From the NCBI RefSeq assembly GCF_017848315.1, contig NZ_JAFKEC010000002.1:1-64000 (forward strand): DNA of 64,000 bases. Direction: 5' to 3'. The notes beneath the pieces are model-generated. The model was given only the letters and a program-made list of their open reading frames with translations, had not been told where the DNA came from and searched no databases. This DNA is from Pseudomonas palmensis. Its GTDB lineage: Bacteria > Pseudomonadota > Gammaproteobacteria > Pseudomonadales > Pseudomonadaceae. Position 1 is the first letter of the stretch. Each line of letters begins with the position of its first letter. The position numbers and the translations under genes are program-made. This document shows, piece after piece, positions 1 through 64,000 of this stretch.

Positions 1-123
1 GTCGGATGCAGAAGGGATGCACGAAAGGGGGTGTTTCAGACAAGGCGGATGAGAATGAGAAAAAGTACCGCGGGATGAGGAATTTTTTTTGCTGCATCAA
101 ACACTGCGCTGTGCAGGTCAAGA

Positions 124-143
124 GCCGGCCAGACAAGGCCGGC
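124..143. repeat. Short GGCCGGC hairpin, decayed REP-like element
   Basis: Arms GCCGGCC (124-130) and GGCCGGC (137-143) pair across a 6-base loop immediately downstream of the FecR gene that ends at 146. It resembles a degenerate copy of the type B palindromes near 9.6 and 17.4 kb. It may end transcription of the fecI-fecR unit. Bases 1-123 hold no convincing gene. Confidence 0.45.
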
Positions 144-145
144 GC

Positions 146-1096
146 CTACATCACCCGCACCCAGTACCGACCATGCCGCTCGATTCGCAAATCGAACGAG
201 CGCGCCAGCGCCGACAGCGCTGCATCACTGTCGGTCAACGAGAAGTTGCCCGACACACGCTGCTCTGCCAGCTGCGGCGCATAGGTCAGCAACCCCGGCC
301 GGTACCGCCCCAGCTCGTCGAGCAGATCACCCAGCCGCCAGTTCTCCACCACCAGTTGCCCCAGGCTCCACGCCGCCTGGGCCGCCGACGCCAGCTGCGG
401 GCTATCCACCCGCTGATCACTGAACCCGCACGCCTGCCCGCTCTCCAGGCGCTGCGCCTCCCCCAGCAAGGGGCTGACCCGCACCGCATGCTCGAACACC
501 TCGACCTCGCTGCGCCCGGCCTGCTGCGCCACGCTGAAGCGCGTGCCCAACGCCTGCACCACGCCCTGCGCGGTCTGCACCCGCAACGGCCGCTGCTGCA
601 CATCCTTGCCACTGGTAAGCAGGATGCGCCCGCGCACCAGCTGAATCAGCCGTTGCCGGCTGTCGAAGCGAATGTTCACCGCCGACGTCGTATCGAGCAC
701 CAGCTGGCTACCGTCGGCCAGGGTGACGCTGCGAATTTCACCCGTGCCACTGTGCACGTCCGCCAGCAACGCCTGCGCCGGAGTACTGCGGTAGCTGGCC
801 CAGCCACCCAGCCCCAGCCCGGTCGCCAGCAGCAGCCCCTTGACCACGCCGCGGCGGGTCAGGCCCTGGGCTTCGGCACGCTTGAAGGCATCGAACGCCA
901 GCCCACCCGGCACACTGGCCAGTTGCCCATGCAACTGCTCGACCCGGGCCCAGGCCCAGCCGTTCTGCGGGGCACTGTCCAACCATGCCCGCCAGGCCCG
1001 TTCCAGGCCGGGGCTGGCATCGCCGGCCATGCGCTGCACATGCCAGCGGGCGGCTTCCTTGAGCGCCTGGCGCTGCGCTTCGCGGTCGTTGCTCAT
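146..1096 (-). CDS. FecR-family anti-sigma/sigma regulator
   Basis: This 316-residue inner-membrane protein relays the state of an outer-membrane TonB receptor to its partner ECF sigma factor. The order seen is an N-terminal DUF4880-like cytoplasmic part (about 1-65, with WAWARVEQLHGQL), one membrane segment (about 84-101), a FecR periplasmic domain (about 105-210, with TGEIRSVTLADGS), and a C-terminal part (about 245-316) that in this family contacts the receptor signalling domain. The ATG at 1094-1096 is chosen because it overlaps the stop of the sigma gene (ATGA), the usual coupling of these pairs; an upstream in-frame ATG would run far into the sigma gene. No TonB receptor follows within the window, so the partner receptor probably lies beyond base 1. 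Confidence 0.9.
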   Translation of the reverse strand: MSNDREAQRQALKEAARWHVQRMAGDASPGLERAWRAWLDSAPQNGWAWARVEQLHGQLASVPGGLAFDAFKRAEAQGLTRRGVVKGLLLATGLGLGGWASYRSTPAQALLADVHSGTGEIRSVTLADGSQLVLDTTSAVNIRFDSRQRLIQLVRGRILLTSGKDVQQRPLRVQTAQGVVQALGTRFSVAQQAGRSEVEVFEHAVRVSPLLGEAQRLESGQACGFSDQRVDSPQLASAAQAAWSLGQLVVENWRLGDLLDELGRYRPGLLTYAPQLAEQRVSGNFSLTDSDAALSALARSFDLRIERHGRYWVRVM

Positions 1097-1623
1097 GGCT
1101 GCTCGTCGAAGGCGAGCAGCAGGCAGCGCTCGGTGGTCTTGTACATGTACTTCTTCACCGAACTGAGCGAAACGCCCAGCGCCGTGGCGATTTCGCCATA
1201 GGTCATGCCCAGCCAGTTGGCCATCAGGAACGCCTGGCGCGCCTTGGCGCCGCACCCGGCCAGCAGGCGGTCGACTTCGCGCAGGGTCTCGAGAATCAGC
1301 AGGCGCTCTTCCAGCGAGATCTCCTCGTACACCGGCTGGGCGGCCAGGGCCTCGAGGTAGGCCTGTTCAAGCTTCTGGCGCCGGAAGTGGTCGATCATCA
1401 CCCGCCGCGCCACGGTCGCCAGGTAGCTGCGCGGCTCGCGCAGCAGGCGCACCAGCTCCAGCGACTCGGACGAGGCGAGGATGCGCACGAAGGTGTCCTG
1501 CATCAGGTCGGCGGCGCGCTGCGGGCAGCTCAGGCGCCTGCGCAGCCAGTGCTGCAACCACAGGTGATGGTGCTGGTAGAGCTGGCCGACTTCGGCGTTG
1601 GCGGGTGAGGTGGGGGCGCTCAT
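1093..1623 (-). CDS. ECF sigma factor, FecI type
   Basis: A 176-residue sigma-70 family protein of the iron-starvation (FecI) class. Region 2 spans about residues 12-78 (QHWLRRRLSCPQRAADLMQD, then a helix ending RRVMIDHFRR). Region 4 spans about 110-160, with the helix-turn-helix GMTYGEIATALGVSLSSVKK. It should direct polymerase to a receptor gene after FecR signalling. It is the first gene of a two-gene unit with the FecR at 146-1096, overlapping by 4 bases. A Fur-box-like sequence lies just upstream at 1649-1667, which fits iron repression. The class is clear; the signal and target gene cannot be told from the window. Confidence 0.92.
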   Translation of the reverse strand: MSAPTSPANAEVGQLYQHHHLWLQHWLRRRLSCPQRAADLMQDTFVRILASSESLELVRLLREPRSYLATVARRVMIDHFRRQKLEQAYLEALAAQPVYEEISLEERLLILETLREVDRLLAGCGAKARQAFLMANWLGMTYGEIATALGVSLSSVKKYMYKTTERCLLLAFDEQP

Positions 1624-1648
1624 CCTGGCGACTTCCGAGAAAAAGGAT

Positions 1649-1667
1649 GCAGATGATAAGCATTCCC
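1649..1667 (-). promoter_or_regulatory. Candidate Fur box upstream of the fecI-like gene
   Basis: The 19-mer GCAGATGATAAGCATTCCC matches the classical GATAATGATAATCATTATC consensus at 13 of 19 positions (own count), including 9 of 10 in the central GATAATCATT. It lies 25 bases upstream of the sigma-factor ATG. Seen: the match. Inference: iron repression of the fecI-fecR unit. Confidence 0.5.
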
Positions 1668-1708
1668 AAGAATGTTAGGAAGAGGGCAGGTGAAATAGCG
1701 CTGGGCGC

Positions 1709-1792
1709 ATCGCGGGTCAAGCCCGCTCCCACGGGGTCTGCACCGTCCTGCAAGGCAGCGGTTTGGCTGTGGGAGCGGGCTTGCCCCGCGAA
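1709..1792. repeat. REP element pair, type A
   Basis: Two inverted arms, TCGCGGGTCAAGCCCGCTCC (from 1710) and its near complement ending TTGCCCCGCGA (1769-1791), enclose about 36 bases. The same unit recurs at 13446, 29364, 35289 and 51482. It is an intergenic REP-type palindrome of the Pseudomonas kind, here between the porin 3' end and the fecI-like promoter. Confidence 0.85.
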
Positions 1793-1818
1793 AGGGCCGC
1801 CACGCGGCCCCTCGACGA

Positions 1819-3075
1819 TTACCACAACGCCAGCGTATACCCCACGATCAAGCGGTTCTCGTCGATATCGCTGGTCAACCCGCCACTGGAACGGAACGTC
1901 GCATTGCGCAATCGCACGCTCACGTTCTTCAGCGGCCCGCTCTGCACCACATAGGCAATGTCGGTGTCGCGCTCCCATTCCTTGCCGCCGCTCACCGTCG
2001 CGGTCTGGATATGGCTGCCATTCACATAACGGGTCATGAAGCTCAGCCCCGACAGCCCCAGCGCGGCGAAGTTGTAGTCGTAGCGCGCCTGCCACGCATC
2101 GGTTTCGGCCTTGGTGAAGACATTCACCGTCACCAGGTTGACCGAGTACGGGTCCAGCCCCGGGTAGGCGAAGTCGCCGTCCCCCGAGAGGTTCTGGTAG
2201 CCCAGGCCGAATTTGTGCGCGCCCACGCCCAGGGTCAGCATGCCGTTGAAGAAGCGGTTGTCGATGCGCCCGCCGTCCACCCGCGCAGCGGAACGCAGGT
2301 TGGCGCTGCCTTGTTCGCGGGTGTCGAAGTAGCGCAGGTCGCTGCGCAGGCTCACGCCTTCGGCCAGCGGCAGGTCATGCACCAGCCCGGCGTAGTGCTG
2401 GCGGTAGAGGTCGTGCATCTGTGCGTAGTAGTAGCTCAGCGCCAGGTTGGGGCGCAGTGCGTAGGTGCCGCCTGCCAGGTCCAGGTGGCTGCTCTGGACA
2501 CCGGCATAGCTCATCTGGTCGTTGCTCGAGGAGTCGCGCAGGTTCTGTTTTTCCAGGCGGCCCACGTTCAGGGTCAGGCCGTCGATGTCCTGCGAGGTCA
2601 GCAGGCTGCCGTTGTAGGTCGAGGGCAGCAGGCGCACGTCGTTGATCGAGGCAACCGGCAAGGTGGGCTGCAAGGTGCCGAGCTTGAGCACGCTCTTGCC
2701 CAGGCGCAGCTTGGCGGTCAGGCCCAGTTCGCTGTAGTCGTGCGCCGGCTCCTGGCTGGCGCCGAACGGCAGCAGGCCGGTGCCCCGGTGCGCCTTGCTG
2801 GAGTCGAGCTTCAGGCCCAGCTCGCCCAGCGCATCCAGGCCAACGCCCAGGGTGCCTTCGGTGTAACCCGATTCCATGCGCAGGATGAAGCCCTGGGCCC
2901 ACTCCCGCGCCTGGCTCTGGGGCGCGGCGTGCTGGCGAAAGTCGCGGCTGAAATAGAAGTTGCGGGCCTCCAGGCTGGCCTTGCTGTCCTGGATGAAATC
3001 GGCCTGCACAAGTAACGGCGCAAGCGCGGCGCACAGGCCGGCGCTGGCCGTCAGGGGACGGCGGGAAAACGACAT
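1819..3075 (-). CDS. OprD-family outer-membrane porin
   Basis: A 418-residue substrate-specific porin of the OprD family, which takes up amino acids, organic acids or aromatic compounds. The mature N-terminus after the signal peptide (cleavage near VQADF) carries the family's opening pattern FIQDSKASLEARNFYFSRDF, and the body has the alternating strand/turn pattern of an 18-strand barrel, ending in a short aromatic tail (GYTLALW). The ATG at 3073-3075 is preferred over one 54 bases upstream: it begins a normal signal peptide and has an AAAGG ribosome site. No catabolic operon is attached, so the substrate cannot be assigned. The REP pair at 1709-1792 lies downstream. Confidence 0.88.
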   Translation of the reverse strand: MSFSRRPLTASAGLCAALAPLLVQADFIQDSKASLEARNFYFSRDFRQHAAPQSQAREWAQGFILRMESGYTEGTLGVGLDALGELGLKLDSSKAHRGTGLLPFGASQEPAHDYSELGLTAKLRLGKSVLKLGTLQPTLPVASINDVRLLPSTYNGSLLTSQDIDGLTLNVGRLEKQNLRDSSSNDQMSYAGVQSSHLDLAGGTYALRPNLALSYYYAQMHDLYRQHYAGLVHDLPLAEGVSLRSDLRYFDTREQGSANLRSAARVDGGRIDNRFFNGMLTLGVGAHKFGLGYQNLSGDGDFAYPGLDPYSVNLVTVNVFTKAETDAWQARYDYNFAALGLSGLSFMTRYVNGSHIQTATVSGGKEWERDTDIAYVVQSGPLKNVSVRLRNATFRSSGGLTSDIDENRLIVGYTLALW

Positions 3076-3247
3076 GCAATCTACCTTTTGTTGTTGTTCT
3101 GGCGGCAGCCGCTGCTGCGGTGCGGGCATATAATTAACATATTATCTTTTTGCCCCGAAAGCCTTTGCAGGCTTGCGAGCGAAAAAAGTTAACGTGTTAA
3201 CGTTATGCCCGTTGCCAGGTAGGTTGCCTGTTGCTGCGCCGGCGCGC

Positions 3248-3775
3248 TCAGCGCCCCGGCCACATGCTGCGCAACACGCCATCGCGGCGGACAAAACCGT
3301 GCACCAGTGCGGCGGCGATATGCACCAGCACGGTGGCAAACAGCAGGTACGCCAGCCAGCCGTGCAGGGCGCGCAGCAGGGCGTACAGGCGCAGGTCGTG
3401 GGGCGCGATGGCCGGCAGTTGCCACGGCAGCGGGTAGCCACCGGCCGATTGCATGCCCCAGCCGATCAGCGGCATGCCCAGCATCAACCCGTACAGCAGC
3501 AGGTGCGAAGCCTTGGCGGCCCACTGCTGCAGGCGTGGCAGGTCGCTGGGCAGGGGCGGGGTGGCGTAACGCAGGCGTGTGGCGATGCGCAGCACCACCA
3601 GCACCAGCAGGGCCAGGCCGATGGCCTTGTGCAGGCTGACCAGCCAGGGGTGGCGGGGCGAGAGGTCGGCGACCATGCTCACGCCGACAAACAGCATCGT
3701 CAGGATCAACACGGCCATCAGCCAGTGCAGCAGGCGCGCCAACGGGTGGAAGCGGGTGGACGGGTGCAGGTTCAT
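3248..3775 (-). CDS. Cytochrome b561 family protein
   Basis: A 175-residue four-helix membrane protein of the bacterial b561 family, which binds two b hemes and passes electrons between quinol and periplasmic acceptors. Heme-ligand histidines are seen in the expected places: LLHWLM in helix 1, SLHKAIG before helix 2, and LHGW and LVHIAA in the C-terminal half. It overlaps the upstream catalase-like gene by 4 bases (ATGA at 3772-3775), so the two are translationally coupled. This suggests b561 supplies electrons to, or works beside, the exported heme protein. Expression is probably from the divergent ECF promoter at 4848-4872. Confidence 0.9.
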   Translation of the reverse strand: MNLHPSTRFHPLARLLHWLMAVLILTMLFVGVSMVADLSPRHPWLVSLHKAIGLALLVLVVLRIATRLRYATPPLPSDLPRLQQWAAKASHLLLYGLMLGMPLIGWGMQSAGGYPLPWQLPAIAPHDLRLYALLRALHGWLAYLLFATVLVHIAAALVHGFVRRDGVLRSMWPGR

Positions 3776-4815
3776 GGGTGGGCCCCCAGGGCGGTTTCGC
3801 GGCTGCGCCGGTTGAAGGATTCGGCATAGGCGGCCGAGCGGGCGGCCAGGATCGGGTCGGCCGAGGCCTGGATGCCGTCGGGCAGTATCAGCGGGTCGAA
3901 GTTCAGGTCACGGCATTCGCCCTGCTCGGGCGCATCGACGTGATCGATCACCAGGGTGCCGGCATCGACCTGCTGGCGGGTGACGGGCCAGGGGCGCGCG
4001 GGGTCGTCCACCGGGTCGTCGGCGCCGGCCAGGGTCAGGCGCAGGGTCCAGCGCAGCGGGCCCTTGGCCAGGCGTTGCTGCAGGTCGTGCTGAAGGAAGT
4101 TCCTGTCGTCGACCTGGGCTGGCAACGGGGCGAAGTCGCTGTGCGGCTGCAGGCTCCAGCGCACGTACTGCACCTTGCCCGCCGCATCCACCAGGCGAAA
4201 CGCGTTGATGCTGTTGAAGGCCGAGCTGGCAAAGCTGTCAGAAGGCTTGTAGTCCCTGGCCCACTGGCGGAAGGCGGCGCTTTCGGGATGCCTGGCGAAA
4301 AACGCCTGCAGGGCCGCCGGGTCCGGCTTGCCGGTGGCCGGGTCGGGCGTCGAGGCCAGCACCTGTTCGTAGAACCCTGCGGCATCGCTGACGGCCAGCA
4401 CTGGCGGGGTGTTCATGCCGGTACGCCAGCGCTGACCGTCGTCGCTGCTGAACTGCAGCGCGAGGCTGCGGGTGGCGACACTGGCGTCGGCGCTGAACGG
4501 GTTGGCGCCGCCGATGGCGAAACGTCCGATCACCGGCACTCTGGATTGGCTGAACACCCGGGCCCGCGACCAACTGGCAGCCTGGCCGCTGCTGTCGAAA
4601 TAGCCGCTCACGCACAGGCCCTTGGCGTGGTTCTTTCGATAGCCGGGGTAGTGCCCGGCCTGGGCCTCGAAGGTGTCGATGATACGTTGCGGGGTCAGGC
4701 GCTGCGGGCCGATCCAGCCGGCAGCGTAGGCAAAGCTTGCGCCCAGGGCGGCGATACCCAGGCCGATGACGGCCAGGCGCAGGGTGCGGGCGCGACCGTT
4801 TAACGGAGTGCTCAT
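3772..4815 (-). CDS. Catalase-related peroxidase (SrpA-like), exported
   Basis: A 347-residue small catalase-like heme protein. An N-terminal membrane/signal segment (about residues 13-32) indicates periplasmic location. Catalase features are visible: the distal histidine motif YRKNHAKGLCVSGYF near residue 60, the NPFSAD stretch, and the C-terminal proximal-ligand pattern RSAAYAESFNRR near residue 330. It is far shorter than mono-functional catalases, as usual for this subfamily, whose members tend to act as peroxidases. The ATG at 4813-4815 is chosen because it starts the hydrophobic leader; an earlier ATG would overlap the promoter. It is co-transcribed with cytochrome b561 and divergent from an ECF sigma gene. 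Confidence 0.85.
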   Translation of the reverse strand: MSTPLNGRARTLRLAVIGLGIAALGASFAYAAGWIGPQRLTPQRIIDTFEAQAGHYPGYRKNHAKGLCVSGYFDSSGQAASWSRARVFSQSRVPVIGRFAIGGANPFSADASVATRSLALQFSSDDGQRWRTGMNTPPVLAVSDAAGFYEQVLASTPDPATGKPDPAALQAFFARHPESAAFRQWARDYKPSDSFASSAFNSINAFRLVDAAGKVQYVRWSLQPHSDFAPLPAQVDDRNFLQHDLQQRLAKGPLRWTLRLTLAGADDPVDDPARPWPVTRQQVDAGTLVIDHVDAPEQGECRDLNFDPLILPDGIQASADPILAARSAAYAESFNRRSRETALGAHP

Positions 4816-4847
4816 GGCGGCGATCCGGTCAGTGAATGAGCCGGTAC

Positions 4848-4872
4848 GACGCACCGCACCAGGTTTTATTCC
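4848..4872 (-). promoter_or_regulatory. Candidate ECF promoter for the catalase-like/b561 operon
   Basis: Read on the minus strand: GGAATAAA (4872-4865), 12 bases, then GCGTC (4852-4848), about 33 bases before the catalase-like ATG. The identical pattern with identical spacing faces the other way at 4882-4906. The pairing argues for recognition by the ECF sigma encoded at 4947. Confidence 0.65.
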
Positions 4873-4881
4873 ACGCCGGCG

Positions 4882-4906
4882 GGAATAAATTTCGGCGGCG
4901 AGCGTC
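4882..4906 (+). promoter_or_regulatory. Candidate autoregulatory ECF promoter
   Basis: GGAATAAA (4882-4889), 12 bases, GCGTC (4902-4906), 40 bases before the ECF sigma ATG. It mirrors the element at 4848-4872, and together they form a divergent promoter pair sharing a palindromic centre, TTTATTCC...GGAATAAA. Autoregulation is inferred. Confidence 0.65.
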
Positions 4907-4946
4907 TGCCTCGTACACTGACTGCCAGCCGCCCAGAACCCCGACC

Positions 4947-5456
4947 ATGAACGATCTTGATGACGACCAGTTGCGCGACATGCTCCAGCGCCTGCGCCGC
5001 TTTGCCTTGTGGCTGACCCGCGAGGCCAGCAGCGCCGACGACCTGGTGCAGGCCACGGTGGAGCGCGCCCTGAGCCGGCGCGGCCAGCAGCGTGGCGATG
5101 ACAGCCTGCGCGCCTGGCTGTTCGCGATCCTGTACCGGCTGTTCATCGACGCCAAGCGCCGCGAGCGCCGGCATGCACGCTGGCTGGCGTGGTTCGGGCG
5201 CGACGAGGCGGTGGGCAGCAGCACCGAGGATATCGTGCTCGCCGAGTCGGGCCTGGCCGCATTCGCGCGCCTGCCCACCGAGCAACGGGCGCTGTTGCTG
5301 CTGGTGAGTGTCGAGGGCCTGAGCTACAAGGAGGCCGCCCAGGCCCTGGACGTGCCCATCGGCACGGTGATGTCGCGCCTGTCGCGGGCGCGTGCGGCAA
5401 TGCGAGAACTGGCCGAGGGCAATACGCCGCCCCCGGCATTGCGGAGGTTGAAATGA
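4947..5456 (+). CDS. ECF sigma factor
   Basis: A 169-residue ECF sigma factor. Region 2 runs about residues 8-75 (LRRFALWLTREASSADDLVQ, then AWLFAILYRLFIDAKRR). Region 4 covers about 105-155, with LSYKEAAQALDVPIGTVMSR as the helix-turn-helix. The ATG at 4947 is chosen because it begins at the region 2 helix and lies downstream of the candidate promoter; an earlier in-frame ATG would put the promoter inside the coding region. It overlaps the following anti-sigma gene by 4 bases. Probable regulon: itself and the divergent catalase-like/b561 pair, suggesting a response to oxidative stress or a related reactive species. Confidence 0.92.
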   Translation: MNDLDDDQLRDMLQRLRRFALWLTREASSADDLVQATVERALSRRGQQRGDDSLRAWLFAILYRLFIDAKRRERRHARWLAWFGRDEAVGSSTEDIVLAESGLAAFARLPTEQRALLLLVSVEGLSYKEAAQALDVPIGTVMSRLSRARAAMRELAEGNTPPPALRRLK

Positions 5457-6205
5457 GCCGGCTGATCCCGTCCGAAGACGAGTTGCACGCCTATGTCGAC
5501 GAACGCCTCGAGACGGCGCGCCGCCGCGAGGTGGAACTGTACCTGGCAGCCCACCCCGAGCAGGCGGCGCGGGTCGAGGGCTGGCGCGCCGATGCACGCC
5601 TGCTGCGCACCGCCCTGGCCGGGCTGGCCGAGCAGCCCGCGAACCCGCGGCTCGACCCGGCAGCCGTGCGCCGCGCCGTGCGCCAGCGCCATCGCCGCCA
5701 ATGGGCCAGCGCGGCGATGCTGCTGGTGGCACTGGGCATCGGTGGCCTGGGCGGCTGGCAGGCGCGCGAGTCGAGCCTGCAGGCGGGCCTTGCACCGATG
5801 GCCGATGCCGTGCAGGCGCACCGCCTGTTTGCCCAGTCGGGCACATTGGACCTGAACGTGCAGCGGCCGGGGCAATTGCAGGCCTGGCTGGGCGAGCACT
5901 TTGCCCAGGCAGGGCAGTTGCCGGACCTCTCGGCCTATGGCTTCACGCCGGTGGGCGCGCGGTTGCTCAGCAACGAGCAGGGGCCGGCGGCGCTGCTGCT
6001 GTTTCAGGATGCCAGCGGCGAGCGGGTCAGCCTGTTCCTGCGCTCGCCCGGCGAGCACTATGCGCGCATGCCCAGTGGCGAGCGGGTGGACGGCGAGTTG
6101 CAGGCCCGCTACTGGTCGCAGGGCGCCTACAACTACGCGCTGGTCAGCCCGGCAGCAGAGCCGCGTGCCGCGCAGTTGCGCCAGGCACTGGGGATTGCCC
6201 TGTAG
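5453..6205 (+). CDS. Membrane anti-sigma factor
   Basis: A 250-residue protein coupled to the ECF sigma gene by an ATGA overlap (5453-5456). The N-terminal cytoplasmic part (about 1-75) has the anti-sigma pattern DELHAYVDERLETARRREVE. One membrane helix follows (about residues 84-102, AAMLLVALGIGGLGGW), then a periplasmic domain of about 145 residues. No cysteine pair of the zinc-binding ZAS type is visible, so this is not a classical redox-zinc anti-sigma. The last 62 bases overlap the 3' end of the opposing LysR gene. The role is inferred from position and architecture. Confidence 0.85.
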   Translation: MSRLIPSEDELHAYVDERLETARRREVELYLAAHPEQAARVEGWRADARLLRTALAGLAEQPANPRLDPAAVRRAVRQRHRRQWASAAMLLVALGIGGLGGWQARESSLQAGLAPMADAVQAHRLFAQSGTLDLNVQRPGQLQAWLGEHFAQAGQLPDLSAYGFTPVGARLLSNEQGPAALLLFQDASGERVSLFLRSPGEHYARMPSGERVDGELQARYWSQGAYNYALVSPAAEPRAAQLRQALGIAL

Positions 6206-7082
6206 CCGGTGCGAACAGGTCCATGAAGTGGCGTGCCTGCGGGGTGCTCTGCACCCCCGGGCACACCATGTACAGGCCCAGCGGCGGGGTGTCGTGCAGG
6301 GCACAGAAGTGCACGCCGTCCTGGCGGTTGGCCCGCGCCGCCGCCTGCGGCACCAGGGCCACGCCGAACCCGCAGCCCACCAGGCTGACCAGTGTCTGCA
6401 TCTGCGCCGCCTGCTGGCTGATGCGCGGGGTGAAGCCGGCGCGTTCGCACAGGCTCAGCATCTGCTGGTGAAAGCCGCTGCCCAGGGCCGGCGGGGTGAA
6501 CACGAAATCTTCGTCTGCGGCCTCGCCCAGGTGCACCGGGCCACCGTGGGCCAGTCGGTGCCCGGCAGGCACCGCCAGCAGCAGCGGCTCGTCGAGGATC
6601 AGCCGGCTGTGCAGGCGCTCGCTCAGCCCCGGCAACTGGCGCATGAAGGCCACGTCCAGTTCACCACCCAGCACGCCCTCGGCCAGTTGCGCCGAGGGTT
6701 GCTGCTGCAGGCTCAGGCGCACCTTGGGCCACTGCGCGCGAAACCGGCGCAGGGCCTCGAGCAGCGGCGGGTAGCCGGCCAGTGCCAGGCTGCCGATGCG
6801 CAGGTGCCCGCTGACCCCGTCGGCCACCTCGCGGGCGTGTTCGGCGCCCTGGTCCAGCAGGCTCAGGGTGGCGCGCGCGGTCTCGACGAAGGCCTGGCCG
6901 GCGCCGGTCAGGCACACCCCGCGCGAGTGACGGACCAGCAGCGTGCAACCGAGCTTCTGTTCCAGCCGCGCAATCGCCTGGCTCAGCGGTGGCTGGGCCA
7001 TGTGCAGGCGTTCGGCGGCGCGGTGGATGTGCAGTTCTTCGGCAACGACGATGAACTGGCGTAACAGGCGGGTCTCGATCAT
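6144..7082 (-). CDS. LysR-family transcriptional regulator
   Basis: A 312-residue LysR regulator with an N-terminal winged helix-turn-helix (about residues 1-60; HIHRAAERLHMAQPPLSQAIARLEQKLG is the recognition region, with the common FVVAEELHIHRAA entry) and a C-terminal co-inducer domain. It is divergent from the SDR gene at 7196. The 113-base gap contains an inverted repeat at 7118-7138 of the LysR-box type, so the SDR gene is the likely target. Its 3' end runs 62 bases into the opposing anti-sigma gene, giving a convergent overlap. Confidence 0.92.
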   Translation of the reverse strand: MIETRLLRQFIVVAEELHIHRAAERLHMAQPPLSQAIARLEQKLGCTLLVRHSRGVCLTGAGQAFVETARATLSLLDQGAEHAREVADGVSGHLRIGSLALAGYPPLLEALRRFRAQWPKVRLSLQQQPSAQLAEGVLGGELDVAFMRQLPGLSERLHSRLILDEPLLLAVPAGHRLAHGGPVHLGEAADEDFVFTPPALGSGFHQQMLSLCERAGFTPRISQQAAQMQTLVSLVGCGFGVALVPQAAARANRQDGVHFCALHDTPPLGLYMVCPGVQSTPQARHFMDLFAPATGQSPVPGATARHAALLPG

Positions 7083-7117
7083 GGCGGCGTCCCTGGCGCG
7101 GTGCGATATCTGACGGG

Positions 7118-7138
7118 TATCGGAACCGGCCTTCGATA
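7118..7138. promoter_or_regulatory. Candidate LysR-type operator
   Basis: TATCG, 11 bases, CGATA (7118-7138) in the gap between divergent LysR and SDR genes. Dyads with about this spacing are typical LysR regulator sites. Binding is inferred from location. Confidence 0.5.
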
Positions 7139-7195
7139 GTATTCAACTTTGCGCGGCGCGCTCGATAGGCTCGACGACTTTACAGGAGAGCGCCC

Positions 7196-8038
7196 ATGAA
7201 CTTCACCCATCGCACCTTTCTCGTCACCGGCGCCGCCCGCGGCCTGGGGCTTGCCTACGCCAGGGCCCTGGCCGAACGCGGCGCGCGGGTGGTCATTACC
7301 GACCGCGGCGCCGACCGCGCCGGCTGTGGCACCGACCCCGGCCCGGTCGAACAGGCGGCCCAGGCCCTGCGGGCGGCGGGGCACCAGGTACTCGGGCGCT
7401 GCGCCGAGCTGGCCGATGAATCGGCCTGTGAGGCGCTGGTGGCACGCACTGTGGAGCAGTTCGGCGGCCTCGACGGGGTGATCCACAACGCCGGCTGGGT
7501 GGGGTACCAGCCGATCGAGCAGGTGGATGCAGGCTTTGTCGAGCGCGCCCTGGCGATCAACGTGCAGGCGCCCTTGTGGCTGTGCAAGCACGCCTGGCCG
7601 CACCTGAAGGCCAGCGCCGCGCCGCGGGTGGTACTGACGAGCTCCGACCGGGCCATGTATGCGTGCTACGCGCAGACCGGGCTGGCGGCCTATGCCGCCG
7701 GCAAGATGGCGCAGCTGGGCATCATGAATGCCTTGAGCGAAGAGGGCGCCGCACACGGCATTCTGGTCAACGCGGTTTCGCCGGTGGCGCGCACGCGCAT
7801 GTGGGGCGAGGAGGGCGAGCCGGATGACCTCAAGCCCGAGTGGGTGGTGCCGGGGGTGGTGTACCTGGTGTCGGACGCATGCCAGGTGACGGGGCAGGTG
7901 CTGCGCGCCAGCAACGGGCAGTTCGTGGCCACGCGCTTCGAGGAGCAGACGGGGGTCACCTACCCGAGGGATCTGCGCGGGGTCGAGGCGCAGCGGCCCG
8001 AGCAGGTGGCACAGTGCTGGGCGGCGCACGGAATCTGA
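7196..8038 (+). CDS. Short-chain dehydrogenase/reductase (SDR)
   Basis: A 280-residue NAD(P)-dependent oxidoreductase. The Rossmann nucleotide motif TGAARGLGLAYA lies near residue 11, the NAG motif (VIHNAGWVG) near 99, the catalytic serine in VVLTSSDRA, and the YxxxK pair in AAYAAGKMA near residue 165. The layout resembles multifunctional-enzyme-type or bile-acid/hydroxyacyl SDRs, but the substrate cannot be called. A strong AGGAG ribosome site precedes the ATG. It is divergent from a LysR regulator that probably controls it. Confidence 0.9.
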   Translation: MNFTHRTFLVTGAARGLGLAYARALAERGARVVITDRGADRAGCGTDPGPVEQAAQALRAAGHQVLGRCAELADESACEALVARTVEQFGGLDGVIHNAGWVGYQPIEQVDAGFVERALAINVQAPLWLCKHAWPHLKASAAPRVVLTSSDRAMYACYAQTGLAAYAAGKMAQLGIMNALSEEGAAHGILVNAVSPVARTRMWGEEGEPDDLKPEWVVPGVVYLVSDACQVTGQVLRASNGQFVATRFEEQTGVTYPRDLRGVEAQRPEQVAQCWAAHGI

Positions 8039-8187
8039 GGCATCGCCGGGGGATCGCGCCTACTCTTTCAGGCAGACCGTTTGCCATTGCGACCGGCCAC
8101 CTGATAAAACCTGTATGCAGCATTGCGTCAGGCGTTAATACCCCGATGCCACAGCCGTTCGCTGGCGTCGTACATATGGAATCCAGA

Positions 8188-9561
8188 ATGACCCCAAGAC
8201 ACGTAATCAACGCATCTGTCAGCCCCAAAGGCAGCCTGGAGACACTCTCCCAACGTGAAGTGCAGCAACTGAGCGAAGCCGGTTCCGGCAGCATCTACAC
8301 CCTGTTCCGCCAGTGCGCCCTGGCCATCCTCAATACCGGCGCCCACGTCGACAACGCCAAGACCATTCTCGACGCCTACAAGGACTTCGAAGTCCGTATC
8401 CACCAGCAGGACCGCGGCGTGCGCCTTGAGCTGCTGAACGCGCCGGCCGACGCCTTCGTCGATGGCGAAATGATCGCCAGCACCCGCGAAATGCTGTTCA
8501 GCGCCCTGCGCGACATCGTCTACACCGAAAGCGAACTGGACCGCATGGGCATCGACCTGGAAAGCTCCCAGGGCATCACCGACTACGTCTTCCAGCTGCT
8601 GCGCAACGCGCGCACCCTGCGCCCGGGCGTGGAGCCGAAGATGGTGGTGTGCTGGGGCGGCCACTCGATCAGCACCGAGGAATACCAGTACACCAAGAAG
8701 GTCGGCCACGAGCTGGGCCTGCGCAAGCTGGACATCTGCACCGGCTGCGGCCCGGGCGTGATGAAGGGGCCGATGAAGGGCGCCACCATCGCCCACGCCA
8801 AGCAGCGCATGAGCATCGGTCGCTACCTGGGCCTGACCGAGCCGGGCATCATCGCCGCCGAGGCGCCGAACCCGATCGTCAACGAGCTGGTGATTCTGCC
8901 GGACATCGAAAAGCGCCTGGAAGCCTTCGTGCGCGTGGGCCACGGCATCATCATCTTCCCCGGTGGCGCAGGCACGGCCGAGGAGTTCCTGTACCTGCTG
9001 GGCATCCTGATGCACCCGGAAAACCGCGACCTGCCGTTCCCGGTGATCCTCACCGGCCCGCGCAGCGCCGAGGCGTACCTGCAGCAGTTGCATGATTTTG
9101 TCGGCGCCACCCTGGGCGAGGCGGCCCATGCGCTGTACGAGATCATCATCGACGACCCGGCCCAGGTGGCGCGGCAGATGACCGAGGGGCTCAGGCAGGT
9201 CAAGCAGTTCCGCCGCGAGCGCAACGATGCGTTCCACTTCAACTGGATGCTGAAGATCGAAGAGGGCTTCCAGCGCCCGTTCGACCCGACCCACGCCAAC
9301 ATGGCCAGCCTGCAGCTGAGCCGCGACTTGCCGGCACACGAGCTGGCGGCGAACCTGCGCCGGGCGTTCTCCGGGATCGTGGCGGGCAACGTGAAGGACA
9401 AGGGCATTCGCCTGATCGAGGAGCATGGGCCGTACGAGATCCATGGCGATACCGCGATCATGCAGCCACTGGACAAGCTGTTGCAGGCGTTCGTGGAGCA
9501 GCATCGGATGAAGCTGCCGGGTGGGGCGGCGTATGAGCCGTGCTACCGCGTGGTGAGTTGA
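8188..9561 (+). CDS. ppnN: Nucleotide 5'-monophosphate nucleosidase PpnN
   Basis: A 457-residue enzyme matching the PpnN (YgdH) family, which hydrolyses purine and pyrimidine monophosphates to base and ribose 5-phosphate; in E. coli it is tuned by (p)ppGpp. The LOG-type core is seen near residues 185-275: CTGCGPGVMKGPMKGA and the PGGAGTAEE catalytic/phosphate motif. The family's extended N- and C-terminal domains flank it (E. coli PpnN has a similar length). The ATG at 8188 gives the usual start; an ATG 12 bases upstream (8176) is possible. It stands alone and is followed by a REP palindrome. Confidence 0.93.
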   Translation: MTPRHVINASVSPKGSLETLSQREVQQLSEAGSGSIYTLFRQCALAILNTGAHVDNAKTILDAYKDFEVRIHQQDRGVRLELLNAPADAFVDGEMIASTREMLFSALRDIVYTESELDRMGIDLESSQGITDYVFQLLRNARTLRPGVEPKMVVCWGGHSISTEEYQYTKKVGHELGLRKLDICTGCGPGVMKGPMKGATIAHAKQRMSIGRYLGLTEPGIIAAEAPNPIVNELVILPDIEKRLEAFVRVGHGIIIFPGGAGTAEEFLYLLGILMHPENRDLPFPVILTGPRSAEAYLQQLHDFVGATLGEAAHALYEIIIDDPAQVARQMTEGLRQVKQFRRERNDAFHFNWMLKIEEGFQRPFDPTHANMASLQLSRDLPAHELAANLRRAFSGIVAGNVKDKGIRLIEEHGPYEIHGDTAIMQPLDKLLQAFVEQHRMKLPGGAAYEPCYRVVS

Positions 9562-9564
9562 AGC

Positions 9565-9628
9565 TTCGCCGGCAAGGCCGGCTCCTACAGACGGTGCACG
9601 ACCTGTAGGAGCCGGCCTTGCCGGCGAA
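9565..9628. repeat. REP palindrome, type B
   Basis: Perfect 26-base inverted arms (9565-9590 and 9603-9628, core CGCCGGCAAGGCCGGCTCC) lie between the convergent ppnN and tetR genes. The same arms occur at 17346-17400. It is a probable bidirectional transcription end as well as a repeat. Confidence 0.85.
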
Positions 9629-9641
9629 TGGGCCAAAACGA

Positions 9642-10277
9642 TCAGCCCTGCTGCAAACGCCTGAGCACCAACCCGGTCAGCTCATCGATCATCGGCCGGA
9701 ACGCTTCGGCCGTGCAGTGCTGCCCGAGCATCACGGTGCGTGTGGTGAGGTGCGAGAACAGCGCATCGAACAGCACGTGCGGCAGTTCCGACAGCGATGC
9801 ATCCGCGGCCACTGCCCCTTGCCCGCGCTGGCCCTCGAGCAAGCGCAGAATCAGCGAATGCCACACCTGCGGGCCATGCTCGTACCAGGTCTGGCCCACT
9901 TCGGGCACATGCGCCGTGCCATTGACCACCAGGCGGTAGAACGCCACGTGCCGCGGGCTGGTGACCACTGCCACCAACTGGTCGAGGATCAGCCGCAGCC
10001 CCTCGGCCAGCCCCACGGTGCTGGTGTCCAGCTGGCGCAGGTCGATGATGAAGTCGTCGCACAGGTACTCCACCACCGCCACCAGCAGCTCGTTCTTGCT
10101 GCCGAAGTAGCGGTAGATGGTGGCTTTGGAACCGCCTGCCGCGGCGACGATGGCGTCCATGCTGACGCCATCGTAGCCGTGCTCCAGAAACAGCTCGCTG
10201 GCGGTCACCAGCAGGTTGCGCCTGCGCTCCACACTTCGGCTCGTAGGGGAAGTCGGGGCACGGTGCAACGGGGTCAT
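9642..10277 (-). CDS. TetR/AcrR-family repressor
   Basis: A 211-residue TetR-family repressor. The DNA-binding domain occupies about residues 18-65, with the helix-turn-helix VSMDAIVAAAGGSKATIYRYFGSK. The ligand-binding part resembles AcrR-type C-terminal domains. It lies only 5 bases downstream of the PQQ-dehydrogenase gene, so the two probably form one operon. A perfect 15-base palindrome in the promoter of that operon (12760-12774) is the natural candidate for its operator, implying autorepression. The ligand is unknown; if the dehydrogenase is quinate/shikimate specific, a substrate of that pathway would be the first guess. Confidence 0.9.
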   Translation of the reverse strand: MTPLHRAPTSPTSRSVERRRNLLVTASELFLEHGYDGVSMDAIVAAAGGSKATIYRYFGSKNELLVAVVEYLCDDFIIDLRQLDTSTVGLAEGLRLILDQLVAVVTSPRHVAFYRLVVNGTAHVPEVGQTWYEHGPQVWHSLILRLLEGQRGQGAVAADASLSELPHVLFDALFSHLTTRTVMLGQHCTAEAFRPMIDELTGLVLRRLQQG

Positions 10278-10282
10278 GGGCG

Positions 10283-12697
10283 CTACTCTTTGTCAGGGAG
10301 CGCGTACGCTATCACGTAATCCCCGCGATCTGGAGACTGGCGCGCACCGCCGGCCACCACCACCACGTACTGACGGCCCGAGCGCGGCGACACGTAGCTC
10401 ATCGGTGTGGCCTGGCCGCCGACCGGCAGGCGACCCTTCCACACTTCCTCGCCCGTGGCGATGTCCAGTGCCCGCAGGTAGTAGTCCTGGGTACCGGCAT
10501 AGAACACCAGCCCGGCACCGGTGCTCACGCCGCCGCCCAGGGTGGGCATGCCCAGCGGGATCGGCAGGTTGGCACGCACGCCATTGATCACCGCGTCCTG
10601 CACCGTACCGGCCGGACGTTCCCAGACCTGCTTGCGGGTTTTCAGGTCGATGGCGGCGAATACGCCCCATGGTGGGCTCTGGCAGGGGATGCCCAGTGGC
10701 GAGTTGAAGGCCTTGTGGTCGATCACGAACGGCGTGCCGTCCATCGGGTAGGTACTGCCCACGCCGTGCCCGGACTTGAGGTGCGACAGGTCGACGTTTT
10801 CACGCTTGACCAGCTTGACCACCTGCGGGATGCGGATGTCGTTGAGGAACAGGTAGCCGTTGCGCTCGTCGATGGCCGCGCCGCCCCAGTTGAAGCCACC
10901 GTAGTAGCCCGGGTAGATCAGGGTGTCGCGGGTGCTCGGTGCGGTGAACTCACCCTCGTAGTTGAGCTCGCGGAAGTTAATACGGCACATCAGCTGGTCG
11001 AAGAAGGTCGCGCCCCACATGTCCTGTTCGGTCAGCGGTTCGGCGCCCAGCGCCGGCATGCCTACCGAGTAGGGTTGGGTCTTGGCTACCCAGTCGCCTT
11101 CGGCATGGGCCTGGGGCACGGGTTTTTCGACCACGTCGGCAATCGGCTTGCCGGTGCGACGGTCGAGCAGGAAGATCTGCCCGCGCTTGGTCAGCTGGAT
11201 CAGCGCGGGGATCTTGCCGCCCTTGCCGTCCGGCACGTCGTACAGCGCCGGCTGGGCAGCCACGTCGTAGTCCCAGATATCGTGGTGCACGGTCTGGAAG
11301 GTCCAGCGCTCGCGGCCGGTGGCCATGTCCAGGGCAACCACGGCAGACGAGTATTTCTCGGTCAGCGCCGGGCGATCGCCACCCCAGAAATCGGGCTGCT
11401 GGTTGCCGGTAGGCAGGTAGACCAGGCCCAGTTCGTCATCGAACGCCGGGGTAGACCACATGTTCGGCGTGCTGCGGGTATAGGTTTCGCCCTCCGGTGG
11501 CAGCTTGGTGATGGCCGGGTTGCCCAGGTCCCACGCCCATACCAGTTCGCCGGTATCGGCGCTGAAGGCACGCACCACGCCTGACGGTTCGTCGGTGGAG
11601 CGGCCATCGAAGACCCAGCCGCCGAGGATGATCAGGTTGCGTGCAACGGTGGGCGCGGAGGTGTAGGCGTAGTACGGCACGCCTTCATCCACCAGGCCCA
11701 GGCCCTGGGTCAGGTCGACCGAGCCCTTGTCGCCGAAGTCTTCGCACGGCTTGCCGGTGTCGGCGTCGATCTCGATCAGCCGTGCATCCATGGTGACCTG
11801 CACGATGCGCTTGGCGCACACACCACCCGTGGCGCGTGGGGCGGGTGCCAGGTCAGCGAACTGGAACGGCTCCTGGACCTTGGCCGGCTCGTAGTAGCCA
11901 AGGCCGCGGCAGCGGTTCCAGGTCTTGTCGTTGGCGGGCTTGGAGTCGAAGGTCCAGCGCTCCTTGCCGGTGTCGGCATCCAGCGCGATGACCTTGCTCA
12001 ACGGGGTGCAGGTGTACACCGTGTCGGCGATCTGGATCGGCGTGTTCTGCGACTCGGAGGCGCCTTCGGCGATCTCGCCGGTGCGGTAGGTCCAGGCCAC
12101 CTGGAGCTTGTCGATGTTGCCCTTGTTGATCTGGTCCAGCGGCGTGAAGCGCGTGCCCTGCGGGCCGTTGCTGTAGTGCTGCCAGTCCTGTGGGGTGCCG
12201 GCCGTGGTGGCCGGGGTGTCGAGCACCGGTTCGGTGGTGGCGTGCATGACCCCGTGCGGCACGAAGGTCGAGGCGCCGCCGGCCACCAGGGCCAGCCCGA
12301 ACAGGGCGGCGCAGGCATGGCTGAGGCCACGCTGACGGCCGCCGGCCAGGTACGGGTGCAACACCGCCGCCACCAGGCCGATCACCAGGAACGGCGCCAG
12401 GCGCGGCACCAGTGGCCAGAAGCGCAGGCCGACTTCCCACAGCGACCAGATGACGGTGGCGCCGAACACCAGCGCCATCAGGCCGGCGCCCAGCGGCTTA
12501 CGCCGGGCATAGAGCACACCGGCCAGCAGCATGCCCAGGCCGGCCAGCAGGTAGTACCACGAGCCGCCGAGGGTGGCCAGGCGCACACCGCCGACTGCCA
12601 GGGCCAGGCCACTGAGGCCGAGCAGGGTACCGAAGATATAAAAGGCAAGGCGAGTTGAAGCAGGGGCAGGGGCCCCCGGGTTATCTGTGTTTTTCAT
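10283..12697 (-). CDS. Membrane PQQ-dependent dehydrogenase (glucose/quinate/shikimate family)
   Basis: An 803-residue quinoprotein that oxidises a polyol or cyclic acid in the periplasm and passes electrons to ubiquinone. About five membrane segments fill residues 15-140. An eight-bladed PQQ propeller follows, with blade signatures such as VIALDADTGKERWTF and VVALDMATGRERWTF. The ATG at 12695-12697 is chosen as the first Met with a sensible short N-terminus; the upstream in-frame ATG overlaps the promoter. It shares an operon with the TetR gene. Gcd (glucose) and QuiA (quinate) have the same architecture; absence of a sugar porin and presence of a repressor lean towards quinate/shikimate, but this is not settled. 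Confidence 0.87.
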   Translation of the reverse strand: MKNTDNPGAPAPASTRLAFYIFGTLLGLSGLALAVGGVRLATLGGSWYYLLAGLGMLLAGVLYARRKPLGAGLMALVFGATVIWSLWEVGLRFWPLVPRLAPFLVIGLVAAVLHPYLAGGRQRGLSHACAALFGLALVAGGASTFVPHGVMHATTEPVLDTPATTAGTPQDWQHYSNGPQGTRFTPLDQINKGNIDKLQVAWTYRTGEIAEGASESQNTPIQIADTVYTCTPLSKVIALDADTGKERWTFDSKPANDKTWNRCRGLGYYEPAKVQEPFQFADLAPAPRATGGVCAKRIVQVTMDARLIEIDADTGKPCEDFGDKGSVDLTQGLGLVDEGVPYYAYTSAPTVARNLIILGGWVFDGRSTDEPSGVVRAFSADTGELVWAWDLGNPAITKLPPEGETYTRSTPNMWSTPAFDDELGLVYLPTGNQQPDFWGGDRPALTEKYSSAVVALDMATGRERWTFQTVHHDIWDYDVAAQPALYDVPDGKGGKIPALIQLTKRGQIFLLDRRTGKPIADVVEKPVPQAHAEGDWVAKTQPYSVGMPALGAEPLTEQDMWGATFFDQLMCRINFRELNYEGEFTAPSTRDTLIYPGYYGGFNWGGAAIDERNGYLFLNDIRIPQVVKLVKRENVDLSHLKSGHGVGSTYPMDGTPFVIDHKAFNSPLGIPCQSPPWGVFAAIDLKTRKQVWERPAGTVQDAVINGVRANLPIPLGMPTLGGGVSTGAGLVFYAGTQDYYLRALDIATGEEVWKGRLPVGGQATPMSYVSPRSGRQYVVVVAGGARQSPDRGDYVIAYALPDKE

Positions 12698-12759
12698 TCC
12701 TGTTTGTCCATGACACGACCCCAGCTGCGCGGGCATGGGGGCGTGGATTCATGTTTAGT

Positions 12760-12774
12760 ACTGTACGGTACAGT
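12760..12774. promoter_or_regulatory. Candidate TetR operator
   Basis: A perfect 15-base palindrome ACTGTACGGTACAGT (7-base arms around a central G) in the 183-base gap upstream of the PQQ-dehydrogenase/TetR operon and the divergent GNAT gene. Size and symmetry suit a TetR dimer. Confidence 0.6.
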
Positions 12775-12880
12775 TTTATTTTGAACCTGTTCAGGCGGCA
12801 ATGAAAGACAAAATGTCGCACCGGTGAAATTTTTTGTGACAATCCTCGGGATCAGGATGAACAGCAAGGGGAGTGCAGGC

Positions 12881-13420
12881 ATGGTGTTGCAGGTGGTGGC
12901 GAGTACGCCCAGGACGGTGGTGGTGATGCCGGATGCGGTGTTGGCGCCGTGGGTGAACCAGGCGTTGATCGACAGCTTTGTGCTGCACCAGCCGTTTTTG
13001 CCGTGGGCCAAGGCCGCACCGGCGTTGCAGGACACGCGCAACAACCTGCGCCAGGCGTTGCTGGACCACGCGCGGGTGGCGGCCGAGAAACGTTACTTCA
13101 TTCTCACGGCCGATCAGACCGCGGTGATTGGCTGTGCCGGCCTGTATCCGGACCCTGCGGGCGAGCATGCGCATGTGCTGGGGTACTGGGCCAACGTCGG
13201 GTACAGCGGGCAGGGGTTGATGAGCGAAGGCATCGGCGCGCTGCTGGCGGCGCAGGATTTCGGCACCCTGCGCCTGACCGCGGCGTCGGTGAACGGCGCC
13301 AGCCATGGGCTGGCCAGGGCGCTTGGGTTCGAGGTGGTGCGGGTGGTGGAGGGTGTGCGCGATACACCGTGGCATGGGGTGCATGACACCTGGATATTCG
13401 AGCGCAGGGTTGAGGGATGA
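12881..13420 (+). CDS. GNAT-family N-acetyltransferase (RimJ/RimL type)
   Basis: A 179-residue acetyltransferase. The region around residues 85-125 (VIGCAGLYPD, then HVLGYWANVGYSGQGLMSEG) matches the RimJ/RimL-type acetyl-CoA binding fold, where a GxGxxxE-like segment follows 'GYW'. The ATG at 12881 is preferred because AGGGGAG lies at the right distance; ATGs at 12824 and 12857 are also in frame. It diverges from the PQQ-dehydrogenase operon. The substrate is unknown. Confidence 0.8.
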   Translation: MVLQVVASTPRTVVVMPDAVLAPWVNQALIDSFVLHQPFLPWAKAAPALQDTRNNLRQALLDHARVAAEKRYFILTADQTAVIGCAGLYPDPAGEHAHVLGYWANVGYSGQGLMSEGIGALLAAQDFGTLRLTAASVNGASHGLARALGFEVVRVVEGVRDTPWHGVHDTWIFERRVEG

Positions 13421-13445
13421 TTGAGGCGGGGCTGCCTTGCAGCCC

Positions 13446-13529
13446 ATCGCGGATCAAGCCCGCTCCCACAGGTACTGCGATGTTCCTGGGGCCGGCGCAG
13501 TACTTGTGGGAGCGGGCTTGACCCGCGAT
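13446..13529. repeat. REP element pair, type A
   Basis: Inverted arms beginning ATCGCGGATCAAGCCCGCTC (13446) and ending GGCTTGACCCGCGAT (13529), spaced about 35 bases apart, between convergent GNAT and TonB-receptor genes. Confidence 0.85.
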
Positions 13530-13533
13530 GCGG

Positions 13534-15726
13534 TCAGAAGGTGGCGCGCACGCTCAGGCGCAGGTTGCGCGGCTCGCCGTACCAGCCCTGGCTGTAGAAG
13601 CCGATCTGCTCGTAGTAACGCTTGTCGAACAGGTTGTCGACATGCGCACTCACACTCAGGTGGTCGTTGAGGGCGTAACGGCTCATCAGGCTGACCAGCG
13701 TGTAGCCGCCTTGCTCCAGGTCGGTGAAACCGCCCGGCATCGCCACGTCGCTGCGTGACACGCCACTGCGCCACGTCGCGCCACCGCCCACGGTCAGCTT
13801 GTCCAGCACACCGCCCAGACGGTAGGTGCTGAACAGCTTGGCCTGGGTGCGCGGGTGGTTGGTGTTGATCGCCTTGTCGTCGGCATTGCGGGCAATGAAG
13901 TGGGTGTAGCTGGCCGACAGGTTCCACTGCTCGGTGAGCTGTCCGGCCAGTTCCAGGTCGAAGCCGTCGACCCGCGCCCCGGTGCCGGCCTTGTACGCCT
14001 GCTCATTGGGGCGCCCCTCCACGTTCACCCCCGGGATCGCTTCGGCCAGGCCCTCCTGCTGGGTGCGGTACACCGCCAGCGCTGCGTTCAGGCGACCGTC
14101 CAGGTAGCCGGCCTTGATGCCGGCCTCGTAGCTGTCGCCGGTCACCGGGTCGAGGATGCTGCCGTCCGGCCCGCGCGCGTTCTGCTGGTTGAAGATGCTG
14201 GTGTAGCTGGTGTACAGGCTGTAGGTCGAGTTCAGGTCATACACCAGCCCCGCGTAGGGCGTCACTTCGTTGCGGTAGCGGTACTGGCGCAGGCTGCCGT
14301 AGTAGTCCTGGTCGATTTCCCAGTTGCTGACCCGTGCGCCGAGTATCAGGTGCAGCGGGTCGGCCAGCGACAGGCGCGTTACCGCGTAGCCGCCGTTCTG
14401 CCGGGTGTGGGTGGCATCGCCCGAGGCACGCACGTTGGACCAGGCGGGCTCGGCAATGTGGTTGCTGTTCCAGTCCATGAAGTTGCCGGTATCCGGCACC
14501 GTGCCCAGCGGCCTGAACTGGTCGATGGTCAGGTCGTCGTCGATGCTCATCGCACCGAACGCCAGTTCGTGGCTGCGGCCCAGCAGCTGGAACGGCCCGC
14601 TGGCGGTCAGGTGCCAGTCGTCACGGGTGCGTTCGCCCTCGTACTTGAGGAAGCTGGCCGACATGCCGCGCCCGGTTTCGCGGTCCGGGTAGCCGCCGCG
14701 GTACAGGTAGCGCATGCGGTAGTTGCCTTCGAAGCGGCTGTAGGCGGCGCGCAGCTTCCAGTCGTTTTCCAACTGGTGCTCGAGGTCGACGAAGGCGGTG
14801 GTGGACTCGGTGCCGAAGTAGCCCCACTTGGTGTTGTTGGCCGCCGATCGGCCGAAATCGGTACGCCCGCCGTCCTTGTAGAACAGCGGAAAGCCGCTGC
14901 CCATGCCGTCGGTTTCGTTCTTCTGGTACTCCAGGCTGGTGGTCAGCCGGGTGCGCGGGCCCAGTTCGCTGCTGACCACGCCGTACAAGGTGCGCGAGCC
15001 GTAGTCCAGGTAGCTGACGTGGCTGTCCTTCTGCGAATAGGCGGCCACCACCCGCGCGGCGATGCGCCCGTCCTCGGTCAGCGGGGCCGACACGTCCACA
15101 TCACCCCGTCGCTCGTCCCAGCGCCCGATGCCCGCCGAGCCGCTGGCGGCGAACTCGGGCAGCGGGCGCTTGCGCACGAAGTTGACCGCCGCCGACGGGC
15201 TGCCGGCGCCGGTCAGCAGGCCGGTGGAACCGCGCACGATCTCGACGCGATCATAGATGGCCGAGTCCATCTCGGTGGCGCCGAAGTTCCAGAAGCCGTT
15301 GATCGGCGAGGCCAGGCCGTCGAACTGGAAGTTGTCGATGGTGAAACCACGTGCCGAGAACGACAGGCGATTGCTGTCGTTGCGCACATGGGAAATGCCC
15401 GGCGCGCTGTCGAGAATCTGCGCGGTGTTGCTCAGGCCCTCGTCCTCGATCTGCTGGCGGGTCACCACGCTGACCGACTGCGGGGTTTCGCGGATCGACA
15501 TCGGCAAGCCGATGGCGGTGGACATCGCGCCGGTGGTGTAGCTGGCGCTGCCTTCGGTGGTCTGCGGCCGGTACGCCTCGCCCTGTACGTCGGTGGCCTG
15601 CAGTGTCAGCACCGGCTTTTCGGCGGACTCCTCGGCACTGGCCATCAGGGAGACAAAGGCCCCGCCCAGCAGGGCGATACGCACGCTGCTGATCGGTCGG
15701 GTAGAGGGGGCAAGGCGGCGCTGCAT
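13534..15726 (-). CDS. TonB-dependent siderophore receptor
   Basis: A 730-residue outer-membrane receptor for a ferric siderophore. It has a signal peptide (about 1-31), a TonB-box-like stretch before the plug, and a plug domain about 60-175 (MSIRETPQSVSVVTRQQIED, LSFSARGFTIDNFQFDG). A 22-strand barrel follows, ending with the receptor signature near DNLFDKRYYEQIGFYSQGWYG and a terminal Phe. It lacks the N-terminal STN signalling domain of the receptor at 17410, so it is not a surface-signalling receptor. An AraC/PchR-like regulator lies immediately upstream on the same strand, as in several siderophore uptake loci. GGAGAA precedes the ATG. The ligand cannot be named. Confidence 0.93.
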   Translation of the reverse strand: MQRRLAPSTRPISSVRIALLGGAFVSLMASAEESAEKPVLTLQATDVQGEAYRPQTTEGSASYTTGAMSTAIGLPMSIRETPQSVSVVTRQQIEDEGLSNTAQILDSAPGISHVRNDSNRLSFSARGFTIDNFQFDGLASPINGFWNFGATEMDSAIYDRVEIVRGSTGLLTGAGSPSAAVNFVRKRPLPEFAASGSAGIGRWDERRGDVDVSAPLTEDGRIAARVVAAYSQKDSHVSYLDYGSRTLYGVVSSELGPRTRLTTSLEYQKNETDGMGSGFPLFYKDGGRTDFGRSAANNTKWGYFGTESTTAFVDLEHQLENDWKLRAAYSRFEGNYRMRYLYRGGYPDRETGRGMSASFLKYEGERTRDDWHLTASGPFQLLGRSHELAFGAMSIDDDLTIDQFRPLGTVPDTGNFMDWNSNHIAEPAWSNVRASGDATHTRQNGGYAVTRLSLADPLHLILGARVSNWEIDQDYYGSLRQYRYRNEVTPYAGLVYDLNSTYSLYTSYTSIFNQQNARGPDGSILDPVTGDSYEAGIKAGYLDGRLNAALAVYRTQQEGLAEAIPGVNVEGRPNEQAYKAGTGARVDGFDLELAGQLTEQWNLSASYTHFIARNADDKAINTNHPRTQAKLFSTYRLGGVLDKLTVGGGATWRSGVSRSDVAMPGGFTDLEQGGYTLVSLMSRYALNDHLSVSAHVDNLFDKRYYEQIGFYSQGWYGEPRNLRLSVRATF

Positions 15727-15744
15727 GGGAATCGTTCTCCGCAG

Positions 15745-15763
15745 AGTATCGTTATCGTCTGCG
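15745..15763 (-). promoter_or_regulatory. Weak Fur-box-like repeats upstream of the siderophore receptor
   Basis: On the minus strand the hexamers GATAAC and GATACT sit in tandem about 19 bases before the receptor ATG, matching 10 of the first 12 bases of the Fur consensus; the remaining half is poor. Iron control is likely for such a receptor but the site is only a candidate. Confidence 0.35.
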
Positions 15764-15850
15764 TATTATTCACAGTTGCTTGCGGGGCCACGTTTGGCAG
15801 ATGCCAGACTGCTTATGGGCGCTGCCAAAGCGTGCGTCGGGTGGGGAACT

Positions 15851-16831
15851 TCAGGCGGTTTCGCGGGGGGCGTGGCCAAAGCGCTGGCGAAACGCGGTGG
15901 CGAAATTGCTGGCGTGGCGGTAGCCGACATGGTGGGCGGCCTGCTGGATCTGCCAGCCCTGTTCGAGCAACTGGCGGGCCTGGTCGAGGCGCCGGTTGCG
16001 CAGGTAGCCGAACACCGTTTCGCCGTACAGCGCGCGGAACTTGCTGCGCAGTGAGCTGCTGCTCATGCAGGCCAGGCGCGCCAGTTCGTTGAGGTCGTGC
16101 TCGTCGCCGGGCTGTTGGTGCAGGTGCTCGCGCACCCGTTCGAGCATCAGCCGGTCGCGTGGGCACAGGCCCGGCGAAGGGGCCGGCAGGCTGTCGAAAC
16201 TGGCCAGGCCGTGGCTGAGCAGTTGCAGGCTCAGGCCCTGGCACAACAGGTGCTGCAGGGTGCCTTGCCAGCGACCGGACAACATGTCTTCGATGCCCGC
16301 CAGCAGGTGCGCCGGCAGGGCCCAGCAACTCAGGGCCGAGCCGTGGCCGCGCAGGCGGGCCTCGATCAGCTCGGCCAAGGCCTCTTCGCCCACATCCTGC
16401 GGGCGGCGCAGCGACAGGTTGAGCCCGCGCAGGTGCGCGCCACCGCGGTGCAGTGCCGACATCGGCCGGCCATCGCCGCACAGCGCGGTGATGCAGGCGC
16501 CTGGTTGCAGGGGCTGGGTGCGGGTGTAGGTGATCGAGGCCTGACCCTGAAGTACCAGCGCGAGGGTCAGGTCGGGCATGTCCAGCGAATCGGCGCGGTA
16601 GGTGTGGAAGGCCTGCACGTCGGAGTTCACCAGGCTGAAGCCGGGGGCCAGGCGATGTTCGCTGATATGGCCCTGCATCAGGCACGGATCGTCCTCGCCG
16701 CCGTCGCCTTCGGGCAGGCTATAGTGCACGTCGTAGCGCTGGCCCAGGGCATGGAAGTCGCTCAGCAGGTAGCGGGTGGGCGCGGACAAGACAGGGCTCG
16801 GGTGTCGAAAAAAGGAAGGCGATAATAGCAT
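15851..16831 (-). CDS. AraC-family regulator, PchR/AlcR-like
   Basis: A 326-residue AraC-family activator. The C-terminal double helix-turn-helix covers about residues 225-322 (DLNELARLACMSSSSLRSKF, then IQQAAHHVGYRHASNFATAF). The long N-terminal sensor domain and the helix-turn-helix resemble PchR/AlcR, which bind a ferric siderophore and switch on the matching receptor. The receptor gene at 13534 lies directly downstream on the same strand, which supports that role. The ATG at 16829-16831 falls within a Fur-box-like sequence and has only a weak ribosome site, so a downstream alternative start (for example the TTG near residue 16) should be kept in mind. Confidence 0.87.
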   Translation of the reverse strand: MLLSPSFFRHPSPVLSAPTRYLLSDFHALGQRYDVHYSLPEGDGGEDDPCLMQGHISEHRLAPGFSLVNSDVQAFHTYRADSLDMPDLTLALVLQGQASITYTRTQPLQPGACITALCGDGRPMSALHRGGAHLRGLNLSLRRPQDVGEEALAELIEARLRGHGSALSCWALPAHLLAGIEDMLSGRWQGTLQHLLCQGLSLQLLSHGLASFDSLPAPSPGLCPRDRLMLERVREHLHQQPGDEHDLNELARLACMSSSSLRSKFRALYGETVFGYLRNRRLDQARQLLEQGWQIQQAAHHVGYRHASNFATAFRQRFGHAPRETA

Positions 16832-16839
16832 TCATTCTC
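16821..16839. promoter_or_regulatory. Candidate Fur box between AraC regulator and GNAT gene
   Basis: GATAATAGCATTCATTCTC matches the 19-base Fur consensus at 14 positions (own count), the best match noticed in the window. It covers the annotated start of the PchR-like regulator, so iron would repress that gene and with it the receptor. Confidence 0.6.
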
Positions 16840-16868
16840 AAATGCAGGGTGGCTGGAGTGGGGCGGTG

Positions 16869-17330
16869 ATGAGCGAAACATGTCAGGTGCGCCAAGCACT
16901 GGAAACGGATGCGCCGGCGATCAGCCGGGTGATTGTCCAGGCCTTGCGCACGAGCAACAGCCAGGATTATTCGCCGGCGGTGATTGCGCGGGTGGAGCAG
17001 AGTTTTTCCCCCGAGGCGCTGCTGGGGTTGATGGCGCGCCGGCAGGTGGTGGTGGCGCAGTTGGGCGGGCAGGTGGTGGGTACCGCGAGCCTGGAGGGGG
17101 ACGTGGTGCGCACGGTGTTCGTGGCGCCGGACCGGCAGGGGCTGGGCATCGGTCGGGCCTTGATGCTGCATGTTGAAGAGCTGGCCGGTGCGTCGGGGGT
17201 GCAGGCGCTGCGGGTACCGTCCTCGCTGACGGCGCAGGCGTTCTATGCGCGGTTGGGGTATGCGGTGGTACGCGAGGTGGTGGAGGGGGAAGAGCGCACC
17301 ATCGTGATGGCCAGGGCGCTGGGCAGGTGA
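16869..17330 (+). CDS. GNAT-family N-acetyltransferase
   Basis: A 153-residue acetyltransferase with the standard GNAT motif A near residues 80-105 (VFVAPDRQGLGIGRALMLHV, containing the acetyl-CoA loop Q-G-L-G-I-G). Motif B follows with FYARLGYAV. The ATG at 16869 follows GGAG and gives a family-sized protein; in-frame ATGs at 16776 and 16842 lie in or beside the Fur-box region. The substrate is unknown. It diverges from the PchR-like regulator. Confidence 0.85.
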   Translation: MSETCQVRQALETDAPAISRVIVQALRTSNSQDYSPAVIARVEQSFSPEALLGLMARRQVVVAQLGGQVVGTASLEGDVVRTVFVAPDRQGLGIGRALMLHVEELAGASGVQALRVPSSLTAQAFYARLGYAVVREVVEGEERTIVMARALGR

Positions 17331-17345
17331 CACCGCGTCGGGGCA

Positions 17346-17400
17346 TTCGCCGGCAAGGCCGGCTCCTACAGGCCGTGCAGGAGCCGGCCTTGCCGGCGAA
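17346..17400. repeat. REP palindrome, type B
   Basis: Perfect 22-base arms (17346-17367 and 17379-17400, starting TTCGCCGGCAAGGCCGGC) between the convergent GNAT and TonB-receptor genes. Same family as 9565-9628. Confidence 0.85.
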
Positions 17401-17409
17401 GCAGGCGCG

Positions 17410-19833
17410 TCAGAACTGCGGCGTGTACTTGACGCTGAACATCATGTTGCGCGGCTCGCCGTAGTTGTTGTTGCCGCCGAGCTGGTTGTAGCCCGAGGCA
17501 ATGTAGTGTTTGTCGAACAGGTTGTTGGCGTTGACTGCCACACTCACCTCAGGCGTCAGCTGATAGGCCAGGCGTGCATTCCACACCGTGTAACCGGGCA
17601 CATCAAACGTACTCTCGTAACCCAGTGTGTGGCTCTGGCTGCTGAAGCCCAGGCCCGCGCTTACGCGGCTCCAGTCGCCCGGCAAACGGTAGTCGCTCCA
17701 TACCCGCAGCATGTGCTTGGGGGTCCACTGGTTGAAGATCTTGCCTTCGTTCTCCGGGTCCTTGATGTACGTGGTGGTGGTGTAGGTGTACCCGGCGAAC
17801 AGCTGCAGGTCGGGCATCACTTCGCCACTGATTTCGGCTTCGAAACCCTGGCTGCGCACCTTGCCGGACGCTTTCGAGCAATCGCCGGAGCCACATTGCG
17901 CAGAAGCGTCGGTGATCGCTCGGTTGTTCTGGTCGTAGCGGAACACGGCGAACGAGGTGTTGACCCGGCCATCCATCAGTTCGCCCTTGAGGCCCACTTC
18001 GTAGTTGCTGCCGACAATCGGCTTCAGCACCGATTGTGCGGCATCGAGTTCGCTCTGCGGCTGGAACACGTCGGTGTAGCTGGCGTAGGCCGCCCATTCC
18101 TGGGTCAGGTCATAGATGATGCCGGCATAGGGGGTAACCACACCGGTTTCGGTCATGACGCTTGGGTCAGCGACCGTCACCGTGTTGCCCTGTGTGATGA
18201 CTGAGGAGTAGCGGAAGTCGTACCAGCTCACGCGCGAGCCAAGCACTACGGTCAACGGCTCGGCCAGCTTGACCCGCCAACTGCCGTACAGGCCTTTCTG
18301 GCGCACGTCATATTCGCTTGCGGTGGCTCGGCCGCCGTCACGCATCAGGCTGTCGTAGCTGGGTTTGGGGCGGTCGTGGTCGATATCGAAGATATTGCCG
18401 CCGTTGATGAAGGTGCGCGCGAACACATCGTCGGTCTTGAGCTGGGAATAGTTGCCACCCAGGATGAGTTCCTGTTGCAGCCCCAGCGTCTCGAAATGGC
18501 CGTTGACGTAGGCGTCCAGACCCACCTTGGTCGAGTCGAAGTCGGTGTACCAGTTGGCATACTGGACACCGCTGCCGTCAGGATTCAGCCCTTGGCCGGT
18601 GGTTTGCACCCGCTGGTGCAGCGAGTCGTTGCTCTCGCTCATGTGCACGGCGGCGGCATGCACCTTCCAGTCGTCGTTGAAGCGGTGGTCGAGGTCGGCA
18701 AACACCGTGGTCACGTCGATTTCCGAGTGGTTCCAGCGCGCGCCGGTATAGGTCGAGCGCGGCACGTCCACAGGGCGTCCGTCGGCATAGCGCGGCAGGC
18801 CACGCAGCATGGGCCGTGAGGTGTTGTCCGCGTAGCTCACGCCCACACCCACGGTGGTGTCCGGGCTCAGGTCGAAATCCAGCGCGCCGTACAGCGAGTG
18901 GGTCTTGCTCCACTCGTAGTCGATGAACGACTGGCTCTGGTCTTCGTCGGCGACGAAGCGCCCGCGGATCGTGCCCTGCTGGTTCAGCGGGCCGCCAGCG
19001 TCCAGTTGCAGGCCGTAGTGGTCCCAGGAGCCGGCCTTGCCGGTGACGGTCACGGTGGGTTTGTCCTGCCCGCGCTTGCGCACCAGATTGATCGCGCCGC
19101 CCGGGCTGCCGGTGCCCTGCAGCAGGCCCGAGGCACCGCGCAGGAACTCGATGCGGTCGAAGAAGATCAGGTCCTGGGTCGCCCAGTTGCCCAGCGAGTA
19201 GGTGTTGCGCGGAATCGGCACGCCGTCGTACTGCCAGTCGTCGATCTGAAAACCGCGCGACATCAGGATCATGCCCTTGCCCACGCCTTGCTGGCCGACC
19301 AGGCCGGTGGTCTGGTTGGCGGCGTCCTTGAGGTTGGTCAGGCCCTGGTCGTCCATCTGCTTGCGGGTCATGACGCTGACCGACTGGGGGATTTCCTTGA
19401 GCGTGTGTTCGCCCTTGCCGATGGTGGTGACCCGCGCTGCGTAGGAGTTCGAGCCTTCAGTGGTGGCCAGGTTGCGCACCTCGGTGATGCTGGTGGCGCC
19501 CAGCTCCAGTGCGCCTGCGGTGTCTACCCCCGGCACCACGCTGAAGTGGCCGCTGCCGGTCACCAGCAGTTGCAGCCCGCTGCCGGCCAGTGCGGCCTGC
19601 AGGGCCTGCTCGGCGCTCATCTGCCCACGGACGGCCGGGGCCTGTCTGCCCTGCACCAGGGCCGGGTCGAGGGAGATGATCTGGCCGCTCTGGCTGGCGA
19701 TGGCATTGAGCGTGGCGGCGAGCGGGCCGGCCGGCAGGTTGAACGCAAGTGCCTGCTGCTGGGCAGACACGGCGCAGCTCAGGGTGGCCAGGGCAACGGC
19801 GACGGGGAGGGCGCGGGACCAAGGGTTGAGCAC
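17410..19833 (-). CDS. TonB-dependent siderophore receptor with STN signalling domain
   Basis: An 807-residue surface-signalling receptor of the FpvA/FecA/FoxA type. A signal peptide (to about residue 24, AVSAQQ) is followed by the secretin/TonB short N-terminal domain at about 28-85 (ALAFNLPAGPLAATLNAIAS). The plug lies at about 125-235 (LKEIPQSVSVMTRKQMDD) and then the barrel, ending ...FDKHYIASGYNQLGG and a terminal Phe. The start is a GTG at 19831-19833 with an ideal AGGAG site; an in-frame ATG at 19896 has none. FecR and FecI genes for the same pathway lie immediately upstream, so receptor, anti-sigma and sigma form a complete signalling set. Confidence 0.92.
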   Translation of the reverse strand: MLNPWSRALPVAVALATLSCAVSAQQQALAFNLPAGPLAATLNAIASQSGQIISLDPALVQGRQAPAVRGQMSAEQALQAALAGSGLQLLVTGSGHFSVVPGVDTAGALELGATSITEVRNLATTEGSNSYAARVTTIGKGEHTLKEIPQSVSVMTRKQMDDQGLTNLKDAANQTTGLVGQQGVGKGMILMSRGFQIDDWQYDGVPIPRNTYSLGNWATQDLIFFDRIEFLRGASGLLQGTGSPGGAINLVRKRGQDKPTVTVTGKAGSWDHYGLQLDAGGPLNQQGTIRGRFVADEDQSQSFIDYEWSKTHSLYGALDFDLSPDTTVGVGVSYADNTSRPMLRGLPRYADGRPVDVPRSTYTGARWNHSEIDVTTVFADLDHRFNDDWKVHAAAVHMSESNDSLHQRVQTTGQGLNPDGSGVQYANWYTDFDSTKVGLDAYVNGHFETLGLQQELILGGNYSQLKTDDVFARTFINGGNIFDIDHDRPKPSYDSLMRDGGRATASEYDVRQKGLYGSWRVKLAEPLTVVLGSRVSWYDFRYSSVITQGNTVTVADPSVMTETGVVTPYAGIIYDLTQEWAAYASYTDVFQPQSELDAAQSVLKPIVGSNYEVGLKGELMDGRVNTSFAVFRYDQNNRAITDASAQCGSGDCSKASGKVRSQGFEAEISGEVMPDLQLFAGYTYTTTTYIKDPENEGKIFNQWTPKHMLRVWSDYRLPGDWSRVSAGLGFSSQSHTLGYESTFDVPGYTVWNARLAYQLTPEVSVAVNANNLFDKHYIASGYNQLGGNNNYGEPRNMMFSVKYTPQF

Positions 19834-19941
19834 GGAATTCTCCTGATTGTGTGTGCAGTCAGGAGATAGGTGGGATAAGAAATGAAAACCGGACACAAAT
19901 GCGATTGTTTTTCATAAAAACTTTTCAGAGGGTTCTCGGGC

Positions 19942-20913
19942 TCAGCTTTTCGGGCCGATCAGGGTCAACCACGGGCCGTAGTGTCGTACCTCGATCGGCA
20001 GTGTTTCGGCCAGCGCACCGAAGCTGCGCTGCGGATCGTTGAGCGGGAACACCCCTTGCACGCGCAGGTTGCGCACCTGCGGCGCGACCCGCACGAAGCC
20101 GCGGGTGTAGGGGCGCAGCGCGTCGACCACTGCATCCAGCGGGTCATCCAGTACATTCAGGTGCCCGTTCAGCCAGTCGGCGCGGTGACGCTCGTCACGG
20201 CCCAGACGCTCGATGCGCTGGGCGTGCAGCAGGGCGGCCTGGCCTTCCTGCAGGTCCAGTTCGCTGCCATCGTGCAGGCGTGCGCGCACCGCATGCTGCA
20301 GCACCACCACGCGGGTGGCGTCGGGCTGCTGGCTGACCAGAAAGCGCGTGCCCAGCGCGCGGATTTCGCCCTGGGCGGTGCGCACGCGCAGGGGGCGCTG
20401 CGGGTCGGGTGCCACTTCAATCACCAGTTCGCCCTGGCGCAGCAGCACCAGGCGCTGGTGGGCATCGAATTGAAGGTCGACGGCAGTGCTAGCGTTCAGG
20501 CTCAGCTGGCTGCCGTCTTCCAGTTCCAGGGTGCGCCGCTCGCCGGTACCGGTGTGCAGGTCGGCCATCAGCGTGGTGCCGACCTCGCTGCGCGCCGCCA
20601 GCCACAACCCGCCGCCCAGCAGGCCCAGCCCGCCGATGGCGCGCAGCACATCGCGCCGGGAGGTGCCGGGCTGCATCAGCACGCGCCGGGCTTCGCCGGC
20701 CTGGCCGGGCAGGCGCTGGTCCAGCGCCCGCACGGTGCCGAACGCGCCACCCAGGCGCTCCTGCAGCCGGCCCCAGGCCTGGGCATGGGCCGGGTCGCTG
20801 TTGAGCCAGGTATCGAAACGGGCGTGCAGGCGGGTGTCGTTGCGGTCGGCGCTCAGGCGCACCATCCAGTCGATGGCCTGCTCCGCGGCCGGGTCGAGGC
20901 GGGCCTTGCTCAT
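19942..20913 (-). CDS. FecR-family sigma regulator
   Basis: A 323-residue inner-membrane regulator. It has a DUF4880-like N-terminal segment (AIDWMVRLSADRNDT through QAWGRLQERLG), a membrane helix near residues 85-103 (LRAIGGLGLLGGGLWLAA), and a FecR domain (TGTGERRTLELEDGSQLSLN through GTRFLVSQQ). The C-terminal receptor-contact domain ends IEVRHYGPWLTLIGPKS. The ATG at 20911-20913 overlaps the sigma stop codon (ATGA), so the genes are coupled. It should hold the sigma at 20910-21413 inactive until the STN receptor downstream binds its siderophore. Confidence 0.92.
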   Translation of the reverse strand: MSKARLDPAAEQAIDWMVRLSADRNDTRLHARFDTWLNSDPAHAQAWGRLQERLGGAFGTVRALDQRLPGQAGEARRVLMQPGTSRRDVLRAIGGLGLLGGGLWLAARSEVGTTLMADLHTGTGERRTLELEDGSQLSLNASTAVDLQFDAHQRLVLLRQGELVIEVAPDPQRPLRVRTAQGEIRALGTRFLVSQQPDATRVVVLQHAVRARLHDGSELDLQEGQAALLHAQRIERLGRDERHRADWLNGHLNVLDDPLDAVVDALRPYTRGFVRVAPQVRNLRVQGVFPLNDPQRSFGALAETLPIEVRHYGPWLTLIGPKS

Positions 20914-21413
20914 GGTGCCATCTCGGCCAGGTAGCACTGGCGCAGGGCCTGTTTCATGTAGCGGCTGACGGTGCGTTCCGACAGCGCGAGCTTGCGCCCG
21001 ATCTCCACATAGCTCAGGCCATCGAGCTGGCTGTAGAGGAAGGCTGCCTTGACCACCGCGGGCAGGCCGGTGAGCGCTCGGTCGATGGCCACCAGCGCTT
21101 CGACCAGCAGCAGTTGTTCCTCCGGGGAGGGCGCTACCTGCTCGGGTAGGCTCGACAGGCGTTCCAGGTAGGCATTTTCGAGTTGGCGGCGGCGGTGGCG
21201 GTCGAAGATCAGCCGGCGCGCGATGGTCGACAGAAAGGCCCGCGGTTGCTGGATGCTGTCCGGATCAACCCGCGCCACCAGCAATTGGCAGAACGCCTCG
21301 GCAGCCGTGTCTTCGGCGTCGGCGCGGTTGCGCAGGCGCTTCTGGATGTGTTGCAGCAGCCAGCGGTGGTGGTCGCTGAAGAAGAAGCCGAGCTTGGAGG
21401 AAGGCGTGTGCAC
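20910..21413 (-). CDS. ECF sigma factor, FecI type
   Basis: A 167-residue FecI-class sigma. Region 2 spans about residues 10-75 (HIQKRLRNRADAEDTAAEAF, RAFLSTIARRLIFDRHRR). Region 4 is about 100-160, with LSYVEIGRKLALSERTVSRYM. The start is a GTG (21411-21413) without an obvious ribosome site, so the true start could differ slightly. It heads the sigma/FecR/receptor set. A weak Fur-box-like sequence sits at 21430-21448. Confidence 0.9.
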   Translation of the reverse strand: MHTPSSKLGFFFSDHHRWLLQHIQKRLRNRADAEDTAAEAFCQLLVARVDPDSIQQPRAFLSTIARRLIFDRHRRRQLENAYLERLSSLPEQVAPSPEEQLLLVEALVAIDRALTGLPAVVKAAFLYSQLDGLSYVEIGRKLALSERTVSRYMKQALRQCYLAEMAP

Positions 21414-21429
21414 CGGGAACGACTCGACA

Positions 21430-21448
21430 GTGAATGTGAATAGTTCTC
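21430..21448 (-). promoter_or_regulatory. Weak Fur-box-like sequence upstream of fecI-like gene
   Basis: On the minus strand GAGAACTATTCACATTCAC matches the Fur consensus at 11 of 19 positions. Position and gene type fit iron control, but the match alone is weak. Confidence 0.35.
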
Positions 21449-21515
21449 AATACTACAGTGTCGCAATGCCTGTGTGTAGCCTGCGCGGGGGTGCAATCGC
21501 GCGCGGGTTGCGCCA

Positions 21516-21548
21516 GGGCGCGTTGCCGGCTCTGCCGGCAACGCGCCC
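21516..21548. terminator. Strong hairpin, probable terminator
   Basis: A perfect 15-base stem (GGGCGCGTTGCCGGC, 21516-21530, with its complement at 21534-21548) and a 3-base loop lie 13 bases past the stop of the hypothetical gene at 21561. No long T-run is present. Confidence 0.5.
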
Positions 21549-21560
21549 CAGGCATGGCCG

Positions 21561-21998
21561 TCAGGCGGCGGCCTGGGCTTGCAGCACCAGTTGCCCGTCG
21601 ACCTCGACAACCAGCCCGCTGGCGACGAACAGTGGCACCAGGCGTTTGTGCAGCTGTGGCTCGACGAAGGCCTTGATGGCGTCCAGGTCCAGGTTGCCGC
21701 TGACATCCAGTTCGGCCTTGGTGTAGGACAGCCAGGCTTTTTTCAGGACCATCAGCACATCGCTGGCGGTGGTGGTGGCGAAGCGGCGATGGGTGACCTG
21801 GCCCTGGAAGTCGAAGGTATGGGCGAAGGCGTAGCCGCTCTCGTCGCCCTTGTTTTCCAGGCAGCGGCTGCATGCGCAGGCGCCGTCGGCGAATGCGGCG
21901 CGCAGGTAGGTGTTGAAGTCCACCACGGGTTTGAGGCCCAGGCGCTTGTCGACTTCGAACAGGTCCCCGGTCATGTTCGCATCAGCGTTCAACGTCAT
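21561..21998 (-). CDS. Hypothetical protein with CxCxxC motif
   Basis: A 145-residue soluble protein I do not recognise. It has no signal peptide or membrane segment. A compact cysteine cluster CACSRC lies near residues 41-46, followed by a stretch (HTFDFQGQVTHRRFATTTAS) and a C-terminal region rich in leucine and valine (RLVPLFVASGLVVEVDGQLVL). The cysteines could bind metal or be redox active, but no function is claimed. AGGA lies very close to the ATG at 21996-21998; an in-frame ATG eight codons later is an alternative. A strong hairpin follows the stop. Confidence 0.65.
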   Translation of the reverse strand: MTLNADANMTGDLFEVDKRLGLKPVVDFNTYLRAAFADGACACSRCLENKGDESGYAFAHTFDFQGQVTHRRFATTTASDVLMVLKKAWLSYTKAELDVSGNLDLDAIKAFVEPQLHKRLVPLFVASGLVVEVDGQLVLQAQAAA

Positions 21999-22089
21999 TT
22001 CCTCACAGTCATCCAGTTGGGTTTGCAGGGCGGCACAATACCAGCCTGGGCTGCCAGTGGGTACTTGCGCAGGGATGTCGCGGGTTCAG

Positions 22090-22299
22090 CTAAGCACTAC
22101 GACGTCTGGCCCACTCATCCACCACATCCCCCATCGTCCGCGCCGTACCATCGACTATCCACGCCATCAACGGCCGGTCGAACCTGAAATCCTCGCCACA
22201 CTGCTCACGCATGAACCGCCGCACGTTCTGCGTGTTGCGGTAATCCTCGCCCACCGGTGTCTCCCGGGTAATCACCCCGCCATGCCAGTCAAAAGCCAT
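22090..22299 (-). CDS. Small conserved protein (DUF6434-like)
   Basis: A 69-residue protein beginning MAFDWHGGVITRETPVGEDY, with NTQNVRRFMREQCGEDF and a C-terminal GDVVDEWARRRSA. The wording resembles the small DUF6434 family known alone or fused to SAP-type DNA-binding domains; no function is established. AAGGAG precedes the ATG at 22297-22299. The ribosome site and start overlap the last 11 bases of the AraC gene upstream, so the two are probably one transcript. Confidence 0.68.
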   Translation of the reverse strand: MAFDWHGGVITRETPVGEDYRNTQNVRRFMREQCGEDFRFDRPLMAWIVDGTARTMGDVVDEWARRRSA

Positions 22300-23203
22300 A
22301 CCGTGTCTCCTTGCGTCGTTTGAGGGTTTCACTGGGCAACTCCTTGAACAGCGCCTGATAACTGCTGGAAAACCGCCCCAGGTGCCAGAACGACCAGCGC
22401 ATTGCCACTTCCGCCACGGTGTGGCCGCGCGCGGTCAGCAGCTCGCGGTGCGCGCCATTGAGGCGGCGCAGGCGCAGCCAGTGGCTGGGCGTGATGCCGG
22501 TGTACGCCTTGAACGCATGCTGCAACTGACGCACCGAACTGCCGGCCACCTGCGCCAGTTGCAGCAGGTTCAATGACTCCTCCGGCGAATCCGCCGCCCA
22601 TTCGCTGACCTTGCGCATGATGGTGCGCTCCTCGGTGCGCCGCCACAGCTCGCCGCGGTCCAGGCACACCGAGGCGGTGTCGAGAATGTACAGACAATCG
22701 TCCAGCAACTGCCTGGCCAGCACCTGCTGGCACGGCGCGTCCTCGCTCTGCGAGAGGCGCGTCAGGGTACTGCTCAGCCAGCCGCTGAACAAGGCATTGC
22801 GCTGGGAATTGAGCGGTGCCATGAACAGACCTTCGAGCGCCGCAACGTCCACGCCGTGCTCACGCACGAACGCAGGGCCGAACACGACGGCCACTTCCTG
22901 GTAGTTCTCGGGGGTGATCCAGATGTTGCGGCTTTCGCCATTGAGCACGTACAGGCTGTTGTCACTGCGGTCGAAGCAGAACGACAGCGAACCGCCGGGG
23001 GCGCTGAAGCTCTGCTCCACCCGGGTGTTCATGCGCTCTTCGTACACCTCCACGCCCTGCAGGTCGAGGCAGCGCACCATCCCGGCAAAGTGCCCGGGTG
23101 ACATCTGCTGGTAGTGCTGTGCCCAGCCTGGCGTGGCGCGTACCTGTTCGACCACATCGGCACTGGTGAAGGCCTGTACCCGCAAGGGCGACGGGGTTGT
23201 CAT
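22289..23203 (-). CDS. AraC-family regulator of the amine catabolism cluster
   Basis: A 304-residue AraC-type regulator. The N-terminal sensor contains VRATPGWAQHYQQMSPGHFAG, as in EutR-like/amine regulators. The C-terminal DNA-binding domain occupies about residues 205-300 (LLQLAQVAGSSVRQLQHAFK, VAEVAMRWSFWHLGRFSSSY). The ATG at 23201-23203 is chosen because an upstream in-frame ATG would run into the divergent ligase promoter. It is divergent from the glutamine-synthetase-like gene at 23377 and so is the likely activator of the ligase / binding protein / oxidase operon. The inducer (putrescine, ethanolamine or another amine) is inferred only. Confidence 0.87.
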   Translation of the reverse strand: MTTPSPLRVQAFTSADVVEQVRATPGWAQHYQQMSPGHFAGMVRCLDLQGVEVYEERMNTRVEQSFSAPGGSLSFCFDRSDNSLYVLNGESRNIWITPENYQEVAVVFGPAFVREHGVDVAALEGLFMAPLNSQRNALFSGWLSSTLTRLSQSEDAPCQQVLARQLLDDCLYILDTASVCLDRGELWRRTEERTIMRKVSEWAADSPEESLNLLQLAQVAGSSVRQLQHAFKAYTGITPSHWLRLRRLNGAHRELLTARGHTVAEVAMRWSFWHLGRFSSSYQALFKELPSETLKRRKETRYGF

Positions 23204-23376
23204 GAGAACCTCTGAATGCACTGCTTTGGTGCATTTTCTTCTGCTCAAAGTGGATAGATGCAGCCGCAGCTGCGGCACCAAGATAGACCTCAACGCGGCG
23301 CAGGGGAAGCCAGGCCTTGCCCGCCCGCGCCACACACACCCTTGCGCATGCCCTGCATCACGACAACGAGGTTCTC

Positions 23377-24735
23377 ATGAATACCCCCTTCGATCAGCTG
23401 TCCACCTGGCTGAAAGAACACAAGATCACTGAAGTGGAATGCGTGGTCACCGACCTGACCGGTATCGCCCGCGGCAAGATCGCCCCCACCAACAAGTTCC
23501 TGCATGAGCGAGGCATGCGCCTGCCGGAAAGTGTGCTGCTGCAGACCGTGACCGGCGACTTCGTCGAGGACGAGATCTACTACGACCTGCTCGACCCGGC
23601 CGACATCGACATGCTCTGCCGCCCCGACTCGACGGCCATCTACCCGGTACCCTGGGCGCTGGAGCCCACCGCGATCGTGATCCACGACACCTTCGACAAG
23701 CAGGGCAACCCCATCGAGCTGTCGCCGCGCAACGTGCTCAAGAAAGTCCTCAAGCTGTACGCCGACAAGGGCTGGCAACCGATCGTGGCACCGGAGATGG
23801 AGTTCTACCTGACCCAGCGCTGCGAAGACCCGGACCTGCCGTTGCAGGCGCCACTGGGCCGTTCGGGCCGCGCCGAAAGTGGCCGCCAGTCGTTCTCCAT
23901 CGATGCCGCCAACGAGTTCGACCCGCTGTTCGAGGACGTCTACGACTGGTGCGAGGCCCAGGGCCTGGACCTGGACACGCTGATTCACGAAGACGGCCCG
24001 GCGCAGATGGAAATCAACTTCCGCCACGGCGACGCCCTGGACCTGGCCGACCAGATCACCGTGTTCAAACGCACCATGCGCGAGGCCGCACTCAAGCACA
24101 ACGTCACCGCCACCTTCATGGCCAAGCCGGTGGGCGACGAGCCGGGCAGCGCCATGCACCTGCACCAGAGCGTGGTCGACAGCGCCACCGGCAAGCCGAT
24201 CTTCGTCAATGACGACGGCAGCATGAGCGAGCTGTTCCTGCAGCACATCGGCGGCCTGCAGAAGTACATCCCCAAGGTGTTGCCGATGTTCGCGCCCAAC
24301 GTCAACTCGTTCCGCCGCTTTCTGCCCGACACCTCGGCACCGGTGAACGTGGAGTGGGGCGAAGAGAACCGCACCGTGGGCCTGCGCGTGCCCACCTCCA
24401 GCCCCGAGTCGATGCGCGTTGAGAACCGCCTGCCCGGCGCCGATGCCAACCCGTACCTGGCGATTGCCGCCAGCCTGCTGTGCGGCTACCTGGGCATGGT
24501 CGAGGGCATCGCGCCCAGCGCCCCGGTGCAGGGGCGTGCGTATGAGCGGCGCAACCTGCGCCTGCCGATCACCATCGAGGACGCGCTGGCGCACATGGAA
24601 GACTGCCCGACCATCGAACGCTACCTGGGCAGCAAGTTCGTGCGTGGCTACGTGGCGGTCAAGCGCGCCGAGCACGAGAACTTCAAGCGCGTGATCAGTT
24701 CGTGGGAGCGCGAGTTCCTGCTGCTGAGCGTGTGA
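23377..24735 (+). CDS. Glutamine-synthetase-family gamma-glutamyl-amine ligase
   Basis: A 452-residue enzyme of the glutamine synthetase fold, most like PuuA/PauA ligases, which join glutamate to a polyamine or monoamine using ATP. The beta-grasp part starts WLKEHKITEVECVVTDLTGIARGK. Catalytic segments are EMEFYL, GPAQMEINF, the ATP/metal segment KPVGDEPGSAMHLHQS, and the arginine segment NPYLAIAASLLCG. No adenylylation-loop tyrosine signature is apparent. GAGG precedes the ATG at 23377. The downstream periplasmic binding protein and FAD oxidase complete a typical glutamylated-polyamine pathway. Which amine is used is not determinable here. Confidence 0.88.
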   Translation: MNTPFDQLSTWLKEHKITEVECVVTDLTGIARGKIAPTNKFLHERGMRLPESVLLQTVTGDFVEDEIYYDLLDPADIDMLCRPDSTAIYPVPWALEPTAIVIHDTFDKQGNPIELSPRNVLKKVLKLYADKGWQPIVAPEMEFYLTQRCEDPDLPLQAPLGRSGRAESGRQSFSIDAANEFDPLFEDVYDWCEAQGLDLDTLIHEDGPAQMEINFRHGDALDLADQITVFKRTMREAALKHNVTATFMAKPVGDEPGSAMHLHQSVVDSATGKPIFVNDDGSMSELFLQHIGGLQKYIPKVLPMFAPNVNSFRRFLPDTSAPVNVEWGEENRTVGLRVPTSSPESMRVENRLPGADANPYLAIAASLLCGYLGMVEGIAPSAPVQGRAYERRNLRLPITIEDALAHMEDCPTIERYLGSKFVRGYVAVKRAEHENFKRVISSWEREFLLLSV

Positions 24736-27173
<2,438 letters not shown>

Positions 27174-27237
27174 GGCGGCGCAAATCGCCGGTTGCAGCTA
27201 CTGTGCATCTATCAGAGGCTCACAAGAAGGCTCGGTC

Positions 27238-27858
27238 ATGCGCTCATTCGCTGCAGTTTGCTGTCTTGCCGTGTGGTTGATCGCTGTTCTGCCGGGCTCT
27301 GCCGCCGCGGCGCCGCCTGCGGCGGTAGCCGAAGACAAGGCCCAGGTGCTGGAGCAGAAGGCTGCCGAACAGGGGCGCGAGGCCAGCGTACCCAGCGACC
27401 AGGCCATCACCCGCAGCGAAGTGCAGGCGGTCGACCCCAAGGGCGAGGCCGCGCTGGATGACGCGATCACCTGCCTGGCGCGCACCCTCTACTGGGAGGC
27501 CAAGGGCGGTGAGGCGGCGGACATGCAGGGTGTGGCCAGCGTGGTGATGAACCGGCTGGGGCACGAAGGGTTTCCGGGCACCGTGTGCGAGGTGGTCAAG
27601 CAGGGCATCAAGGAGCGTACATGCCAGTTCTCGTGGTGGTGCGACGGGCGCTCGGACGATGTGGAAGAGCCGGTGCAGTACACCGTGGCCAAGGAAATCG
27701 CGCGCAAGGCGCTGAATCAGCAACTGACCGACAGCACCGATGGCGCGATGTACTTTCATGACCGCCATGTGCATCCCGCGTGGGCCAGGACGTACTTGAA
27801 GACCGCCGAAACTCCCAGGTTCCTGTTCTACAAGCCGCGTGCGGGGGAGGCGCGGTGA
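27238..27858 (+). CDS. SleB/CwlJ-type cell-wall hydrolase
   Basis: A 206-residue exported protein. The signal peptide is about residues 1-24 (cleavage near AAAAPP), then a charged linker, and a Hydrolase_2 (SleB/CwlJ) domain from about residue 80: CLARTLYWEAKGGEAADMQG, with the catalytic glutamate in YWEAKG, VASVVMNRLGHEGFPGTVC, and CQFSWWCDG. In this family such domains cleave peptidoglycan. It is 150 bases upstream of the cofilin-like gene on the same strand; nothing shows that they are functionally linked. Confidence 0.88.
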   Translation: MRSFAAVCCLAVWLIAVLPGSAAAAPPAAVAEDKAQVLEQKAAEQGREASVPSDQAITRSEVQAVDPKGEAALDDAITCLARTLYWEAKGGEAADMQGVASVVMNRLGHEGFPGTVCEVVKQGIKERTCQFSWWCDGRSDDVEEPVQYTVAKEIARKALNQQLTDSTDGAMYFHDRHVHPAWARTYLKTAETPRFLFYKPRAGEAR

Positions 27859-28008
27859 TTGGCAGGTAAGCAGGGCGCAGCCTGTTTTCAGCAGTATGTA
27901 ACCTGATAACTTTGCCAGTGTCGGTTGATTAGGCGCTGTTGTATGGTGATGCCTGACTTCGCGGTTAGTTGGCGTGGTACGCGATTGAATCGGAAGAGGA
28001 TGATGGCC

Positions 28009-28437
28009 ATGTCAAGCACTGGTGTGTTAGTGACGGATGAGTGTCGAAATGCTTACAATTCGCTCAAATTAAGTAAAGCGTTTAGGTATATTGTTTTCAA
28101 GATCTCAGATGATTACAAGGAGGTTGTTGTTGAATCAACAGGCGATAGGTCCGCAACCTACGAGGATTTTCTGAGCGCGCTGACCCCGAATGAAGTGCGA
28201 TATGCTGTCGTCGACTTTGAGTTTGAAACCGTTGAGGGGAGACGAAATGCAATTTTGTTTACTCTATACGCAGATGACTCGGCCCCCATAAGAAAAAGGA
28301 TGGACTATGCCTCCAGTAAGGATGCACTTAGACGTGCTTTAACTGGTATTGCTTTAGACATTCAGGCATCTGAAAAGAAAGATCTTGAATACGACTTGGT
28401 TCTGGCTAAGTTTAGTAATGGCCTTGCAATTCGGTAA
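28009..28437 (+). CDS. ADF/cofilin-homology protein (eukaryotic-type actin-binding)
   Basis: A 142-residue protein that reads as a complete ADF/cofilin. It opens MSSTGVLVTDECRNAYNSLK (Thr4 stands where cofilins carry the regulatory serine), then YIVFKISDD, YAVVDFEFET, and the long actin-binding helix region PIRKRMDYASSKDALRRAL (residues 93-111), with R95, R97, K104, D105, R108 and R109 at the known G-actin contact positions. The C-terminal helix YDLVLAKFSN keeps K134 but lacks the Glu/Arg pair usual for F-actin binding. Length equals yeast cofilin within a residue. AGAGG lies 9 bases before the ATG. GC is about 43% (184/429) with AGA, AGG, ATA and TTA codons, unlike its neighbours. There is no signal peptide. 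Family recognition is by eye; the role in a bacterium is unknown. Confidence 0.9.
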   Translation: MSSTGVLVTDECRNAYNSLKLSKAFRYIVFKISDDYKEVVVESTGDRSATYEDFLSALTPNEVRYAVVDFEFETVEGRRNAILFTLYADDSAPIRKRMDYASSKDALRRALTGIALDIQASEKKDLEYDLVLAKFSNGLAIR

Positions 28438-28451
28438 ATATCCATTCGGGC

Positions 28452-29285
28452 TTACTCTGTACAGCCTGGATAAAGAGTGCATTCACGACCGTCCATCTCG
28501 AAAGTCGAAAATGTCGGGTCACGATAACTGCAGGAGGCTTCGCCAACCCACTTCCATTGTGAAGCGCAGGGCTTCATGCCATCGCCGACCGGTGACCAGT
28601 TCTCGGGGTAAAGCGGCCACTCCTTGTCGATGAGGCGGTACACGAAGCGCAGGTCGGTCTTGTTCAGCTGGGTGTAGGCGACGTTGGCGACCGGGCCGGG
28701 GTGCCTGGAGGTCCGCTCCAGCGGTTGCCACTGGCTGTCGGCGGCGAGGCAGTCGATGTCCCTGGCCAGCACGTGGCGCTCATGCCCGGGCACGATGTGG
28801 TAGGCCGTGCCGCACAGGCGGCGCACAACCAGCTCGGGGTCTGCGTCGCGCACCGGCCCAGTGCCGTCGGGCAGTGCCGGCAATACCTTGACCCCCGCCA
28901 GGCTGTACCGCCCGCTGGGGGACTTGATGCTCACTGTGATGTTGTCCAGTTGCTGGGTGCAACTGCCGATGGTGTAGGTCAGCGGGATCCTGAACGTGAC
29001 GGTGCGCGCGTCGGGGTGCGCATCGGCCTGGTCGGTGCGGTACTGGTTGGGGCGCGAGCGCATGCCGCCGGTGGCGGGGGAGGCCACGGTGCAGCGGTAC
29101 GGGTCGAGCGGGGCGTAGCTGGCGTTGTAGGTGACGCCGTGGTTGGGCGGGAGTTCGGCGATCAGCGTGGTGCTGCTCAAGCCGTAGTGGCTGGTGGCGC
29201 CCACGACGCTTTCCTTGGCGACGAAACCGATCAGGCTGCAGGCGGGCAGCAGGGGCAGGGCCAGTAGCAGGTACAGCGGTTTCAT
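28452..29285 (-). CDS. Hypothetical lipoprotein
   Basis: A 277-residue protein with a lipoprotein signal: MKPLYLLLALPLLPACSLIG, lipobox LPAC with the lipid-carrying Cys at residue 16, so it is probably anchored in the outer membrane. The body is rich in short beta-like segments with several cysteines (CTVASP, CTQQLDN, VRRLCGT, CLAADS, PCASQW, CSYRD, CTLYPGC), suggesting disulfides. I do not recognise a family. It ends 14 bases from the convergent cofilin-like gene. An earlier in-frame ATG would add about 34 residues rich in Pro and His and is not favoured. Confidence 0.72.
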   Translation of the reverse strand: MKPLYLLLALPLLPACSLIGFVAKESVVGATSHYGLSSTTLIAELPPNHGVTYNASYAPLDPYRCTVASPATGGMRSRPNQYRTDQADAHPDARTVTFRIPLTYTIGSCTQQLDNITVSIKSPSGRYSLAGVKVLPALPDGTGPVRDADPELVVRRLCGTAYHIVPGHERHVLARDIDCLAADSQWQPLERTSRHPGPVANVAYTQLNKTDLRFVYRLIDKEWPLYPENWSPVGDGMKPCASQWKWVGEASCSYRDPTFSTFEMDGRECTLYPGCTE

Positions 29286-29363
29286 CCGGGGCCATCCGTG
29301 GGCAAGTGCGGGAGGGGATGGTGCGCGATTGTGCGGGTGTGGGCAAGGGGCTGCACCGACCCA

Positions 29364-29428
29364 ATCGCGGGTCAGGCCCGCTCCCACAGGATCACCGCAG
29401 TCATGTGGGAGCGGGCTTGACCCGCGAT
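29364..29428. repeat. REP element pair, type A
   Basis: Arms ATCGCGGGTCAGGCCCGCTC (from 29364) and their complement ending at 29428 lie between the lipoprotein start and the MocR 3' end. Confidence 0.85.
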
Positions 29429-29454
29429 GGGGCGTTGACCGTCATGCCAGCCCC

Positions 29455-30867
29455 TCAGAACGACCGCACGATCCGCCCCAGCGTCTCCATCGCCTGCTCC
29501 GACTGCTCGGTCCAGGGGCTGCCGTAATTGAGGCGGATGCAGTTGCGAAACCGGCGCGTCGGCGAAAAGATCGGCCCCGGCGCAATGCTGATGCCCTGGG
29601 CCAATGCCATCTGGAACAGCTTCAGCGAGTCCATCTGCTCCGGCAGCTCCAGCCACAGGAAGTACCCGCCGCTGGGGTGGCTGACCCGCGTCTGCGCCGG
29701 GAAGTGCCGGGCAATCGCCGCCAGCATGGCGTTCTGCTGCTCTTCCAGCGCATAGCGCAGGCGCCGCAGGTGGCGGTCGTAGCCACCGTGCTGCAGGTAG
29801 TCGGCAATCGCCGCCTGCGCCGGCATCGATGCACACAGCGAGGTCATCAGCTTGAGCCGCTCGATCTTCTGCGCATAGCGCCCGGCCGCCACCCAGCCGA
29901 TCCGGTAGCCCGGCGCCAGGCTCTTGGAGAACGAGCCGCAATGCATCACCAGCCCTTCGGTGTCGAATGCCTTGGCCGGCTTGGGCGCCTGCTGCGCGTA
30001 GTACAGCTCGGCATACACGTCGTCTTCGATCAGCGGCACCTGGTGCACGCTCAGCAGCTCGACCAGCTGCTTCTTCTTGTCTTCCGGCATGCTCGCGCCC
30101 ACCGGGTTCTGGAAGTTGGTCATGCACCACACGGCCTTGACCGGATGCCGCTCCAGCGTCTGCGCCAGCACCCCCAGGTCGATGCCTTCGCGCGGGTGCA
30201 CCGGAATCTCCACCGCCTTGAGCTTGAGCCGCTCCAGAATCTGCAGGCAGGCATAGAACGCCGGTGCCTCGATGGCCACCAGGTCACCCGGCTCGGTTAC
30301 CGCCTGCAGGCACAGGTTCAACGCCTCCAGCGCACCGTTGGTGATCAGCAGTTCTTCCATCGGCAGCATCAAGCCGCCGACCATGTAGCGCAGGGCGATC
30401 TGGCGGCGCAGTTGCGGGTTGCCCGGCGACAGGTCGGTGACCACCATGCGCGGGTCCATCTCGCGGCTGGCGCTGGCCAGCGAGCGCGCCAGGCGCGGCA
30501 GCGGGAACAGGTTGGGGCTGGGGAACGCCGAACCGAAGGCCACCGTCTGCGGGTCCTTGATCGAGTCGAGGATCGAGAACACCAGCTCGCTGACGTCCAC
30601 CTCGGTCGATTCGCTGGCCTGCTCGATGATCTGCGGCTCGTTGAACTGGCGCGGGGCGTGGGTGTTGACGAAGTAGCCCGAGCGCGGCCGGGCCCGGATC
30701 AGCCCGCGACGCTCCAGCAGGTAGTAGGCCTGGAACACCGTGGACGGGCTGACCCCGTGGGTCTGGCTGGCGTAACGCACCGACGGCACGCGCTGGCCGG
30801 GGCCGAGTACCCCGGAGCGAATCAGTTCGGCAATGTCGTCGGCGAATTTCTCGTAGCGTTTCATCAT
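29455..30867 (-). CDS. MocR-type regulator (GntR helix-turn-helix plus aminotransferase domain)
   Basis: A 470-residue fusion. An N-terminal GntR winged helix spans about residues 1-70 (QRVPSVRYASQTHGVSPSTV, then YYLLERRGLIRARPRSGYFV). A fold-type I aminotransferase domain follows, with the PLP lysine in SFSKSLAPGYRIGW near residue 313. MocR proteins use PLP as a co-factor to sense metabolites and usually do not catalyse transamination. No obvious amino-acid pathway gene is adjacent; the ccoG gene upstream is on the same strand 36 bases away. Target unknown. Confidence 0.9.
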   Translation of the reverse strand: MMKRYEKFADDIAELIRSGVLGPGQRVPSVRYASQTHGVSPSTVFQAYYLLERRGLIRARPRSGYFVNTHAPRQFNEPQIIEQASESTEVDVSELVFSILDSIKDPQTVAFGSAFPSPNLFPLPRLARSLASASREMDPRMVVTDLSPGNPQLRRQIALRYMVGGLMLPMEELLITNGALEALNLCLQAVTEPGDLVAIEAPAFYACLQILERLKLKAVEIPVHPREGIDLGVLAQTLERHPVKAVWCMTNFQNPVGASMPEDKKKQLVELLSVHQVPLIEDDVYAELYYAQQAPKPAKAFDTEGLVMHCGSFSKSLAPGYRIGWVAAGRYAQKIERLKLMTSLCASMPAQAAIADYLQHGGYDRHLRRLRYALEEQQNAMLAAIARHFPAQTRVSHPSGGYFLWLELPEQMDSLKLFQMALAQGISIAPGPIFSPTRRFRNCIRLNYGSPWTEQSEQAMETLGRIVRSF

Positions 30868-30903
30868 GGCTCTGGGCGGTCTGACTCAGCGGAGTGTATG
30901 TGA

Positions 30904-32316
30904 TCAGCGGTTCAAAGGCGCGACAAAACGGCTGCGCGCAAGGCTGCGCACGTTCGGCTGGTCGGTGTCGATGAGTTCGAAGCTGATCTCCTGGGAGCTG
31001 CTGGGCGCACGGTCGGCCAGCATCGCCACCGAGACCGGTATATCGCTCATCTCGCTGGCCGCCAGGGTGAACTCGGTCTTGCCATGCAGTTCGAAGCCTT
31101 CGGCGTCCACCAGGCGCAGGCGGTAGGTCTGCGGCTGCTGGGTCTTGTTGATGACCTTGAGGGTGTAGATGTTCTCGATCTGCCCCAGGGCGTTCTCGCG
31201 GAACAGGCCGCGGTCCTTGATCACGTCCATCGACACCATCGGGCGTTGCTGCAGGGCGATCACCAGGGCGCCGATCATCACCACCAGCACGGTCACGTAG
31301 CCCAGCAGGCGCGGACGCATCCACTGGGTGGTGCCGCCTTGCAGGGTGTGCTCGGACTTGTAGCCGATCAGCCCGCGTGGGTAGCTCATCTTGTCCATGA
31401 TGCTGTCGCAGGCGTCGATGCAGGCGGCGCAGCCGATGCACTCCATCTGCAGGCCGTCGCGGATGTCGATGCCGGTGGGGCATACCTGCACGCACATGTG
31501 GCAGTCGATGCAGTCGCCCAGGCCCTGGGCCTTGTGGTTGGCGTCCTTCTTGCGCGGCCCGCGCGACTCGCCGCGCTGCGGGTCATAGGCGATGGTGAGG
31601 GTGTCCCTGTCGAACATCACGCTCTGGAACCGGGCATACGGGCACATGTGCATGCACACCGCCTCGCGCAGCCAGCCTGCGTTGATGTAGGTGGCACCGG
31701 TGAAGAACAGGATCCAGAACAGGCTGACGCCACCCAGCTGCAGGGTGAACAGCTCCTGGGTCAGTGGCCGGATGGGGGTGAAGTAGCCGACGAAGGTCAG
31801 TGCGGTCAGCAGGCTGACGCCCAGCCACAGGGTGTGCTTGGCTGCGCGGCGCGCCAGCTTGTTGGGGCCCCAGGGCGCCGCATCGAGCTTGATGCGCTGG
31901 TTGCGTTCGCCCTCGGTGACCTTTTCGCACCACATGAACACCCAGGTCCAGGTGCTTTGCGGGCAGGTGTAGCCGCACCAGACGCGCCCGGCGAACACGG
32001 TGATGGCGAACAGGCCGAAGGCGCAGATGATCAGCAGCGCCGACAGCAGGATGAAGTCCTGCGGCCAGAAGGTGGCGCCGAAGATGTGGAACTTGCTGTC
32101 GGCCAGGTCCCAGAGGACCGCCTGGCGCCCGTCCCAGTTCAACCAGACGGTGCCGAAAAACAGCAGAAACAGAAAACCCGCGCCACCCAGGCGCAGGTTT
32201 CGGAAAAAGCCGGTGAAGCTACGGGTGTGGATGTGTCTGTCGCTGCTGGCGGCCTTCTTCTTGAACGTGGAGGGCTCGGCAATTTCAACGATCTGGACGG
32301 GAATTCGTTCGCTCAT
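30904..32316 (-). CDS. ccoG: Cytochrome c oxidase accessory protein CcoG
   Basis: A 470-residue polyferredoxin membrane protein of the CcoG/RdxA/FixG family, needed for copper handling in cbb3 oxidase assembly. Several membrane helices occupy the first 200 residues (YTCPQSTWTWVFMW lies in this part). Two 4Fe-4S ligand clusters follow near residues 260-305: CIDCHMCVQVCPTG and CIGCAACIDAC. A C-terminal Ig-like domain (KVINKTQQPQTYRLRLVDAE) completes the family layout. The ccoNOPQ and ccoHIS genes expected beside it are not in the window. Confidence 0.95.
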   Translation of the reverse strand: MSERIPVQIVEIAEPSTFKKKAASSDRHIHTRSFTGFFRNLRLGGAGFLFLLFFGTVWLNWDGRQAVLWDLADSKFHIFGATFWPQDFILLSALLIICAFGLFAITVFAGRVWCGYTCPQSTWTWVFMWCEKVTEGERNQRIKLDAAPWGPNKLARRAAKHTLWLGVSLLTALTFVGYFTPIRPLTQELFTLQLGGVSLFWILFFTGATYINAGWLREAVCMHMCPYARFQSVMFDRDTLTIAYDPQRGESRGPRKKDANHKAQGLGDCIDCHMCVQVCPTGIDIRDGLQMECIGCAACIDACDSIMDKMSYPRGLIGYKSEHTLQGGTTQWMRPRLLGYVTVLVVMIGALVIALQQRPMVSMDVIKDRGLFRENALGQIENIYTLKVINKTQQPQTYRLRLVDAEGFELHGKTEFTLAASEMSDIPVSVAMLADRAPSSSQEISFELIDTDQPNVRSLARSRFVAPLNR

Positions 32317-32437
32317 GGTTCGTCGCTCATCAGGCCTCGATCAGGCCAGAGCACTATGGCGTCCCATCTGTTTGCATAACAGGTGCAGATATCTGGATAA
32401 AAACCGTATCAGATTATCGCTTGAAACCCTGCAGCCC

Positions 32438-32677
32438 TTATATGATCGAGCCCTCCTCGGAGGTCTTCAAATGCCTGCGACTATCCACCGCACCTGCCAC
32501 GGTGAGCGCGTCAGCCTCTGCCTCGGTGATCGGCACCCGTTGCCCGGCCAGGGTCGCGATCGACATGCGCAGGTCGGCATCGGTGATGATCTGCACCTCT
32601 GCCGCTTCACCTTCGATGTTAAAGTCGTCGGCTATCAGGGTGCAGCGCTTGGTGGTTTCGTTGATTTCAATGGGCAT
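32438..32677 (-). CDS. Small conserved Pseudomonas protein (DUF3203-like)
   Basis: A 79-residue soluble protein, MPIEINETTKRCTLIADDFN, with a central VQIITDADLRMSIATLAGQ and the ending KTSEEGSII. It resembles the DUF3203 family, small proteins restricted mainly to Pseudomonas and without known function. No signal peptide or membrane helix is visible. Confidence 0.7.
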   Translation of the reverse strand: MPIEINETTKRCTLIADDFNIEGEAAEVQIITDADLRMSIATLAGQRVPITEAEADALTVAGAVDSRRHLKTSEEGSII

Positions 32678-32816
32678 GGCGGTGTCCTCGAACGGGGGGC
32701 TTACAGCTGTGACCCCGTTGCCGGCCGGGTTGCTGAGCGTGGCCGATCAGCGGTCGACAGCACTCGCGCGCCAGGCTGTTGTCCATCCAGTATCCCCTTG
32801 CTGATGGACGCTGCTC

Positions 32817-33335
32817 ATGGACGCCTGGTGGCACCAAGTCTGGTCGACACTGATTGCCGAATTCGCCGATATCACCGATGCCAAGCAACTGACGCAGGTG
32901 ACGGTGCGCCTGCTGATGGCTGCGCTGCTGGGGGCGGTGCTGGGCTTCGAGCGCGAGCTCAAGGGCAAGGCGGCGGGAGTGCGCACGCACATGCTGGTGG
33001 CCATCGGTGCGGCGCTGTTCGTGCTGGTGCCGCGCATGGCCGGGGCGGACGACGCAGCGTTGAGTCGGGTGGTGCAGGGGATCGTCGCCGGCATCGGCTT
33101 TCTGGGGGCGGGCACCATACTCAAGGGCAAGGAGGACGATGCGGGTCATGTGAAGGGCCTGACCACTGCTGCGGGCCTGTGGATGACCGCCGCCATCGGC
33201 GTGGCCGCAGGCATGGGGCGCGAAGCCACTGCGCTGGTGAGCACGGTGCTGGCGTTGCTGGTGCTGGGGGTGATGCCGTGGGTGGTCGACCGCCTGGAGA
33301 AGCGCAAGCCAGAGGATGACCAGCAGAACGAGTAG
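32817..33335 (+). CDS. MgtC/SapB-family membrane protein
   Basis: A 172-residue protein with four or more membrane helices. The MgtC family signature is clear: RLLMAALLGAVLGFERELKG, AGVRTHMLVAIGAALFVLV, GIVAGIGFLGAGTILK and GLTTAAGLWMTAAIGVAAGMG. Family members modulate growth in low magnesium and, in pathogens, inhibit the F-ATP synthase; they are not magnesium importers. It lacks the long C-terminal domain of MgtC proper, so it is the short SapB-like form. An intrinsic terminator follows at 33349. Confidence 0.9.
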   Translation: MDAWWHQVWSTLIAEFADITDAKQLTQVTVRLLMAALLGAVLGFERELKGKAAGVRTHMLVAIGAALFVLVPRMAGADDAALSRVVQGIVAGIGFLGAGTILKGKEDDAGHVKGLTTAAGLWMTAAIGVAAGMGREATALVSTVLALLVLGVMPWVVDRLEKRKPEDDQQNE

Positions 33336-33348
33336 GGCAGCAAGCACT

Positions 33349-33377
33349 GAGGGGAGCCTGGGCTCCCCTCAAATTTT
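33349..33377 (+). terminator. Intrinsic terminator of the mgtC-like gene
   Basis: GAGGGGAGCC (33349-33358) pairs with GGCTCCCCTC (33361-33370), followed by AAATTTT, 14 bases after the stop. It is a classical rho-independent terminator. Confidence 0.8.
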
Positions 33378-33885
33378 GTTGCGTGTGCTCTTTTTATTAT
33401 TGGAGGGTGGTCTATTGTTGTTTTTGGCGACCCTTGCCTCTTGTTGCGTTGCGATCCCCATCCGGGATCAAGAGCAAACGTATTTTTTTGAGCGCTGATC
33501 GACCTTTATCATTGCTGATCCAACCGAGACGGGCGCTACCTTGGGGTAGTTTTATTGTTCTCTGTCAGGTCGCGGGGCACGCCCCCGAAAAGCCATCCAC
33601 TTCAAAAAAATCTGTTAGCTGCGCCTCTGCCGTGTTGTTCTTGTTATGTCAGAGCCGGTACGTCTTATTTTTATTGGGTTGTCGCATTTTTTATTGTTGT
33701 TGTACGAAAGATATAGCAGGTGCCGTGCCAACTTTTTAAAACCCAATAAAATCAATGGTTTGCTGGTTTGATGGAAAAATCGCCACGGGAAATTGTGCTG
33801 ATTTGTTTCCGTGTTACCCGGATTTTCCCTGTCGGGTGTGGGGGCGGTAACACTCACCCCCCATTGGCCCTGTTGCTGCGCACCG
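33378..33885. other. AT-rich gene-free stretch
   Basis: About 500 bases of clearly lower GC than the surroundings, with T-runs and short inverted repeats (ATTGGGTT near 33675 with AACCCAAT near 33740; CTACC...GGTAG with a T-run near 33536). Two open frames of about 110 codons on opposite strands show no protein-like composition or good ribosome sites, so no gene is called. It could be a remnant of transferred DNA or a long untranslated region. Confidence 0.6.
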
Positions 33886-34785
33886 TTACCGGGCAGCGCG
33901 TGCCCTGGCCACACGCGAACCGCTGGCGCGGCCCAGCACGGCACTGATGCGCTGGCCGGCGTCGATCAGCTTGTCCAGGTCGATGCCGGTCTCGATGCCC
34001 AGGCCCTGCAGCAGGTACACCAGGTCTTCACTGGCCACGTTGCCACTGGCGCCCTTGGCATACGGGCAGCCGCCCAGGCCGGCGACCGAACTGTCGAACA
34101 CGTTGATTCCCTCCAGCAGGCTGGCGTACACGTTGGCCAGCGCCTGGCCGTAGGTATCGTGGAAGTGCCCGGCCAGCTCGGCACGCGGCACCTGCCCGCC
34201 GACCACTTCGAACAGGCGGCGGGTGGCGCCCGGGGTGCCGGTGCCGATGGTGTCGCCCAGCGACACCTCATAGCAGCCCATGTCGCGCAGCTCGCGGGCG
34301 ATGGGGGCGACCTGCTCGGCATCTACCTGGCCTTCATAGGGGCAGCCCAGCACGCACGAGATATAGCCGCGTACCTTCACCCCGTGTTCGCGCGCCGCCT
34401 GCATGATGGGCGCGAAGCGCTGCAGGCTTTCGCTGATCGAGCAGTTGATGTTGCGCTGCGAAAACGCCTCGGACGCGGCGGCGAACACGGCCACCTCCTT
34501 GACGCCTGCGGCCAGTGCGTCTTCGAAACCGCGCAGGTTGGGGGCCAGCGCCGCATAGGTGATGCCGGGCTGCTGGCGGATGCTGGCGAACACGTCGGCC
34601 GAACCGGCCATCTGCGGTACCCACTTGGGCGAGACGAAGCTGCCCACCTCGATATAGGACACGCCGGCGTCGGTCAGGTCATCCACCAGGCGGACCTTGT
34701 CCGCCACGCTGATGGGTTGGGCTTCGTTCTGCAGGCCGTCGCGGGGGCCGACTTCGACCAGACGCACATGGGTAGGCAATGACAT
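33886..34785 (-). CDS. mvaB: Hydroxymethylglutaryl-CoA lyase
   Basis: A 299-residue HMGL-like TIM-barrel enzyme that splits HMG-CoA into acetoacetate and acetyl-CoA, the last step of leucine/isovalerate breakdown. Motifs seen are VEVGPRDGLQNE near the N-terminus (Arg/Asp metal and substrate site), YEVSLGDTIGTGTPG, GHFHDTYGQALANV (metal histidines) and the signature loop AGLGGCPYAKGASGNVASED with the catalytic Cys. The ATG at 34783-34785 starts MSLPTHVRLVEVG; an upstream in-frame start would overlap the MerR gene. It is paired with a LiuR-like regulator but no other liu genes are present. Confidence 0.95.
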   Translation of the reverse strand: MSLPTHVRLVEVGPRDGLQNEAQPISVADKVRLVDDLTDAGVSYIEVGSFVSPKWVPQMAGSADVFASIRQQPGITYAALAPNLRGFEDALAAGVKEVAVFAAASEAFSQRNINCSISESLQRFAPIMQAAREHGVKVRGYISCVLGCPYEGQVDAEQVAPIARELRDMGCYEVSLGDTIGTGTPGATRRLFEVVGGQVPRAELAGHFHDTYGQALANVYASLLEGINVFDSSVAGLGGCPYAKGASGNVASEDLVYLLQGLGIETGIDLDKLIDAGQRISAVLGRASGSRVARARAAR

Positions 34786-34805
34786 GGCTAGGGTTCCTGT
34801 GGGCC

Positions 34806-35207
34806 TCAATGGCCGTTTTTCTGATTGTTCAGGGTGGTGGCCAGCGCCTGCTGGCAGCGCTCCTCGGCGGTGTCGAGTTCCAGCTGCATCTGCTGGATGT
34901 CGAGCAGTTGCTGTTCGAGCTGGGCGCGGCGCTCGGCGATCTTCGCCAGCATGCTGTGCAGCTGTTTCTGATTGCCGCTGGTGGGGTCGTAGAGTTCGAT
35001 CAGCTCGCGGCACTCGGCCAGCGAGAAACCGATGCGCTTGCCGCGCAGGATGAGCTTGAGGCTGACCTTGTCGCGGGCCGAATACACACGCTCCAGGCCA
35101 CGACGTTCGGGGCTGAGCAAGCCCTGCTCCTCATAGAAGCGGATGGCCCGGGTGGTGATGTCGAGTTCGCGGGAAAGGTCGGAGATGCTGTAGGTCTGGC
35201 TGCTCAT
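34806..35207 (-). CDS. MerR-family regulator, LiuR-like
   Basis: A 133-residue MerR regulator. The N-terminal MSSQTYSISDLSRELDITTR and RAIRFYEEQGLLSPERRGLE form the winged helix typical of LiuR regulators of branched-chain and acyclic terpene catabolism. A coiled coil (AKIAERRAQLEQQLLDIQ) forms the dimer arm, and no conserved metal-binding cysteine loop is apparent. The ATG at 35205-35207 is preferred over an upstream ATG because it begins the domain. It lies 20 bases from the lyase gene; the two probably form one unit. Confidence 0.88.
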   Translation of the reverse strand: MSSQTYSISDLSRELDITTRAIRFYEEQGLLSPERRGLERVYSARDKVSLKLILRGKRIGFSLAECRELIELYDPTSGNQKQLHSMLAKIAERRAQLEQQLLDIQQMQLELDTAEERCQQALATTLNNQKNGH

Positions 35208-35288
35208 TGCATGGCTCGGGGAAGGGGGCATGCGGCTAAGCTACTGGCTGGTTGACGTATACGTCAAGCAGGCATTCGGGGATGGCTG

Positions 35289-35352
35289 TCGCGGGTCACG
35301 CCCGCTCCCACAGCTTCAGCGCAGGTCGGGTGGGAGCGGGCTCGACCCGCGA
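35289..35352. repeat. REP element pair, type A
   Basis: Arms TCGCGGGTCACGCCCGCTCC (from 35289) and their complement 35330-35352, between the LiuR-like start and the LysR 3' end. Confidence 0.85.
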
Positions 35353-35374
35353 TGGCTGCAACGCAGCCCGCACC

Positions 35375-36301
35375 TTATGCGCGTGCCTCCCGCTCGTCCT
35401 GCGCCACCACCGCCTGGCACAACTCGATCATCTGCTCGCGCATCCAGCGGTTGGCCGGGTCCTGGTCGGTGCTTTCATGCCAGTACAGGTGGGTTTCCAA
35501 AGGCGGCACGTCGCCCACCGGCAGGCTCACGTAGTTCAGTTGGTGGCGCCGTGCGAAGCGCTCCGGCACGGTCATCACCATGTCGGTCTGCTGCAGCACC
35601 TGCGAAGCCATCAGGTAATGCTGCGAGCGCAGCGCGATCTTGCGCTTGAGCCCCTGCTTGCCGAGCGCCAGGTCCACATACCCCAGGCCGTTGCGCCGGC
35701 TGGAGATCTGGATGTGGGTCAGGCTCAGGTAATCCTCCAGGCTGATGCTGTCCCTGGCCAGCGGGTGGCCCTGGCGCATCGCGCACACGAACGGGTCCTG
35801 CATCAGCTTGACGTGACGCACCTGCGGGTCGGTGTTCAGCGGTGCATCCACGGCAAAGTCCAGGCGTCCGGCGGCCAGTTCCTTGGTGGTCTCGCGGCGC
35901 TTGCACAGAAAGCTCTCGATCACCACGTTCGGCGCCAGCCGGCGCAGGCGCTGGAACAGCGATGGCAGCACCACCGCCTCGGTAAGGTCGGTCATGCTGA
36001 TGCGGAAGGTCTTGTTGGCCTGCAAGGGGTTGAAGATGCGGCTCTCCTGCACCGACACCCGCAGCAGCGACAAGGCATTGCGCACCGGGCCGATGATGTT
36101 CTGGGCCATGGGCGTGGGCACCATGCCCTGGGCCGTACGCACGAACAGCGGGTCGTTGAAGGTCTCGCGCAGCCGCGCCAGCGCATTGGACACCGCAGGC
36201 TGGGTGATGCCGACGATCTGGCCGGCACGGGTCAGGTTGGCTTCGGTGTAGATCGCATCGAAGACGATGAACAGGTTCAGATCGACCTTGCTGAGGTTCA
36301 T
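35375..36301 (-). CDS. LysR-family transcriptional regulator
   Basis: A 308-residue LysR regulator with the N-terminal form MNLSKVDLNLFIVFDAIYTE seen in the NahR/NodD-like branch. The helix-turn-helix is at about residues 20-45 (TRAGQIVGITQPAVSNALAR). It is divergent from the acyl-CoA dehydrogenase at 36452, and a dyad TCATA-N7-TATGA in the gap (36333-36349) could be its binding site. The inducer is unknown. Confidence 0.92.
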   Translation of the reverse strand: MNLSKVDLNLFIVFDAIYTEANLTRAGQIVGITQPAVSNALARLRETFNDPLFVRTAQGMVPTPMAQNIIGPVRNALSLLRVSVQESRIFNPLQANKTFRISMTDLTEAVVLPSLFQRLRRLAPNVVIESFLCKRRETTKELAAGRLDFAVDAPLNTDPQVRHVKLMQDPFVCAMRQGHPLARDSISLEDYLSLTHIQISSRRNGLGYVDLALGKQGLKRKIALRSQHYLMASQVLQQTDMVMTVPERFARRHQLNYVSLPVGDVPPLETHLYWHESTDQDPANRWMREQMIELCQAVVAQDEREARA

Positions 36302-36332
36302 GGATGCCGCTCTTGTTGGAGTTATGGCCCGA

Positions 36333-36349
36333 TCATATATCGGTTATGA
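36333..36349. promoter_or_regulatory. Candidate LysR-type operator
   Basis: TCATA, 7 bases, TATGA, with an inner CATA-N7-TATG of LysR-box size, in the 150-base gap between the divergent LysR and acyl-CoA dehydrogenase genes. Confidence 0.45.
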
Positions 36350-36451
36350 ATGTTTATACACGCCGAGAATAGGCTAGGTGGATTTTGCCCGGTGATCTAG
36401 CATCCAAGCCAGATCTCTTAAATCACTCGCCTTTCCCAGCAGGTACCGCTC

Positions 36452-37681
36452 ATGGATTTCGCCTATTCACCCAAGGTCCAGGCACTGCGCGAACGCGTCA
36501 CCGCGTTCATGGACGCCTATGTATATCCCGCCGAGGCGGTGTTCGAACGCCAGGTTGCCGAAGGTGATCGCTGGCAGCCGACCGCGATCATGGAAGAACT
36601 CAAGGACAAGGCCAAGGCCGAGGGCCTGTGGAACCTGTTCCTGCCCGAGTCGCAGCTGGGCGCCGGCCTGACCAACCTGGAGTACGCGCCGCTGGCCGAA
36701 ATCATGGGCCGCTCGCTGCTGGGGCCGGAACCGTTCAACTGCTCGGCCCCGGACACCGGCAACATGGAGGTCCTGGTGCGCTACGGCAGCGAGGCGCAGA
36801 AACGCCAGTGGCTGGAGCCGCTGCTGCGCGGTGAGATCCGTTCGGCGTTCGCCATGACCGAGCCCGACGTGGCCTCGTCCGATGCCACCAACATGGCCGC
36901 ACGGGCGGTGCGCGACGGTGACGAGTGGGTGATCAACGGCCGCAAGTGGTGGACCTCCGGCGCTTGCGACCCGCGTTGCAAGATCATGATCTTCATGGGC
37001 CTGAGCAACCCGGACGGGCCGCGTCACCAGCAGCACTCGATGATCCTGGTGCCTACCGATGCACCGGGGGTGAAGATCGTTCGCCCGTTGCCGGTGTTCG
37101 GCTACGACGATGCGCCCCACGGCCACGCCGAGGTGCTGTTCGAGAACGTGCGCGTACCGTATGACAACGTGCTGCTGGGCGAAGGGCGCGGCTTCGAGAT
37201 CGCCCAGGGCCGTCTCGGGCCCGGGCGCATCCATCACTGCATGCGTTCGATCGGCATGGCCGAGCGTGCCCTTGAGCTGATGTGCAAGCGTTCGGCCGAG
37301 CGCACCGCATTCGGCAAGCCGCTGGCGCGCCTGGGTGGCAACATCGACAAGATCGCCGACTCGCGCATGGAGATCGACATGGCCCGGCTGCTGACCCTCA
37401 AGGCGGCCTACATGATGGACACCGTCGGCAACAAGGTGGCCCGCAGCGAGATCGCGCAGATCAAGGTGGTGGCACCGAACGTGGCGCTGAAGGTCATCGA
37501 CCGGGCCATCCAGATTCACGGCGGGGCAGGGGTCAGTGCCGACTTCCCGCTGGCCTACATGTACGCGATGCAACGCACCCTGCGCCTGGCCGACGGGCCG
37601 GATGAAGTGCACCGCGCGGCGATCGGCAAGTACGAGATCGGCAAGTACGTGCCCCGGGAGATGCTGCGCAGCGGGCACTGA
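36452..37681 (+). CDS. Acyl-CoA dehydrogenase
   Basis: A 409-residue FAD-dependent acyl-CoA dehydrogenase of the ACAD10/11-like soluble type (starts [20 protein letters not shown]). Seen: [16 protein letters not shown] (flavin and substrate loop), [17 protein letters not shown], and the C-terminal signature region [20 protein letters not shown]. Transfer of electrons to an electron-transfer flavoprotein is expected. Substrate chain length cannot be told. It diverges from the LysR gene that is likely its regulator. An inverted repeat ends the transcript at 37695. Confidence 0.92.
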
Positions 37682-37694
37682 GCCCGCGTCGATG

Positions 37695-37744
37695 CCCTCG
37701 CGGATCGCCTGCTGACCGGGTGGGGCGGGCCTGATCCGCGAGGG
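37695..37744. terminator. Inverted repeat between convergent genes
   Basis: CCCTCGCGGATC (37695-37706) and GATCCGCGAGGG (37733-37744), 12-base arms with a 26-base loop, between the convergent acyl-CoA dehydrogenase and TerC genes. Possible bidirectional terminator or REP relative; no T-run. Confidence 0.5.
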
Positions 37745-37765
37745 TATTCGACACGCTGCCCGAGG

Positions 37766-38764
37766 CTACTCCACCCGTTTCACCTCCTCGGCCGTCGTTC
37801 GTGTCTTGAACAGCGACAGCAGCACGCCACCGGCCAGCAGCCCGAACGTCACGCACAGCGACAGCAGCGGCGGCACCTTGCCGATCAGGCCGTGGGCGAA
37901 GATCTTGCCGCCGATGAATATCAGCACCAGCGCCAGGGCGTACTTGAGGTAAACGAAGCGGTGCACCAGCGCCGCCAAGGCGAAGTACAGCGCACGCAGG
38001 CCCAGGATGGCGAAGATGTTGGAGGTGTACACGATGAAGGGGTCCTGGGTGATCGCCAGGATGGCCGGCACGCTGTCTACCGCGAACACCAGGTCGGCCA
38101 GCTCGATCAGCACCAGGGCCAGGAACAGCGGTGTGGCGTACAGCAGTGCCCTGGGCTGGCCAGCCGGTTTGAGGCGCACGAAGAAGCGCGCCCCATGCAG
38201 GTCATCGGTCACGCGCATGTGCCGGCGCACGAACCTGATCACCGGGTTGTGTGCCAGGTCCGGGTGCGTTTCGTGGCGGGTGAACAGCATCTTGAGGCCG
38301 GTAAACAGCAAGAATGCGCCGAACAGGTACAGTATCCAGTCGAATTCCTGCACCAGCGCACTGCCCAGGCCGATCATCAGGGCGCGCAGCACCACCACGC
38401 CCAGAATGCCCCAGAACAGCACGCGGTGCTGGTAGCGGCGCGGGATGCCGAAAAAGCCGAAGATCATCGCCATGACGAACACGTTGTCCATCGACAGCGA
38501 CTGCTCCACCAGCAGCCCGGTGTAGAACTCCAGCGCGCTCTGCGCACCCAGCTCCAGCCACACCCAGCCACCGAACAGCAGCCCCACGCTGAAGTAGGCC
38601 GAGTACAGCAGCAGGCTTTCGCGCATTTCGATGTCGTGCGGGCGACGGTGGAGCACGCCAAGGTCCAGGACCAGCAGAGCCACCACCAGGGTGATGAACA
38701 CCAGCCACAGCCACACGGCCGTGCCCAGGAAGTCGTCGAAGAGAAATAACGGCAGAGCGCTCAT
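37766..38764 (-). CDS. TerC/Alx-family membrane protein
   Basis: A 332-residue integral membrane protein with about nine hydrophobic segments. TerC signatures are seen: the ELGAQSALEFYTGLLVEQSLSMDN block and ELADLVFAVDSVPAILAITQDPFIVYTSN, whose acidic residues are typical. The family includes Alx, implicated in manganese export in E. coli, and proteins tied to metalation of secreted enzymes. A strong AAGGAGGGG site precedes the ATG at 38762-38764; an in-frame ATG 51 bases upstream is not favoured. No manganese riboswitch was recognised in the leader. Confidence 0.9.
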   Translation of the reverse strand: MSALPLFLFDDFLGTAVWLWLVFITLVVALLVLDLGVLHRRPHDIEMRESLLLYSAYFSVGLLFGGWVWLELGAQSALEFYTGLLVEQSLSMDNVFVMAMIFGFFGIPRRYQHRVLFWGILGVVVLRALMIGLGSALVQEFDWILYLFGAFLLFTGLKMLFTRHETHPDLAHNPVIRFVRRHMRVTDDLHGARFFVRLKPAGQPRALLYATPLFLALVLIELADLVFAVDSVPAILAITQDPFIVYTSNIFAILGLRALYFALAALVHRFVYLKYALALVLIFIGGKIFAHGLIGKVPPLLSLCVTFGLLAGGVLLSLFKTRTTAEEVKRVE

Positions 38765-38924
38765 GAGCCCCTCCTTGTCGTCGTAGTTGTATGAAAACAA
38801 CTGTGACTCCGACATGGCGGCGATCAGCCGTCAGAGGGGCCCGGTGTCACTGAGCCAAAGCCTAGCTCGCCTCTGGAAAGGGTGAGGGGGGAGGCTGTTA
38901 CAAATGGTTTCCCGGGTGGGTGGG

Positions 38925-40235
38925 TCAGTAGACCCAGACTTCCACGCGGCGATTGCGGATTCGGCCTTCTTCGGCGGCATTGGTCGCCACTGGCATCTGA
39001 CCGCCCAGGCCCGTCACTTCGCGCAGGTTCACCCCTTCGCGCACCAGTTCGCGGCGTACCGCCATGGCCCGCAGCCGCGAGAGCAGGGCGGCGCGGTCGG
39101 GGTCGTCCTTGGCGTCACCAAACCCCACCAGCACCACGCTGTGCTGCAGCTTCTGGTGTTCGCGCAGGTACTCCAGCACGCGCTGGACATCGCGCAGTGC
39201 CTTGTTGTCGAGGCTGGCGCTGCCTTCCTGGAAGCGGAAATTGACATTCAGGCGCCTGGCGTTGGCGATCAACTGGCGGTACTGCGCCGGCATGCCCGGC
39301 AAGGCCTGTACCTGGACCGGCCGCACCTGCTGTGCGACGAACCCGCTGCTGGCCACGATGGCCTGGCCCGCTGCGCTCTGGGCGAACTCCACCAGGGCAC
39401 TGGCCAGCGGGTTGCGCTGGGCGGGCGGCAGGTACAGGTACAGTCGCCGCGACAGCGGGTAGTCTTCGCTGGCCACCAGGGCGGGGGTCGGCAGCATGGC
39501 CTGGGAGGTGCCGTCGACGATGGCCAGCACCTTGGCCCCGTGCACCGACGCCAGGCTGCTGAAACCGATGGCCTGGCGGTCGGCACTGACCTCGTCGGCC
39601 AACTGCTCGCCGGACTCGAAACGCCTGGCGTGGCTGGCCAGCGAATACTGCTGGGCGTCCAGCACCAGGGCCTTGAAGGTGTCGAAGGTGCCCGAGCGGT
39701 CATCGCGGGCGTAGAGGTGGATCGGCCCGCTGCCGGCGCCCAGTTCATCCCAGGTGGTGATGCGGCCGGCGAAGATCTGCGCCAGTTGCGTGGTGCTCAG
39801 CTGGGGCAGCGGGTTGTCCGGGTGCACGATGACGGCCACGCCATCGAGGGCGATGACCTGTTCGGCGTCGGCACTTTTCAGGTCGCCCAGCGCGTGCAGC
39901 GCCTGCTGCTCGCTGTCGTTGATCGGGCGTGAGGTGGCCGCCAGGTCGGCGTCGCCGCTTTTGAGCGCGGCAAAGCCGGTGCTCGAGCCATGGGCGGCAA
40001 TGCTCACGCGCAGTGTCTGGCCCTGTGGCGAAACCCCCTGCACCCACACCTCGTTGGGCCGTGCGCCGGGCAGGGTCTGGATCGACCGGGCGCCCTGGGC
40101 CTGCAGCAGGCCGCGTACCAGCGCGGGGCCGAGCACGCTGCCCACGGTATTGGAGCCTTGCAGGCGCAGGCTGGCCGGCTCGGCGCAGCACAGCGCCGGC
40201 AGCAGGCCAAGCAGCAGACAGAAAGATCGCAACAT
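38925..40235 (-). CDS. Periplasmic phosphate-binding (PstS-like) and OmpA fusion protein
   Basis: A 436-residue exported protein. A signal peptide (about 1-18) is followed by a PstS-type binding domain (about 25-310: LRLQGSNTVGSVLG, AAHGSSTGFAALKSGDADL, LDGVAVIVHPDNPL, ARDDRSGTFDTFKAL, where Ser/Gly residues normally bind phosphate). A C-terminal OmpA peptidoglycan-binding domain covers about 325-436 (NVNFRFQEGSASLDNKALRD, LVGFGDAKDD, RIRNRRVEVWVY). The combination would tether a phosphate- or anion-binding protein to the cell wall. No Pst transporter genes are adjacent. The ATG at 40233-40235 is chosen as the start of the signal peptide. Confidence 0.87.
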   Translation of the reverse strand: MLRSFCLLLGLLPALCCAEPASLRLQGSNTVGSVLGPALVRGLLQAQGARSIQTLPGARPNEVWVQGVSPQGQTLRVSIAAHGSSTGFAALKSGDADLAATSRPINDSEQQALHALGDLKSADAEQVIALDGVAVIVHPDNPLPQLSTTQLAQIFAGRITTWDELGAGSGPIHLYARDDRSGTFDTFKALVLDAQQYSLASHARRFESGEQLADEVSADRQAIGFSSLASVHGAKVLAIVDGTSQAMLPTPALVASEDYPLSRRLYLYLPPAQRNPLASALVEFAQSAAGQAIVASSGFVAQQVRPVQVQALPGMPAQYRQLIANARRLNVNFRFQEGSASLDNKALRDVQRVLEYLREHQKLQHSVVLVGFGDAKDDPDRAALLSRLRAMAVRRELVREGVNLREVTGLGGQMPVATNAAEEGRIRNRRVEVWVY

Positions 40236-40320
40236 TGCCGGGGGTGCTCTGCACTCAAGATGGTGAGCGCAGATTAAGACAGATCGATGACAGTCCAATG
40301 ACTGCCATCGAGCGCATGAC

Positions 40321-41133
40321 TCAGTTCAGTTCCAGCCAGATCGGCGCATGGTCGGAGGGTTTCTCCATGGCACGCAACTCGTAGTCGACCCCGGCGGCCT
40401 TGATGCGCGGCAGCAATGCCTGGGAGGTCAGGATCAGGTCGATGCGCAGCCCGCGCTTGGGCTCGTCCTCGAAGCCGCGGCTGCGGTAGTCGAACCAGCT
40501 GAAGCGGTCGGCCACTTCCGGGTGCAGATGGCGGAAGCTGTCGGTCAGGCCCCAGTTCTTCAGGCGCGCCATCCACTCGCGCTCTTCGGGCAGGAAGCTG
40601 CACTTGCCGGTCTTCAGCCAGCGCTTGGCATTGTCGGGGCCGATGCCGATGTCGCAGTCCTCGGGCGAGATGTTCACATCGCCCATCACCACCAGTGGCT
40701 GGTCGTTCTGGAATCGGGATTCGAGCAGGGCCTGCAGGTCTTCGTAGAAGCGCTGCTTGGCCGGGAACTTGGTGGGGTGGTCACGGCTTTCGCCCTGGGG
40801 GAAGTAGCCATTCATGATGGTGATGGGGTTGCCGTGCTCGTCGGCGAAGGTGCCCCAGATGAAACGCCGCTGCGCGTCCTCTTCATCGGTGCTGAAGCCC
40901 TTGACCAGGCTCAGCGGCGCCTGGCGCGACAGCAGGGCGACACCGTAGTGGCCCTTCTGCCCGTGAAAATGCACGTGGTAGCCCAGCGCCTGCACCTCGG
41001 CCAGCGGGAACTGCTCGTCGGACACCTTGGTTTCCTGCAGGCCGATCACGTCCGGCTGGTGCTTTTCGATCAGCGCGGCCAGTTGATGGGGGCGGGCGCG
41101 CAGGCCATTGATGTTGAACGAGACGATCTTCAT
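40321..41133 (-). CDS. xthA: Exodeoxyribonuclease III
   Basis: A 270-residue EEP-fold nuclease: the AP endonuclease and 3'-5' exonuclease of base-excision repair. Catalytic segments match ExoIII in order: [27 protein letters not shown] (metal Glu), [22 protein letters not shown] (Asp/Asn), RIDLILTSQ and the final [11 protein letters not shown] (catalytic His). The ATG at 41131-41133 gives the normal E. coli-like N-terminus. It diverges from the GNAT gene at 41282. Confidence 0.96.
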
Positions 41134-41281
41134 GGGGGGCGCAATCCTGAGCAAATCGGGAATGCTAGCCGATGGCGCCCGGCGTGTCAGCACGCGTGGC
41201 GTCCTGGCCTATAGTCAAAGGGAACGTTGGCCAGCGCGCACTACTCAGAAAGAGGCATTGAAGCCCACCAGGAGAGTCACC

Positions 41282-41932
41282 ATGTCCGATACCCCTGCCG
41301 TACCGGCCGAAGTTCGTCAGCTCGACAGCGGCTACAGCCGTGAGGCGCGCTCGCTGCTGTACCAGGCCTACCGGCATGAGCCGACCTTCCGCTACCTGTT
41401 CGAGGCCGATCGCCCCGGCTACGACCATCGCGTGCGCGCCACGGTACGCGAGCTGGTGCGTCAGCATTTCTTCCAGGACCTGCCGGCGCTGGGCCTGCTG
41501 GTGCAGGACCGGCTGATCGGCATTGCCCTGATCGCCCCGCCGCAGCGTCGCCTGGGCATCACCGAGAGCTGGGCGTGGCGCCTGCGCATGCTGCTGAGCG
41601 CCGGCCTGCGCTGTACCCGGCGCTACCTGGACTACCAGGCCGCGGTCATGGCCTGTGTGCCGGGCGACGCGGTGCATGTGCTGCCGCTCCTGGGCATTCA
41701 CCCGCAGTTCCAGGGCCATCACTATGGCGAACAGTTGCTGCTGGCGCTGCATGACTGGTGCGCCGAGGACGAACAGTCCGAAGGGGTGGTACTGAATACC
41801 GGCAATGACCACTACCTCGAGTTCTACAAGCGACAGGGCTACCTGGAAATCGGTGAAATTGCTGTAGGACCAATCCGCGAGCATGTGTTTTTTCATCCCA
41901 ATCCCCAGCGTTTGCGCCAGGCACAGGCCTGA
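41282..41932 (+). CDS. GNAT-family N-acetyltransferase
   Basis: A 216-residue acetyltransferase-like protein. The motif A region near residues 138-170 (VLPLLGIHPQFQGHHYGEQLL) contains the Q-G-x-x-x-G acetyl-CoA loop, and motif B follows with YLEFYKRQGYLEIGE. An N-terminal part (LLYQAYRHEPTFRYLFEADR) resembles acetyltransferases of unknown substrate found near tam genes. AGGAG precedes the ATG. It is 66 bases upstream of tamA on the same strand. Confidence 0.85.
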   Translation: MSDTPAVPAEVRQLDSGYSREARSLLYQAYRHEPTFRYLFEADRPGYDHRVRATVRELVRQHFFQDLPALGLLVQDRLIGIALIAPPQRRLGITESWAWRLRMLLSAGLRCTRRYLDYQAAVMACVPGDAVHVLPLLGIHPQFQGHHYGEQLLLALHDWCAEDEQSEGVVLNTGNDHYLEFYKRQGYLEIGEIAVGPIREHVFFHPNPQRLRQAQA

Positions 41933-41998
41933 AGGGGTGATGTATCAGACCGTCGGCGAGCTGCGGGCAACCGCCAAGCTCTGGTAGCATCCGCGCCT

Positions 41999-43738
41999 AT
42001 GACGTATTCAGGACGATTCACCTGCGGGTTGATTTTATGGGTTGCCAGCTGCGCGGTGTACGCACAGAGCGAGCTGGTAGTACGCATCAAGCCCGCCAAC
42101 AACGAGCTCAAGGCCAACGTCGAAGGCTATATCGGCAGCCTTGGCACCCGCGATGAAGAAGCGCTGCTACGCTTCAGCCGCGGCGCCGTGGAGCAGGCCA
42201 GAAAAGCCGCCCAGGCGCTGGGCTACTACCAGGCGCAGATCGACAGCCAGGTCAAACCTTCGCCCAAGGCCGACAAGGGCCCGCAACTGGTGCTCAGCAT
42301 CGAGCCGGGCGAGCCGGTGCGCCTGCGCGAGGTGACCGTGCGCGTCGAGGGCCCGGCCAGCGAGATGACGGCCTTCCGGGTTCCTTCGAGCAAGGCGCTG
42401 CGGCCTGGGGCTGTGCTCAACCATGGCAACTACGAGGACGCCAAGCGGCTGATCCAGAACCAGGCCTCGCGCTATGGTTTCTTCAGCGGGCATTTCCTGC
42501 GCCAGCGCCTGGCGGTCGACCCGGCGGCGGGTGTGGCGGACATCGAACTGGTGTACGACAGCGGCCCGCGTTACCAGCTGGGCAAGGTCCGCTTCGAAGG
42601 CGACGCGCCGTTCGACGAGAGCCTGCTGCAACGCATGGTGCCCTTCAAGCAAGGCACCCCCTACGACTCCGAACTGATCGCCGAACTGAACAACGCGCTG
42701 CAATCGAGCGGCTACTTCGAAGGCGTGCGGGTCGACGCTGCGCCCACTGCCGCCGTGGCGCAGAGCATCCCGGTAGAGGTGCAACTGCAAACCCGCAAGC
42801 CCCGCACAATGGGCCTGGGCCTGGGCTTTTCGACCGACGTCGGGCCGCGCGGCAAGGCCAACTGGACCCGCCACTGGGTCAACCCGCAAGGCCACAGCTA
42901 TGGCCTGGAAACCGAGCTTTCGGCGCCGCGCCAGAACGTCGGCCTGTGGTACGACATACCGCTCGACCCGCCGCTGACCGACAAGCTGCGCTTTGCCGGC
43001 GGCTACCAGAACGAAGAGATCGCCGGTACCGACAGCCTCAGCAAACTGCTCACCGTGGGCCCGGAATGGCACAGCAAGCTGCCCAGCGGCTGGCAGCGCG
43101 TGGTATCGCTCAAGTGGCAGCGCGAAGAGTACCGTCTGGGTGACGATTCGGGCTTGAGCACCCTGCTGATGCCGGGTGTGAGCTACAGCTACCTGCGCAG
43201 CGACAACCGCATCGACCCGCACAACGGCTACCGCTTGCAGTTCGACGCGCAGGTGGCCAAGGAAGGGCTGCTGTCCGACACCAACCTGCTGCATGGCAAC
43301 GTGCTGCTCAAGGGCCTGACCACCGTGGCGCAGAACCACCGCTTCCTGGGCCGGGTGCAGTTCGGCGGCAGCGCCACCAACGGCTACAAGTCGGTGCCCC
43401 CCTCGCTGCGCTTCTTTGCCGGTGGCGACCAGAGCGTGCGTGGCTACGACTACCAGACCCTTTCACCCAAGAACGCCGATGGCGACCGTATCGGCGGGCG
43501 CTACCTGGTGGCCGCCAGTGCCGAGTACCAGTACTCGATCGCCGAGAAGTGGCGCCTGGCGACCTTCGTCGACCAGGGCAACTCGTTCAACAGCCTGGAG
43601 CTTCCCAGCCTCAAGACCGGCGTCGGCTTCGGTGTGCGCTGGGTGTCGCCGGTCGGCCCGCTGCGGCTCGACCTGGCCAAGGCGCTGGACGATGACGGCG
43701 GCATACGTTTGCACTTTTCCATGGGGCCCGAGTTGTGA
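41999..43738 (+). CDS. tamA: Translocation and assembly module outer-membrane protein TamA
   Basis: A 579-residue Omp85-family outer-membrane protein. A signal peptide (about 1-22, ending VYAQS) precedes three POTRA domains (about 25-265; for example YEDAKRLIQNQASRYGFFSG and YQLGKVRFEGDAPFDESLLQ). A 16-strand barrel follows with the Omp85 motifs FFAGGDQSVRGYDY near residue 475 and GVGFGVRWVSPVGPLRLDLA, ending FSMGPEL. TamA with TamB moves or folds envelope components and phospholipids between membranes. It overlaps tamB by 4 bases (GTGA). Confidence 0.95.
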   Translation: MTYSGRFTCGLILWVASCAVYAQSELVVRIKPANNELKANVEGYIGSLGTRDEEALLRFSRGAVEQARKAAQALGYYQAQIDSQVKPSPKADKGPQLVLSIEPGEPVRLREVTVRVEGPASEMTAFRVPSSKALRPGAVLNHGNYEDAKRLIQNQASRYGFFSGHFLRQRLAVDPAAGVADIELVYDSGPRYQLGKVRFEGDAPFDESLLQRMVPFKQGTPYDSELIAELNNALQSSGYFEGVRVDAAPTAAVAQSIPVEVQLQTRKPRTMGLGLGFSTDVGPRGKANWTRHWVNPQGHSYGLETELSAPRQNVGLWYDIPLDPPLTDKLRFAGGYQNEEIAGTDSLSKLLTVGPEWHSKLPSGWQRVVSLKWQREEYRLGDDSGLSTLLMPGVSYSYLRSDNRIDPHNGYRLQFDAQVAKEGLLSDTNLLHGNVLLKGLTTVAQNHRFLGRVQFGGSATNGYKSVPPSLRFFAGGDQSVRGYDYQTLSPKNADGDRIGGRYLVAASAEYQYSIAEKWRLATFVDQGNSFNSLELPSLKTGVGFGVRWVSPVGPLRLDLAKALDDDGGIRLHFSMGPEL

Positions 43739-46700
43739 GCAAGGTGTTGAAACGCGGCGGGCTGGCCCTGCTGGCGCTGCTGGTCGTGCTGGTGCTGGCC
43801 GTGGGTATCCTGCTGGGTACCCAGGCCGGCAGCCGCTGGGCCTTGAGCCTGGTGCCGGGCTTGCAGCTGGACAATTTTCAAGGCCGCCTTGGCGGGCAAT
43901 GGCAGGCCGATCGGCTGATCTGGCAGCAGGGCGAGGACCGGGTCGAAGTGCTTGCACCGGTGTTTGCCTGGTCGCCCGGCTGCCTGTTGCGCATGACCTT
44001 GTGCATCGACCAGCTGCGCGCCGGGCAGGTCAACCTGGACTTCGCCCCCAGCGAGGCAGCGCCCGACAGCGGGCCGCTGCAGTTGCCCAGCCTCCAGTTG
44101 CCAGTGGCGATCGAACTGGGCGAAGTACAGGTCGGCCAGTTGCATCTGGACGGCAGCGAGCAGTTGAGCCAGTTGCAACTGGCTGCACACTGGACCGCCC
44201 AGGGCCTGCAGATCGACAGCCTGAACCTGCAACGCGAAGACCTCAGCCTGAACCTCAGCGGCCTGCTGCAACCGGTGGGTGACTGGCCGTTGCAGCTGCA
44301 GGGTCAGGTGCAACTGCCGGCCATCGACGACCAGCCCTGGCAACTGGCGGTGCAGATAAAAGGCGACCTGCAGAAAAGCCTCGACCTGCAGGCCGATAGC
44401 AGCGGCTACCTGCAAGGGCGCCTGGCGGGTCAATTGCGGCCCCTGGCCGAGCACCTGCCGGCCCAGGTACGCCTGAGCGCCACCGGCTTCAAGCCATCGG
44501 CCGGATTGCCGGACACCCTGCAGTTCGAGCAGCTGGAACTCAGTGCCTATGGCGACCTGGCAAAAGGTTACCAACTGGTGGGCGCCGGCCGCCTGCCGGC
44601 CGAGCAGGGGCCGATCAGCCTGAGCCTGCGTGGCCGGGTGGATGCCAAGGGCGCCCAGATCGCCGCCCTGGACCTGAGCGCCGCCGCGCAGCAGCGTGTC
44701 ACGCTCAGCGCCACTGCCGACTGGCAGAGCGGTCTGGTTGCCGATGCCAGCATCGACTGGCTGGACTTCCCGTGGCTGCGCCTGTACCCGCTGGACGAGG
44801 CTCCGCAGGTCACGCTGCGGCGCCTGAACGCCAAGGTCAACTACCGCGACGGCAACTACCAGGGCGATTTCAGTGGCGACCTGGACGGGCCGGCAGGTGC
44901 CTTCAAGGTCAGCAGCCCGTTCAAGGGCGACCTGGGCCAGGTCAGCCTGCCACAGCTGGCCCTTGAAGCCGGCCAGGGCAAGGTGGCCGGCAGCGTCGCC
45001 GTGCAGTTTGCCGAGGGCGTGGCGTGGGACGCGGCACTGGAATTGTCGGCGCTCAACCCGGCGTACTGGCTGGCCGAGCTGCCGGGCACCCTGGCGGGCC
45101 CGCTGCGCAGCAAGGGCGAACTCAAGGGCGACACGCTGCGCCTGAATGCCGATCTGGACCTCAAGGGGCGATTGCGCGGCCAGCCCGCCGTGCTGCAGGC
45201 CAAGGCCGACGGTGCAGGCGAGAACTGGACCCTGGGCACCTTGCTGATCCAGCTGGGGGACAACAAGATCAACGGCAGCGCCAGTGTGCAGCAACGCCTG
45301 GCCGGTCAGCTTGACCTCAACCTGCCGCGCCTGGGCCAGCTGTGGCCGCAACTGCAAGGCCAGCTCAAGGGCCGGCTTGATGTGGCCGGTACGCTCAAGG
45401 CGCCGCAGGGGCAACTGACCTTGCAGGGCCAGCAACTGGGCCAGGCCGAAAACCGCGTGCAACGCCTTGAGCTGGACGCCCGGCTGGACAGCGCCCAGCG
45501 TGCCCTGATCGACCTGCAGGCCGGGTCGATCCGCCTGGGCGAAACCAACCTGGGCACCCTGACCGCCAAAGGCCAGGGCGACATTGGCAAGCAGCAATTG
45601 CAACTGGCCCTCGATGGGCCGCAACTCAAGCTCGACCTGGGCCTGGACGGTCAGCTCGACAAGGGCAACTGGCGCGGACGCCTGGCCAGCGGCCAGGTGC
45701 AGGCGGGCGGGCAGGACTGGCAGCTGCAGGCACCGGCCAGGTTGCAGCGCCTGGCCAATGGGCAGGTGGATTTCGGCGCCCATTGCTGGCGCTCCGGGCA
45801 GGCCAGCCTGTGTGGTGAAGACCAGCGCCTGATGCCCGACCCGCGCCTGCGCTACCACCTCAAGCAGTTCCCGCTGCAAAGCCTGGCACAGTGGTTGCCC
45901 AAGGACTTCGCCTGGCAGGGCATGCTCAATGCCGACATCAACCTCGACCTGCCGGCCAGCGGGCCCAAGGGGTCGATCGTGGTAGACGCCAGTGGCGGCA
46001 CCTTGCGGGTGCGGGAAAAGGATCGATGGCTGGACTTCCCGTACCAGGCGCTGCGCCTGAACAGCACCCTGGGCCCGCGCCGCGTGGACACGCGCCTGGA
46101 GTTCGTGGGCGGGCGCCTGGGCGAGCTGACCCTGTCGGCGCGTATCGACCCACTGGCGCGCAACAAGCCGCTGAGCGGAGACTTCCGCCTGAGCGGGCTG
46201 GACCTGTCGGTGGGCCGGCCGTTCGCGCCGATGGTCGAGCGCCTGGCTGGCCAGCTCAACGGCAGCGGACAGATCACCGGTACGCTGCTGGCGCCCCAGG
46301 TCAACGGCAACCTGACGCTGAGCAATGGCGAAGTGTCGGGTGCCGAGTTGCCCATCAGCCTCAGCGACCTCAGCCTGCGGGCACAGATCGCAGGCGAGCA
46401 GGTGCAACTGGGCGGCGAGTGGAAGAGCAGCCCGGTCGGCCAGGGCCGCCTGAGTGGCCAGATCGGCTGGGCCCAGGGCCTGGCGGTGGAGTTGCAACTG
46501 CAGGGGCAGCGCCTGCCGGTCACCGTCGAACCCTACGCCAACCTGGAGGTGGCGCCGGACCTGAAGATCCAGATGATCGGCGAAAAGCTCGCGGTCACCG
46601 GCAAGGTGCTGGTGCCCAAGGGCAAGATCACCGTGCGCGAACTGCCGCCTTCGACTGTAAAGGTGTCGGATGACACGGTCATCGTCGGCCACCAGACCGA

Positions 46701-47409
46701 GCAGGGCAAGGCGCCGATGGCCGTGGCCATGGACATCGACGTGGAGGTGGGGCAGGACAAGCTGGCATTCAGCGGCTTCGGCCTGACCGCCAACCTGCTG
46801 GGGCGCGTGCACATTGGCGACAACCTCGATACCCGTGGCGAGCTCAGCCTGGCCGATGGGCGCTACCGGGCCTATGGCCAGCGCCTGACCATCCGTCGTG
46901 CGCGCCTGCTGTTTGCCGGGCCGATCGACCAGCCCTACCTGGACATCGAGGCCATTCGCCAGACCGACGACGTGATTGCCGGCATCCGCCTCAGCGGCAG
47001 CGCCGAACAGCCCACCACCCAGGTGTTTTCCGAGCCGGCGATGAGCCAGGAGCAGGCCTTGTCGTACCTGGTGCTGGGGCGTCCGCTGGGCAATACCGGC
47101 GAAGACAACAACATGCTGGCGGAGGCGGCCCTGGGCCTGGGCCTGGCGGGCAGCGCGGGGATTACCGGCAGCCTGGCATCGAGCCTGGGCATCGAGGACT
47201 TCCAGCTCGACACCCAGGGCAGCGGTGACAACACCAGCGTGGTGGCCAGCGGCAAGCTGACCGAGCGCCTGAGCCTGCGCTACGGCGTAGGGGTGTTCGA
47301 GCCGGCCAACACCATCGCCTTGCGCTACCTGCTCAGCAAGAAGGTCTACCTGGAGGCTGCCAGCGGTATCGCCAGCTCGCTGGATATCTTCTACAAGCGC
47401 GACTTCTGA
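43735..47409 (+). CDS. tamB: Translocation and assembly module subunit TamB
   Basis: A 1224-residue AsmA-like inner-membrane protein. One N-terminal membrane anchor (about 8-27, ALLALLVVLVLAVGILLGT) is followed by a long repetitive beta-taco body full of QLAG/LDLN-type strands. The C-terminal DUF490 (TamB) domain covers about the last 300 residues (KVLVPKGKITVRELPPSTVK, QEQALSYLVLGRPL, LSLRYGVGVFEPANTIALRY). It bridges the periplasm to TamA and is implicated in lipid transport. The start codon is GTG (43735), sharing bases with the tamA stop. A 24-base perfect hairpin follows. Confidence 0.95.
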   Translation: MSKVLKRGGLALLALLVVLVLAVGILLGTQAGSRWALSLVPGLQLDNFQGRLGGQWQADRLIWQQGEDRVEVLAPVFAWSPGCLLRMTLCIDQLRAGQVNLDFAPSEAAPDSGPLQLPSLQLPVAIELGEVQVGQLHLDGSEQLSQLQLAAHWTAQGLQIDSLNLQREDLSLNLSGLLQPVGDWPLQLQGQVQLPAIDDQPWQLAVQIKGDLQKSLDLQADSSGYLQGRLAGQLRPLAEHLPAQVRLSATGFKPSAGLPDTLQFEQLELSAYGDLAKGYQLVGAGRLPAEQGPISLSLRGRVDAKGAQIAALDLSAAAQQRVTLSATADWQSGLVADASIDWLDFPWLRLYPLDEAPQVTLRRLNAKVNYRDGNYQGDFSGDLDGPAGAFKVSSPFKGDLGQVSLPQLALEAGQGKVAGSVAVQFAEGVAWDAALELSALNPAYWLAELPGTLAGPLRSKGELKGDTLRLNADLDLKGRLRGQPAVLQAKADGAGENWTLGTLLIQLGDNKINGSASVQQRLAGQLDLNLPRLGQLWPQLQGQLKGRLDVAGTLKAPQGQLTLQGQQLGQAENRVQRLELDARLDSAQRALIDLQAGSIRLGETNLGTLTAKGQGDIGKQQLQLALDGPQLKLDLGLDGQLDKGNWRGRLASGQVQAGGQDWQLQAPARLQRLANGQVDFGAHCWRSGQASLCGEDQRLMPDPRLRYHLKQFPLQSLAQWLPKDFAWQGMLNADINLDLPASGPKGSIVVDASGGTLRVREKDRWLDFPYQALRLNSTLGPRRVDTRLEFVGGRLGELTLSARIDPLARNKPLSGDFRLSGLDLSVGRPFAPMVERLAGQLNGSGQITGTLLAPQVNGNLTLSNGEVSGAELPISLSDLSLRAQIAGEQVQLGGEWKSSPVGQGRLSGQIGWAQGLAVELQLQGQRLPVTVEPYANLEVAPDLKIQMIGEKLAVTGKVLVPKGKITVRELPPSTVKVSDDTVIVGHQTEQGKAPMAVAMDIDVEVGQDKLAFSGFGLTANLLGRVHIGDNLDTRGELSLADGRYRAYGQRLTIRRARLLFAGPIDQPYLDIEAIRQTDDVIAGIRLSGSAEQPTTQVFSEPAMSQEQALSYLVLGRPLGNTGEDNNMLAEAALGLGLAGSAGITGSLASSLGIEDFQLDTQGSGDNTSVVASGKLTERLSLRYGVGVFEPANTIALRYLLSKKVYLEAASGIASSLDIFYKRDF

Positions 47410-47428
47410 TACGGCCAGTCAAGGGCTG

Positions 47429-47480
47429 CGCACACAACAACGCCAGGCGCGACCGCTCGCGCCTGGCGTTGTTGTGTGCG
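47429..47480. terminator. Bidirectional terminator with 24-base perfect arms
   Basis: Left arm 47429-47452 and right arm 47457-47480 are exact complements (starts CGCACACAACAACGCC), with a CCGC loop, between the convergent tamB and Mor-like genes. It probably stops transcription both ways. Confidence 0.75.
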
Positions 47481-47488
47481 GGGTGTGT

Positions 47489-47869
47489 CTAGCGCGTGTG
47501 CGCTTCCTGGCGCCGGATGTTGCCGATCTGGCGCAGGCTCAACCCGTACTTGTCGGCCAGCACGCTGCGTGACTGGCCATTGGAGCTTTCCTGCTGGATC
47601 TGCTGGTTGCGCAGCTGGCGATTGAAGTGGTCGGCCTTGGGAATCTCCAGCGCCATGCCGGCGTAGCGCTTGATCAATGCATCCAGCGCTTCGGTTGGCA
47701 GGATCTCGGCCAGCGTGGTGCGCTCGCGGTGCTTGGGAATGTACTTGGGGCGGCCGCCGTAGATGGTGGTCAGGCGGTAGGCATGCTCCAGCCCGATGCA
47801 TTCGATGAGCATCTGCAGTGACTGGGGCAGTTGTTCGATGTCGATCTTGTTCAGGTCACACAGTTCCAT
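47489..47869 (-). CDS. Mor-family transcription activator-like protein
   Basis: A 126-residue protein resembling the Mor/C activators of phage Mu. The N-terminal part (LMECIGLEHAYRLTTIYGG-like, here LIECIGLEHAYRLTTIYG, followed by RPKYIPKHRERTTLAEILP) fits the dimerisation half, and SVLADKYGLSLRQIGNIRR is the C-terminal helix-turn-helix. No phage genes are nearby, so it is a domesticated or stand-alone relative; its target is unknown. Confidence reflects family resemblance read by eye. Confidence 0.78.
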   Translation of the reverse strand: MELCDLNKIDIEQLPQSLQMLIECIGLEHAYRLTTIYGGRPKYIPKHRERTTLAEILPTEALDALIKRYAGMALEIPKADHFNRQLRNQQIQQESSNGQSRSVLADKYGLSLRQIGNIRRQEAHTR

Positions 47870-48324
47870 GATGACTTCCTTGTTGGCGGTATGAGCGAAG
47901 GGGCCACTTCATCGGGTGCCGTCCGTGCCTGAGCATCCTTGCCAGGTGCGGCGCGCCCCACGTCGACAGCGTTGAACTGCCAAGTGGCCTGAAGGAATTC
48001 TCGGTCAACCGCCAAGGGGAGATCTAGGCAGCAAGCGGGTCAGGGGAGGTAGTCTTTCCGTACACATTGCGTGAGGAAGTCGGTGGTCTGTTGTAGGAAC
48101 CAGCGGCGCCAGGGAGGGCGTGGCCGCGTGTCTACGGCGAGCCTGCTCCAGCGCTGTGGTTCAGGTTGCTCAACCCTGAACGCAGGGCACGGGCACACCT
48201 GGCGGATGATTTCAGGTTGTCGCGTCGGGAAAAACCGGGAAACATCCTCCTGCGTGACGTGGCGTTGTATCATGGCCGCCGGCCGCAGTAGGGCCCTCAA
48301 ACCCGTTGTCGTAAGGATTTTTCA
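47870..48324. other. Gene-free stretch of about 450 bases
   Basis: Between the divergent Mor-like and small membrane-protein genes. An open frame of 86 codons on the minus strand (48040-48300) has no good ribosome site or recognisable content. No clear promoter boxes or RNA structure were recognised. Confidence 0.55.
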
Positions 48325-48513
48325 ATGACTCAAGCTCAACGCCTGAAATACTCGATCCTGGTTGCCCTGGTGGTGCTGGCAATCATGCTGGGCGGCTCGT
48401 ACCTGCAGAACGCCGGCGTGATCAGCGAAAAGGTGTTCCAGTACATCGCCATCGGCGTAGCCGTATTGGCCGTGATCGTGAACGGCATCATGCGGCGCAA
48501 GGTCAAGTTCTGA
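48325..48513 (+). CDS. Small membrane protein
   Basis: A 62-residue protein with two predicted membrane helices (about residues 9-27, ILVALVVLAIMLGG, and 38-56, FQYIAIGVAVLAVIVNG) and a basic tail MRRKVKF. A TAAGGA ribosome site lies 9 bases before the ATG. Function unknown; small, but hydrophobic pattern and site support a real gene. Confidence 0.78.
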   Translation: MTQAQRLKYSILVALVVLAIMLGGSYLQNAGVISEKVFQYIAIGVAVLAVIVNGIMRRKVKF

Positions 48514-48553
48514 CCGCTTGCGAGGCTGCGGCCGGCGTCACCCGGCCGTTGGC

Positions 48554-48940
48554 CTAGCGTGAAACCGGCTGTTCCAGCACCGCGCGAGCCTCGGGGTTGA
48601 GGCTGTAGCACTTGTCGCTGCCCAGGCTGATCACACCTTCGACGCACAGGCGCTTGAGCACTTCGCGAACGCTCAGGAACGACAGCGGAATATCCAGCTG
48701 CTCGAGCTGGCTGTGCACCCCGCGCACCCCGATACTGCGCCCCTCTCTGGCGGCCGCGTGCAGCGCATCGATGACCTTCAGCCGGATCAGGCTGGTGCGC
48801 AGGCCGAATGCCTTGAGCAGTTCGCGGATATGTTCGTTGCCGGCGCGGTCCGGTTCAGCCGCTTCGGGCTTTTCCGGCAGCGGCGCGTGGGCTTTGCGTC
48901 TGAAACGCAGCGGTGTGATTGGCTGTTGCTGGTTGTACAT
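48554..48940 (-). CDS. Fur-like winged-helix regulator (Fe2+/Zn2+ uptake regulation type)
   Basis: A 128-residue protein. An N-terminal charged linker precedes a winged helix of Fur type (LLKAFGLRTSLIRLKVIDAL, then RGVHSQLEQLDIPLSFLSVR and VLKRLCVEGVISL). The C-terminal metal-binding dimer half of true Fur proteins, with its HHH and CxxC sites, is missing, so it cannot be a standard iron sensor. It diverges from the pvdQ-like gene at 49149. Confidence 0.78.
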   Translation of the reverse strand: MYNQQQPITPLRFRRKAHAPLPEKPEAAEPDRAGNEHIRELLKAFGLRTSLIRLKVIDALHAAAREGRSIGVRGVHSQLEQLDIPLSFLSVREVLKRLCVEGVISLGSDKCYSLNPEARAVLEQPVSR

Positions 48941-49083
48941 GTGAAAACTCCCTTTCCCGAGCTTGTCCAGTTTGCGTGTGGTGCTCTCACTCTATAAGAC
49001 GAACGAGCGCGGCAAATCTGCATCGGCAAGGCAAAAAATATTGCCTTTATGTAGAGAGAGACGAACGAGCGGCGCAAAAGCGG

Positions 49084-49106
49084 TAAATTTTCATGATGAA
49101 ATTCGT
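49084..49106 (+). promoter_or_regulatory. Candidate iron-starvation (PvdS-type) promoter of pvdQ
   Basis: TAAAT (49084-49088), 15 bases, CGT (49104-49106), about 43 bases before the GTG start. PvdS-dependent promoters in pseudomonads carry TAAAT and CGT separated by about 16 bases, so this is one base short of ideal. Confidence 0.4.
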
Positions 49107-49148
49107 CTAGTCAGGATGTTCGTTCACCCTGATGCTGCCGGAGTCCGC

Positions 49149-51470
49149 GTGTCTGCCAATCGCTCGATCCCCTCGTTCTGCCTGACGGCCCTGCTGGTTG
49201 CTCTGAGTTGTTCAGCCCACGCCCGCGAGGCGCCGCCGGGCGAGGCCCGGGCCGAGATCCGCCGCACCAGCTTCGGTGTGCCGCACATCGTGGCCCGCGA
49301 TGAGCGTGGCCTGGGCTATGGCATCGGGTATGCCTACGCGCAGGACAACCTGTGCCTGCTGGCCAACGAAGTGGTGACCGTCAACGGTGAGCGCTCGCGG
49401 TTCTTCGGGCCGCAGGCGCAGACCCTGGAGCAGCGTGAAAACCTGGCCAGCGACGTGTTTTTCACCTGGCTGAACACGCCTGCGGCGGTGTCTGCGTACT
49501 GGCAGGCGCAACCGGCGCCGATCCGTTCATTGCTCGAAGGCTACGCGCTGGGCTACAACCGCGCGCTGGTCGAGCGCACTGCCCAGGGCCTGCCTGCCCC
49601 GTGCCAGCAGGCCGAGTGGCTGCGCCCCATCACCGCCCTGGACCTGGTCAAGCTGACCCGGCGCCTGCTGGTCGAGGGTGGGGCCGGGCAGTTCGTCGAA
49701 GCCGTGGCCGGTGCCGTGCCCCCCGGTGCAGCGGCGGGGTTGCCGGCTGCGGCCTTCAGTGTGGCCCAGGCGCGCCAGGCCAACTTTGCGCTTGAGCGCG
49801 GCAGCAACGCGGTGGCGATAGGGCACGAGCGTTCGGCCAATGGCCGTGGCCTGTTGCTGGCCAACCCGCATTTCCCGTGGGTGGGTGGCATGCGCTTCTA
49901 CCAGATGCAGTTGAGCATCCCCGGCAAGCTGAACGTGATGGGCGCCGCGTTGCCCGGCCTGCCGCTGATCAACATCGGTTTCAACCGGCATCTGGCCTGG
50001 ACGCACACTGTCGACACCTCCCGGCACTTCACCTTGCACCGCTTGCAACTGGACCCGAAAGACTCGACCCGCTACCTGCTCGACGGCGTGTCCACCCCCA
50101 TGACCCGCCAGCCGGTGAGCGTGTCGGTCAAGGCTGAGGACGGCCAGCAGCAGGTGGTCACCCGCGAGCTGTACGGCACGATCTATGGCCCGCTGGTACA
50201 GTGGCCCGGGCGGCTGGACTGGACCGGGCAGGTGGCCTTCAGCCTGCGTGATGCCAACCTGGGCAACACCCGCGTGCTGCAGCAGTGGTACAGCATGAAC
50301 CAGGCCGACAGCCTGCAGGCCCTGCAGCAGTCGGTGCAGCGCCTGCAGGGCATACCCTGGGTCAACACCCTGGCAGTGGATGCCAGCGGGCAGGCGTTGT
50401 ACCTGAACCAGTCGGTGGTGCCCTATGTGGATGCGCCGCTGCTGGCGCAGTGCAGCGACCCGGCGGCGGGCCTGGAACTGATCGTGCTCGACGGTTCGCG
50501 CAGCGCCTGCAACTGGAAGGTCGATGCGCGAGCGGCGCAGCCCGGTATCTTCCCCGCGCAACTGCAGCCCAGCCTGCTGCGTGGCGATTTCGTACAGCAC
50601 TCCAACGATTCGGCCTGGATGGTCAACCCGGCGCAGCCGCTGCGCGGCTACTCGCCGATCATCAGCCGCGAAGACGTGCCCCTGGGCCCGCGCAGCCGCT
50701 TTGCCCTGCAGCGGTTGAACCGCCCCGGCAAGATCAGCGCGCAGGACCTGCACCACATGGTCATGGACGACAAGGTGTACCTGGCCGAGCTGGCGCTGCC
50801 CGACCTGCTGCAGTGGTGCAAGGGCGCGACGGCCGATCCGCAGCTCAAGGCCGTTTGCGACAGCCTGGAGGCGTGGGATGGCAAGGCCGGCCTGGCCAGT
50901 GGCATCGGCCTGGTGCACTTCCAGAACATCCTGCAGGCGTTGCAGGAGCACGGTGAGTTCTGGCGCGTGGCATTCGATCCGGCCGACCCCCAGCACACCC
51001 CACGCGGCCTTGCGCTGGAGCGTGCCGAGGTGGCCAGGGCCGTGCGTGCGGCGGCATTGGCGTCGCAGGCGCAGGTGGCCGAGGCCGGGCTGAGTGCGAA
51101 TGTGCAGTGGGGGCAGATCCAGCAGGCGGGCGACGGCACGCCGATGCATGGCGGGCCGTCGAGCCTTGGGGTGTACAACGCCATGCAGAGCGTGCCGGGC
51201 GAGGGGGGCAAGCGCACCGTGATCAGCGGCACCAGTTACCTGCAGGTGGTCAGTTTCGATGACAAGGGGCCGCACGCGCAGGGGCTGCTGGCGTTTTCCC
51301 AGTCCAGCGAGGCGGGGTCGGTGCATGCCAGTGACCAGACCCGTGCGTTCTCGGCCGGGCACTGGCACACCATTCCATTCACCGAGGCGCAGATCAAGGC
51401 GGACCCGCAGTACCAGGTGCAGGTGATACGTGAGACGGATACTGCAGCTGTAGCCAGCAGCCCACGTTGA
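49149..51470 (+). CDS. pvdQ: Acyl-homoserine-lactone/pyoverdine acylase PvdQ
   Basis: A 773-residue Ntn-hydrolase precursor (penicillin-acylase family) closely following PvdQ. After a signal peptide (SCSAHA) comes the alpha chain from EARAEIRRTSFGVPHIVARD. The autocleavage/nucleophile site is ERGSNAVAIGHERSANGRGL, with the Ser at the new beta-chain N-terminus. Further beta-chain blocks are LLANPHFPWVGGMRFYQM, NIGFNRHLAWTHTVDTSRHF and FVQHSNDSAWMVNPAQPLRG. PvdQ removes the myristoyl group of pyoverdine precursors and can cleave long-chain AHL signals. The start is a GTG at 49149 with GGAG at the right distance; an in-frame ATG at 49116 is the alternative. Other pvd genes are not in the window. 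Confidence 0.93.
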   Translation: MSANRSIPSFCLTALLVALSCSAHAREAPPGEARAEIRRTSFGVPHIVARDERGLGYGIGYAYAQDNLCLLANEVVTVNGERSRFFGPQAQTLEQRENLASDVFFTWLNTPAAVSAYWQAQPAPIRSLLEGYALGYNRALVERTAQGLPAPCQQAEWLRPITALDLVKLTRRLLVEGGAGQFVEAVAGAVPPGAAAGLPAAAFSVAQARQANFALERGSNAVAIGHERSANGRGLLLANPHFPWVGGMRFYQMQLSIPGKLNVMGAALPGLPLINIGFNRHLAWTHTVDTSRHFTLHRLQLDPKDSTRYLLDGVSTPMTRQPVSVSVKAEDGQQQVVTRELYGTIYGPLVQWPGRLDWTGQVAFSLRDANLGNTRVLQQWYSMNQADSLQALQQSVQRLQGIPWVNTLAVDASGQALYLNQSVVPYVDAPLLAQCSDPAAGLELIVLDGSRSACNWKVDARAAQPGIFPAQLQPSLLRGDFVQHSNDSAWMVNPAQPLRGYSPIISREDVPLGPRSRFALQRLNRPGKISAQDLHHMVMDDKVYLAELALPDLLQWCKGATADPQLKAVCDSLEAWDGKAGLASGIGLVHFQNILQALQEHGEFWRVAFDPADPQHTPRGLALERAEVARAVRAAALASQAQVAEAGLSANVQWGQIQQAGDGTPMHGGPSSLGVYNAMQSVPGEGGKRTVISGTSYLQVVSFDDKGPHAQGLLAFSQSSEAGSVHASDQTRAFSAGHWHTIPFTEAQIKADPQYQVQVIRETDTAAVASSPR

Positions 51471-51481
51471 GCGTCGGCTGC

Positions 51482-51547
51482 ATCGCGGGTCAAGCCCGCT
51501 CCCACCAGGGTTGCGCACTACCTGTGGGAGCGGGCTTGACCCGCGAT
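51482..51547. repeat. REP element pair, type A
   Basis: Arms ATCGCGGGTCAAGCCCGCTC (51482) and their complement 51524-51547 between the convergent pvdQ-like and trhP genes. Confidence 0.85.
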
Positions 51548-51554
51548 AGCGTGG

Positions 51555-52874
51555 CTACGTATTCAGATCCCGCAACAACAGCCCGAAGCCCAGCTCCACC
51601 TGTTCGGGAATCGGCAGGTACACCGTGTGCCCATCCCCCGGCGCCACCTCCAGCGGATTGCCCGCGCGATCCCGCAGCTGGTGCAGGTCGAAATGGTAGT
51701 TGCCCCGCGGCGTCATCAGCTCCAGGTGATCGCCCAGCCCGAAACGGTTCTTGACCTTGACCTCGGCCAGCCCGTCGACCCGCTCCCCGGTCAGCTCGCC
51801 CACGAATTGCTGGCGCTCGGACACCGAGTTGCCCCGCTCGTAGTTCTGGTACTCGTCGTGCACGTGGCGGCGCAAGAAGCCTTCGGTGTAGCCGCGTTGC
51901 GCCAATGACTCCAGGTCGAGCATCAGCGAACGGTCGAATTCACGCCCCGCCAGCGCATCGTCGATGGCCTGCCGGTACGCCTGGGTGGTGCGGGCACAGT
52001 AGAAGTGCGACTTGGTACGCCCCTCGATCTTCAGCGAGTGTACCCCCATGCGGGTCAGGCGCCCGACGTGCTGCACGGCACGCAGGTCCTTGGCGTTCAT
52101 GATGTAGGTGCCGTGCTCGTCCTCGAATGCCGGCATGTCTTCGCCGGGCCGGTTGGCTTCCTGCAGCACGAACACCTGGTTGGTGGGGGCGCCGACGCCC
52201 AGGGTCGGCTGGACTTCGCGCACGATGTCACCCACCTCGTTTTCCTGGGCCGGGGTGGCGCTGTACTGCCAGCGACAGGCGTTGGTGCAGCTGCCCTGGT
52301 TGGCATCGCGCCGGTTCAGGTAGCCCGACAGCAGGCAGCGCCCCGAATACGCCATGCACAGGGCGCCGTGCACGAACACTTCCAGCTCCATCGCCGGCAC
52401 CTGCTGGCGGATCTCTTCGATTTCTTCCAGCGACAGCTCCCGGGACAGGATCACCCGGCTCAGGCCCTGGGATTGCCAGAACGCGACACTGGCCCAGTTC
52501 ACCGTATTGGCCTGTACTGACAGGTGGATCGGCATGGCCGGGAAGTGCTGGCGCACCAGCATGATCAGCCCAGGGTCGGACATGATCAGCGCGTCCGGGC
52601 CCATGGCGATCACAGGTTCCAGGTCCTTGAGGAAGGTCTTGAGCTTGGCATTGTGCGGGGCGATGTTGACCACCACGTAGAACCGCTTGCCCTGGGCCTG
52701 GGCTTCCTGGATGCCCAGCGCCAGGTTGGCATGGTCGAATTCGTTGTTGCGCACACGCAGGCTGTAGCGCGGCTGGCCGGCGTAGACCGCATCGGCGCCA
52801 TAGGCGAAGGCATAGCGCATGTTCTTCAGGGTGCCGGCAGGGGCGAGCAGTTCGGGTCGGGCGAGGTGGGTCAT
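51555..52874 (-). CDS. trhP: tRNA 5-hydroxyuridine synthesis protein TrhP (peptidase U32 family)
   Basis: A 439-residue U32-family protein matching TrhP (YegQ), which supplies prephenate-dependent hydroxylation of uridine 34 in tRNA. It begins RPELLAPAGTLKNMRYAFAY; the U32 signature is seen in EVFVHGALCMAYSGRC, followed by RRDANQGSCTNACRW with cysteines expected to bind an iron-sulfur cluster. A C-terminal domain ends YLPIPEQVELGFGLLLRDL. YegQ and RlhA are both U32 proteins; the short length and lack of a long C-terminal extension favour TrhP. Confidence 0.88.
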   Translation of the reverse strand: MTHLARPELLAPAGTLKNMRYAFAYGADAVYAGQPRYSLRVRNNEFDHANLALGIQEAQAQGKRFYVVVNIAPHNAKLKTFLKDLEPVIAMGPDALIMSDPGLIMLVRQHFPAMPIHLSVQANTVNWASVAFWQSQGLSRVILSRELSLEEIEEIRQQVPAMELEVFVHGALCMAYSGRCLLSGYLNRRDANQGSCTNACRWQYSATPAQENEVGDIVREVQPTLGVGAPTNQVFVLQEANRPGEDMPAFEDEHGTYIMNAKDLRAVQHVGRLTRMGVHSLKIEGRTKSHFYCARTTQAYRQAIDDALAGREFDRSLMLDLESLAQRGYTEGFLRRHVHDEYQNYERGNSVSERQQFVGELTGERVDGLAEVKVKNRFGLGDHLELMTPRGNYHFDLHQLRDRAGNPLEVAPGDGHTVYLPIPEQVELGFGLLLRDLNT

Positions 52875-52994
52875 GGCAAGGTCGCGACAAAAGCGCGGAT
52901 GCTACGCGCCTGCACCACCGATTTTATTGATCCACGGCAACGGCACTTTCTGCAGTGCGCCGCGCACTAATCATCAGAGCGCAAAGGAGCGGAC

Positions 52995-54056
52995 ATGAAC
53001 GAATCGGTATTGCAGCAAAAAGCCCTGATGTGGTTGCTGGTCCTGGTGACCCTGGCCTTCATCTGGATTCTATTGCCCTACTACGGCGCGGTGTTCTGGG
53101 CGGTGATCCTGGGCATCGTGTTTGCGCCGTTGCAGCGCCGGTTGCTGTTGCGCCTGGGCTGGCGGCGCAACCTGGCGGCGGGTATCACGCTGCTGGTGTG
53201 CCTGCTGATCGCGATTCTGCCGGTGATCGTCATCAGCACGTTGCTGGTTCAGGAAGGCGCCACGCTGTACAAGAACATCGAGAGCGGCCAACTGGATATC
53301 GCCGGCTACATCGAGCGCTTCAAGGACATGCTGCCCGCTGTGGCCCAGCATGGCCTGGAGCGCCTGGGCATGGGGGATCTGGAGGGCTTGCGCGACAAGA
53401 TCGCCAAGGGCGCGATGCAGGGCAGCCAGTTCTTCGCCACCCAGGCGTTCAGCTTCGGGCAGGGCACGTTCGAGTTTCTGGTGAGCTTCGGCATCATGCT
53501 GTACCTGCTGTACTTCTTCCTGCGCGATGGCGCCGAGCTGGTGCGCAAGATCCGCACGGCGGTGCCCCTGGCCGAACACCAGAAGCGTCGCCTGCAACTG
53601 AAGTTCAATCGCGTGGTGCGTGCCACGGTCAAGGGCAACCTGCTGGTGGCGGTGACCCAGGGCGCGCTCGGCGGGTTCATCTTCTGGGTGCTGGATATCC
53701 CCAGTGCGCTGGTGTGGGCGGTGCTGATGGCGTTTCTGTCGCTGCTGCCGGCGGTGGGTGCCGGCATCGTGTGGGGCCCGGTGGCCGCGTACTTCCTGCT
53801 CAGCGGTTCGATCTGGCAGGGTGTGGTGCTTGCCGCCTTCGGGGTGTTCGTGATCGGCCTGGTGGACAACGTGCTGCGCCCGATCCTGGTGGGCAAGGAC
53901 ACCCGCATGCCCGACTACCTGATCCTGATCTCGACCCTGGGCGGGCTGGCGGTGTTCGGCCTCAACGGCTTCGTCATCGGGCCGTTGATCGCGGCGCTGT
54001 TCATGTCCAGCTGGGGGATTTTCGTGGCGACCAAGCCTCAGGTGCAACTGCCCTGA
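52995..54056 (+). CDS. AI-2E-family transporter-like permease
   Basis: A 353-residue membrane protein of the PerM/YdiK (AI-2E transporter) family. About eight membrane helices are visible, with family blocks GIVFAPLQRRLLLRLGWRRN, LVSFGIMLYLLYFFLRDGAE, WVLDIPSALVWAVLMAFLSL and NVLRPILVGKDTRMPDYLIL. Family members include AI-2 exporters and Na+/H+ antiporters, so the name does not fix the substrate. AGGAGCGG precedes the ATG at 52995. Confidence 0.88.
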   Translation: MNESVLQQKALMWLLVLVTLAFIWILLPYYGAVFWAVILGIVFAPLQRRLLLRLGWRRNLAAGITLLVCLLIAILPVIVISTLLVQEGATLYKNIESGQLDIAGYIERFKDMLPAVAQHGLERLGMGDLEGLRDKIAKGAMQGSQFFATQAFSFGQGTFEFLVSFGIMLYLLYFFLRDGAELVRKIRTAVPLAEHQKRRLQLKFNRVVRATVKGNLLVAVTQGALGGFIFWVLDIPSALVWAVLMAFLSLLPAVGAGIVWGPVAAYFLLSGSIWQGVVLAAFGVFVIGLVDNVLRPILVGKDTRMPDYLILISTLGGLAVFGLNGFVIGPLIAALFMSSWGIFVATKPQVQLP

Positions 54057-54073
54057 GGCGCCGCTGGCGAGCG

Positions 54074-56167
54074 TCACTTCCAGCTATAGGACATGCCCAC
54101 GTAGGCTGCGAAGCCTTCGCCGGGGGTGGAGCGTGCGGCATCGAGACCCTTGTCGTCGTAGCCGGGCGTCACGGTTGCGGCATAGCGCTTGTTGGTGAGG
54201 TTGCGCAGGTCGAGCCAGGTGGTCCAGTCCTGTCGGGGGGAGGCGTAGCCGAAGGTTGCGCCCAGCAGGGCATACGCATCGGCCTGGTAGGAGTTGGCGT
54301 AGTCGACCTGCACCTTTGAGGCCATCTGCGTGTTGAGCCCGGCATAGAAGCCGCTGGGATGGTCCAGGCGCACCTGCGCCTGATAGTAGTGCATCGGCAT
54401 GCCGGGCAGGCGGTTGTCGCCGAACGCCGCGTCATCGCGGTAGTGGAAGTCGCTGAAGGTGTAGGCCTGGCGCAGCGACACCCGGCCAACTCCGCTGTGT
54501 TCCCACAGCAGGCTGTCGAGGCTGGCTTCCACCCCCTGGTGCACGGTAGGGCTGGCATTCACCTCGCCGACGATGGCGTTGGTGGTGCTGCTGGCGGCCA
54601 CGGTTTCCACTGTCAGCAGTTCGTGGCGCACGGCCGAGTAGTACCAGGCCAGGTCCCAGCGCCCCAGCCGTGAGTCGCCGCGGGCGCCGAGCTCCAGGGT
54701 GGTGGCGGTCTGGTTGCGCAGCTCGATGGGTTGGGTCTGCAGGCCGTTGATCGCTGGCGAGCTCCAGATCAGCGCCCAGGGGTGCGCAGGCTCCACCGAG
54801 CGGCTCAGGTTGCCGTACAGCTGCAGCGCGGGGCTGAAGTCGTAGCGCAGCCCCAGGCGCGGGGCGTAGTCCCAGTCATGCTGGCTGACCTTGCCGCCGC
54901 TGGCCGGATAGGTGACGGCGCTTTCGCGGCGGGTATAGATCATCGCCAGGCCGCTGGTCAGCCACAGGTCTGGCACCAGTTCCAGTTCGTTGCTGAAGTG
55001 GAGGACGCTGTCCGAGCCCTGGTAGGTGAAGTCGCGGGTCTTGGTGCCTATGGGCTGAGTGGGGTCGGTCTCGACCCGCACGAACTCCGAGGCCCCGGTG
55101 TTGGGCAGGTGCTTTGTGGTGCGCCAGCCCAGGGTGGTCTTGCTCTCGCGGCCGAACAGGGTGTCGCGGCGCAGGTAGTTGAGCGTGCCGCTGACGTCGG
55201 TGTACGCCACCTTGAGGCGCTTGGTGCCTTCACGCAGGTCCATGGGGTAGTCGTGGTAGACCAGGCCGGCTTCCAGTTGCGAGTCGTCATCGAGGTAGAA
55301 GGTGGTCTTGTTGCCCAGCCAGGTGCTGCCCGGTTGCGGGCGGCTGGCGTCGCGGCTCAGGTACAGCGGGTTGGCAGCGCGCGGGTGGTGCTTGATCTGG
55401 TCCTTGGTCAGGCGCCCGGCCAGTTCGTTTTCGGTTTCGCGGTAACGCAGGTAGAAGCGGGTTTCCAGGTTGGGGTTGAAGCGGTAGCCGACGTTGGCGG
55501 CGATACCCTTGCTGCTGCCGCTGCTGTGGTCCTGGTAGCCGTCGTATTCCGAGTCGGTGAGGGCGACGTAGTAGTCCAGGTCACCCAGTACCTGGCCGGA
55601 GCTGACCTGGCGTTTGCCGTAGCCACGGCTGCCGGCCTCGACCCGTACCTGCAGGGGCGCGGCGTCGTAGCCGGTGTGGGTTACGTAATTGATGGCGCCG
55701 CCCAGGGCCAGGGCGCCGCGGGCGAAGCCGTTGGCGCCGCGCAGTACCTCGGCGCGGCTTAGCCACAGGGGCTCGAACAGTTCATAGGGCGTGCCGCCGG
55801 GGCCGGTCAGGGGCAGGCCGTCGAACAGGGTGTATACGCCGGAGCCGTGGGCGCCGGGGGCACGGTTGAGGCCCGAGCCGCGAATCGACAGTTTGATGCC
55901 GTCGTTGCCGGCGGATTGGGCGAACACGCCGGGCTGGTAGGCGAGCACGTCCTGGTTGCTGGCGACGCGGCCTTGTTCGACCTGTTGCATGTCGATCAGG
56001 TTGGTGGCCCCGGGGATTTGCTGCAGGCGCTCACGGGCGTCCTGAAGTTCGTTGTGTTCCTGGTCCTGGATCAGTACCTGGCCGAGTTCGATGCCTGGGT
56101 TGGCTTGGGCGGTGGCGGTGCAGGCGATCAATACGGCGAGGGACGAGCGGGGCAGGGTGGGGTGCAT
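54074..56167 (-). CDS. TonB-dependent outer-membrane receptor
   Basis: A 697-residue receptor. The signal peptide ends near TATAQANPG. The plug domain covers about 45-155 (IPGATNLIDMQQVEQGRVAS, GIKLSIRGSGLNRAPGAHGS, RGANGFARGALALGGAINYV) and a 22-strand barrel ends GEGFAAYVGMSYSWK. It has no STN domain and no adjoining sigma or regulator gene, so it is an orphan. Substrate could be a siderophore, heme or metal complex; there is no evidence to choose. The ATG at 56165-56167 has a poor ribosome site but starts the signal peptide. Confidence 0.88.
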   Translation of the reverse strand: MHPTLPRSSLAVLIACTATAQANPGIELGQVLIQDQEHNELQDARERLQQIPGATNLIDMQQVEQGRVASNQDVLAYQPGVFAQSAGNDGIKLSIRGSGLNRAPGAHGSGVYTLFDGLPLTGPGGTPYELFEPLWLSRAEVLRGANGFARGALALGGAINYVTHTGYDAAPLQVRVEAGSRGYGKRQVSSGQVLGDLDYYVALTDSEYDGYQDHSSGSSKGIAANVGYRFNPNLETRFYLRYRETENELAGRLTKDQIKHHPRAANPLYLSRDASRPQPGSTWLGNKTTFYLDDDSQLEAGLVYHDYPMDLREGTKRLKVAYTDVSGTLNYLRRDTLFGRESKTTLGWRTTKHLPNTGASEFVRVETDPTQPIGTKTRDFTYQGSDSVLHFSNELELVPDLWLTSGLAMIYTRRESAVTYPASGGKVSQHDWDYAPRLGLRYDFSPALQLYGNLSRSVEPAHPWALIWSSPAINGLQTQPIELRNQTATTLELGARGDSRLGRWDLAWYYSAVRHELLTVETVAASSTTNAIVGEVNASPTVHQGVEASLDSLLWEHSGVGRVSLRQAYTFSDFHYRDDAAFGDNRLPGMPMHYYQAQVRLDHPSGFYAGLNTQMASKVQVDYANSYQADAYALLGATFGYASPRQDWTTWLDLRNLTNKRYAATVTPGYDDKGLDAARSTPGEGFAAYVGMSYSWK

Positions 56168-56197
56168 CGAAGGGGTTCCGGAACGGTTGGGCGGGTA

Positions 56198-56218
56198 TCT
56201 GACGTTGCAAGTATCAGA
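56198..56218. promoter_or_regulatory. Inverted repeat upstream of the orphan TonB receptor
   Basis: TCTGA, 11 bases, TCAGA (56198-56218), 31 bases before the receptor ATG. It is a possible regulator site; no regulator is encoded beside it. Confidence 0.35.
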
Positions 56219-56359
56219 CGAAGCACAGTGGGTGATCTGTAGTGCAGTCATGCTTTTGATCTGCTCTGGATATGTTCACGGTCGTCGATTTTACCGATTG
56301 GTGTGTTTATCCGGCATGGATAGCGCTGCGAATGACGCCTTCCGCTCTTACAGCGGGTC

Positions 56360-56381
56360 ACTTTTGCAAGGACGCAAAAGT
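56360..56381. repeat. ACTTTTGC/GCAAAAGT hairpin of a Pseudomonas intergenic repeat
   Basis: ACTTTTGC (56360-56367) and GCAAAAGT (56374-56381) flank a 6-base loop, followed by AACCAAAA and a run of GC-rich hairpins to about 56570. From memory this string is common in Pseudomonas intergenic regions. The rest of 56168-56689, apart from the elements listed separately, shows no gene. Confidence 0.6.
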
Positions 56382-56572
56382 AACCAAAAGGTCCCCGGCC
56401 AAACATACGGCCCTACGCTTCGCTCCGGGTTCCCTCCCTCCGGCGCCGTCCAGGGGGCACGCGACCCGAGTTGCTGCGCAACTCTAACAGTCGCTCGCTT
56501 CGGCTAACGCCGAAGGGGCTACGCCCCGCCCCCTGCACGACACCTCCACTCGGCCTCCTGACAGGCCGGACA

Positions 56573-56608
56573 ATCAAGATCAAGGTCAAGATCAAGATCA
56601 AGATCAAC
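56573..56608. repeat. Tandem ATCAAG hexamer repeat
   Basis: Six units: ATCAAG, ATCAAG, GTCAAG, ATCAAG, ATCAAG, ATCAAC. It is a simple-sequence tract that could vary in copy number between strains. It lies in the gap between the orphan receptor and the nuo terminator. Confidence 0.8.
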
Positions 56609-56639
56609 GGCGGTGCTGGGGATTGGTTGTTCAATCGCC

Positions 56640-56670
56640 AAAAACAAAACACCCCGCCGAAGCGGGGTGT
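56640..56670 (-). terminator. Intrinsic terminator of the nuo operon
   Basis: On the minus strand ACACCCCGC, a TTCG loop and GCGGGGTGT (56670-56649) are followed by TTTGTTTT, starting 20 bases after the nuoN stop. It is a textbook rho-independent terminator. Confidence 0.9.
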
Positions 56671-56689
56671 CCTGTCAGTGCATCAGCAC

Positions 56690-58159
56690 TCAACCAAGCA
56701 ACTGCAAACCTGCATGCTGCACCAGGTCCAGCAACGGCTGCGGATAAACACCCAGCACGAACGCCAGAATCGCAATCGCCAGCAACATCACACCACCGGT
56801 ACGCTGCTCCCAGTTCAACGGCGCATCGTGACGACGCAGGTTCGGCTCGATCAGGTACAGGGTGACCATCACGCGCAGGTAGTAGAACACCCCGATCGCA
56901 CTACCGATCACCAACGCACCCACCAGCCACCACAGCTGCGACTCGACGCCGGTAGCAATGATGTAGAACTTGCCGATGAAGCCCGCGGTCAGCGGAATAC
57001 CCGCCAGCGACAGCATCATCACGGTCAGTACCGCCGTCAGGTACGGGCGACGCCAGAACAGGCCGCGGTACTCGTACAGGGCATCGGCATCACGGCCCTT
57101 GTAAGGCGAGGACATCAGGGTGATGACGCCAAACGCGCCCAGGCTGGTGATCACGTAGGTCACCAGGTACACGCCAATGGCTTCCACCGCCATGCCCTTG
57201 CTCGCCACCAGCGCAATCAGCAGGTAACCGAAGTGGGCGATCGAGGAGTAACCCAGCAGACGCTTGAGGTTGCTCTGGGTCAGCGCCAGCAGGTTGCCGA
57301 CCAGAATCGAGGCCACTGCAATCACCGACAGCACGGTGGTCAGCACGCCGCTGCTGGCAGCAGGGGAGAGCATGAACAGGCGTACCACAACGGCGAATAC
57401 AGCCACCTTGCTCGCGGTGGCCAGGAACGCGGCGACCGGCGCCGGAGCACCTTCGTATACGTCCGGGGTCCACAGGTGGAACGGTACCAGCGACAGCTTG
57501 AACGCCAGGCCGACCAGCATCATGCCCAGGCCCAGCTGGGCAATCAGGCTTGGCAGGCTGGTGGTGGCCAGGGCCTTGCCGATGCCGTCGAAGCTCAGGC
57601 TGCCGGCGTCGGCATACAGTAGCGCCATGCCGAACAGCAGGAACGCGGAACCGGCTGCCGACAGCACCATGTACTTGATGCCGGCTTCCAGCGAACGCTT
57701 GTTGAAGAACGCATACGCCACCAGGCCGTATACCGGTACCGAGAGCAGCTCCAGGCCGATGAACAGGCCGGCCAGGTGTTGCGCGCAGACCAGCACCAGG
57801 CCGCCCAGGGCCGCCATCAGGATCAGCAGGTAGAGCTCTTCGCGGTTGCCCGGGTAACCCTTGCCGCCGTCACCCAGGTAGGCATGCGCCAGGGTCACGC
57901 AGGCCAGGGTGGCGACCAGGATCAACGCCATGTACAGGCACGCGAAGCTGTCGACGGTCAGCAATGGGGTGACCGCCAGCGGGGCCACTTTGAGGGTCGG
58001 GATGATCGACAGCAGGGCCAGGTTCAGCCCCACGGTCGACAGCAGGAAGGTTTGCGAGTGATTGCGGCGCCAGGCGATGGCCAGCATCACCACGACGATG
58101 GTGATACTGGTGATCAGCAGTGGCGCAAGCGCAATAAAGTGTTGAATCGTCAGGTCCAT
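56690..58159 (-). CDS. nuoN: NADH-quinone oxidoreductase subunit N
   Basis: A 489-residue antiporter-like membrane subunit of complex I, with 14 membrane helices. Conserved features are the discontinuous helices and proton-channel lysines of the Mrp/NuoLMN family, for example [23 protein letters not shown] and [20 protein letters not shown]. The ATG at 58157-58159 starts [15 protein letters not shown], the normal length; an upstream in-frame start would overlap nuoM. It is the last gene of the nuo operon. Confidence 0.97.
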
Positions 58160-58166
58160 AGCGCTC

Positions 58167-59699
58167 TTACCGGGCCGAAGCGAGTTGAGTGAAAGCGGAG
58201 CCGAGCCACTGCTGCACACCACTCATGGTGGCGGCGGAGGTATCCAGGAACGGCTGCGGGTAAACGCCCAGCACAATCAGTAGTACCGCCAGGCCCAGCA
58301 CCATGATCAGTTCGCGGTTGTCCATGCCGGCCAGTACTTCGTCGGACTTGGCCGGGCCGAAGTAGGCGCGGTGGATCATGATCAGCGAGTACACCGAGCC
58401 GAACACCAGGCCGGAGGTGGCAATCGCGGTGACCCACGGGGCACTGACGAAGCTGCCGATCAGGATCAGGAACTCGCCGACGAAGTTGCCGGTACCCGGC
58501 AAGCCCAGCGAGGCCGCGGCGAAGAACAGGCTGATGGCCGGCAGGTAGGCGATGCGCGACCACAGGCCACCCATCTGACGCATGTCACGGGTGTGCAGAC
58601 GCTCGTACAGCTGGCCGCTGAGGATGAACAGTGCCGCTGCCGACAGGCCGTGGGCCAGCATCTGGATCACCGCGCCCTGCAGGGCCTGCTGGCTGCCGGA
58701 GTAGATGCCGATCAGCACGAAGCCCATGTGCGAGACGCTGGAGAACGCGATCAGGCGCTTGATGTCGGTTTGCGCGAAGGCCAGGAATGCACCGTAGAAG
58801 ATCCCGATCAGACCCAGGGTCATGGCGATCGGCGCGAACTCGGCCGAGGCATTCGGGAACAGCGGCAGGGCAAAACGCAGCAGGCCGTAGGCTGCGGTCT
58901 TCAGCAGGATACCGGCCAGGTCGACGGAACCGGCAGTCGGCGCCTGGGCGTGGGCATCAGGCAGCCAGGAGTGGAACGGTACCACCGGCAGCTTGACCGC
59001 GAAGGCGATGAAGAAGCCCAGCATCAGCAGGTATTCGGTACCCGCCGGCAGGTCGGCCTTGAGCAACTGGGTGTAGTCGAAGGTGATCACACCGGTGTTG
59101 CCGTAGTTGACCAGTACCAGGCCCAGGATCGCCACCAGCATGATCAGGCCGCTGGCCTGGGTGAAGATGAAGAACTTGGTGGCTGCGTAGATCCGGGTCT
59201 TCTTGCCGTCCGAGGAGCTGTGACCCCAGAGCGCGATGAGGAAATACATCGGCACCAGCATCATTTCCCAGAAGAAGAAGAACAGGAACAGGTCCAGGGC
59301 CAGGAACACACCGACCACGCCGCCCAGGATCCACATCAGGTTGAGGTGGAAGAAGCCGACGTGGCGCTGGATCTCTTTCCAGGAACACAGTACCGAGAGC
59401 ACACCGAGCAGGCCGGTGAGCAGGATCATCAGCAGCGACAGGCCGTCCAGGGCCAGGTGCAGGCTGATGCCGAAGCGCTCGATCCACAGCACTTTGAACT
59501 CGTAGGCCCACTGTGGCGCGGCACCCGGCGCAGGCGCCAGGGTGTAGTCGCCGTTGGCCCACAGCCAGAGGCCGATACCAAGCAGCAGGGACATGGTCAG
59601 CAGCGCGATGTAGCGCGGCAGGGTGGCGCCGAAGCGCTCACCCAGCCAGCACAGCAGGCCGCCGATAAAGGGGATCAGGATCAGCCAAGGCAAAATCAT
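58167..59699 (-). CDS. nuoM: NADH-quinone oxidoreductase subunit M
   Basis: A 510-residue proton-pumping subunit of complex I. Characteristic blocks are [40 protein letters not shown] (the key Glu is in FFFWEMM), [20 protein letters not shown] and [20 protein letters not shown]. It lies 7 bases upstream of nuoN and 39 bases downstream of nuoL. Confidence 0.97.
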
Positions 59700-59738
59700 G
59701 ACGGGCTCAATTCCTTTCGCAAAGTCGCAAGGTTCATA

Positions 59739-61588
<1,850 letters not shown>

Positions 61589-61592
<4 letters not shown>

Positions 61593-61897
61593 CCGCGCAT
61601 CTCACTGGCAGCATCGATATCGAGAGTGTGGAAGCGGCGATACAGCTGCAGCAGGATCGCCAGGCCGATACTGGCCTCGGCGGCGGCCAGGCTGATCACC
61701 AGGATGAACATGATCTGCCCGTCCGGTTGCGCCCAGCGGCTGCCCGCCACGATGAATGCCAGTGCCGAGGCGTTCATCATGATTTCCAGGCTCATCAGTA
61801 CGAACAGAATGTTGCGGCGCACCATCAGCCCGACCAGGCCGAGGCAGAACAGGATGCCGGCGACGGCCAGGCCGTGTTCGAGAGGAATTGCTGACAT
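61589..61897 (-). CDS. nuoK: NADH-quinone oxidoreductase subunit K
   Basis: A 102-residue three-helix membrane subunit. The conserved glutamate lies in [20 protein letters not shown], and a second one is in [18 protein letters not shown]. Overlaps nuoL by 4 bases. Confidence 0.96.
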
Positions 61898-61900
61898 GAT

Positions 61901-62401
61901 TTACTCCTTCGCCTCGTTGCGGCCGAGGTGGAACGCCGTCACTGCTGCAGCCAGCAGCAGCATCGAGGCCAGTTCCACCACCAGCAGGTAAGGGCCGAAC
62001 AGGCTGATGCCCACGGCCTTGGCGTCAACGGTGGTATGACCGATGGCGGCGCCGCTCGGCTGCACGAACAGCACGTACAGCAGTTCGGCCAGCAGCAGGA
62101 CGGCGAGGAACACCGGCCCGCCCCAGATGCCGGGCTTGAGCCAGCCGCGCTCCTGGGCGACCGAGGCCGGCCCCAGGTTGAGCATCATCACCACGAACAC
62201 GAACAGCACCATGATGGCGCCAGCGTAGGCGATCACTTCGAGCACGCCGGCAAACGGCGCGCCGAGGGCGAAGAAGGTCATCGCCACGGAGATCAGCGAA
62301 ATGATCAGGTAGAGCAGGGCATGCACCGGGTTGGTGTTGGTGATCACCCGCAGGGTGGACACCACGGCGACACCGGATGCGAAATAGAAAGCGAATTCCA
62401 T
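61901..62401 (-). CDS. nuoJ: NADH-quinone oxidoreductase subunit J
   Basis: A 166-residue membrane subunit with five helices. The family block GAPFAGVLEVIAYAGAIMVL, with the pi-bulge region of helix 3, is followed by FVFVVMMLNLG. It lies 3 bases before nuoK and 9 after nuoI. Confidence 0.96.
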   Translation of the reverse strand: MEFAFYFASGVAVVSTLRVITNTNPVHALLYLIISLISVAMTFFALGAPFAGVLEVIAYAGAIMVLFVFVVMMLNLGPASVAQERGWLKPGIWGGPVFLAVLLLAELLYVLFVQPSGAAIGHTTVDAKAVGISLFGPYLLVVELASMLLLAAAVTAFHLGRNEAKE

Positions 62402-62410
62402 CTTTCTTCC

Positions 62411-62959
62411 TTAAGGGAGCAAGCTCTTCACGTTGATCGGCTCGGCTTCGTTCTGCGCGGCGCCCTTCGGCTTGCCGGCAACGGCCATACCTGCAACACG
62501 GTAGAAGTTGTAATCAGGGTTCTTGCCGGGGCCGGAGATCAGCAGATCTTCTTTCTCGTACACCAGGTCCTGACGTTTGAACTCGGCCATTTCGAAATCC
62601 GGGGTGAGCTGGATCGCGGTGGTCGGGCAGGCTTCCTCGCAGAGGCCGCAGAAAATGCAGCGCGAGAAGTTGATGCGGAAGAACTCGGGGTACCAGCGAC
62701 CGTCTTCGGTCTCGGCCTTCTGCAGCGAGATGCAACCCACCGGGCAGGCCACGGCGCACAGGTTGCAGGCCACGCAGCGCTCCTCGCCGTCGGGGTCGCG
62801 GGTCAGCACGATGCGGCCGCGGTAGCGCGGCGGCAGGTAGACCGGCTCTTCGGGGTATTGCAGGGTGTCGCGTTTGCGGAACCCGTGGGAGAACACCATC
62901 ACCAGGCTGCGCAGCTGGGTGCCAGTGCCCTTAACGATGTCGCCAATATACTTGAACAT
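62411..62959 (-). CDS. nuoI: NADH-quinone oxidoreductase subunit I
   Basis: A 182-residue ferredoxin-like subunit carrying the N6a and N6b 4Fe-4S clusters that pass electrons towards quinone. Two ligand motifs are seen: [16 protein letters not shown] and [16 protein letters not shown]. It belongs to the peripheral arm, attached to NuoH. Confidence 0.97.
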
Positions 62960-62970
62960 GGGTCAAATCC

Positions 62971-63978
62971 TCACTGGGCCGCAACAGCTGGCGTGTTGAG
63001 CAACACGAGCGCAGCGGTCACCAGCAAATTGATCAGGGTCAGCGGCAGGCAGAACTTCCAGCTGAAGTCCATCACCTGGTCATAGCGCGGGCGCGGGATC
63101 GAGGCGCGCAGCAGGATGAACAGCATGATGAAGAACGCGGTCTTCAGGGCGAACCACACGAACGACAGTTGCGGCAGGATGCCGAACGGCCCGTGCCAGC
63201 CACCGAAGAACAGGGTTACCAGCAGCGCCGAGATCAGGATGATGCCGATGTACTCGCCCACGAAGAACATGCCCCACTTCATGCCGGCATATTCGATGTG
63301 GTAGCCGTCGGCCAGTTCCTGTTCCGCTTCCGGCTGGTCGAAGGGGTGACGGTGAGTCACGGCCACGCCAGCGATGAAGAAGGTACAGAAGCCGAAGAAC
63401 TGCGGAATGATGAACCACAGGTTCTGCGCCTGGTATTCGACGATGTCGCGCATGTTGAACGAGCCGACCTGGGCCACGATGCCCATCAGCGCCAGGCCCA
63501 TGAACACTTCGTACGACACGGTCTGGGCCGAGGCCCGCAGGCTGCCGAGCAGGGCGTACTTGTTGTTCGACGACCAGCCGGCGAACAGGACGGCGTACAC
63601 CGACAGGCCGGCCATGGCGAAGAAGAACAGCAGGCCGATGTTCAGGTCCGCGACACCCCAGGTCGGGGTGATCGGGATGATCGCGAAGGCGATCAGCAAG
63701 GCGCTCATGGCCACCACCGGCGCCAGGGTGAAGATCACCTTGTCGACGAAGGGCGGGTTCCAGTCTTCCTTGAAGAACATCTTCAGCATGTCGGCGGCAA
63801 TCTGGAACATGCCGAACGGGCCGACGCGGTTAGGACCGTAACGGTCCTGCCACCAGCCCAGCAGGCGACGCTCGACGAAGCTGAGCAGCGCACCGCAGAC
63901 CACCACCGCCAGCAACACCACGATGGCCTTGATGACAGTGAGGATCACATCGATCACTTCAGGGGTGAACCAGGTCAT
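62971..63978 (-). CDS. nuoH: NADH-quinone oxidoreductase subunit H
   Basis: A 335-residue, eight-helix membrane subunit that forms the quinone chamber. Signatures include [60 protein letters not shown] and [25 protein letters not shown] precedes the ATG. nuoG should follow upstream beyond base 64000; the last 22 bases are the gap to it and hold no stop codon of that gene that I can place. Confidence 0.97.
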
Positions 63979-64000
63979 TGTGCTGCCTCCTGCAAGCCTT

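Follow-up and report, generated by a model that had tools for sequence, protein, structure and literature searches.

A eukaryotic-type ADF/cofilin gene in a Pseudomonas genome and the inverted pattern of sequence constraint in its Pseudomonas family

What role could a cofilin play without its partner, in a bacterium that lacks a eukaryote-type actin? This question is raised by an open reading frame of Pseudomonas palmensis (genome of 5.9 Mb, estimated completeness 100%) located in the 64,000-nucleotide stretch of DNA that we analysed (hereafter the window: positions 1-64000 of a 229,647-bp contig). According to a report on Microcystis aeruginosa PCC 7806 (PMC3254629), eukaryote-to-bacterium gene transfers have seldom been documented, and in that cyanobacterium the actin ActM and the profilin PfnM were acquired together and form an enclosure. 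The two cases are alike in that genes of an actin system moved from a eukaryote to a bacterium, but Microcystis received an actin together with its binding protein, whereas the window's genome has a lone protein of the actin-binding type without a eukaryote-type actin. For a cofilin in Pseudomonas, no paper was found among the matches listed when titles and abstract starts of the open-licence full-text literature were searched. Seven relatives and an inverted pattern of constraint, both described below, make the question testable, and its answer would be either that the bacterium acts on eukaryotic actin with a protein taken from eukaryotes themselves or that the fold of a cofilin now serves another purpose.

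The gene and its putative ribosome-binding site are located as follows.

28009..28437, + strand: ADF/cofilin gene, 142 aa, ATG start; PF00241 match, AlphaFold2 model, sole PF00241 match of its own genome
27992..27999, + strand: Shine-Dalgarno-like GGAAGAGG, read from the sequence, 9 nt upstream of the ATG at 28009

An earlier note on this DNA had proposed that the first of these features encodes a full-length ADF/cofilin of eukaryotic type in a Pseudomonas-type genome, and had named an absent ADF-H match or a predicted structure without the cofilin fold as outcomes that would speak against it; both were checked and neither occurred. The uninterrupted 142-residue translation matched the Pfam profile PF00241 (Cofilin_ADF) with 114.5 bits (E 3.2e-33, cut-off 22.4), with residues 12-134 aligned to profile positions 1-125 of 125, and ADF-H was its sole Pfam domain. 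An AlphaFold2 model (pLDDT 88.4, pTM 0.84, built on a 13-row alignment) was then used for a structure search, in which the predicted fold matched that of Acanthamoeba actophorin (7sog_A) with a TM of 0.90 and an rmsd of 1.1. Actophorin 7sog was also the best of the solved relatives by sequence (138 bits), followed by the fission and budding yeast cofilins; by class, fungal cofilins and actophorin gave 109-138 bits and other ADF/cofilins 42-99, as against at most 23.9 for coactosin and at most 18.4 for twinfilin (both absent from the trees described below), so that the window protein is closer to cofilins. Its identity is 50% to actophorin and 52% to the cofilin of Rhodotorula toruloides. Judged from sequence, the reading frame is securely a member of the ADF/cofilin family by descent, and the earlier proposal stands. 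A chance reading frame was ruled out by the PF00241 match, while two other database matches were taken as chance: a weak PADLOC match to a defence system (E 0.0094 over 54 residues) and an NCBIfam match to FixL (18.1 bits against a cut-off of 850).

The spacing of GGAAGAGG suits the ATG at 28009, with a small uncertainty on the start coming from alternative ATGs at 28000 and 28003. Since one relative (P0008) has a threonine at the position of the ATG at 28009, the true start may be further upstream in some copies. The frame upstream of the start (27943-28008) is open, and a similar in-frame leader is found in P0005 and P0008. Sigma-70-like promoter sites near the gene did not exceed the level of shuffled sequence. 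The composition of the gene (GC 0.43, GC3 0.41, CAI 0.19) differs from that of 11 other genes of the window (GC 0.63-0.71, GC3 0.82-0.91, CAI 0.57-0.74, these same 11 genes being the CAI reference set).

The surroundings of the gene were then compared with the matching locus of another genome of the genus sample, G076:C363 (L078), which lacks the gene.

27860..28458, no strand: cofilin-bearing segment, ~599 bp, 45% GC, lacking in G076:C363, where the corresponding position has 16 bp; ends placed to ~10 bp
27238..27858, + strand: left neighbour, a cell-wall hydrolase (PF07486 Hydrolase_2, E 8.5e-21), also found beside the empty site in L078
28452..29285, - strand: right neighbour, a lipoprotein-like orphan and probable immunity gene, whose family occurs in T6SS loci with VgrG/DUF4123 on one side and a Lipase_3 protein on the other
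29455..30867, - strand: GntR/aminotransferase regulator (MpaR-like; PF00155 and PF00392), start of the syntenic block

BLASTN blocks adjoin the segment on its left (27154-27859 corresponding to L078:2132-2840, 80%) and on its right (28459-29350 corresponding to L078:2857-3748, 72%), and 29446-35253 is 89% identical to L078. The hydrolase, the lipoprotein and the regulator thus follow in the same order in G076:C363 without the cofilin segment, and in that genome, which is 93% complete, the empty site is intact; a PF00241 match was found within the genus sample in the window's genome alone. Because the segment has a foreign composition, we infer that it was gained here rather than lost in G076, and hence that the direction of the event was insertion. 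Rightwards from the lipoprotein frame, the MpaR-like regulator is followed by CcoG and MgtC, and this gene order is common to the fetched relatives from ~29450 on; in the plasmid collection, the best match to the flank was an MpaR-CcoG pair of P. aeruginosa (80% identity over 46% of the query). A short palindromic REP-like repeat (29347-29433) borders the syntenic block, with copies on four other contigs and in relatives. A second block of 4.8 kb (~22348-27153), carrying genes for a glutamine synthetase, a solute-binding protein and, by eye, an oxidoreductase, is also absent from G076, and these two differences mark the site as variable. The 149 bp upstream of the gene were found in none of the 397 other genomes of the genus sample. 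A mobile cassette was considered and set aside: the repeats of at least 10 nt present in 27820-28500 do not flank the ends of the segment, which leaves room for shorter target duplications.

The lipoprotein next to the gene drew attention to the type VI secretion system (T6SS). Its family had matches in 131 of the 398 genus genomes (the source genome included), often in tandem, and 14 of its loci were fetched, mostly the best-scoring among the matches. In 11 of these 14, the lipoprotein lies between a VgrG-DUF4123 pair and a lipase with all four genes present, the other three comprising one locus with the lipase alone, one with VgrG alone and that of G076 with neither. Pfam searches on seven proteins from three loci confirmed VgrG-type domains (1/1), DUF4123 (2/2) and Lipase_3 (3/3), and gave no match for the lipoprotein itself; the lipoprotein-like frame of the window likewise has no Pfam match. 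Such a layout is that of a T6SS lipase with its immunity lipoproteins, comparable to the TseL/Tle type. The source genome has a T6SS sheath gene (PF05943) and no Lipase_3 match, which makes the copy in the window an orphan, probably of an immunity-like kind. Since G076 has this gene at the same place but no cofilin beside it, the function of the cofilin cannot be read directly from its neighbour. That the cofilin itself might be a T6SS effector was considered because of this neighbour and not adopted: the adjoining immunity-type gene pairs with a lipase family and occurs in G076 without the cofilin, and Pfam searches of nine neighbours revealed no VgrG, PAAR or DUF4123.

The earlier note had considered a cofilin in a pseudomonad very unexpected. 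It is rare indeed, since neither PF00241 nor the window protein found a match in the 397 other genus genomes, nor in 298 other genomes of the phylum and 397 other genomes of the family (the three samples overlap), but it is not unique. Besides its own entry, the protein database contained seven relatives at 77-91% identity. Two of these, encoded on contigs that measure 5.85 and 1.25 Mb, are filed under Pseudomonas by NCBI, P0004 (unclassified Pseudomonas, 82%) and P0007 (P. putida, 80%), with the automatically assigned name 'actin depolymerization factor/cofilin-like domain-containing protein'; for the five others, we infer a Pseudomonas host. Six of the seven are full length, P0009 being a fragment of 107 aa, and these six and the window protein are 67-98% identical to one another. 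A peptide-pattern scan of GTDB r220 contigs, a method that can miss relatives, detected none. Carriage by phages or plasmids was rejected: no relative was found in phages or by pattern scan in IMG/VR, and in plasmids just two distant Streptomyces proteins matched the window protein.

Phylogenetic trees were used to look for a donor. Six Pseudomonas rows formed one clade in the full tree (100/99) and in a reduced tree (100/100), from which eight of the 59 rows had been dropped (two Streptomyces, Filipodium, Tisochrysis, Tiarina, mmetsp209, Pneumocystis and Phakopsora). This clade grouped with fungi at 100/99 in the reduced tree, whose bootstrap was not fully settled, and more weakly, at 87/82, in the full tree, where the long branches of Filipodium and Tisochrysis stand beside the Pseudomonas clade (94/91). 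The 29 rows counted as fungi include three without an organism name (P0010, P0012 and P0108), the last of which is also among the five red-yeast rows. Approximately unbiased (AU) tests on the reduced tree rejected neither a grouping with red yeasts (0.241), nor a fungal clade without Pseudomonas (0.327), nor a grouping with Acanthamoeba (0.0975); when the PDB entry 5ivu was added, its grouping with Pseudomonas was not rejected either (p_AU 0.323). BLAST bits to the window protein were similarly close, with 142 for actophorin and 131-140 for red yeasts. Since Acanthamoeba is not rejected and the nearest fungi are indistinguishable, the donor can be called fungus-like, probably, at most; an amoeba is disfavoured yet compatible (p_AU 0.0975).

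By a PF00022 search, the source genome contains no eukaryote-type actin gene, in agreement with the earlier remark that bacteria lack true actin. The sole PF00022 match was a protein that appears MreB-like by eye. The positions counted here as G-actin and F-actin contacts are those of studies on yeast cofilin.

28291..28350, + strand: actin-binding helix, codons 95-114 (R95, R97, K104, D105, R108, R109), from the residue table; helix at residues 94-110 in the predicted model

In an alignment with yeast cofilin, all six G-actin contact residues (R95, R97, K104, D105, R108 and R109) were present. Of the F-actin site (yeast R80, K82, E134, R135 and R138), R79 and K134 are kept while A81, A133 and N137 are replacements, so that the site is incomplete. 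Each residue assigned by the earlier note was correct in this alignment (T4, R79, A81, R95, R97, K104, D105, R108, R109, A133, K134 and N137), including the threonine in place of the regulatory serine, and its statement that the G-actin contacts are kept agrees with the window protein. Its description of a partly kept F-actin site holds for the window copy but not as a trait of the whole family. Among the seven full-length Pseudomonas proteins (that of the window included), the basic class at 95, 97, 104 and 108 and R79 are kept in 7/7 and D105 in six (Glu in the remaining one), whereas R109 and K134 are each found in 4/7, with Val or Gly at 109 and Thr at 134 in 3/7. K81 and an acid (Asp) at 133 each occur in 3/7, showing that the loss of the F-actin site in the window copy is not uniform across the family. 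P0004 and P0007, members of the same family, differ from the window protein in that both kept K81 and lost R109. Compared with actophorin and fungal cofilins, the window protein is thus alike in its full-length ADF-H domain, predicted fold and G-actin contacts, but it differs in its bacterial host without a eukaryote-type actin match, in Thr4, Ala81, Ala133 and Asn137, and in the constraint on its family.

This constraint was assessed on the same seven full-length Pseudomonas proteins, a set that contains one pair at 98% identity, and compared with 1568 overlapping groups of seven eukaryotic-type sequences of similar divergence.

28105..28188, + strand: codons 33-60, the least-differing stretch among the seven full-length Pseudomonas proteins; mean pairwise difference 0.060, as against 0.346 in matched eukaryotic-type groups

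The ratio of variation in the helix (95-114) to that in residues 6-60 was 1.97 in Pseudomonas, as against a mean of 0.33 and a maximum of 0.66 in the 1568 groups, which overlap, so that 0/1568 is not a probability. The constraint that eukaryotic-type cofilins place on their actin-binding helix is therefore not found in the Pseudomonas family (1.97 vs 0.66 maximum). With residues grouped by chemistry, the ratio was 0.91 (mean 0.20, maximum 0.58 in the groups), a drop which indicates that many helix changes preserve the residue class. Five proteins, with P0005 and P0008 left out, gave 3.28, or 1.69 when grouped by chemistry, and a coarser measure (residues 91-120 over 6-60) gave 2.75, where 2145 groups averaged 0.50 and did not exceed 0.95. 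The difference in the loop at 88-94 was 0.490 in Pseudomonas and 0.191 in eukaryotic-type groups, and that in the helix 0.212 and 0.100. Columns kept in at least 90% of 50 eukaryotic-type sequences vary in Pseudomonas in 11/31 cases, as against 45/103 for the others (Fisher p 0.53), and the result was similar for columns kept in at least 80% (14/40 vs 42/94, p 0.34); by region, 15/56 columns vary in residues 4-60 and 29/48 in 91-138. Constraint is thus inverted in the Pseudomonas family relative to eukaryotic-type cofilins, which is a new observation. The fragment P0009 is identical to P0007 over residues 1-60 (60/60) and to P0003 over 61-106 (46/46), which may reflect recombination among Pseudomonas cofilin alleles, or else a chimeric contig, and recombination may contribute to the inverted constraint.

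This much was observed directly: a PF00241 match, a predicted cofilin fold, a matching site without the segment in a close relative, a foreign composition, a set of close relatives and the retention of basic contact residues. The explanation that we prefer, tentatively and at somewhat less than an even chance, is that of a domesticated cofilin which is predicted, from sequence and model, to bind monomeric actin of eukaryotes living nearby, and in which residues 33-60 would meet a need of the bacterium. The gene would have been acquired from a fungus-like eukaryote as a segment, at a site that is empty in a close relative, and would then likely have been kept by selection. The long helix (94-110) is predicted to dock into the cleft between actin subdomains 1 and 3 through R95, R97, K104, D105 and R108/R109, and the weakened filament site (A81, A133, N137) is predicted to make the protein a poor severer, so that it could act as a monomer sequesterer on the actin of eukaryotic neighbours. 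Such actin would be met only after exit from the bacterium, putatively by lysis, in vesicles or through a T6SS, for which the genome has the sheath gene, while the invariant residues 33-60 may serve the bacterial side, for example in export recognition or in contact with a bacterial partner. The kept basic residues of the helix argue for an actin target, and the shifted constraint for a bacterial one, in addition to actin or in its place. Since both the F-actin site and the helix constraint depart from those of eukaryotic-type cofilins, we do not claim that it is a working, severing cofilin.

Several results count against this explanation: the helix is variable, eukaryote-conserved columns are unprotected, R109 and K134 are each replaced in 3/7 proteins, inspection of the window protein by eye revealed no secretion signal, no promoter rises above chance, codon fit is poor and the gene is rare. 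No VgrG, PAAR or DUF4123 lies among the nine neighbours, the fungal link is weaker in the full tree and an Acanthamoeba donor is not rejected. A stronger version, which we regard as possible but doubtful, would make of the Pseudomonas-owned family a weapon or mimic that binds actin monomers and is carried by a bacterium without actin. Its invariant residues 33-60 would work for the bacterium (in export or with a bacterial partner), and the side facing actin would be diversifying. If true, no earlier case is known to us in which a molecular mimic of a bacterium is a genuine cofilin.

Another explanation, which is possible although we lean against it, is that the cofilin fold was kept but retuned to a bacterial target (MreB, another filament, or a partner on the 33-60 face), actin binding being a fading remnant. 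The inverted constraint fits this well, with the near-invariance of 33-60 and the loosened helix and loop, as do the unprotected eukaryote-conserved columns, the lack of a secretion signal by eye, the lack of an effector cluster among the nine neighbours and the presence of an MreB-like gene in the genome. However, the basic charges at 95, 97, 104 and 108 and R79, kept in all seven proteins, would be unneeded if the actin function had been lost, and the pattern may be due in part to recombination, as the two-part identity of P0009 suggests. Of the roles that the earlier note had listed, an action on host actin still stands and a retuned protein has gained from the inverted constraint, while a gene in transit was weakened by the finding of a divergent, intact family.

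This last possibility, in which a recently transferred gene is a passenger without function in the bacterium, appears unlikely. It would explain the foreign composition and low codon fit, the rarity of the gene, the promoter sites no better than chance and the isolation of the segment at a variable site, but a passenger would not be expected to have seven relatives, six of them full length and, with the window protein, 67-98% identical, nor to vary as unevenly as it does between residues 4-60 and 91-138. This counter-evidence calls for caution, as protein databases are biased towards intact copies, and uneven variation could also arise when copies exchange sequence.

It is far less probable still that the gene descends from an old bacterial ADF-H lineage and groups with the proteins of this family that Streptomyces plasmids encode rather than with eukaryotic cofilins. 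Such proteins do exist in bacteria: by tblastn, six of 72,556 plasmid records, all Streptomyces plasmids, carry mutually related cofilin-like proteins, and the two that were tested (L033:11998-12402 and L032:11998-12402) match PF00241. Yet these two are 26-29% identical to the window protein, are separated by a branch of 2.8 from all eukaryotic and Pseudomonas rows in the full tree, and have both replaced five of the six G-actin residues (yeast R96, K98, K105 and D106 by E, G/M, Y and A/V, and R110 by N, with R109 kept).

Contamination or misassembly, which might be suspected when a draft genome contains a eukaryotic-type gene with an atypical composition, was rejected, as the gene lies inside the 229,647-bp contig with a right flank syntenic with relatives, has an uninterrupted frame behind a bacterial ribosome site, and has relatives at 80-82% identity on megabase-sized NCBI Pseudomonas contigs. 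A similar case is suspected for the PDB entry 5ivu, 'Streptomyces griseoflavus cofilin', for which no paper was found in the open-licence full-text literature. This solved structure is likewise a cofilin attributed to a bacterium and was the second-best fold match to the AlphaFold2 model, but it is 44% identical to the window protein in the structural alignment and shares 70% identity with the cofilin of Atractiella, a fungus, so that it may represent contamination of its source genome or another transfer.
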